A DNA stretch of 32,493 nucleotides, taken from a gamma proteobacterium SCGC AAA007-O20. GTDB lineage: Bacteria > Pseudomonadota > Gammaproteobacteria > PS1 > Pseudothioglobaceae. The notes under the pieces are model-generated. The model was not told where the DNA came from. It ran no database searches and was given only the letters and a program-made list of their open reading frames with translations. Positions 1-32,493 of the stretch are shown here, one piece after another. Numbering within the stretch: the first letter of the stretch is position 1; each line of letters begins with the position of its first letter. The position numbers and the translations under genes are program-made. Where the stretch lies: NCBI GenBank assembly GCA_000213395.2, contig AFHY01000009.1:1-32493 (forward strand), in the 5' to 3' direction.

Positions 1-58
1 ATTTAAAAGAAGGCGCTTAAGTTAGAGAGTTTTTTCAATAGCAGTCTTATGAAATGCT

Positions 59-1315
59 TTAACTTATATTAGGTATTATTAATTTCAGCAAACGGTCTAC
101 TGCTCCACGATTTTTTTCAAAAGAGTTTTTTGCATTTTCACCAAGTTTCTGTCTCTTGGTATCATCCAAAAGTAGAGTAGATATGGTTTTCATAAGATCA
201 TCTGCGTCACCAACCTGAATTGCAGCGTCCTTTTCTAAGAACAGCTGTGCAATCTTTTCAAAGTTAAACACACTTGGCCCAAACAATATCGGTTTCGATG
301 CTGCTGCTGCCTCCAGCATATTTTGCCCACCAGTATCTATAAGGCTACCACCGATAAAGGCAATATCACAAACACTGTAATATGACAACAATTCTCCCAT
401 ACTGTCGCCGAGCAGCACTTGAATGCTTTCATCGCATCCCAGTCCGTCCGATCGTCTTTTCACTTTAAGACCACTCTCAACAATTAGATTAAAAACTTCA
501 TCAAAACGCTGAGGATGTCTTGGAACGACAATCAAGAGTGCATCAAATTTTTCTTTAAGGCTGATATAGCTTTGTATAATTTTTTTCTCCTCCCCTTCGC
601 GCGTGCTTGCAAAAACGACAACACGTCGTTGACCAATCATTTGTTGTAATGACTGGGTTGTGTTGGGATTATCTTTTTCGTTGCTGTCAAACTTCAGATT
701 ACCAACAGTGACGACCTTATCTGGTAATGCACCAAGTGATAAAAAACGTTCACTTGAGGGATTATTTTGAGAGCCTATCAATGTCAACTGATTAATCGTT
801 TTTTGAACAAGTTTGGAGGAAAATTTTTGATATTTATTGAGCGAGCGCTCTGATAGACGGGCATTGATAAGCATGATAGGTATAGCTTTTTTATTGAGAT
901 TATTTATAAGATTGGGCCATATTTCCGTCTCTAGTAAAATGCAAGCAACAGGATTAATTTTATTAACAAAAGAACCTACAATAAAGGGCAAATCAAAAGG
1001 GAAGAAATAGTGTATTACCCTGTCCTGGTAATGATTCCTTACTGCTCCTGCACCAGTAATGGTGGTTGTGGTAATTGCCAGCTTGTGTTCAGGGTAGATG
1101 TCTAATATTTTATCAATGAGTGGCCTAGCTGCATTAAATTCTCCTACCGAGACGCAGTGAACCCAGATCACCTTGCCTGAAGTTTTAGTGACAAAGCCCA
1201 GCTGATTTTTGAGTTTAGCTTTTCTGAAAGGGCTCTTTCGCTCTTTCGCTATTAATTTAAGGATTGCTATTGGTAGACTAAGGTAAAGCAGTAATGTGTA
1301 TATGAATCTGTTCAT
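59..1315 (-). CDS. waaA: 3-deoxy-D-manno-octulosonic acid (Kdo) transferase
   Basis: Transfers Kdo from CMP-Kdo to the lipid A precursor at the inner face of the inner membrane, building the lipopolysaccharide inner core. The 418 aa match the usual family length of about 420. An N-terminal hydrophobic stretch (residues 5-20) fits the membrane anchor. The conserved SVGE motif at residues 56-59 contains the presumed catalytic Glu59; ETEIWPN follows in the middle and GGQNMLEAAA lies in the C-terminal GT-B half that binds CMP-Kdo. The ATG start gives the expected anchor. It is transcribed away from obgE, with about 218 bp of divergent spacer. Function is confident; whether it adds one or more Kdo units cannot be read from sequence. 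Confidence 0.95.
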   Translation of the reverse strand: MNRFIYTLLLYLSLPIAILKLIAKERKSPFRKAKLKNQLGFVTKTSGKVIWVHCVSVGEFNAARPLIDKILDIYPEHKLAITTTTITGAGAVRNHYQDRVIHYFFPFDLPFIVGSFVNKINPVACILLETEIWPNLINNLNKKAIPIMLINARLSERSLNKYQKFSSKLVQKTINQLTLIGSQNNPSSERFLSLGALPDKVVTVGNLKFDSNEKDNPNTTQSLQQMIGQRRVVVFASTREGEEKKIIQSYISLKEKFDALLIVVPRHPQRFDEVFNLIVESGLKVKRRSDGLGCDESIQVLLGDSMGELLSYYSVCDIAFIGGSLIDTGGQNMLEAAAASKPILFGPSVFNFEKIAQLFLEKDAAIQVGDADDLMKTISTLLLDDTKRQKLGENAKNSFEKNRGAVDRLLKLIIPNIS

Positions 1316-1533
1316 CTAATGCTTGTAATGGCCTATCTTTCGTTTTAAGGTTATATCGATTTGCATTATTTGTGCAGAGCAGTTGATAAGGAAAAAAGGT
1401 ATAATAATTGCCTGCTATTATAGCTTTTTCACGTAACTTTTATAGCGTCTATTTTGTTTTTTAGGTGCTTGTTAAGACTCCAAGTGGTCGAACAATAAAT
1501 AAACTTAATTGAGATATTCTAACTATTGAACTT
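1316..1533. other. Divergent waaA/obgE intergenic region
   Basis: 218 bp between divergent starts. It must hold promoters for both genes. A TATAAT hexamer occurs at 1400-1405 on the plus strand, but no convincing -35 box sits at the right distance. rplU and rpmA, which usually precede obgE in Gammaproteobacteria, are not here. I see no small ORF or RNA gene. Confidence 0.4.
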
Positions 1534-2550
1534 ATGAAATTTGTAGACTCAGCAAGCGTTAGGGTGGAGGCCGGAAAAGGTGGTGAGGGCTGCCTCAGTT
1601 TTCGTCGTGAAAAATACATCCCAGATGGTGGCCCAGATGGTGGTGATGGTGGTGACGGTGGGAGTATTTTTTTCCGTGGTCAAGAAGGTTTAAATACGCT
1701 CAGTGAATTCCGCTATAAGCGCCTATATAGAGCTAAAAACGGACAACCTGGCATGGGTAAAGATAGGCGTGGAAAATCTTCAGATAACTTGTATGTTGAG
1801 GTCCCATTGGGAACAAAAGTAATTGACTTAGAGACTGATGAAGTGATTGGTGAAATTACTACTCATGAACAAGATCTTTTAGTCGCAAAAGGTGGTTTTC
1901 ACGGTTTAGGCAATGCGAGGTTTAAGTCTTCTATCAATCGTGCCCCTAGACAAACCTCTCAAGGTACTCCTGGTGAAATCAGAGAGATAGGCTTGGAGAT
2001 GAATGTGATGGCAGATGTTGGACTTTTGGGCATGCCTAATGCTGGAAAGTCTAGTCTTATTAGACAAATCTCTGGAGCTCGACCTAAAGTTGCTGATTAT
2101 CCCTTTACCACGTTGCACCCAAACCTAGGTGTTGTAAAAGCTGGTTCACAACATTTTGTGATGGCTGATATTCCTGGTTTAATAGAGAAAGCTAGCGAAG
2201 GTGCTGGTCTGGGCTTTGAATTTTTAAAGCACCTTTCAAGGGCAAGGATATTGTTACATGTTGTTGATATTTTGCCAGCTGACGGTTCTAACCCTGTAGA
2301 TAACTATCTTGCTATTGAGTCAGAGTTGAAGAAATTTGATGAAGAGCTTTTTACCAAACCTCGCATACTCGCCATCAACAAGGTTGATCTGATTGAAAAG
2401 GAGAATATCAATAAGGTCATCAATAAGTTTGTGAAAAAGGTTAAATACAAAGAAAAAGCGTTTAACATATCGGCATTAAATGGCTTTGGTTGTAAGTCAT
2501 TGGTATTTGGATTATCTGAATTAATTGAGCGAGAAAATGATGAAAAATAA
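1534..2550 (+). CDS. obgE: GTPase Obg/CgtA, ribosome assembly
   Basis: Essential GTPase acting in 50S ribosomal subunit maturation and stress signalling. The N-terminal Obg fold (residues 1-158) has the typical glycine-rich run around residues 31-43. The G domain follows: GMPNAGKS (166-173), DIPG, NKVD and a final SAL motif. It stops at 338 aa, so the poorly conserved C-terminal OCT extension of longer homologues such as the ~390-aa E. coli protein is absent; short Obg proteins are common. The start MKFVDSA is canonical. Its 3' end overlaps proB, making it the first gene of the obgE-proB-folK-panB-panC-nfuA run. Confidence 0.96.
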   Translation: MKFVDSASVRVEAGKGGEGCLSFRREKYIPDGGPDGGDGGDGGSIFFRGQEGLNTLSEFRYKRLYRAKNGQPGMGKDRRGKSSDNLYVEVPLGTKVIDLETDEVIGEITTHEQDLLVAKGGFHGLGNARFKSSINRAPRQTSQGTPGEIREIGLEMNVMADVGLLGMPNAGKSSLIRQISGARPKVADYPFTTLHPNLGVVKAGSQHFVMADIPGLIEKASEGAGLGFEFLKHLSRARILLHVVDILPADGSNPVDNYLAIESELKKFDEELFTKPRILAINKVDLIEKENINKVINKFVKKVKYKEKAFNISALNGFGCKSLVFGLSELIERENDEK

Positions 2551-3310
2551 GTGTTGGGTTGTGAAAATTGGTTCAGCGCTGTTGACTAACAATGGCAAAG
2601 GAATCGACAAACAATTAATTGCGAGATGGGTTGAACAAATTGTTGATTTACAAGCCCAAAATATTGATATTATTCTGGTCTCGAGTGGATCAATTGTTGA
2701 GGGTATGAAGCGTCTTGGCTGGGAAGAAAAACCAAATGACATTCATAAGCTACAGGCAGCTGCTGCAGTTGGCCAAATGGGCTTGGTTCAAGCTTATGAA
2801 TATCTTTTTGCAAAGCACGACATTCATACAGCACAGGTACTCCTGACACAAGATAATTTAACCGATGCTAATCGCTTTGAAAATATATCCTCGACATTAG
2901 AGAATTTATTAGAGTTTGGTACAGTCCCAGTTATCAACGAAAATGATACCGTTGCTACTGAAGAAATTAAGTTTGGTGATAATGACACCTTAGCTGCCCT
3001 TGTAGCGAACCTAATTAGTGCAGACAGGCTTATTATTTTGACGGATCAGAAGGGTGTTTTTGATGAAGATCCTCGCAACAATAGTGAAGCAAATTTGATT
3101 CATAAGATTCGTTTTGACGACGAAAAACTAGAACGAGTAGCCGGAAAAACGAGTGGTTCTCTGGGTTCTGGTGGAATGTACTCAAAAGTGATGGCTGCGA
3201 AGCAGGCAGCAGAATCTAAAACGCCTACCCATATTGCCTGGGGAAGGGAAGAAGAGATTTTAACTAGGATGTATTCAGGTGAACATATAGGAACAATAAT
3301 TCATTGCTAG
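2537..3310 (+). CDS. proB: Glutamate 5-kinase without PUA domain
   Basis: Phosphorylates glutamate to gamma-glutamyl phosphate, the first step of proline synthesis. Family motifs in order: VVKIGSALLTNNG near the N-terminus, VSSGSI, QVLLTQDNL, PVINENDTVATEEI, FGDNDTLAALVA, LTDQKG and GSGGMYSKV. The protein is about 257 aa and ends where the amino-acid kinase domain ends. The C-terminal PUA domain of the ~367-aa E. coli enzyme is missing. I take ATG 2537 as start, overlapping the obgE end by 14 bp; an in-frame TTG at 2525 and a second ATG at 2540 are alternatives. PUA-less forms are known in the family; in E. coli the PUA domain modulates oligomerisation and feedback. Confidence 0.94.
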   Translation: MMKNKCWVVKIGSALLTNNGKGIDKQLIARWVEQIVDLQAQNIDIILVSSGSIVEGMKRLGWEEKPNDIHKLQAAAAVGQMGLVQAYEYLFAKHDIHTAQVLLTQDNLTDANRFENISSTLENLLEFGTVPVINENDTVATEEIKFGDNDTLAALVANLISADRLIILTDQKGVFDEDPRNNSEANLIHKIRFDDEKLERVAGKTSGSLGSGGMYSKVMAAKQAAESKTPTHIAWGREEEILTRMYSGEHIGTIIHC

Positions 3311-3777
3311 CATATATAGGTTTAGGATCTAACTTACAAGGACCAAAAGAACAAATAGAGAAGGCTTTGAAGGCATTAAGTGAGGCTAAAGAGACAACTT
3401 TGATGTCGGTTTCAAGTTTTTACCAATCAAAACCATTGCTGGATATGCCTGGACCAAATTACCTCAATGTAGTGTGTAAAATTGAAACTGACTTGAGTGC
3501 CCTTGATTTGTTAAACTTTTGTCAAGAGATTGAGGACAATCAGCACCGAGTGAGGGAGGTTAAGTGGGGTTCGAGAACGATTGATTTGGATATACTACTA
3601 TATGGTGACCAGGTTTTGGCAACTAAAAGACTGACCATTCCTCACCCAGAAATTATCAACCGGGCTTTTGTATTGTTGCCCTTGTTAGAAATTGAACCAG
3701 GACTAAAGCTGCCTCTACTAGGTCCATTAAAAGGCCTACTAGAAAGAATTGAACCATCTGACGTTGAAAAATTATGA
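3304..3777 (+). CDS. folK: 6-hydroxymethyl-7,8-dihydropterin pyrophosphokinase (HPPK)
   Basis: Transfers pyrophosphate from ATP to 6-hydroxymethyl-dihydropterin in folate synthesis. The 157 aa are the usual length. Diagnostic motifs are the N-terminal AYIGLGSN, the central RTIDLDILLY with the metal-binding Asp pair, and PHPEIINRAFVLLPL. The start is an uncommon TTG at 3304, overlapping proB by 7 bp, with AGGA at 3289-3292; it places the GSN motif correctly, and no ATG lies nearby. folK followed by panB and panC is a common gammaproteobacterial order, here with an ATGA overlap into panB suggesting translational coupling. Confidence 0.94.
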   Translation: MLAYIGLGSNLQGPKEQIEKALKALSEAKETTLMSVSSFYQSKPLLDMPGPNYLNVVCKIETDLSALDLLNFCQEIEDNQHRVREVKWGSRTIDLDILLYGDQVLATKRLTIPHPEIINRAFVLLPLLEIEPGLKLPLLGPLKGLLERIEPSDVEKL

Positions 3778-4556
3778 AACATTCTGATTTATACTTATTC
3801 AAAGCAAGGGGAGAAAAGATTACCTGCTTGACCGCTTATGATTCCTCAATAGCAAAATTAATTGATCATTGTGGTGTTGACGTTGTTCTGATTGGTGACT
3901 CTCTTGGAATGGTAATTCAAGGTCACAAGAATACACGCTCAGTTAATATTCAGGATATGCTATATCACACTGAGATTGTGGCAAATTCCTGCCAACAAGC
4001 ACTTGTGATTGCAGATATGCCTTTTCAGAGTTATGATAGCAGCGAGTTGGCATTAATAAATGCTCAAAATTTAGTCAATGCAGGTGCGGATATGGTCAAA
4101 ATTGAGGGTGGTCAAGAACACGAAGAGGTGTTCCGTGTTTTATGTTCAAATAAGATCAATATTTGTGGACATTTAGGGCTCCAGCCGCAGAAGGTGACCG
4201 AATCAAGTGAATACAAAATACAAGGCAAGGACGAAAACTCAGCAGAGTTAATTTTGAGTGATGCTCTGTTACTTGAGTCTTTAGGTATTAGTTCACTTGT
4301 TCTGGAATGTATACCAAGTACCTTAGCGAAAGAAGTTAGCTCAAAACTTAACATTCCAACGATTGGAATCGGGGCAGGCAAGAACTGTGACGGTCAGGTC
4401 CTAGTTTGCTATGACATGCTCGGCATTACTCAAGGAAAATTGCCTCGTTTTGTGCGTAATTTTGTGAGCACTGAAGGTACGATTCCTTTGGCAATCAGCG
4501 CCTTCGTTAAGGAGGTCAAAGCAGGAACGTTCCCGTCAACTAGAGAGAGCTATTGA
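3774..4556 (+). CDS. panB: 3-methyl-2-oxobutanoate hydroxymethyltransferase
   Basis: Adds a hydroxymethyl group from methylene-tetrahydrofolate to ketoisovalerate, giving ketopantoate for pantothenate and coenzyme A synthesis. The 260 aa fit the family. Motifs: LTAYDSSIAKL near residue 20, the metal-site stretch LIGDSLGMV, DMPFQSY, GADMVKIEGG, CGHLGLQPQ and TIGIGAGKNCDGQVLV. The ATG overlaps the folK stop (ATGA). It runs straight into panC, so two of the pantothenate genes are coupled here; panE/ilvC and panD are not in the window. Confidence 0.96.
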   Translation: MKHSDLYLFKARGEKITCLTAYDSSIAKLIDHCGVDVVLIGDSLGMVIQGHKNTRSVNIQDMLYHTEIVANSCQQALVIADMPFQSYDSSELALINAQNLVNAGADMVKIEGGQEHEEVFRVLCSNKINICGHLGLQPQKVTESSEYKIQGKDENSAELILSDALLLESLGISSLVLECIPSTLAKEVSSKLNIPTIGIGAGKNCDGQVLVCYDMLGITQGKLPRFVRNFVSTEGTIPLAISAFVKEVKAGTFPSTRESY

Positions 4557-5401
4557 TGCATATATTTGAACAAATAGGTCCTCTTGAAGAGTACTTAAAT
4601 AGCTGTCGTGAAGATGCTCTAAGTATAGCTCTAGTACCAACAATGGGTGGTCTACATGAGGGGCACCTGAAACTAATCGACAAGGCAAATGAATGTTCTG
4701 ATATGGTTGTGGTTAGTGTCTTTGTGAACCCAACACAGTTCGCCGAAAATGAGGACTTTGAATCTTACCCAAAAACCCTGTCAGAGGACAAGAAACTTCT
4801 TGAAGCGATAAAAGTAGACGCAATGTTTGTTCCCTTGGATAATGAAATCTATCCAGATGGCAGTTCACAAGACTACGATGTCGGCGAAATGGGCAATATA
4901 CTTTGCGGCATCTCTAGACCAATACACTTCAATGGCGTTGCTCAGGTAGTAGCTAGATTGTTTGACATTGTCAAACCTGATTATTCTGTGTTTGGTGAAA
5001 AGGATTACCAACAATTACTGATGATTAATTCTCTGGTTGAAAGGCTAGGCATAAAAACGACTATTGTTTCTGTTCCAACTGTGAGAGAGTCAGATGGATT
5101 AGCGATGAGTACCAGAAACAATTACTTGAGCCCGGAAGATAGAACCAATGCACCACTTTTTTATCACCAACTTGTTGCAACAAAAGAAGCAATACAAAGT
5201 GGTACTGATATATCAAGTGCCACTGAGCAAGCTGTAGATGCTTTGAGTACAGTCTTTGATGTTGAATATGTTAAAGTTCTAAATGCAAATAACCTTACAC
5301 AAATCACGACATCTTCTAGAGAAATTATTATAATATCTGCTGTGAGGTTGAGTGAAATTCGTTTAATCGACAATATTGTATTCAGGAGGTCAAATGTTTA
5401 G
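4556..5401 (+). CDS. panC: Pantothenate synthetase (pantoate-beta-alanine ligase)
   Basis: Joins pantoate and beta-alanine with ATP through a pantoyl-adenylate. Nucleotidyltransferase motifs: PTMGGLHEGHL (HxGH-type), VNPTQF, YPKT, GVAQVVARLFDIVKPD, FGEKDYQQL and the KMSKS-like segment ending in MSTRNNYLS. ATG 4556 gives 281 aa and sits in a TGATG overlap with the panB stop; an in-frame TTG at 4553 is less likely. The last codons carry the strong AGGAGGT ribosome-binding site of nfuA, whose start lies inside the panC 3' end. Confidence 0.96.
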   Translation: MHIFEQIGPLEEYLNSCREDALSIALVPTMGGLHEGHLKLIDKANECSDMVVVSVFVNPTQFAENEDFESYPKTLSEDKKLLEAIKVDAMFVPLDNEIYPDGSSQDYDVGEMGNILCGISRPIHFNGVAQVVARLFDIVKPDYSVFGEKDYQQLLMINSLVERLGIKTTIVSVPTVRESDGLAMSTRNNYLSPEDRTNAPLFYHQLVATKEAIQSGTDISSATEQAVDALSTVFDVEYVKVLNANNLTQITTSSREIIIISAVRLSEIRLIDNIVFRRSNV

Positions 5402-5972
5402 TATTACAGAAGATGCAGAGATTTATGTCGCGGAGCTTTTTGAGCAGCAGGATGAAAAAACCCTAGGCTTGAAAGTGGACGTTGAAAAAGCGGGAACCCC
5501 TGTTGCCACAGTGACATTTAATTTTTGTACCACCAATGATCTGCCTAAAAGCTACAATGAGTACCCTTATAAGGGCTTTAGCGCCTATATTGATGACTCA
5601 AATGATGAATACTTGAAGGACTCCAAGGTTGCGATGAAAATAGATGGTGCGACCAAAAAGCTCACCATCACTGCACCGAACGCTAAGGGCGAGGCTCCTA
5701 AAGATGATGCTCCACTTGAAGAGAAAATATTGTTTACAATTGTCACCGAAATTAACCCTAATCTGGCTTCTCATGGCGGATTTGTTGAATTGGTAGAAAT
5801 TACTAAAAAGAACGAAGTGGTTCTCAACTTTGGTGGTGGCTGTCAAGGTTGTAGTTCTGTTGATTTAACCTTAAAATCAGGTGTAGAGACACAACTCAAG
5901 GGGCTCTACCCAGAGATTGCCGCAGTGCTAGATTCAACTGACCACTCCAACAAAGAGAACGCCTACATGTAG
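5394..5972 (+). CDS. nfuA: Fe-S biogenesis protein NfuA
   Basis: Carrier that delivers 4Fe-4S clusters to client enzymes. ATG 5394 is preferred over an upstream in-frame TTG (5376): AGGAGGT lies at 5384-5390 and the resulting 192 aa match E. coli NfuA (191 aa). The N-terminal half is a degenerate A-type scaffold domain without its cysteines. The C-terminal Nfu domain has the cluster-binding CxxC in GGGCQGCSSVDLTL. It overlaps the panC end by 8 bp and closes the obgE-to-nfuA run. This is not the usual gntY-type neighbourhood known to me, but the protein assignment is firm. Confidence 0.95.
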   Translation: MFSITEDAEIYVAELFEQQDEKTLGLKVDVEKAGTPVATVTFNFCTTNDLPKSYNEYPYKGFSAYIDDSNDEYLKDSKVAMKIDGATKKLTITAPNAKGEAPKDDAPLEEKILFTIVTEINPNLASHGGFVELVEITKKNEVVLNFGGGCQGCSSVDLTLKSGVETQLKGLYPEIAAVLDSTDHSNKENAYM

Positions 5973-5977
5973 GTTTT
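5963..5977 (+). terminator. Short hairpin at nfuA stop followed by T run
   Basis: The palindrome CCTACATGTAGG overlaps the nfuA stop codon and is followed by TTTTT. The stem is only four to five base pairs, so termination strength is doubtful. Confidence 0.3.
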
Positions 5978-5997
5978 TATGTATCTTAAGTTCTGGC

Positions 5998-6063
5998 CTA
6001 TAAGTACCAGACGATTATTATAAGAACTACAACAGCTCCAATAATGTACGTCGTGCGATTCAT
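5998..6063 (-). CDS. Predicted 21-residue single-span membrane micropeptide
   Basis: A 21-codon frame with an ATG at 6063, ending in TAG at 5998-6000. An AGGAG sequence sits 6 nt upstream of the ATG on the minus strand, which is excellent placement. The peptide begins MNRTTY and continues as an unbroken hydrophobic stretch ending in VWYL, enough for one membrane span with a short positive N-terminus. A promoter of good spacing lies just upstream (6086-6114). Function is unknown. It sits alone in the gap between nfuA and the deacetylase-like gene, on the opposite strand to both. Real expression is inferred from RBS, promoter and composition only. Confidence 0.5.
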   Translation of the reverse strand: MNRTTYIIGAVVVLIIIVWYL

Positions 6064-6085
6064 AATTACTCCTATTGATATTATT

Positions 6086-6114
6086 AATATATACCAGTTA
6101 ATTATAAATTACAA
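6086..6114 (-). promoter_or_regulatory. Sigma70-type promoter for the micropeptide
   Basis: On the minus strand TTGTAA (6109-6114) and TATATT (6086-6091) are separated by 17 bp. The predicted start of transcription, near 6079, leaves a 15-20 nt leader carrying the AGGAG site before ATG 6063. Confidence 0.45.
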
Positions 6115-6213
6115 AAATATTAAATACTAAGAGTTTTATGACTGTCCAGTGTTTCTTTAAAATACATTAACAAACAACTCTTTAAATTTATCAATCGAAT
6201 CCAGGGTGAGTCA

Positions 6214-7155
6214 GTGGAAAAAATAATTGTTTATACACATTCAGACTGTCTAGCTAAAGATAATGGTCCAAATCACCCAGAAAGAAAAGAGCGCCTAGAG
6301 ACTGTTCTTAATTCAGTTAAGGAGCTGGATAGTCTTGATATAGTCATCAAAGAGGCGCCATTGGCAGCAAATGAAACCATTAATCTTGTGCATCCACAAT
6401 CACACCTTAACGCCATCTTTTCAATGATTCCAAGTACCGGTCTTGTTGGTGTTGAGAAGGAGCCATATGCCGACACATTCCTATGTAAGCACAGCAAGGA
6501 TGCAATATTGAGGTCCTGTGGAGCAGGAATTGCAGCTGCAAATGATTTAATTAATAGCAACGAAAAAAGAATATTTTGTGCCGTTCGGCCACCAGGTCAT
6601 CACGCTGAGACTAGCAGAGTAAACGGTTTCTGTTTTGTTAACAATGTTGCAGTCACTGCGAGATATTTACAGAACCAATATCAACTTGGAAGGATTGCAA
6701 TAATTGACTTTGATGTCCACCACGGTAACGGTACACAAGAAATTTTTTATAGCGATAATAGTGTTGCTTATGGCTCGATACACGAGCACCCATTGTTTCC
6801 AGGGACGGGCTTAGAAAACGAAACTGGGATAGGTAATATCTTTAATGCACCAATCCAATCTGGCACCAGTAGTGATGAGTTTTTAAATATATTCGAAGGA
6901 AAGATTCTAGAAAACATTGACAAATTTAAACCCGAAGTTATTTTACTCTCAGCTGGCTTTGATGCACATAAAAGGGACCCGTTGGCAAATATTAATCTGG
7001 AATCCGAAGACTACTATACGTTAACAAAAAGTATTCTAGAAATTGCAAACCTTCACTGTGATGGCAGGGTCATATCTTTCCTTGAAGGGGGATATGACTT
7101 ATTGGCACTCTCAGAAGGCACCAAAGCGCACCTAAAAGGATTCAATGATAATTAA
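6214..7155 (+). CDS. Histone deacetylase-like zinc amidohydrolase (AcuC/HDAC superfamily)
   Basis: A 313-aa arginase/deacetylase-fold enzyme. The active-site pieces are present: RPPGHHAE with the catalytic His pair at 129-130, FVNNVAV, IDFDVHHGNGT with zinc ligands Asp167 and His169, SIHEHPLFPGTG, and LSAGFDAHKRDPLA with the third ligand Asp; EGGYD closes the core. Bacterial members remove acetyl groups from small amides such as acetylpolyamines or from proteins such as acetyl-CoA synthetase. acs lies about 12 kb away, so a link is only conjecture. The start is GTG 6214 with a GGGTGAG sequence just upstream. Confidence 0.9.
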   Translation: MEKIIVYTHSDCLAKDNGPNHPERKERLETVLNSVKELDSLDIVIKEAPLAANETINLVHPQSHLNAIFSMIPSTGLVGVEKEPYADTFLCKHSKDAILRSCGAGIAAANDLINSNEKRIFCAVRPPGHHAETSRVNGFCFVNNVAVTARYLQNQYQLGRIAIIDFDVHHGNGTQEIFYSDNSVAYGSIHEHPLFPGTGLENETGIGNIFNAPIQSGTSSDEFLNIFEGKILENIDKFKPEVILLSAGFDAHKRDPLANINLESEDYYTLTKSILEIANLHCDGRVISFLEGGYDLLALSEGTKAHLKGFNDN

Positions 7156-7187
7156 CTTGAAATCTCCATCAACCGCTAAATATTCTT

Positions 7188-8117
7188 ATGAACGAGTTTG
7201 ATCTGATTCGCGAGTATTTCACTTGGCCCATCAAAGATCCCAGTGTTGCATTAGGTGTGGGTGATGATGCTGCACTCTTTAGCCTAGAGCAGGGTTATCA
7301 ACTAGTGACCACAACCGACACTCTAGTCGAAGGTGTTCACTTTAGTGCTAGCACTCCAGCAAAAGACATTGCACATAAATCCTTAGCAGTTAACTTAAGT
7401 GATATCGCTGCAATGGGGGCAAAGGCCAAGTACTTCACCTTAGCGATTTCACTACCCAAATTAGATCAATCCTGGTTAAAGGAGTTTTCCGATTCACTAA
7501 GACAGTTATCAGGGTACTATAAAGTGAGCTTAATTGGTGGTGATACAACTAGGGGTTCACTCACCATCACCATCAATATGTTCGGAATCGTTGAGTTCTC
7601 AAAGGCACTAACACGTTCAGGTGCACGACCAGGTGATGGTGTCTATGTTTCTGGCACAATTGGTGATGCAGGGTTTTGTTTTTGGAAGCTCGGTAATGGT
7701 CTTGTGCCGAGTAATCAGGAACTTAAAAGACTCAACTGCCCGACACCCAAAATAGAACTAGGCTTGGAACTGAAGAACCTAGCGAGCGCTTGTATAGATA
7801 TCTCCGATGGTCTTGAACAGGATCTAACTCATATCCTTAAAGCGTCTTCAGTGGGTGCAATTATCGAAGTTGAAAAAATACCCATCAGTGAAGCACTATA
7901 TGTTCACATCAAAGATACCAATAACTGGTCAATTCCGCTATGTGGTGGTGATGATTATGAGTTATGTTTTACAGCCCCTGAAGATAATGAAGAGGCTTTA
8001 AAAATGGTTTCAGAGTCTTGTAATGTCAACATTACCAAAATTGGCGTTGTCAGCGAATCATTGGGATTGCAGATTGAGGGCTTTGATGGCCCTAGAAAGT
8101 CATACCAACACTTCTAA
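7188..8117 (+). CDS. thiL: Thiamine-monophosphate kinase
   Basis: Phosphorylates thiamine monophosphate to the active cofactor thiamine pyrophosphate. The 309 aa show the PurM/ThiL-fold motifs in order: GVGDDAALF near residue 25, TTDTLVEGVHF, SLAVNLSDIAAMGA, IGGDTTRG, CIDISDGLEQDL and CGGDDYELCFT. The start MNEFDLIREYF is typical. It follows the deacetylase-like gene by 32 bp on the same strand and converges on dksA with only a 10-bp gap. The usual gammaproteobacterial neighbours (nusB, ribH, pgpA) are absent. Confidence 0.96.
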   Translation: MNEFDLIREYFTWPIKDPSVALGVGDDAALFSLEQGYQLVTTTDTLVEGVHFSASTPAKDIAHKSLAVNLSDIAAMGAKAKYFTLAISLPKLDQSWLKEFSDSLRQLSGYYKVSLIGGDTTRGSLTITINMFGIVEFSKALTRSGARPGDGVYVSGTIGDAGFCFWKLGNGLVPSNQELKRLNCPTPKIELGLELKNLASACIDISDGLEQDLTHILKASSVGAIIEVEKIPISEALYVHIKDTNNWSIPLCGGDDYELCFTAPEDNEEALKMVSESCNVNITKIGVVSESLGLQIEGFDGPRKSYQHF

Positions 8118-8127
8118 GGCTTAGGTT

Positions 8128-8541
8128 TTAGATTTCTTTTTTCTCTGAAATAGTCTTACAGTCGATACACTGGTCAGCTGTCGGTCGTGCCTCAAGTCTT
8201 TGCAATGAGATCTCGATACCGCAAGTTTTACAATAACCATACTCGCCCATGTCAATCGTGTGGAGCGTATTATCAATCTTGTTGATAAGCTTTCTTTCAC
8301 GGTCCCTAGTCCTTAACTCGAGTGCAAATTCTTCCTCTATGGTGGCTCTGTCATTGATGTCAGCGACAGGAGATGAGTCTTCCTGGATATGATTGATGGT
8401 GTTTTCTGCTTCAAAAACTAACTGATCACGCCATACGTTTAGCTTGTGAATAAAGTGCTTTTGCTGGCCTTTTGACATAAAATTTTCACCCTTTTTGGGA
8501 ATGTAGGCCGGTATCTCATTAAAGTTTGGTTCTGTGGTCAT
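8128..8541 (-). CDS. dksA: RNA polymerase-binding transcription factor DksA
   Basis: Binds the secondary channel of RNA polymerase and, with ppGpp, controls rRNA, tRNA and amino-acid promoters. At 137 aa it is slightly shorter than E. coli DksA (151). The coiled-coil tip acids are conserved as Asp61 and Asp64 (DINDRA). The four zinc cysteines are Cys104, Cys107, Cys125 and Cys128, within GYCKTCGIEI and CIDCKT. The upstream ATG at 8541 is kept although an internal ATG at 8478 has the better ribosome site, because the residues before it (PAYIPKKGENF) align with the E. coli N-terminal region. Confidence 0.95.
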   Translation of the reverse strand: MTTEPNFNEIPAYIPKKGENFMSKGQQKHFIHKLNVWRDQLVFEAENTINHIQEDSSPVADINDRATIEEEFALELRTRDRERKLINKIDNTLHTIDMGEYGYCKTCGIEISLQRLEARPTADQCIDCKTISEKKEI

Positions 8542-8642
8542 TTTAGAAAGTTTATAAAAAAAGAGTAGTTTTTACCAAAAATTGCCTAAAATAGCAATGT
8601 TTTTTTGAATCTTTATAATCGTAGTTTACATAAAGGAGATCT

Positions 8643-10136
8643 ATGAACAAGATCGTTAGTCTGGCCGATAACAGTAATGTTTATGACGTTGCCAAGGTAA
8701 CGCCACTGTCAATTGCTGTGCAGATAAGTGAGCGTTTTGGTAACCAGATCTATTTAAAGAGGGAGGACGAACAGAGCATCCATTCCTTCAAGCTCAGAGG
8801 AGCCTACCAAAAAATGAGTTCATTGAGCGACGCGCAAAAAATCAAAGGTGTTGTTGCTTCTTCGGCTGGAAATCACGCCCAGGGTGTTGCCTTGGCGGCA
8901 AAAAAATTAAAGATCAGAGCGGTTATTGTGATGCCAAGTAGTACCCCTAAAATTAAGGTGCAGGCTGTTCAACAACTAGGCGCTGAGGTGATCTTGCATG
9001 GTGATATCTATGATGACGCCTTTCAGTATGCAAATAAGCTGTGTTCTGAGAAAGACCTAAACTTCATTCATCCCTATGACGACATCGACGTTATTGCAGG
9101 TCAAGCCACAGTAGCCAAAGAAATTCTCACTCAATTAAAAGAAGTCGATTTAGTTTTTGTCCCTGTTGGCGGTGGTGGGCTGATTTCTGGGATCGCAAGC
9201 TATATCAAGCACTATGCGCCTAAAGTTAAGGTCATCGGGGTAGAGCCTACAGATTCAGCGACACTTCACAATGCACTTGAGGGTAATGAGAGAGTAGTAC
9301 TTGAAGATGTCGGCAGGTTTGCCGATGGCGTCGCTGTCAAACAGATTGGTGAGTTGCCTTTTGAGATTGCAAAACAGTGTGTTGACGATGTCGTTTTGGT
9401 GAGTAATGATGAAATGTGTGCAGCCATAAAGGATATCTATGAGGATGTGCGTGCAGTCTCTGAACCTGCAGGGGCTCTTGCAACTGCTGGAGTAAAAAAA
9501 TATATCCTTGAACATGAACTTAAAAATAAAAACATTGTCTCCGTGGTTTCTGGTGCAAATGTCAACTTTGACAGACTCAGATATATCGCTGAAAGGGCAG
9601 ACCTGGGAGAACTCACCGAGGCTATCATAGCAGTAACTATTCCTGAAGAGCCTGGCAGCTTTTTGAGGTTCTGTGAGCTCCTCGATAACCACTCCGTGAC
9701 CGAGTTCAATTACCGATACTCTCCAACTGGTGATGCTCATATATTTGTTGGTATCGAGATTTCCAGCGGAGACAGTGAAAAACAGGCGCTCATCGACAAA
9801 CTCAGAAAATCCTTCGAGGTTCTTGATATGAGCGATAACTCGATGGCAAAGACCCATATCCGTTACATGGTCGGTGGTCACGCCAATGCAGAAAACGAGG
9901 TTATCTATCGTTTTGAGTTTCCTGAAAGACCTGGTGCGTTACTGAATTTTTTAAAGAAAATAAAAACCAAGTGGAATATTTCTTTGTTTCATTATCGTAA
10001 CCATGGCGCCGACTTTGGTCGAGTACTGATTGGTCTTCAGGCCGACAATGTGGCAGAGCTCGAATCCCGATTCGATGAGCTCGGCTATTACTATAAAAAC
10101 GAAACCGACAATAAGGCGTACCAGTATTTCCTTTAA
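8643..10136 (+). CDS. ilvA: Threonine ammonia-lyase, biosynthetic
   Basis: Converts threonine to 2-oxobutanoate and ammonia, the committed step of isoleucine synthesis. The 497-aa length and two C-terminal ACT-like regions mark the feedback-regulated biosynthetic form. The N-terminal PLP domain has SFKLRGAY with the Schiff-base Lys50, SSAGNHAQGVA and the phosphate-binding PVGGGGLISG. The regulatory half begins around residue 325 with two repeats marked by EEPGSFLRF and ERPGALLNF. A good AGGAG site precedes ATG 8643. rimI overlaps its end in another frame. Confidence 0.96.
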   Translation: MNKIVSLADNSNVYDVAKVTPLSIAVQISERFGNQIYLKREDEQSIHSFKLRGAYQKMSSLSDAQKIKGVVASSAGNHAQGVALAAKKLKIRAVIVMPSSTPKIKVQAVQQLGAEVILHGDIYDDAFQYANKLCSEKDLNFIHPYDDIDVIAGQATVAKEILTQLKEVDLVFVPVGGGGLISGIASYIKHYAPKVKVIGVEPTDSATLHNALEGNERVVLEDVGRFADGVAVKQIGELPFEIAKQCVDDVVLVSNDEMCAAIKDIYEDVRAVSEPAGALATAGVKKYILEHELKNKNIVSVVSGANVNFDRLRYIAERADLGELTEAIIAVTIPEEPGSFLRFCELLDNHSVTEFNYRYSPTGDAHIFVGIEISSGDSEKQALIDKLRKSFEVLDMSDNSMAKTHIRYMVGGHANAENEVIYRFEFPERPGALLNFLKKIKTKWNISLFHYRNHGADFGRVLIGLQADNVAELESRFDELGYYYKNETDNKAYQYFL

Positions 10137-10605
10137 TAGACTCACCTCAATCGAGATACCTTCAGTACTCTCTATTGAAGAGCGGAATTCAGATTATCCT
10201 TGGTCTCAAGGTCAGTTTACAACAAGCATTGAAAACAGCAAGAATCTTTGCTATTGCTTGAACCTGAATGGTCAAACGATTGGCTACCTTATCTCTATGT
10301 TGGCACTAGATACCGCTGACATCCTTAATATCGGTATTGATCCTGACTTTAAAAGGCAAGGTCACGGTAGAGCTTTATTAAAACACCTCATTGAAGAGCT
10401 CAGAAAAAGGCATATTGGTGAAATTCTTCTAGAGGTTAGGATAGGAAACAAGTCAGCGATTCAGTTCTATAAGAAGCAAGGATTTAAAGAAATCTCTGTT
10501 CGGAATAATTACTATATGAAAAACTCAAAGAACCAATCACAGGGAGAAGACGGTATAATAATGAGCATAAAAATTCCTTCAAAAGAAATTAAAAATGTCC
10601 TATAA
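10075..10605 (+). CDS. rimI: Ribosomal protein S18-alanine N-acetyltransferase-like GNAT
   Basis: GNAT-fold acetyltransferase. The acetyl-CoA loop is RQGHGRA inside [29 protein letters not shown] and RNNYY follow, as in RimI, which acetylates the N-terminal alanine of ribosomal protein S18. The start is uncertain. The family-like region begins near [10 protein letters not shown] (about 10132), after the ilvA stop region, where no ATG, GTG or TTG exists. ATG 10075 lies 62 bp inside ilvA and lacks a ribosome site. An ATT at 10126 has AAGG nine bases upstream and would give a normal-length protein. The C-terminus overlaps the icd start by 11 bp. Confidence 0.82.
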
Positions 10606-11845
10606 AAATATCACAGTTCCAGCCAGTGGCAAAGCTATAACGATTAAGGATAATATCCTCAATGTCCCCAATAAACCCATCATTGGCTACATTGAGGGTG
10701 ACGGTATCGGAGTCGATATTTCACCTGTAATGCTGAATGTCGTCGACGCGGTGGTTAAGAAGGCCTATAAAGGTGAGCGCGAGATCCAGTGGATGGAGAT
10801 CTATGCCGGCGAGAAGGCCGACAGAGTTTATGGTGAGTACTTGCCTGAGGAGACCCTCAAAGCAATCAAAGAATTCTCGGTCGCCATCAAGGGTCCACTG
10901 ACGACACCGGTTGGTGGCGGTATGAGATCCCTGAATGTCGCTATAAGACAGCAACTAGATCTCTATATTTGTCAACGCCCGGTACAGTACTTTGACGGCA
11001 CGCCATCTCCGGTAAAAGCCCCTGAGAAGGTCGACATGGTAATCTTCAGGGAGAACTCTGAAGACATCTATGCAGGGATTGAATTCCAGACTGGTTCAAA
11101 AGAGGTCAAGAAAGTGATCGACTTTCTACAGAAAGATATGGGCGCGACAAAGATACGTTTTCCTGACACTTCAGGTATTGGCATCAAACCGGTCTCGACT
11201 GAAGGTACATCGAGGTTGGTTAGGGCTGCTATCCAGTATGCTATAGATAATGACAAACCATCAGTAACACTCGTCCATAAGGGCAACATTATGAAGTTTA
11301 CTGAAGGATTGTTCAGAGACACAGGCTACCAGATTGCCAAGGATGAATTTGGTGCCAAGGAAATTGATGGTGGACCATGGTGCAGCTTTACTAACCCTAA
11401 AACAGGTCAAGAAATTATAATCAAGGATACGATCGCCGACGCCTTCCTGCAGGAGATTCTGCTCAGACCTGAAGGGTGCTCTGTAATCGCCACACTTAAC
11501 CTCAACGGTGACTATATTTCTGATGCTTTGGCAGCTCAGGTAGGCGGTATCGGTATTGCCCCAGGTGCCAATCTTTCAGACAGCGTTGCGGTATTTGAGG
11601 CGACCCACGGCACTGCTCCTAAATATGCAGGTAAGGATATGGTTAATCCCGGCTCTTTGATTCTCTCTGCGGAGATGATGCTGAGACATATGGGTTGGAC
11701 TGAGGCCGCGGATTTGATCCTTAAGGCAATGTCAAAAACGATTCAAAAAAAGACCGTCACCTATGACCTTGAAAGGCTCATTGAGGGCGCTACTTTGTTG
11801 TCTTGTTCTGAGTTCGGAGAGGCTCTAAAGAATTCCATTAAATAA
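10595..11845 (+). CDS. icd: NADP-dependent isocitrate dehydrogenase
   Basis: Oxidative decarboxylation of isocitrate to 2-oxoglutarate in the TCA cycle. The 416 aa equal the E. coli enzyme in length. Substrate-binding [18 protein letters not shown] includes Ser112, corresponding to the Ser113 phosphorylated by AceK in E. coli. [30 protein letters not shown] and [19 protein letters not shown] follow; the Lys-Tyr in the last motif fits NADP preference. It overlaps the rimI end and lies before the tRNA-Asn promoter. The text of this gene looks richer in G and C than neighbouring genes, by eye only. Confidence 0.96.
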
Positions 11846-11891
11846 CTCAGAAATTTAAGCTCTATTTTGGGTTATATAAGCAAAGAATTGA

Positions 11892-11920
11892 TTGACTGAA
11901 ATTACAGAGCTCGTTATAAT
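11892..11920 (+). promoter_or_regulatory. Promoter of tRNA-Asn
   Basis: TTGACT (11892-11897) and a perfect TATAAT (11915-11920) are separated by 17 bp; the mature tRNA begins 11 nt after the -10 box. Confidence 0.85.
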
Positions 11921-11930
11921 CTCACGCTAT

Positions 11931-12006
11931 TCCCTGATAGCTCAGTTGGTAGAGCGACGGACTGTTAATCCGTTTGTCCCTGGTTCGAGCCCAGGTCAGG
12001 GAGCCA
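11931..12006 (+). tRNA. tRNA-Asn (GTT)
   Basis: 76 nt with encoded CCA. The acceptor stem TCCCTGA pairs with TCAGGGA, the anticodon stem ACGGA/TCCGT presents GTT, and the T arm contains GGTTCGAGCC. It has its own promoter and is followed by a hairpin terminator. The accessory island starts within 90 bp of its 3' end, a common insertion point, but I find no repeat of the tRNA 3' end at the far side of the island. Confidence 0.97.
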
Positions 12007-12019
12007 AATTAAATAATCA

Positions 12020-12042
12020 AGACATCTCCGGATGTCTTTTTT
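12020..12042 (+). terminator. Rho-independent terminator of tRNA-Asn
   Basis: AGACATC, loop TCCG, GATGTCT, followed by a run of T residues. Confidence 0.85.
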
Positions 12043-12093
12043 ATGTATATGGTAAAAAGATGTCTACAAAACATGTAAAAAGCTCTCCAAAGA

Positions 12094-13368
12094 ATGATAA
12101 AAAATCTTAGCAATAAACTTACTTTCATTGATTTATTTGCTGGATGTGGTGGACTTTCTCTAGGCTTAGAACAATCAGGCTTTTACCCTTTATACGTTAA
12201 CGAATTAAACAAGGATGCCTTGGAAACCTATCTCATGAACCGAGACCAAGAGTACCCTGATTTACGAACCAAATACTTCTCAACTGACATCAAGGATGTT
12301 GTTCTAGATGGTAATTATTTTGAAACACTTTTAGATGATTTTCAAAAGGATTTTAAGCGTGACTTTAGAAAAGATTCAGTTGACTTAGTGGCTGGTGGTC
12401 CACCTTGCCAAGGCTACTCTGGAATTGGAATTAGAAGGTCATATTCTGTTGACAAAAAACAACTTCCTTCTAATCACTTATATGAGGACATGGCATATGT
12501 TGTTCATCAAATCAAACCTAAGATATTTCTCTTTGAAAATGTTGAAGGATTGCTGAGTGCAAGATGGACTAAAGAAGGCGAGAAAGGTGAAATATTCAAG
12601 GATGTCTTGAAAACGTTTCATAATCTTACAGACTACAACGTTAAGCACAAACTGGTTCATGCCAAAGACTATGGAGTGCCTCAAAACAGACCTAGAATTC
12701 TTGTAGTTGGGATCAGGAAAGACATCAAGTTGAAATCAAGTTCTGCAATAGATGCAGTAGAAGGCGGTTTTCTGCCTCAACCTACTAATGATTATCCTAA
12801 TCTTGAAGACGTTCTATCAGACTTGGTTGATGTGAACTTTGAATACGGCGGGGAGTCAGTTACTTATAGTAAGAAACCAATGAATAGCCTTCAAGAGGAT
12901 TACCGTATGAATATCCATTCTGGTACTTTGATGAAGAAAGGGCATGTGCTTACGGAGCAAAAATACAGCAAGCATTCAGATAAAGTGGTTGAAAGGTTTA
13001 CCCATATGATTAATAACAAGGGTCAGATACCTGAGCATCTTAAAACTAAGAAATTTGCACAACGCTTACTCCCTAGAAAATGGGGCAAGAAAGGTCCAAC
13101 GATTACCGTCACCTCATTGCCAGATGACTTTGTTCATTATTCACAGCCTCGTTGTCCTACTGTTAGAGAATGGGCAAGATTACAAGTATTCCCTGATTGG
13201 TATGAGTTCGCTGGAAAAAGAACCACAGGCGGTATAAGGAGAGCAGGTAATCCTCGTGAATCTAATTTTGAAAGAGAGGTTCCCAAATACACTCAAATAG
13301 GTAATGCGGTTCCAGTTAAACTTGCTTTAGCGGTTGGCAAACACTTTCGTTTTATTCTAGAAAAGTAG
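12094..13368 (+). CDS. C5-cytosine DNA methyltransferase (type II R-M)
   Basis: Adds a methyl group to C5 of cytosine in a short recognition site. The conserved motifs are in normal order: FIDLFAGCGG (motif I, 11-20), GGPPCQGYSG with nucleophile Cys105 (motif IV), ENV at 148-150 (motif VI), QNRPR at 197-201 (motif VIII), and a C-terminal QIGNAVP (motif X, about 403-409). The 424 aa are typical. The variable region between VIII and IX decides the target; I cannot predict the site. The next gene, convergent with a 13-bp gap, is the likely cognate endonuclease. Protection of self DNA from that enzyme is the inferred role. Confidence 0.93.
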   Translation: MIKNLSNKLTFIDLFAGCGGLSLGLEQSGFYPLYVNELNKDALETYLMNRDQEYPDLRTKYFSTDIKDVVLDGNYFETLLDDFQKDFKRDFRKDSVDLVAGGPPCQGYSGIGIRRSYSVDKKQLPSNHLYEDMAYVVHQIKPKIFLFENVEGLLSARWTKEGEKGEIFKDVLKTFHNLTDYNVKHKLVHAKDYGVPQNRPRILVVGIRKDIKLKSSSAIDAVEGGFLPQPTNDYPNLEDVLSDLVDVNFEYGGESVTYSKKPMNSLQEDYRMNIHSGTLMKKGHVLTEQKYSKHSDKVVERFTHMINNKGQIPEHLKTKKFAQRLLPRKWGKKGPTITVTSLPDDFVHYSQPRCPTVREWARLQVFPDWYEFAGKRTTGGIRRAGNPRESNFEREVPKYTQIGNAVPVKLALAVGKHFRFILEK

Positions 13369-13381
13369 TACTATTTTTTAA

Positions 13382-14365
13382 TTATTTGCTGCGAAAGCGC
13401 TTAGTCACTATCTTTGCAAATTCTGAAAAAGAGATTGAGTACTCTTTAAAGTACTTTAATTTTGTTTTGTTATCTGCAACTGATTTAGGTATCGTTCCAT
13501 CTTTCTTTACCATCTTAACTTTGTTTTCAAGTTTCCCAATCATTCGTTCAATTTCACCTCGATAACAAACTAATTGATGATTTTGTTGCATCATACCGGC
13601 AAGTATATTAGCGCCAATAGAATCTAAATTTTTTGATGCTGAATCTAAACCACTACCAGTAATAGCAACCGCTTGGGCGCTTCGCTTTAATTCTCCACCA
13701 ACCATTCTGATACGGTCATTTGAAGAGAATTGAACTGCTGCAAATATTTGGACATCTTGGTCTCGATAATCTTCAACCCAAGGAAGAACAAAGTCAGTAT
13801 CAGAATAGGTTCTAGATTTATGTTGTCTTTTGAAATCCTTTCCTTCTAACAAGCCACAAGATGTGAGGATTACATCTACAAATTCTTCGCCAGCAATACC
13901 CGCATTAGAGACTCCAGATTGTCTTGTTGAGGTGAATATTACTTGATTGAAAACCGCATGAAGCCTGAACTTAATGACAGGATTAGCATTCTCATTATTT
14001 AGAAGATATTTAACTAAATGAACAGTGTTTGGATAGTCATAGATTAGTTCAGTACTATTTTTATCGACATAATTAATCAAGTTAAAATTAATATAGTCAC
14101 TAATGTCTTTGTTTATCTTGTAGATACCATTACAGTAGTCATTAATTTGGTTGTCTAGGTCATCAATATTAAACTCAACTATGAACTTATTTCTCCAAAG
14201 TTCAAGTTTATATTGCCGCTCTTTCTCGAAACTGTCACGACATCTTTTAACAAGTCCCTTATCTTTTGATGATTGCAGGAGTTCTTGTTTAATCAATGAG
14301 GCAGTCTGATTTGCTGAATCTTGCCAGCCATCATTACCAAGACTTTCAATTAATTCTATATTCAT
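13382..14365 (-). CDS. Probable type II restriction endonuclease (PD-(D/E)xK fold)
   Basis: I do not recognise the exact family, but the active-site pattern is legible. Numbering from a longer possible GTG start at 14452: a helix with AGEEFVDVIL (Glu190), SDTDFVLP (Asp220), AAVQFSS, then GGELKR with Glu254 and Lys256. This is the usual Glu/Asp-ExK arrangement of restriction nucleases. Position beside a C5 methyltransferase supports the role. I prefer ATG 14365: the 29 upstream residues are low-complexity, and a -10-like TATACT (14392-14397, minus strand) lies inside them with a sensible start point. The N-terminal half (to about residue 170) has no motif known to me. Confidence 0.75.
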   Translation of the reverse strand: MNIELIESLGNDGWQDSANQTASLIKQELLQSSKDKGLVKRCRDSFEKERQYKLELWRNKFIVEFNIDDLDNQINDYCNGIYKINKDISDYINFNLINYVDKNSTELIYDYPNTVHLVKYLLNNENANPVIKFRLHAVFNQVIFTSTRQSGVSNAGIAGEEFVDVILTSCGLLEGKDFKRQHKSRTYSDTDFVLPWVEDYRDQDVQIFAAVQFSSNDRIRMVGGELKRSAQAVAITGSGLDSASKNLDSIGANILAGMMQQNHQLVCYRGEIERMIGKLENKVKMVKKDGTIPKSVADNKTKLKYFKEYSISFSEFAKIVTKRFRSK

Positions 14366-14507
14366 TTTTAATCTATATCTATTTGAGCTATAGTATATAG
14401 AACGATTATCAGATTTGAAAATTCTGGTGATATTCAATTTAAAGATCTTCACCTAATATTCACTTATTCTACATTTTAGGTTTTTCTTTTGTCTATAAAC
14501 TTAAATG

Positions 14508-14513
14508 TATAAT
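14508..14513 (+). promoter_or_regulatory. -10 box in front of leader copy 1
   Basis: Perfect TATAAT; the predicted start of transcription (about 14520) falls within a few bases of where the duplicated leader begins. The -35 region is T-rich but not a good match, so an activator may be needed. Confidence 0.5.
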
Positions 14514-14522
14514 GAGTTATAG

Positions 14523-14605
14523 TAAAGGAATGGTTCACCTCACGAACCGGGCATTTGTTCCTTATTGTCGCCCTAGGATTTCCCTTAAAGCACTAAAACG
14601 GAGGT
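14523..14605 (+). promoter_or_regulatory. Duplicated structured 5' leader, copy 1 (candidate cis-regulatory RNA)
   Basis: An 83-nt element ending in the strong Shine-Dalgarno GGAGGT four bases before ATG 14610. Visible structure: hairpin GGTTC (14532-14536) / GAACC (14544-14548) with loop ACCTCAC, then GGGC (14549-14552) / GCCC (14570-14573), and a possible closing pairing of AAGGA with TTCCCTT. Loop bases ACCTC (14537-14541) are the exact complement of GAGGT in the Shine-Dalgarno (14601-14605), which would form a pseudoknot hiding the ribosome site. A second copy stands in front of the next gene. It matches no riboswitch class I can name. Confidence 0.6.
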
Positions 14606-14609
14606 AGGT

Positions 14610-15134
14610 ATGTCATACCAAAACCAATCTGATTCAGACCATTTAAGTATTATTGTAGGGCCACCCGGACCAGACAATATAATAGATTCCGTTCATAATT
14701 TTGCTGCTGAACACAACATCTCTCTGGATGATGCTTGGACAGCATATGTAAAATTCAAGGCGGATAAATTCATCAAGCCTAACGATATTCCTAACGATAT
14801 CGGTTTAACTGATTTCTCTGAAATGTTTACTGATGTATTGGGGAAATACGTTAGAGTCTCAGAGTATTTCTTGACGCATTACGTTCATAGCTTTTCAACT
14901 AATGGAAAATTGTTGACACAGATAAAGGATGTCTCTGAAAGACAGCCTTATTTAGCTCCAGCAATTATCTTTCATGCAAAGAACATTCTAGACGTCAGAG
15001 GGAAGCCAATCAATATCAGGCAGTTTGACAAATTGAAAAGAGAAATGCTGCAAACTTTGATGATTTTCCTTATGACAGCCAGTTGGATTCACGTATCCAT
15101 ATCGTTTGAATATGAGAAGGCTAAAACAAAATAA
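14610..15134 (+). CDS. Unrecognised 174-aa cytosolic protein behind the duplicated leader
   Basis: No family recognised. The protein is mixed alpha-helical in composition, has no signal peptide, and its only hydrophobic stretch is a short one near the C-terminus (LMIFLMTASWIHVSISF, about residues 150-166), which could be buried or membrane-associated. A proline/glycine turn PPGPDN lies near residue 20. The GGAGGT ribosome site is among the strongest in the window but can be masked by the leader loop. It is flanked by the restriction gene and by a Sel1 gene that shares the same leader, so co-regulation with the Sel1 protein is inferred. Lying in the accessory island, it may be phage-defence related or part of a mobile cassette; that is a guess. 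Confidence 0.7.
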   Translation: MSYQNQSDSDHLSIIVGPPGPDNIIDSVHNFAAEHNISLDDAWTAYVKFKADKFIKPNDIPNDIGLTDFSEMFTDVLGKYVRVSEYFLTHYVHSFSTNGKLLTQIKDVSERQPYLAPAIIFHAKNILDVRGKPINIRQFDKLKREMLQTLMIFLMTASWIHVSISFEYEKAKTK

Positions 15135-15145
15135 TGTAGATTAAA

Positions 15146-15227
15146 TAAAGGACTGGTTCACCTCACGAACTGGGCATTTGTTCCTATTGTCGCCCTAGGA
15201 TTTTCCTTAAAGCACTAAAACGGAGGT
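15146..15227 (+). promoter_or_regulatory. Duplicated structured 5' leader, copy 2
   Basis: Differs from copy 1 by three substitutions and one deleted base over about 83 nt. The hairpin is GGTTC (15155-15159) / GAACT (15067+100 to 15171), where a C-to-T change turns a G-C pair into G-T and so keeps the stem. The loop ACCTC (15160-15164) and the Shine-Dalgarno GAGGT (15223-15227) are unchanged, and so is GGGC/GCCC (15172-15175 with 15192-15195). The Sel1 gene starts five bases after GGAGGT. No obvious separate promoter is seen, so it may act in an intergenic RNA read from copy 1. Confidence 0.6.
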
Positions 15228-15232
15228 AGAAA

Positions 15233-15772
15233 ATGAACATTAAACAATTAATAGAAAATGCTGAGGCAGGTGATATGAAAGCTCAGTCGAGCCTAGCCTA
15301 TTTGTATATCGAAGGTGATGGTGTCCCTCAAGATGATGAAAAAGCTTTTTATTGGGTTAAAAAGGCAGCCGCTCAAGAAGATATTTATGCTATGTACAAC
15401 TTAGGCTATTTGTATTGGAGTGGCAAAGGCACTTCACAAGATTACGAAAAAGCTTTTTTTTGGTTTAGCTTAGCAGCTGAAAAAGGACACCTTCCTGCAC
15501 AAAATTACTTAGGAGCGATGTATAGTGATGGACGCGGAGTTGATCAAGACTTTGAAGAGGCTTTTATTTGGTTATCCATTGCTGCAAAACAAAATCATCC
15601 TAATGCTCAATGTCGTTTGGCATTAATGTATATTGAAGGTAATGGCGTACCTGAGTCACTATCAGAAGCGGCACATTGGGCTAATTTAGCCTATGAGCAA
15701 GGTAGTGAGTTTGCTGCTGAAATGATTGATGAATATGAGCTTTCGGGTTATATTGGGCGGTATCACATATAA
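15233..15772 (+). CDS. Sel1-repeat (TPR-like) protein
   Basis: 179 aa built of four Sel1 repeats of 36 residues at about 16-51, 52-87, 88-123 and 124-159, each with the A-x-x-x-L-G/A-x-x-Y ... G-x-G-V ... A-x-x-W pattern. Sel1 arrays are protein-interaction scaffolds. There is no signal peptide, so it is expected in the cytosol, whereas many bacterial Sel1 proteins are secreted. The partner is unknown. It shares the duplicated leader with the preceding unknown gene and is followed by a hairpin and the truncated helicase. Confidence 0.88.
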   Translation: MNIKQLIENAEAGDMKAQSSLAYLYIEGDGVPQDDEKAFYWVKKAAAQEDIYAMYNLGYLYWSGKGTSQDYEKAFFWFSLAAEKGHLPAQNYLGAMYSDGRGVDQDFEEAFIWLSIAAKQNHPNAQCRLALMYIEGNGVPESLSEAAHWANLAYEQGSEFAAEMIDEYELSGYIGRYHI

Positions 15773-15799
15773 AATTCAGAAAAATATCAGTAACCATAT

Positions 15800-15821
15800 A
15801 ACTTTTAAGTATATAAAAGTT
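15800..15821 (+). terminator. Hairpin after the Sel1 gene
   Basis: AACTTTTA, loop AGTATA, TAAAAGTT: an 8-bp perfect AT-rich stem followed by GTGTTTTA. The T run is interrupted, so it may be a weak terminator. Confidence 0.4.
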
Positions 15822-15848
15822 GTGTTTTAAATGAGATAGAATGAGTTT

Positions 15849-18191
15849 ATGAGTTTTTTTAATAAAAAAGAGGATCCTGATCTTGCAAGTTTTGTAAATA
15901 AGCTTGCTGGCTACTATTGCAATTTTTTAGAGACTGATTTTAAAAAAGGTCGACAACCAAAGAGAAAGTTTGCTTATAGAGATCGTGCTGATAGAAAAAT
16001 TGGCATCCGCGCATCAAAATATCCTGGTTTTTTAACACTGCTACATAAAAAGGTAAACGAAAAAAACCCAAAAGAATTCAAGATTAAACCTGGAGAATAT
16101 ACATCAACCCTATCAGTAGTAGTTGAGGATTCAATTGCAGCGGCAATAGATACTGTAGATATGAGTCCTTTAGAGAGTCATTTCTCGGCACTTCACGATG
16201 AAGTCTCAAAGGCATTATCTGTGAAAGATAAGGATATTGAAAAGATATTGGAGGGCTTATCAGAAGCTACAAAGAAAATTATTGATCGATATATTATTTC
16301 ACCTGTTTTAGACGTTGTTGGACCAGTTTTTGAAAGACAAAGTACAGCCTCTATAGCTTTAGACCAATTAATTAGTTACTCTGAGGAGATCTCTACTATA
16401 TTAACAAGTAACGCTGAAGAAAGCTTTCCAACAGCCTTAGGAGACTTAGGATTTAGAAAAGATGGTAAAGCTTTAACAGAAATTTTCAATGAGTTACAAG
16501 ATGAAGAATATTATAAAAAAACACTAAAAAAATATTTTTTAGACTTTGTAGCTGCCGATATTTTCACTGAATTTCGTGAACTTCTTACTACACATAGACT
16601 TGCTGAGAATACCCAGTTTTATGTCAATATTGGAGAAGTAAAAGATTCAAAAGGTATCTTTCCGATTTATTGCCTTCCTATAGATATTACTATCGATGAA
16701 GGTAAAGTTTTTCTTTCTTTCGAACCTCTTTTATATGCCAACAAAAAAGCTATTGATTATATGGTTGGACAAATATCGGCAGAACAAGGAATCAGAGCAA
16801 TCAATCCTATAACAGATAGAATTTTTTATAAGTCAGATGACGAAACCTTTATTGATCTCGCTAATAAAACTTTCTACGATATATTAATGGGACTTCACGC
16901 TGAAGGCGAAATATTTTTGACAGAAAAATCAAAAATGATTGCCAAAGGTGCAACTGGTATTACTATTAATAACGAATTAAGCATCTCTCTAGCAGATAAA
17001 TCAGATGAGTCAATAGTAAATGACTATGAAGCACTAATGACTGGCAAGGATGGTGGTGATCAACTTCTCTCAGTATTTTCAAATATTATTGATAACTTCT
17101 TAACAACAAACCCTGTCTCTATTGAAAAAGAAATTGATGACGAATGGATTGATACAGAAGTTACTGAAAGACTGGTTTTTCTTAGCCCTCTGCCACTAGC
17201 AGAAGAACAAAGAAAAATTCTTTCTGCAATTAAAAATAAGGACAGTAAGTTTATTTCTGTTGAAGGACCTCCGGGAACTGGTAAATCTCATACTATTGCA
17301 GCAATAGCGTTTGAAATGATTCTTAAGGGAGAGAATATATTAATTCTATCTGATAAAAAAGAGGCTTTAAACGTTGTAGAAAATAAAATAAATGAGGTGC
17401 TTGAAAAAGTTAGAGGTAAAGAAACAGCATTCGTTAACCCTATATTGAGATTAGGTAAAACAGGCTCAAATTATGCAAATATTATCAAAAATACTTCTAT
17501 TAATAAACTTAAGATAGCAAAGAGAACTTTTGATAGCACTAAAGAAGTGTTTTTCGCTGAATTTGATGAGACCAATGGCCAGCTTAGGAAAGATATTCAA
17601 GACACTACTTTAGCTGGAAAAAAAATTGATATAGAAAAAATCATTAACTTTTATGTTAAAGAGACAAAATTTTTAAAAGATTATCCTGATATTGAAAAAG
17701 TACTCGATCAAGAAGATGATTACTTAGAAATTCTTAGTTCTATGCAAAAATTAGTACAAAACAATAGAGAGTCTTTTTCTAGTCTATTTGTACAAGGAGA
17801 TCTAAATAAATTATCTCAGTATGTTGACTTGGCTGCCATTATTGAAGAAACACCAGACTCTATTTTAGATCTACTTAGACGATACCCAAAAATTAATATA
17901 GATAAAACTGTACAGATTGATCAAATTTTTTCAAAGATCAGAGCTGCAAAAGGACTATTTGGCTATATTTTTGCAAAATCCGCATTAGATAGAATTTCTA
18001 AAAACCTTGAGGAAATTACTGGTGTTTATATTACAAGTCCCCAAAATAAATTTGCTGAATTAGAAGAATTGAGCGCTCTTGCAGAAGAGTTAAATTCAAT
18101 TCTTGTTCAATATGGAAGTGATAACTCAAATATAGAATTATTTAAAGAATTTCTAATTTCAGAACTAAGATTAGATACAGATGAGTTCTAA
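15849..18191 (+). CDS. SF1-like helicase/ATPase, C-terminally truncated
   Basis: A 780-aa, very AT-rich gene. The long N-terminal region (1-450) is unrecognised. Walker A is GPPGTGKSHT at about 473-482, preceded by PLAEEQRKIL (Q-motif-like) and followed by ENILILSDKKEAL (motif Ia-like), the pattern of AAA_11/Upf1-like superfamily 1 helicases. After it comes a charged helical stretch to the end, but no DExx motif II and no motifs III-VI. The frame stops in TAA 18189-18191, overlapping the stop of the convergent transporter. The simplest reading is loss of the helicase core's second half at the island edge; a stand-alone ATPase remnant is less likely to be functional. Confidence 0.7.
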   Translation: MSFFNKKEDPDLASFVNKLAGYYCNFLETDFKKGRQPKRKFAYRDRADRKIGIRASKYPGFLTLLHKKVNEKNPKEFKIKPGEYTSTLSVVVEDSIAAAIDTVDMSPLESHFSALHDEVSKALSVKDKDIEKILEGLSEATKKIIDRYIISPVLDVVGPVFERQSTASIALDQLISYSEEISTILTSNAEESFPTALGDLGFRKDGKALTEIFNELQDEEYYKKTLKKYFLDFVAADIFTEFRELLTTHRLAENTQFYVNIGEVKDSKGIFPIYCLPIDITIDEGKVFLSFEPLLYANKKAIDYMVGQISAEQGIRAINPITDRIFYKSDDETFIDLANKTFYDILMGLHAEGEIFLTEKSKMIAKGATGITINNELSISLADKSDESIVNDYEALMTGKDGGDQLLSVFSNIIDNFLTTNPVSIEKEIDDEWIDTEVTERLVFLSPLPLAEEQRKILSAIKNKDSKFISVEGPPGTGKSHTIAAIAFEMILKGENILILSDKKEALNVVENKINEVLEKVRGKETAFVNPILRLGKTGSNYANIIKNTSINKLKIAKRTFDSTKEVFFAEFDETNGQLRKDIQDTTLAGKKIDIEKIINFYVKETKFLKDYPDIEKVLDQEDDYLEILSSMQKLVQNNRESFSSLFVQGDLNKLSQYVDLAAIIEETPDSILDLLRRYPKINIDKTVQIDQIFSKIRAAKGLFGYIFAKSALDRISKNLEEITGVYITSPQNKFAELEELSALAEELNSILVQYGSDNSNIELFKEFLISELRLDTDEF

Positions 18192-19090
18192 CCAAGCCTC
18201 GCTTTAACGTCTGGCATTGGTTTAGCAAAAAGCACTAGTATATTACCGACAATGATCAAAACAACTCCAACTAGGCCAGTCCAACTCCATTGGTAATCCT
18301 CAAAGAAAGTTGATATCAGTAAAGCAATAACTGGGGTAAATACATTGACATAAGAGGCTTTATCAGCACCAATATTACCGACCAACTTAAGATAAACCCC
18401 AAAACCCAATACAGATGCTACTATGGCTAAATATAGTAGTGAAACAACATAACTAGAGCTGGTACTAAATCCAAAACTAATATCGCTTATTGCTACATAG
18501 CTCACAATCATAATTGAGCCATAAAGCATGCTGAAAGCGTTACTTTGTAAAAGTGGCATTTTACGTGCTTGCATCTGCCCTGAAAACAACATACCGATTG
18601 AGGCAAAAAAAGTAGCAAGTAAAACCCAAATAAAGCCTTTTGCAACTCCAGTTTCTATTGACCACTGAGTAGTGCTCAGTTCATTTGAAAATATTACCCC
18701 TAGACCAATAATTCCAACTATAGCACCTACTAAAATCGGCAGCCTAATAGGCTTTCTAAAAAATATAAAACCGTTAAAAACCGTAAAAAGTGTTAAAGTA
18801 GAAAAGATGAGACAAACCATTCCAGATGTTAAGTAAAAACTGCCAAAGTAGGCACAAATATAGTTAATACAAAATAGAAAAAATCCTAGAATAAGCCAAT
18901 CTATATGACTACGCCAAGAAAAGGAAAGTTTGTTGCCACGAATCAAACACCAAATAAATAATATAGCAGAAGCTAGTAGAAACCGCCAAGCTATAGAAGC
19001 CTGAGGAGCGACATCACCTAACTGAAAAGTAATAGCGAACCAAGAAGTACCCCAGCAAAATAAAACTAAAAAATAAAGAGCTACATTCAT
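18188..19090 (-). CDS. EamA/DMT-family permease
   Basis: A 300-aa inner-membrane transporter of the drug/metabolite superfamily with about ten hydrophobic segments in two EamA repeats. The N-terminal motif FCWGTSWFAITFQLG and the start of the second repeat near residue 150 (FIWVLLATFFASIGMLFSG) are typical. Such permeases export amino acids, metabolites or toxic compounds; the substrate cannot be told. It appears complete, ending in a short charged tail. Its stop overlaps the stop of the truncated helicase, marking the return to backbone DNA. It lies 39 bp downstream of acs on the same strand and may be read through from it. Confidence 0.85.
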   Translation of the reverse strand: MNVALYFLVLFCWGTSWFAITFQLGDVAPQASIAWRFLLASAILFIWCLIRGNKLSFSWRSHIDWLILGFFLFCINYICAYFGSFYLTSGMVCLIFSTLTLFTVFNGFIFFRKPIRLPILVGAIVGIIGLGVIFSNELSTTQWSIETGVAKGFIWVLLATFFASIGMLFSGQMQARKMPLLQSNAFSMLYGSIMIVSYVAISDISFGFSTSSSYVVSLLYLAIVASVLGFGVYLKLVGNIGADKASYVNVFTPVIALLISTFFEDYQWSWTGLVGVVLIIVGNILVLFAKPMPDVKARLG

Positions 19091-19129
19091 GGGAGATAAA
19101 AAACCAATAAATATTGTAATAGTTTCTTT

Positions 19130-21046
19130 TTAGTTAACTCTATTAGAAATTAAATCAGTCACAACTCCCGGTTCAGCTAAGGTGGAAGTATCCCCTAAGT
19201 CATCATAATCATTTTCTGCTATCTTTCTCAATATGCGACGCATGATTTTTCCTGACCTTGTTTTTGGTAAACCTGGGGAGAATTGAATTTTATCAATCGT
19301 TGCGATTGGTCCTATTTCTTTTCTTACTAAAGCCACTAAATCTTTTTTTAGATTGTCGTTACCTTCAGTACCTGCCATGAGTGATACATAAGCATAGATG
19401 CCCTGACCTTTAATTTCATGAGGCATACCAACAACCGCAGCCTCACTGACCTTAGGGTGAAGGACAAGGGCTGATTCAATTTCTGCCGTTCCTAGTCGAT
19501 GACCGGATATATTTAAAACGTCATCCACCCTACCAGTAATCCAGTAATAACCGTCCGAATCACGCTTAACCCCATCACCGGTAAAAAATTTACCCGGATA
19601 GGTTGAAAAATAGGCTTCCATAAAGCGTTCATGATTGTTGTAAAGCGTCCTCATCTGTCCAGGCCAAGAACGAGCAAGTACTAGAATTCCCGACGCTTCG
19701 CCTTCCAAAACTTCACCACTATCACTAACAACTTGAGGCTCAATACCAAAAAATGGTTTCGTCGCAGAACCTGGTTTTAGAGGTGTTGCAAAAGGCATCG
19801 GTGTGATCATATGACCACCGGTTTCAGTTTGCCACCAGGTATCAACAACAGGGCATCTGTCTTCACCAATAATATGGTAATACCATTCCCATGCCTCAGG
19901 ATTAATAGGTTCACCAACGGTTCCCAAGATTCTTAAACTTGACCTAGAGGTTTTTTGAACAAGTTCATTCCCTGCACCCATTAAAGCTCTAATTGCTGTA
20001 GGTGCAGTATAAAAAGTATTAATCTGATGTTTATCAACAACTTGCCAGAAACGTGAAGCATCCGGGTAATTTGGGACGCCTTCAAACATTACTGTAGTGG
20101 CACCATTAGCAAGTGGTCCATAAACAATATAGGAATGACCAGTAACCCAGCCAACATCTGCAGTGCACCAGTAGATATCTCCTTCTTGGTAATCAAAAGT
20201 ATACTTATGTGTCATTGCAGCATAAAGTAGGTAACCTCCAGAAGTATGAAGTACTCCCTTTGGCTTACCAGTTGAACCTGAGGTGTAGAGAATAAATAGC
20301 GGGTTTTCAGCATCAAACATCTCACAAGGATAGTTCGTGGAAGCATTCTTCACAAGATCGTGATACCAGATATCCCTCTCATTCCAAATCACTTTACCAC
20401 CAGTCCTTTCAACAACTACTATCGAATCGACACAATCACAATCCCTTGTGGCCTGATCTACATTAGCCTTTAAAGGTATAGACTTGCCTCCACGCACTCC
20501 TTCATCAGCTGTAATAACTATTTTGCATTTACTATCAAGAATCCGATCTCGCAAAGCATCAGGAGAAAAACCACCAAACACAACCGAGTGGATTGCGCCA
20601 ACTCTCGCACATGAAAGCATCGCGATAGCTGCCTCTAAAATCATAGGCATATACAAACATACCCGGTCGCCCTCCACCACGCCTAATTCTTTCAAACCAT
20701 TTGAAAACTTGCAAACCTTTTCATGAAGTTGGCTATAGGTTATTGATTCACTTGAGTTTGGATCATCACCTTCCCAAATAATTGCCACCTGGTTTGCACG
20801 CTCAGGAAGGTGACGGTCTATGCAATTGTATGAGACATTTAATGTAGCACCTTCAAACCAGGCAATCTTTCCTTTAGTAAAATCAACATCTGAAACCTTA
20901 TCCCACTTTTTTTCCCAATCGATAAAAGTATCAGCCTGTTCTACCCAAAAAACTTCTGGTTCATTCATTGAGCGTTCATACATAGACTCATAAGTCTCTG
21001 AATCGATTAATGGTGTCCTGTCAGTGTGGATAATTGGATATGTCAT
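19130..21046 (-). CDS. acs: Acetyl-CoA synthetase (AMP-forming)
   Basis: Activates acetate to acetyl-CoA through acetyl-AMP. The 638 aa fit the family (~650). ANL-superfamily motifs: [15 protein letters not shown] (P-loop), [30 protein letters not shown] with the hinge Asp, [13 protein letters not shown], and the C-terminal [10 protein letters not shown] whose last Lys before Ile is the residue controlled by reversible acetylation in other bacteria. A possible deacetylase-family enzyme is encoded at 6214-7155, but no acetyltransferase of the Pat type is seen. The ATG at 21046 follows the rpoZ terminator, so acs probably has its own promoter. Confidence 0.96.
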
Positions 21047-21135
21047 TGAATTTCTCTAAATATTGATATATGAAAAAACCATGTTACCAAATCATTGAAA
21101 AGTATTATGAGGAAATATATTGAATTTTATTAGCT

Positions 21136-21163
21136 AAAAAAAAATGACGCAATGCGTCATTTT
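21136..21163 (-). terminator. Rho-independent terminator of rpoZ
   Basis: On the minus strand AAAATGACGC, a 3-nt loop and GCGTCATTTT are followed by an uninterrupted run of T residues (the A run 21136-21144). It separates rpoZ from acs. Confidence 0.88.
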
Positions 21164-21185
21164 TGTTTGTTTAACAACAAAGGAT

Positions 21186-21524
21186 TTACTCAGATTCTTC
21201 CTCTATCGCTATATCATCACTTTTAGTATCCAGAGTAGCTTCAGAGAGTTCCTCAGTAACCTCACTCATTTTTACCTCTTCTGAAAGCTTATCCTGAGCA
21301 TTTAGCTCCTGTTCCATTGTATACTCTTCAGTCAAAATAGAAGCATCGATTAAGCCGGCTTCAATTTCCCTTAAAGCCAGCACTGTCGGCTTATCTTTAC
21401 CGACATCAAGTGTCGTCCTATAACCACCAGAATTCAGTTGATGTGCTCTTTTTGCAGCCACCAATACTAATTCAAATCTATTCTCAACTTTGTCCAAACA
21501 ATCTTCTACTGTTACTCTTGCCAT
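21186..21524 (-). CDS. rpoZ: RNA polymerase omega subunit
   Basis: Small subunit that chaperones beta' folding and contributes to the ppGpp site. The N-terminal region [20 protein letters not shown] and RAHQL are diagnostic, and [13 protein letters not shown] is the second conserved block. The 112 aa exceed the ~90 of E. coli because of a long acidic tail (from about residue 70, rich in Glu, Ser and Thr), which is variable in the family. It is divergent from dnaQ; gmk and spoT, the usual neighbours, are absent. Confidence 0.95.
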
Positions 21525-21588
21525 AATCTTAATTAACCTTTCTTAATCAAATGATAAAATGGAACAATTTTACGTGATTTTACAAAAA

Positions 21589-22260
21589 ATGGAAAGACTT
21601 ATTGCACTTGATGTTGAGACTACGGGTTTGAGAATTTCAGAAGGGCACCGTATCATTGAAGTGGGTGCCGTGGAGATACTGGATAGAGAAATAACGAATA
21701 CCGAATTTCAAAAATATGTTCAACCAAACAGAAAAGTGGGTGAGTCTGTAAACATTCATGGTATTACGGATAAATTTTTAATTAATAAGCCTCAATTCAA
21801 TCAAATTTCCGATGACCTTCTATCTTTTATTGAGGGTACAACATTAGTAATACATAATGCGCCTTTTGATTTGGGTTTCCTTAACAATGAACTGAAAATT
21901 TTTGGCATCAAAGAAACGATTGAGAATATCTGCACTGTTATCGATACATTAGCAGAATCTAGGAAAAAAAGCGAAGATCAAGGCCAAAGACATTCTCTAG
22001 ACGCACTTTGTAGGAGATTTGAGATTGATGATAGCTCGCGTACAAAGCATGGCGCTTTAATAGATGCAAGAATTCTTGCCAAAGTTTATCTAGCAATGAC
22101 TGGCGGCCAATCAAACCTTTTTCAAGAAGTTACTAATACTGAATCACAACAAAGTGACCCATCATTAATTAAGAGAATTAAAGAAAACCGAGATAAAATC
22201 AAAGTCATCTATGCTAAGAAAGATGAACTTGAGGCTCATAAAAATTATTTTCAAAATTGA
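21589..22260 (+). CDS. dnaQ: DNA polymerase III epsilon subunit (3'-5' proofreading exonuclease)
   Basis: Proofreading exonuclease of the replicative polymerase. DEDDh motifs: Exo I ALDVETTG, Exo II IHNAPFDLGFLN, Exo III-epsilon HGALIDARILAKVY. A C-terminal segment with QSNLF, like the clamp-binding QxxLF motif of E. coli epsilon, lies near the end of the exonuclease domain. I choose ATG 21589 because it places Exo I at the usual distance; ATG 21559 would add ten residues and leaves only 34 bp to the divergent rpoZ start. Neither start has a clear ribosome site. Confidence 0.93.
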   Translation: MERLIALDVETTGLRISEGHRIIEVGAVEILDREITNTEFQKYVQPNRKVGESVNIHGITDKFLINKPQFNQISDDLLSFIEGTTLVIHNAPFDLGFLNNELKIFGIKETIENICTVIDTLAESRKKSEDQGQRHSLDALCRRFEIDDSSRTKHGALIDARILAKVYLAMTGGQSNLFQEVTNTESQQSDPSLIKRIKENRDKIKVIYAKKDELEAHKNYFQN

Positions 22261-22282
22261 TCAAATCTGGGGAGATTAGGGA

Positions 22283-22310
22283 TTGACTAAGGATGCTATC
22301 AAAGTATAAT
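22283..22310 (+). promoter_or_regulatory. Promoter of the tRNA-Pro/Arg/His cluster
   Basis: TTGACT (22283-22288) and a perfect TATAAT (22305-22310) with 16-bp spacing, 11 nt before tRNA-Pro. Confidence 0.85.
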
Positions 22311-22321
22311 TACACCTCTTT

Positions 22322-22398
22322 CGGAGTGTAGCGCAGCTTGGTAGCGTATCTGGTTTGGGACCAGGTGGTCGGGGGTTCAAATCCCTCCACTCCGACCA
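22322..22398 (+). tRNA. tRNA-Pro (TGG)
   Basis: 77 nt with encoded CCA. The acceptor CGGAGTG pairs with CACTCCG, the anticodon loop carries TGG, and the T arm is GGGGGTTCAAATCCCTC. First of three tRNAs in one transcript. Confidence 0.97.
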
Positions 22399-22449
22399 AA
22401 AATTATTGATTAAATGTGTTAGCCTAAACTTTATTAAAGCAAAGTTATT

Positions 22450-22526
22450 GCGCCCATAGCTCAGCTGGATAGAGCAACGGCCTTCTAAGCCGTAGGTCAT
22501 ACGTTCGAATCGTATTGGGCGCACCA
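22450..22526 (+). tRNA. tRNA-Arg (TCT)
   Basis: 77 nt with encoded CCA. The acceptor GCGCCCA pairs with TGGGCGC, the anticodon stem ACGGC/GCCGT presents TCT, which reads AGA/AGG codons, frequent in this AT-rich genome. Confidence 0.97.
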
Positions 22527-22540
22527 CTTGTTGAAATTAT

Positions 22541-22617
22541 GGCGGGAATAGCTCAGTTGGTAGAGCCCCGGATTGTGATTCCGGTTGTCGCGGGTTCGAG
22601 CCCCGTTTCTCGCCCCA
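22541..22617 (+). tRNA. tRNA-His (GTG)
   Basis: Includes the extra 5' G (22541) opposite discriminator C, characteristic of tRNA-His. Acceptor GCGGGAA pairs with TTCTCGC, the anticodon is GTG, and CCA is encoded. Its 3' half and the following ~28 bp recur in inverted orientation at 30308-30380 and 32427-32493, so it looks like an integration target. Confidence 0.97.
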
Positions 22618-22621
22618 CTTA

Positions 22622-22644
22622 CTATTAGGGTTTAAGCCCAATAG
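22622..22644 (+). terminator. Stem-loop downstream of tRNA-His
   Basis: CTATT-A-GGG, loop TTTAAG, CCC-AATAG: an 8-bp stem with one bulged A, but no strong T run after it. It is part of the sequence shared with the tRNA-His fragments. Confidence 0.45.
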
Positions 22645-22646
22645 AT

Positions 22647-23981
22647 TTATTGACTTATTCTGATCTGATCAACTATAATTTCCAGTTCTAAATTATTTGG
22701 TGCGATAAATATTTTTTTTGTTTTTTTATCAAAACCAAAGCTCCAAATAAATTCCTCTTGTTTATGTTCGTGAAACAAATACCATTCACCATTTTCGTGT
22801 TGTTTTAACAACCTAATTGTTCCATAAAAGTCGGCAAATAAAAATAATTCAAAATCATCTAAATAAATACCTGCAGTTAAACATCCCGGCCTCGTAAAGG
22901 TTTCAAAAATTGGAGTTAAAACGTCAATTAATCTATCTTTTCCTATTCTTTTACTTCCCTCATATACTGGCCACCCAAGATTGACTGGCATATTAGAGTA
23001 CAAGTCATCCAATAAAAATGCCGCCTCAACATAATATTGCCCACATTGCAAAACAAACATTCTATTTTTTGAATCAACAGTTACTCCCCAGGGATTTCTA
23101 ATTCCATATGCAATAATTTCGGGCTTTAGTTTTGATTTTGATATATCAAGCCTTAGAATTTTTCCCTTAAGAGAGTTTAGATTTTGAGCTTCATCTGCAT
23201 CATAACCATCTCCTACTGAAAGGTATAACCTTCCTGGTGCTACTTCATGCATTTTATGAAAAATTCCATTGTCTGTTGCCACAATAAATATTTCTTCAGG
23301 TCTAGTGGCTGCAGCCTTAATTAACTGAGTCGTTGATCCAACAACATCTGCAAGAGCAATAACATCTTTGGGTGACTCTGGATGAACCAAAACTGCAGCA
23401 TCAGGGTGGTGTTGCATAAGCCTTTTGAGTCCCTCTGCTTTGAATTCCTCGTGTACAACACAAGCTCCATCCCATAAAAGCATGTCCGCACCAGTCTCCG
23501 TTTGAACGTAGTGGCCTAGGTGCTTGTCAGGTGCCCAAAGTATTTTTTTACCCTCTTTGTGTAATTTCTTAACTATTTTGAGGGCGCTGCCAGATGTCAC
23601 AACCCAGTCAGCTCTGGCTTTGACTTCGGCCGAAGTATTAGCGTAAACGACGACGACATGATCAGGGTTGGCATCACAAAATGCTGAAAAGTCATCGATT
23701 GGACAAGAAAGGTCAAGAGAGCAAGTTGCCTGATCATCAATAACCAGCACTCTCTTTTCAGGGGAAAGAATTTTGGCAGTTTCGCCCATAAATTTAACAC
23801 CAGCAACAACAATTGTTTCTGCGTCACAGTTTTGACCAAATCTTGCCATTTCCAAAGAGTCTGCAACAATACCTCCGGTTTCTTCTGCCAGAGTTTGTAA
23901 ATCTGCACTGACGTAATAGTGGGCCACCAAAGTGGCATGTTTTTCCAGTAGCGCTTGTTTTATGGAGTCTCTAATATTCAT
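22647..23981 (-). CDS. nadA: Chimeric frame: truncated quinolinate synthase NadA fused to a PQQ-type sugar dehydrogenase C-terminus
   Basis: Residues 1 to about 250 are quinolinate synthase A (NAD synthesis): [34 protein letters not shown], cysteines Cys87 ([10 protein letters not shown]) and Cys174 ([11 protein letters not shown]), and VHPESP. Normal NadA then continues to a third cluster ligand in a CRSC-like motif; here the text switches at about residue 251 (near base 23231) to [23 protein letters not shown] and [13 protein letters not shown], the C-terminal blades of soluble aldose/sorbosone dehydrogenases. Two of the three 4Fe-4S ligands remain, so NadA activity should be lost. The dehydrogenase part lacks its N-terminal blades. 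The fused part looks more AT-rich. It lies 30 bp from tRNA-His; an assembly chimera is not excluded. Confidence 0.85.
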
Positions 23982-23997
23982 TGTGGTGATTTTACTA

Positions 23998-25737
23998 CTA
24001 GATTGTCTTTAATTTTAACTCTCGTAGTTGTGTTTTTGGAATATTTGCTGGAGCATCGGTCAACAAACAGGCCGCCGTTTGTGTTTTTGGAAATGCAATA
24101 ACTTCTCGAATAGAGTCAACTTCACAAAGTATCATCACCAGCCTATCTAGACCAAAAGCAATACCACCATGAGGAGGGCACCCATAATCGAGAGCGTCGA
24201 GAAGAAACCCGAATTTATTTCTAGCTTCATCATCGTCAATACCAAGTAATTTCAAGACCGTCTTTTGCATATCACTTTGATGAATACGAATAGAGCCTCC
24301 GCCAACTTCTGAACCGTTAATGACAAGGTCATAGGCTCGAGAAAGAGATTTTTCTGGCTCGTTTAATAGCGTTTGTTTGTCAACACTAGGTGCTGTAAAT
24401 GGGTGATGAATCGCATTTAAGGAACCGTCATCTTCAACATCAAACATTGGAAAATCGAATACCCAAACAGGCGCCCATTCTGAATCGAAGAGGTTGAGAT
24501 CACGAGCTAATTTTTCCCTTAAATTTCCAAGAGATTCGTTAACAATTTTGGCTGTATCGGCACCAAAAAATATAATGTCCCCAGTTGATGCTTTGGTTTC
24601 CTTAATCACCTTGTCAGTAACTTCGTCACCCAAGAATTTAATGATTGGCGAAGAAGCCCCGTCCTCCATAATTTTTATATAAGCCAACCCCTTTGCTCCA
24701 TAAATATTAACGTACTTAGTGTAGTCATCTATTTGTTTACGACTAATCGAAGCGCCACCAGGAACCTTCAATGCGACCACTCTACCTTTGTCACTGTTTG
24801 CTGGACCAGAAAAGACTTTAAATGCAACATCTTTCATTGTCTCATTCATATCAACCATGTGCATTGGAATCCTTAAATCAGGTCGATCAACGCCATATAA
24901 TTTCATAGCTTCGTGATAGCTAATGGATGAGAATTTCTTAGGAAGGTTAACTTTGAGTATCTCTTGGAACAAGCCTCTAATCATTTCCTCCATCAATGAA
25001 GTTATTTCACTCTCATTCATAAAAGATGTTTCTACATCCAGCTGAGTAAATTCTGGCTGACGGTCTGCCCTTAAATCCTCGTCTCTGAAGCACTTAACTA
25101 TTTGATAATAGCGCTCAAAACCTGACATCATGAGTAATTGCTTGAATAGCTGTGGGGACTGCGGTAGTGCAAAAAAACTACCCTCGTGAGTTCGGGAAGG
25201 CACAAGGTAATCTCTGGCTCCTTCTGGCGTAGCCTTTGTCAAAAATGGTGTTTCGATATCGATAAAATCGTTTTTATCCATAAAGTCACGAATATATTTT
25301 GTCACTTTGGATCTAAGCCGGAGACGCTTTTGCATTTCATCTCGACGCAAATCAAGGTAGCGATACTTTAATCTAACTTCTTCAGAGGTGTCTACAGAGT
25401 CAAGCTGAAAAGGAATAGGTTTTGAAGTATTTAGGATTTCAATCTCGTTAGCAAGAACTTCAATCTCCCCTGTAGAGATTTTCTTATTAATCATTTCACT
25501 ATCCCTAGCTATTACCTTTCCTGTGACTTTGAGAACGAATTCATTTCGTATGATTTCAGCCAACTTGAAAGTTTCATTGGTTTCAGGATTGATAACGATT
25601 TGTGCAAGGCCTATCTTATCTCTTAGGTCAAGAAAAATGACACCACCATGGTCACGCCTTCTGTTTACCCAGCCACATAAAACAACTTCTTTTTCGAGGA
25701 AACTTTTATTTAATTCTCCACAGAAATGAGTCCTCAT
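23998..25737 (-). CDS. aspS: Aspartyl-tRNA synthetase (bacterial type)
   Basis: Charges tRNA-Asp. At 579 aa it has the N-terminal OB-fold anticodon domain ([19 protein letters not shown]), the class II core with motif 1 in [15 protein letters not shown], motif 2 in [21 protein letters not shown], a bacterial GAD-type insertion in the middle, and motif 3 in [15 protein letters not shown]. Completeness is good at both ends. It is followed after 16 bp by the nadA chimera and preceded by the DUF502 gene with a 2-bp gap, so these minus-strand genes probably share a transcript. Whether it charges tRNA-Asn too cannot be judged here. Confidence 0.96.
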
Positions 25738-25739
25738 TC

Positions 25740-26351
25740 CTAATCCTTAATTTTAACCGAGTTAGGTGTCACAACGCCTGCAGAGATAACTAGCTTGAAC
25801 GCTTCTTCAACACTCATATCAAGTTCGAATGCATCTTTTTTCGCCAACATGACAAAAAAACCTGAGGTTGGATTAGGGGTGGTTGGCACAAAAAGATTCA
25901 TGATTTCTTCACCGATAATGGATTTAGCTTCGCCTCTGTAATCACCTGATTGAAATGCAATTACCCAAATTCCCTTGCTTGGATATTGAATTAAAAATGC
26001 CTTTCTAAAACTTTCAGTAGAAGTATTAAATACAGTATCAGAAACTTTTTTTAATACGTTGTATACGTTTCTAAAGCCTGGAATTTTATTCAGGATTTTT
26101 TCCCATAGGGCTACTAGCTTTCGGCCTAGTATATTAGTAACCATCACTCCCGTGATAAGTATGACTAATAGTACTAAGATAATTCCTGAACCTGGAATAG
26201 TAGTATCTAATTTAAATATAGTTTCTGGTAGGTATTTTTGTGGAATAAGATTATTGATAAGCTCTAAGAAGAATTTAATAACGATGACACTTAAAGCTAG
26301 AGGTATCCAGAAAAGAAGGCCTGAAATAAAATAATTTCTTAAGCGTTTCAC
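25740..26351 (-). CDS. DUF502 family inner-membrane protein
   Basis: 203 aa. Hydrophobic segments at about residues 9-31 and 52-74 are separated by a short loop; the motif [18 protein letters not shown] at the N-terminus, the second-helix region with a GLL/TG pattern, and [18 protein letters not shown] are features of the DUF502 family. The remaining soluble domain includes [19 protein letters not shown] and [19 protein letters not shown]. Its function is not established. Placement directly before aspS is common in Proteobacteria and supports the family call. Confidence 0.88.
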
Positions 26352-26437
26352 AAGTCCAAAAAGTGAGAGTAAAAAAGTGTCATTTTAGCACAAGCTGGAA
26401 TATCAATTGCTATCTGAAATATGGAATCTAGAGCATA

Positions 26438-27217
26438 CTAAGAATTTAATTCCTCTTTTCGAAGTGTTAATATTTCGTAACCATTTTCGGTAACCAAGAT
26501 AGTGTGCTCCCATTGTGCAGAAAGCGAGCGGTCTTTAGTGGTAACTGTCCACCCATCTAGTTTAGAGGTAATTACTTCATAGCTACCCAGATTGATCATC
26601 GGTTCAATAGTGAAAGTCATTCCTTGCTCTAAAACAGGACTTCGATTGACTTTACCGTCATCGTAGTGAATGACTTGGGGCATTTCATGAAAACCTAAAC
26701 CAATTCCATGACCACAATAGTCACGAACAACTGCACAATTCTTGGCCTTTGCATGAGTTCCAATTGCTCTACCAATCTCACCTAAATGTATGCCTGGTTT
26801 GACTTTTTCAATTCCAATTAGCAAACATTCGTGTGCAACCTTGCAAATTCTTGTTGCTTTGACAGTTGGCTTACCGATAAGAAACATTTTAGAGGTGTCA
26901 CCATGAAACCCGTCTTTGATTACAGTTATATCGATATTGATAATGTCACCCTTTTTCAGTTTTTTCTCTCCAGGAATTCCATGACAAACAACATTATTGA
27001 TTGATGTGCATATTGATTTAGGGAAGCCGTTATAGTTAAGTGGAGCAGGTATTGCATCTAACTCATCGACTATATAGTTGTGACAGAGTTGATCTAGATA
27101 CCCTGTAGTTACACCGGCCTTGACGTGAGGTTCAATCATTTCCAGTACGCTCGCAGCCAACTGTCCAGCAATATGCATCTTTTCAATCTGCTCAGCAGTT
27201 TTGATAGTGATCGTCAT
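26438..27217 (-). CDS. map: Methionine aminopeptidase, type I
   Basis: Removes the initiator Met from nascent proteins. The 259 aa of pita-bread fold carry the dinuclear-metal ligands: an Asp in INIDITVIKDGFHGD (two Asp), a His in GHGIGLGFHE, a Glu in FTIEPM and a Glu in QWEHTILVTENG. FPKSICTSINNVVCHGIP contains the substrate His. It lies 8 bp downstream of htpX on the same strand. Spacing to the following DUF502 gene is 86 bp. Confidence 0.97.
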   Translation of the reverse strand: MTITIKTAEQIEKMHIAGQLAASVLEMIEPHVKAGVTTGYLDQLCHNYIVDELDAIPAPLNYNGFPKSICTSINNVVCHGIPGEKKLKKGDIINIDITVIKDGFHGDTSKMFLIGKPTVKATRICKVAHECLLIGIEKVKPGIHLGEIGRAIGTHAKAKNCAVVRDYCGHGIGLGFHEMPQVIHYDDGKVNRSPVLEQGMTFTIEPMINLGSYEVITSKLDGWTVTTKDRSLSAQWEHTILVTENGYEILTLRKEELNS

Positions 27218-27225
27218 AAAAAAAA

Positions 27226-28119
27226 TTAATTAGGTTGAATTGAGCGAGCTTCAAGCGCCTTAATTCTATTTTCTAGTGGTGGGTGAGATGCCCACAACTG
27301 AGACCAGCCCGTTTTAGGTTTTTCACCAATCCCAAATGCAGCTAATTGCTCTGGAAGGGGTTCAGGCTCTTTTTGTGCTAAACGTTTAAGAGCATTAATC
27401 ATATTTTGATGGCCTGCTAAGTCAGCGCCACCTGTATCAGCTATAAATTCTCTTTTTCTAGAGAAATACATTACAACGATACTTGCTAAAATCGAGAGCA
27501 CTATTTGAGCAAATATAACTGTTACAAAATATCCAATTCCATGGCCACTTCGATTTTTAAGTATAACTCTATCAACGACGTGACCAATCACTCTTGAAAA
27601 GAAAATTACAAAGGTGTTTACAACTCCCTGAATGAGAGTAAGGGTTACCATGTCACCGTTTGCAACGTGACTTATTTCGTGACCCACCACAGCCTCAATC
27701 TCGCCTTGACTCATATTGTCAAGTAATCCCTGTGATACCGCAACTAGTGCATTATTTTTGCTCGCTCCTGTTGCAAATGCGTTCATTTGACTAGAGGGGA
27801 AAATAGCTACTTCAGGCATCTTGATACCAACAATACCGGACTGTTTTTTAACAGTTTCTAATAACCAGCTTTCAACATTATTCGCTGGCTGTTCAATAAC
27901 CTTAGCGCCAGTCATTCGCTTAGCCATCCATTTTGAGATGGCAAGAGAGATGAAGGCGCCACCAAAACCAAAAATACCTGAAAAAATGACCAAAGCGTTA
28001 ATGTTTAGATCGCTACCGTTTTGAGCAAGAAGACTTTCAACCCCCAGTATTCTTAATGTAATACTTAGGACCACCATGATGGCAATATTGGTAATTAGGA
28101 AGAGAAAAATTCTTTGCAT
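27226..28119 (-). CDS. htpX: Membrane zinc protease HtpX
   Basis: Inner-membrane M48 metalloprotease taking part in membrane protein quality control. The 297 aa compare with 293 in E. coli. Two N-terminal membrane segments (about 3-25 and 40-60) precede the zinc motif HEISH (His147, Glu148, His151); the third ligand Glu lies in KREFIADTGGADLAG. Two more hydrophobic segments lie between them. The motif MPEVAIFPSSQMNAFATG is characteristic. It leads the htpX-map pair. Confidence 0.96.
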   Translation of the reverse strand: MQRIFLFLITNIAIMVVLSITLRILGVESLLAQNGSDLNINALVIFSGIFGFGGAFISLAISKWMAKRMTGAKVIEQPANNVESWLLETVKKQSGIVGIKMPEVAIFPSSQMNAFATGASKNNALVAVSQGLLDNMSQGEIEAVVGHEISHVANGDMVTLTLIQGVVNTFVIFFSRVIGHVVDRVILKNRSGHGIGYFVTVIFAQIVLSILASIVVMYFSRKREFIADTGGADLAGHQNMINALKRLAQKEPEPLPEQLAAFGIGEKPKTGWSQLWASHPPLENRIKALEARSIQPN

Positions 28120-28195
28120 ATATTTGTTCCTATTTAATTATTAGTTTATAAAAGACATTTTATAGAAAGACTTACTTTATTTTTTAATATTTCAT

Positions 28196-28224
28196 CATCA
28201 ATACCCTTATAAAAGGGCTTGATG
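28196..28224. other. Intergenic stem-loop
   Basis: CATCAA-TA-CCCTT, loop ATAA, AAGGG-C-TTGATG: an 11-bp interrupted stem in the 149-bp gap between htpX and the gene at 28269. No T run follows on either strand, so a terminator role is uncertain. Confidence 0.35.
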
Positions 28225-28268
28225 GAAGTATTTGAATCGATTTAAGTTGAACAGAAACAATCCAGTAT

Positions 28269-28775
28269 TTATCTTCCAGGCCACATCATTCGAGATTCTG
28301 TCAACGTGCAGGAATTTTCACCATTATTGACGAGTATTAATTGGTAAACGTTGTTTTCAGGAGTGATGATTGAGTAATCACCATCAGCATAGATTGTTAC
28401 ATTTACTGTTGGATCTTCTGCAACTTTTAGCATAGTTATATCGTTGCAATTCTGAGTATTAACTTGTGTTACATGTACAGTTGAAACATAACAGAATTCA
28501 CCATCGGGGGATAGAGTCACAGAAAAGACAGAGCTTCCATTGTTGTATTTTTTAGTTGATAAGTGCAAAGATGGGTATAAAGAAGGATCGTCAGGATGAG
28601 CAAAAGTTATATTTAAACCCTTCAAGTCATAAGACTCTTCAAGTTGACCTAAGTAAGACGAACAAGTTGCACTGATACCTCTTTCTTGCGCTTCGCTGCT
28701 TAAGGATGCAGCAATAACAATGTTAGCAATTAAGCCACCTAAAGTTAAAAAAATCAATCTAAGCAAGTGATTCAT
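28269..28775 (-). CDS. Hypothetical secreted protein with four cysteines
   Basis: 168 aa of no family I recognise. The N-terminal segment (about 5-23, hydrophobic, ending AAS) is a signal peptide, so export to the periplasm is expected. The mature part has four cysteines (near residues 38, 94, 109 and 157), which could form two disulphides, and is rich in Asn, Ser and Thr with many predicted beta strands. It lies alone between htpX and the small lipoprotein. Predicted secretion is the only functional statement I can support. Confidence 0.7.
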   Translation of the reverse strand: MNHLLRLIFLTLGGLIANIVIAASLSSEAQERGISATCSSYLGQLEESYDLKGLNITFAHPDDPSLYPSLHLSTKKYNNGSSVFSVTLSPDGEFCYVSTVHVTQVNTQNCNDITMLKVAEDPTVNVTIYADGDYSIITPENNVYQLILVNNGENSCTLTESRMMWPGR

Positions 28776-28913
28776 TGTGACCTCGTAAATAGATAATTGA
28801 GGTGATTATAACAAAATAGTGAAATTATTTATGATATGAATTAATTTGAGATTTTTTTTAAATAAAAGAGTATTTATAGGAATATTTGATTGTTAGGGTA
28901 ATTTAAAGTACTT

Positions 28914-28940
28914 TATAATCAAGTTTCTATTAACAAGGAG
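28914..28940 (+). promoter_or_regulatory. -10 box and ribosome site of the small lipoprotein
   Basis: Perfect TATAAT at 28914-28919 without a good -35 match, then AAGGAG at 28935-28940, eight bases before ATG 28949. The predicted leader is short. Confidence 0.5.
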
Positions 28941-28948
28941 AGATAGTA

Positions 28949-29098
28949 ATGAAGTTAAAATTTTTATTTATCGCCATTTTGGCATTGCTTGCAGCTGGTT
29001 GTATGGATAGTATTACCGCTGTACCTAAAGCAGCAATTGATGGCACAGCGAATTTTGTAAGCTCTGTTTGGGATGCAATAACTTTCTGGGATAATTAA
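28949..29098 (+). CDS. 49-residue lipoprotein
   Basis: A short frame with a strong AAGGAG site. The N-terminus MKLKFLFIAILALLAAGC is a classic lipoprotein signal, with lipobox LAAGC and the acylated Cys at residue 18. The mature 32 residues, ending in an aromatic-rich FWDN tail, have an amphipathic middle (VPKAAIDGTANFVSSVWDAI). It resembles entericidin-size envelope lipoproteins in layout only; I cannot name a family. An own promoter and a downstream stem-loop make it a monocistronic unit, running opposite to its neighbours. Confidence 0.8.
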   Translation: MKLKFLFIAILALLAAGCMDSITAVPKAAIDGTANFVSSVWDAITFWDN

Positions 29099-29123
29099 AT
29101 CCCTTCAATTTAATATCTTAACT

Positions 29124-29165
29124 TTTCCCACAGCTGGACGATTTTTTTTTCGCTGTTGTGGGAAA
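29124..29165 (+). terminator. Stem-loop terminator after the small lipoprotein
   Basis: TTTCCCACA (29124-29132) pairs with TGTGGGAAA (29157-29165) across a long loop, followed by TAGTTTTTA. It may serve both the lipoprotein and the convergent fpr gene. Confidence 0.55.
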
Positions 29166-29209
29166 TAGTTTTTATTATAAGTTCTAGTTAAAAAAGTAGT
29201 TATACATTT

Positions 29210-29974
29210 TTATCTTCGAACAAATGCCTTCTCTATAACAAACTCTCCAGGCGTTTTTGAATTGCCTTGTTGCATTCCTATTGATTCAAAATATTCTATT
29301 AAATCTGTATTAAGTCCTGTCGATCCACAGACCATAAATCTATCTAATTTAGCATCAATGCTTTCATATCCAATTTCTGAATTTAGTTCTTCGTTTTTAA
29401 TCCAATTTGTAATTCTACCTTCACGTGGCCATTGTGTTTTGGTCAGAGTACTAAAGTATATAAATCTACCCTGAGTTACTTTTTCCCATTTGACGTTAAA
29501 TGATTCTAAATCTGATCTGTAAGCAAGTTCTTCTGGGTATTGAACTGTATGGGTTAATATAACTTTATCAAAACGTTCGTAAGTTTTAGGGTCTTTTATA
29601 ATGCTCATAAAAGGTGCTAAGCCTGTGCCAGTAGAAATAAGATATAGATTGCGTCCTGGTAGAAGGTCTTCAATAATTAAAGTGCCTGTCGATTTATCTC
29701 TTACAAGTATTTCATCACCAACTTTAATTTTTTGTAATTTAGAAGTTAGGAGCCCATCTTTAAGTTTAATTGATAAAAACTCTAAATGATCTTCATAATT
29801 TGATGATACAAATGAATAGGCTCTCATGAGTTTTTTGCCTTCATGCTCTATGCCAATCATTGCAAATTCACCATTCTTAAATTCATTTAAAAAATTACGG
29901 GTAGTTTTAAATGAAAAAGTCTTATCAGACCAATGACGAATATCAGTAACTTTTTCTATATTTATTGACGTCAT
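29210..29974 (-). CDS. fpr: Ferredoxin/flavodoxin-NADP(+) reductase
   Basis: FAD enzyme exchanging electrons between NADPH and ferredoxin or flavodoxin. Numbering from ATG 29974: FAD-binding RAYSF (51-55), NADP-binding GTGLAPF (116-122), CGSTGLNTD near 213, and the C-terminus EFVIEKAFVRR typical of the bacterial Fpr subclass. The 254 aa fit the family; the frame extends 34 codons upstream to 30076, but those residues are unlike any reductase N-terminus. A role in supplying reductant for Fe-S assembly or stress defence is inferred from the family. A repeat shared with the 31512 gene lies upstream of its promoter region. Confidence 0.93.
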   Translation of the reverse strand: MTSINIEKVTDIRHWSDKTFSFKTTRNFLNEFKNGEFAMIGIEHEGKKLMRAYSFVSSNYEDHLEFLSIKLKDGLLTSKLQKIKVGDEILVRDKSTGTLIIEDLLPGRNLYLISTGTGLAPFMSIIKDPKTYERFDKVILTHTVQYPEELAYRSDLESFNVKWEKVTQGRFIYFSTLTKTQWPREGRITNWIKNEELNSEIGYESIDAKLDRFMVCGSTGLNTDLIEYFESIGMQQGNSKTPGEFVIEKAFVRR

Positions 29975-30210
29975 ATATTTTATTCCAACATTAAGATTGT
30001 CAGCATAATACAGAAGCATTGAGCCGTTTGTTAAAAATAATGCAAAAAAAGGGCTATTGCCAACCTCTTGAACCACATTAATTTTGAATTACATCACCAG
30101 TCGTTGTAAGTTTGTTAGCAATCATTTTTACGATGTATTCTCAGTGCTGCTTCATACTCTCTTTTTTTATATATATCAAAATGAACTATACACCTTGACC
30201 CTTTGAATTT

Positions 30211-30276
30211 ACAAGGTTTTTCCTTATTTAAATTATATTAATGACATTTTGAAAAACTGTAAGCCAATATGTATTG
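30211..30276 (-). repeat. AT-rich repeat, copy 1 (upstream of fpr)
   Basis: About 66 bp matching 31568-31633 at roughly three of four positions, with an identical core CTTATTTAAATT and CATTTTGA followed by AAACTGTAAG. Both copies lie in front of minus-strand genes, about 55-240 bp from the start codon, so a shared regulatory region is possible. Confidence 0.5.
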
Positions 30277-30307
30277 AGAGTAACTTTTTTATTTTTTGTT
30301 AGTCAAA

Positions 30308-30380
30308 TATTAGGCTGAAACCCTAATAGGAATGGGGTGAGAAACGGGGCTCGAACCCGCGACAACCGGAATCACAATCC
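30308..30380 (-). repeat. tRNA-His 3'-half fragment with flank, copy 1
   Basis: Positions 30333-30380 are the reverse complement of the 3' 48 nt of tRNA-His (anticodon loop through CCA) with one mismatch; 30308-30332 match its downstream stem-loop region. The homology ends in the anticodon stem, as expected for attachment sites of tRNA-targeting integrases. It is not a functional tRNA gene. Confidence 0.85.
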
Positions 30381-30539
30381 CTCCGCAACTACGTTGCTTA
30401 CATCCAGCACATTTAGAAATATCTTCACTCATATCATTTTTAGGAGTAGTTTATTCATACTAGAATTATATTTCAATTGGAATCTAGTTAAAATCCAAAT
30501 TTCGTTTGATGTGTTAGGGAGTATTATGAAGTGGGTGAG

Positions 30540-31028
30540 TTAATATAAATAGAGGGATTCAGATAGCCAATCGACTATAGTACAATCTCCTTTGATACCC
30601 ATACTCAGTAGTAAAACTTTAGGCATTGCTTGTTTTTCATCTATTAATTCTATAATTGAATTAGCCTTTAAAATTCCAAATCTTATTTTTTGCTCTACAA
30701 AATAAATTTTTCCACTTTTCATATTAACTACTAGTTCGTATGGTGAAGATTCTGTTTCTGTATATATAGTGTAGTCTTTATCAGCATCAACTTCGTGATA
30801 TAAAAAGACTCCATTCTCAATCTTACCTACACATTCATTATCAATCCACACACTTCTATTGACTACTGCACCTACGAAGCTATTGCGATAAATATATATT
30901 GCTGATTTACCCACAGGAGGAGCAATGAATTTCTTTGCTTGATGTGAGGCAGTTTTTAAATGCACTGGCTCTATGGAACAGCCAATTAAGCCAAGAGATA
31001 TTAATAAGATTAGGAGTAGTTTTTTCAC
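30540..31028 (-). CDS. DUF2846-like lipoprotein
   Basis: 162 aa. The signal LLLILLISLGLIGC ends in a lipobox with the acylated Cys at residue 17. The mature domain (about 40-140) has the pattern of DUF2846 proteins: AIYIYRN, a short NRSVWIDNECVGKIENG with glycine turn, LYHEVD, then a beta-strand-rich GKIYFVEQ segment. It is probably attached to an envelope membrane; function unknown. The start is GTG 31028, immediately behind the stop of the SHOCT segment (31030-31032) and without a ribosome site, so its translation may depend on coupling to the upstream frame, which matters because that frame now carries a premature stop. Confidence 0.78.
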   Translation of the reverse strand: MKKLLLILLISLGLIGCSIEPVHLKTASHQAKKFIAPPVGKSAIYIYRNSFVGAVVNRSVWIDNECVGKIENGVFLYHEVDADKDYTIYTETESSPYELVVNMKSGKIYFVEQKIRFGILKANSIIELIDEKQAMPKVLLLSMGIKGDCTIVDWLSESLYLY

Positions 31029-31029
31029 A

Positions 31030-31173
31030 CTACATATTGTCGATTATCTTTTGCTTCATTTTCTCGAAATCTTCTTCATTAATAATTCCGGCATCTAGAA
31101 GCGATTTTATCTCTTTGAGTTTTTCAATATAGTCGACTGGTTCAGTTGAGCCTCTTTGTAATTTTCTTGAAAC
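31030..31173 (-). pseudogene. SHOCT-domain tail cut off by an in-frame amber codon
   Basis: In the same frame as the lipoprotein at 31174-31512, the codons after its TAG continue as 47 residues ending in TAG 31030-31032. They contain IEKLKEIKSLLDAGIINEED, the hallmark of the SHOCT domain (a short C-terminal oligomerisation-like module with a GII-x-EEF core), followed by FEKMKQKII. No ATG, GTG or TTG with a ribosome site starts it independently. It is most simply the former C-terminus of the lipoprotein; natural readthrough of TAG is the alternative. Confidence 0.7.
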
Positions 31174-31512
31174 CTAGCAACCCTTTACAGATTGTGCTGT
31201 CTCAATCGCTTCAATCGTTCCTTTGAACATAGCAACGTCTGCCTCGTGGTCTCCTGATATTTGACTAGCAGGAATAAGGACAAAAAAGACAGTAGCAAAA
31301 TCCCAGTTTGCTTTGGTATTTTGCTTTGACGAGTATGTTTGTAAATCAGTTCTGGCATCCGATCTTAAAACTGCAAGTTCAGAACAAGTATTTTGCATAA
31401 ACTTTTCGTGTGAAACAAATGATGCAGAAATTCTATCAGGTCTCGATGCACATCCCACCAAAATTAATGAAAGTACAAGCCCACCCAAGAGGCTTTTTTG
31501 TAAAGTATTCAA
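31174..31512 (-). CDS. Lipoprotein, N-terminal part of a SHOCT-domain protein
   Basis: 112 aa. Lipoprotein signal LVLSLILVGC with the acylated Cys near residue 21. The mature part begins ASRPDRISASFVSHEKFMQ and continues with a conserved-looking cysteine, FFVLIPASQISGD and FKGTIEAIETA. This resembles small gammaproteobacterial lipoproteins with a SxxxSxVSxxxF/Y-x-x-x-x-C pattern, some ending at GC as here. The frame continues after TAG into a SHOCT domain, so either this is a complete short member with decayed tail or a disrupted longer protein. An AAAGGAG site precedes the ATG. Function is unknown. Confidence 0.75.
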   Translation of the reverse strand: MNTLQKSLLGGLVLSLILVGCASRPDRISASFVSHEKFMQNTCSELAVLRSDARTDLQTYSSKQNTKANWDFATVFFVLIPASQISGDHEADVAMFKGTIEAIETAQSVKGC

Positions 31513-31567
31513 TCTAATTCTCCTTTAATTTATATCTCAAATGAAATCATACACGCTTACACTTACA

Positions 31568-31633
31568 ATTTGTAGAGTCATTGCTTATTTAAATTTTATT
31601 AATTTCATTTTGATAAACTGTAAGTAAAAGTGT
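31568..31633 (-). repeat. AT-rich repeat, copy 2 (upstream of the 31512 lipoprotein)
   Basis: Second copy of the 66-bp AT-rich element, direct orientation relative to copy 1, about 55 bp in front of the minus-strand lipoprotein ATG. Confidence 0.5.
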
Positions 31634-31682
31634 ACGTTTTTTTGTACCTAAAATTGATTTTGGGTGGTACTTAAGTTTCTAT

Positions 31683-31711
31683 TTGACCTTAGTTGTCTTA
31701 TGGGGTATATA
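31683..31711 (+). promoter_or_regulatory. Promoter of the barrel protein gene
   Basis: TTGACC (31683-31688) and TATATA (31706-31711) with 17-bp spacing; the start codon lies 39 bases downstream. Confidence 0.6.
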
Positions 31712-31749
31712 CTTAGCTCAATATAAATTATAGTCTTTAGGATAATCCT

Positions 31750-32367
31750 ATGAAAAACAAGTTCAATTTACTAGTTTTAACAACTATATCTGCTTTTACT
31801 TCAGGCTCCATACTTGCTGAAGAATTAAGTTACGACTATATAGACACAACCATTGTTAGATACGATTTAAAGTCAACCTCCACCACTTTTACTTATGATG
31901 GTTATTCCGTATCTGTCAGTAAAAAATTATTTAAGAATGTGCACTTATTAGGTAGTTATTTGGATTTGGAAAAAGGTAATGAAAATACTATTGGCTTTAA
32001 ATCTATTGGCTTTGGAATGAATTACCCAATCAATAAAAGCACTGATATAGTTTTTGATTATCTGCATTTTAACTGGGAACAGTCTCATACTTCTTCAAAT
32101 TCTGTAACCACAAAAGGAGAAGGAATTATTAATTCAATAGAGCCTGAGATTAGACATCAATTTTCAGATGATATAGAATTGAATGCTGGCTTGGTATATC
32201 GAAATATTGCAGGTCTAGATATTACTTATAAAGGCTTAAGTGCTGGGGCCATATATAGAATAAATAATAATTTCTCTTTAAAGTTTAAAATATTTAGCGC
32301 AAAAGACTCGGCCTCTAACACTGTAGATTGGAATGGTAAAGAGTTCGGTATCCGTTACCATTTCTAA
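31750..32367 (+). CDS. Small outer-membrane beta-barrel protein
   Basis: 205 aa. Signal peptide at about 1-23 ending ILA-EE. The mature chain is a series of alternating-pattern strands with Tyr/Phe/Trp girdles (for example YDYIDTTIVRYDL, HLLGSYLDLEK, SIGFGMNYP, FDYLHFNW, GLVYRNIAGLDI, LSAGAIYRI) and ends in IRYHF, whose C-terminal Phe is the barrel-assembly signal recognised by BamA. About eight strands fit an OmpA/OmpW-size barrel. Ligand unknown. It has its own promoter and terminator and lies between two tRNA-His fragments, so it may belong to a transferred segment. Confidence 0.8.
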   Translation: MKNKFNLLVLTTISAFTSGSILAEELSYDYIDTTIVRYDLKSTSTTFTYDGYSVSVSKKLFKNVHLLGSYLDLEKGNENTIGFKSIGFGMNYPINKSTDIVFDYLHFNWEQSHTSSNSVTTKGEGIINSIEPEIRHQFSDDIELNAGLVYRNIAGLDITYKGLSAGAIYRINNNFSLKFKIFSAKDSASNTVDWNGKEFGIRYHF

Positions 32368-32379
32368 ATATTAACCCCT

Positions 32380-32400
32380 AGAGTTTTGCCATAAAACTCT
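32380..32400 (+). terminator. Terminator of the barrel protein gene
   Basis: AGAGTTTT, loop GCCAT, AAAACTCT; AT-rich sequence with T runs follows. Confidence 0.65.
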
Positions 32401-32426
32401 ATTTATTGACTTCTTTTTTAGTTGAG

Positions 32427-32493
32427 TATTAGGCTGAAACCCTAATAGGAAGTGGGGCGAGAAACGGGGCTCGAACCCGCGACAACCGGAATC
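32427..32493 (-). repeat. tRNA-His 3'-half fragment with flank, copy 2 (runs off the window)
   Basis: 32453-32493 are the reverse complement of the last 41 nt of tRNA-His without a mismatch, and 32427-32452 repeat the flank of copy 1 (25 identical bases TATTAGG...ATAGGAA). The window ends inside it, so it could be another fragment or an intact minus-strand tRNA-His. Confidence 0.85.

Follow-up and report, generated by a model that had tools for sequence, protein, structure and literature searches.

The stretch of DNA analysed here (the window, 32,493 nt of a gamma proteobacterium SCGC AAA007-O20 contig) contains a duplicated leader whose two copies lie directly upstream of the start codons of two unrelated genes, one encoding a 174-aa protein and the other a Sel1-repeat protein. 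The features of the locus are as follows.

12094-13368 (listed also as 12121-13344), + strand: C5 DNA methyltransferase gene of the same island (PF00145, E 1.2e-60)
14508-14513, + strand: TATAAT, possible -10 box of copy 1, from the sequence
14523-14609, + strand: copy 1, probable SAM-V-type riboswitch leader of the 174-aa gene (RF01826, 27.5 bits, model positions 1-66)
14532-14548, + strand: P0 hairpin GGTTC-ACCTCAC-GAACC, accessory and of putative role, in 15 of 17 aligned homologues
14549-14552, + strand: P1 5' strand GGGC, partner 14570-14573; NGGY/RCCN covaries (GC/AU and CG/UA)
14551-14557, + strand: third strand GCATTTG of the P2 triplex, predicted SAM pocket; matches G5-G11 of SAM-V
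14558-14562, + strand: linker TTCCT, whose CC could pair with GG of the Shine-Dalgarno sequence (P2a); CC kept in nearly all homologues
14563-14569, + strand: P2 descending strand TATTGTC, 1 nt shorter than canonical; pairs with 14590-14596, C14591 bulged by the deletion
14570-14573, + strand: P1 3' strand GCCC, covarying with the 5' strand
14575-14585, + strand: P3 hairpin AGG..CCT; inner pairs in 17 of 17 homologues, outer pair covaries
14590-14598, + strand: P2 ascending strand GCACTAAAA, with T14594 as the predicted adenine-contacting U; conserved with SAM-V G43-A51
14600-14604, + strand: Shine-Dalgarno GGAGG, 5 nt 5' of the ATG at 14610
14610-15134, + strand: gene for the 174-aa protein, of a family found behind this riboswitch in 9 of 9 members
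15146-15232, + strand: copy 2, probable SAM-V-type riboswitch leader of the Sel1 gene (RF01826, 22.4 bits)
15155-15171, + strand: P0 hairpin of copy 2
15172-15226, + strand: riboswitch core of copy 2 (P1 15172-15175 with 15192-15195; third strand 15174-15180; P2 15185-15191 with 15212-15218; P3; Shine-Dalgarno 15222-15226)
15233-15772, + strand: gene for the Sel1-repeat protein, 179 aa (PF08238, E 2.8e-44)

The leader repeat spans 83 nt, with 14523-14605 aligned to 15146-15227. Copy 2 is 95% identical to copy 1, the differences being three substitutions (A/C at 14530, C/T at 14548 and C/T at 14582) and one T indel. The first copy ends just upstream of the ATG at 14610, and the second begins 11 nt past the stop codon of the 174-aa gene and ends before the ATG at 15233. 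The flanks of the two copies are unrelated, with 30% identity upstream and 37% downstream over 60 nt. An earlier sequence-only reading had described a duplicated leader before unrelated genes, which this alignment confirms; the GGTTC/GAAC(C or T) arms, the ACCTCAC loop, the GGGC/GCCC helix, the GGAGGT sites and the TATAAT at 14508-14513 also lie where it placed them. Similar TATA-type boxes occur slightly upstream of the leader in several homologues, and a promoter scan gave no 9-of-12 match for the TATAAT at 14508-14513. No other 40-mer on either strand of the window exceeded 57.5% identity to the leader repeat, and the window's own genome (1.03 Mb, partial) holds the two copies and otherwise a single 14-nt chance match. 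The repeat is not a product of chance, as it is matched by a covariance model and its homologues were first found independently by BLAST and Rfam. Integron attC sites and other mobile-element ends were considered and rejected: inspection by eye showed no attC core pattern, and on the coding strand an ATG always follows the element.

The best Rfam match of both copies was SAM-V (RF01826), at 27.5 and 22.4 bits. The match is collinear along the full length of the model, with GGCAUUUG followed by UAUUGU and then by UAAAGCACUAAAA-GGAG. SAM-V was the sole family matched; SAM-II, which closely resembles the SAM-V type in its pseudoknot core and pocket (PMC6061858), gave no match to the window leaders at E-values up to 5. 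Both window copies fall below the RF01826 gathering cut-off of 41 bits. A search of the genus with the same model revealed four leaders above it, in G009 (50.9 bits), G004 (48.5 bits), G028 (44.7 bits) and G025 (43 bits), all of which precede homologues of the window 174-aa protein. Considering that the window copies score below the cut-off and leaders of the same gene family above it, we file them as a diverged SAM-V-like variant and not as Rfam members.

Across 193 related genomes, BLAST found copies of the leader in eight others, seven from the same genus and one from the same family. When 83 genomes of the family were searched with a covariance model built from the homologues (R1), 12 of them yielded 18 leaders in total. 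The E-values, 1e-12 to 4e-21, are in part a product of construction, since 17 of the 18 leaders found had served to build the model. Homologues with covarying stems, which the sequence-only reading had proposed to seek in this way, exist. Leader identity of 86-96% across genomes suggests selection. Among 369 genomes drawn from the class, the only match besides the window was one of 36 bits in G218. This isolated SAM-V-like match (L256 1526-1595, 34-36 bits) precedes a gene starting MSITRRQFLLSIPAV and belongs to another gammaproteobacterial family. RF01826 found nothing at an E-value of 1e-4 in 398 genomes of the phylum, a null that is not evidence of absence, given that no positive control gave a signal and that the two copies of the window also fail that limit. 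SAM-V is known from marine alphaproteobacteria and Bacteroidetes (PMC6061858), and our literature search returned no paper linking SAM-V with Thioglobus.

Seventeen homologues align well and share an H-type pseudoknot with covarying P1, P2 and P3. Taking P0 to P3 together (n=17), 94.9% of the cells in the 18 pairs of the four helices can pair, versus at most 58% when the strands are slid. The covariation score for the same four helices was 0.243, versus 0.147 +/- 0.015 in shuffled alignments (0 of 500 shuffles as high), and 22 cells were changed on both sides versus 7.6 in shuffles. P1 is GGGC/GCCC in the window and AGGU/ACCU or GGGU/ACCC in homologues, while P2 variants among homologues include UUGUGU/ACACUAA, UUGUGC/GCAC and UUGUAC/GUAC. 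The pseudoknot supported in the window joins UUGUC (14565-14569) to GCACUAA (14590-14596), to which the linker CC adds pairing with the Shine-Dalgarno GG. As in SAM-V, the Shine-Dalgarno GGAGG (14600-14604 and 15222-15226) lies directly 3' of P2, with the ATG 5 and 6 nt downstream, respectively. A duplicated, leader-borne translational switch with a pseudoknot reaching the Shine-Dalgarno sequence, as proposed earlier, is therefore supported. Energy folding of the single leaders gave no signal (z +1.4 and +0.7), which is unsurprising for a pseudoknotted RNA; it favours other structures, among them the minimum free energy fold of copy 2, in which the Shine-Dalgarno sequence is paired to the loop and 5' arm of P0.

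The SAM pocket is also conserved. Both window copies carry the segments GCATTTG, TATTGT and CACTAAAA, and all nucleotides that contact SAM or form the triplex in the metY structure 6FZ0 (PMC6061858) are present in both: U8, U9, U10, A18, U19, U20, G21, U47, A48, A49 and A50. The full P2 of SAM-V (G21-C24 with G43-C46) is absent from the window copies, where P2 is 1 nt short and three of four pairs form (G21-C46, U22-A45 and C24-G43) with C44 bulged. Position 44 is C or U in the window type, as an unpaired base allows. Full P2 helices are present in the leaders of G004, G009, G025 and G028. Six genomes have the shorter form, in a total of eight leaders that include the one preceding O-succinylhomoserine sulfhydrylase. 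Judged by their sequence, the window copies keep all elements that SAM-V switching would require.

The shorter P2, the unusual genes behind the leaders and the scores below the Rfam cut-off would also suit a SAM-V descendant that has lost or changed its ligand binding and now serves as a constitutive strong translation start. Given that the contact nucleotides and covarying helices are all kept, that the same sequence type precedes O-succinylhomoserine sulfhydrylase and that the conservation across genomes points to selection, we regard this as quite unlikely.

The P0 hairpin (GGTTC/GAACC) behaves differently from the core: on its own, its covariation was not above shuffles, and it is missing in G009 and G020, where the riboswitch cores are intact. 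The sequence-only reading had made this hairpin the key, with its loop ACCUC pairing with the Shine-Dalgarno GAGGU as the OFF state and a ligand, a protein or temperature opening it. The loop can form 5 bp with the Shine-Dalgarno sequence in the window-type copies except that of G003; among leaders of a second sub-type described below, that of G019 also reaches 5 bp and that of G028 reaches 4 bp. The fold of copy 2 mentioned above uses this pairing. The complementarity is, however, 2-3 bp in G037, G003 and others; overall it ranges from 2 to 5 bp and barely exceeds that of loop shuffles (p 0.03-0.05). Since P0 neither covaries nor occurs in all leaders, and since the loop model leaves the conserved SAM pocket unexplained, we consider it very unlikely that loop masking is the switch. 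Loop pairing may add to SAM-V switching but is not required.

Likewise, the GGTTC-N7-GAACC palindrome had been suggested as a DNA operator, which for P0 alone could lie by chance beside a riboswitch. GTTC..GAAC is indeed conserved as sequence and not by covariation. Its spacing nevertheless varies between 6 and 7 nt among homologues, it always lies on the coding strand just 5' of the riboswitch core, and two homologues have kept the core without it, making an operator highly improbable. A terminator scan flagged the P0 stem, a candidate we rejected as there is no real U-tract and a gene follows directly.

We conclude that both window copies are, with good confidence, diverged SAM-V-type riboswitches, each controlling translation of the gene behind it. 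They share with SAM-V (RF01826; 6FZ0; Pelagibacter metY, bhmT and mmuM) the H-type pseudoknot with P1, P2 and P3, the GCAUUUG third strand, UAUUGU, CACUAAAA and the adjoining 3' Shine-Dalgarno sequence. Like SAM-V, sister copies of the window leader precede methionine genes. Unlike SAM-V, the elements reside in a gammaproteobacterial host that we take to belong to the Thioglobaceae, carry the extra 5' hairpin P0 and, in the window type, a P2 that is 1 nt shorter, and they stand in tandem, each with its own gene, before island genes of unknown function.

The methionine genes behind the sister leaders are both found in G028, where a window-type leader precedes O-succinylhomoserine sulfhydrylase and a leader of the second sub-type precedes betaine-homocysteine S-methyltransferase. 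Both are classic SAM-V targets. These sister leaders tie the element to methionine metabolism and make SAM the expected ligand. Neither window gene has a known methionine role. Other genes mostly follow the remaining leaders: those of a 147-176-aa protein family to which the window 174-aa protein belongs, of Sel1 proteins, of a 49-50-aa protein and of a SpoT-like HD protein. The 83 genomes encode nine proteins of the 147-176-aa family, and every one of their genes directly follows an R1-matched leader.

In verified SAM-V riboswitches, SAM binding forms the triplex, a short helix, proposed as the occluding one, closes between the linker and the Shine-Dalgarno sequence, and translation is shut (PMC6061858). 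In Pelagibacter, genes with SAM-V rise strongly under sulfur limitation, and abundant SAM leads the riboswitch to block the ribosome binding site (PMC5069961). We infer that SAM is the ligand here too, that it acts as an OFF signal and that the 1-nt-shorter P2 and P0 have a function. Without SAM, P1, P2 and P3 would be formed, the third strand GCAUUUG loose and the Shine-Dalgarno sequence free, leaving translation ON. SAM would bind in the P2 major-groove triplex, with its adenine against the U of CACUAAAA and its sulfonium beside the U:A.U triple. This would lock the third strand, upon which the linker CC would pair with the Shine-Dalgarno GG and turn translation OFF. Most likely, then, SAM turns translation of both genes OFF and low SAM turns it ON, and the 174-aa and Sel1 proteins would be made when SAM is scarce. 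The earlier proposal had the pseudoknot as the off state with a ligand turning translation on; judging from the verified SAM-V homologues, the switch probably works in the opposite sense.

Leaders and proteins do not share the same relationships. The window 174-aa protein shares 65-69% identity with its counterparts in G004 and G009. Its leader matches theirs at only 72-79% but reaches 90-92% identity with the leaders of distant 147-149-aa family members. Conversely, the 172-aa protein of G019 shares 86-87% identity with its G025 and G028 counterparts, whereas its gene has the other leader sub-type, which matches the leaders of those two genomes at 75%. In G027 (L150 7252-7887), a Sel1 gene with a window-type leader starts with the first dozen codons of the unrelated 174-aa family (MSYKNQSDSNHL). 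The mismatch between leader and protein identities, together with this Sel1 start, shows that leaders, sometimes with the first codons, moved between genes. Both SAM-V-type switches in Thioglobaceae and the swapping of their leaders between unrelated genes are new, as are the constant association of the 147-176-aa family with a leader and, described below, a sub-type with coordinated changes at the adenine-contact positions and the closeness of C5-DNA methylases to leader genes.

The second sub-type, which we term GG/C, comprises five leaders: L014 (G019), L011 2420-2489 (G037), L022 (G020), L025 (G028, before the betaine-homocysteine methyltransferase) and L151 6799-6868 (G053). GGUUG replaces AUUUG in their third strand, and CACUCAAAA, with an extra C after U47, replaces CACUAAAA. 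The changes thus fall at third-strand positions 7-8 and beside U47, and U8 and U47 meet the SAM adenine in 6FZ0 (PMC6061858). As the same gene families are controlled, SAM is the likeliest ligand of this sub-type as well. Its adenine site must, by sequence comparison, be built differently, and an altered adenine recognition is possible. One strict GG/C pattern was run over the GTDB contig collection, and its convincing matches were confined to four assemblies from the family.

The 174-aa protein had no match in Pfam or NCBIfam. AlphaFold models of two distant family members (pLDDT 73.5 and 79.2) have a ferredoxin-like fold. For the 149-aa homologue (L167 5052-5498), the better of the two models, the top four structural rows were SAM lyase or SAM-AMP lyase, with Z scores of 7.9-7.3 that lie under the noise line of 8 and a Foldseek E-value of 1.4e-3; the window protein (14610-15134) matched these more weakly (Z 6.0-5.7). 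The catalytic Glu (E69/E71) and Gln (Q104/Q108) of these enzymes are not conserved in the family alignment, which has no invariant Glu and as its sole invariant Gln Q6 in the N-terminal tail. We therefore rejected a SAM lyase identity of the 174-aa protein, which shows a borderline likeness in fold only, lacks the catalytic residues and has no sequence match to solved chains. A SAM-degrading enzyme turned on by low SAM would also be physiologically odd. From the models, it is reasonable to hypothesise a PII-like protein that binds SAM or a nucleotide.

Several leader loci contain integrase-like genes and recurring island genes. Four C5-DNA methylases occur in the 12 riboswitch-bearing genomes, one each in G000 (window 12121-13344), G004 (C3:27245-28246), G025 (C11:9696-10928) and G028 (C1:964249-965472), each at a distance of 0.1-2.2 kb from a 169-176-aa gene under riboswitch control. 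The genus has a fifth such methylase, in G015, which has no leader. The leader-adjacent methylases differ in length and subtype (353, 417 and 424 aa), and we read their proximity as common residence in variable islands; a functional link of the leader genes to methylation or phage defence is speculation. Spread by phages was rejected: viral contigs, scanned with two patterns and one protein profile, contained chance matches or none. The arrangement resembles the sulfur-response genes of Pelagibacter (PMC5069961), where SAM riboswitches and genes also lie in a hypervariable region. The Pelagibacter targets are methionine-pathway genes, whereas here they are mostly uncharacterised proteins, several of them near DNA methyltransferases and integrases.

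The usual view of riboswitches is that of housekeeping metabolite sensors linked to the pathway under their control. Here, a riboswitch class has apparently been uncoupled from its own pathway and put to new use before uncharacterised island genes, as a leader that can be exchanged. This reuse predicts when the island proteins would be expressed, namely under SAM shortage, and the GG/C sub-type, with its coordinated pocket changes, is a natural case in which to test how ligand contacts change in a riboswitch. A broader scenario, which we put forward as unlikely, would see a mobile module in marine Thioglobaceae in which a SAM-sensing leader is swapped between island genes and proteins neighbouring DNA methyltransferases are released upon a collapse of cellular SAM, such as the disarming of restriction by a phage SAM lyase would bring; it would include the GG/C sub-type (GGUUG with CACUCAAAA) as a SAM-V-derived aptamer with a rebuilt adenine site and possibly another sulfonium ligand.

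Two further ORFs of the window deserve mention. A 780-aa AAA/SF1-helicase-like protein (15849-18191) has weak matches to the anti-phage proteins Hhe, MkoA and PDC-S37 and is perhaps truncated at the island edge. By eye, an ORF at 22647-23981 (- strand) resembles quinolinate synthase (NadA) in its N-terminal half and a PQQ-type sugar dehydrogenase in its C-terminal half, and represents an in-frame fusion, a deletion or an assembly join.
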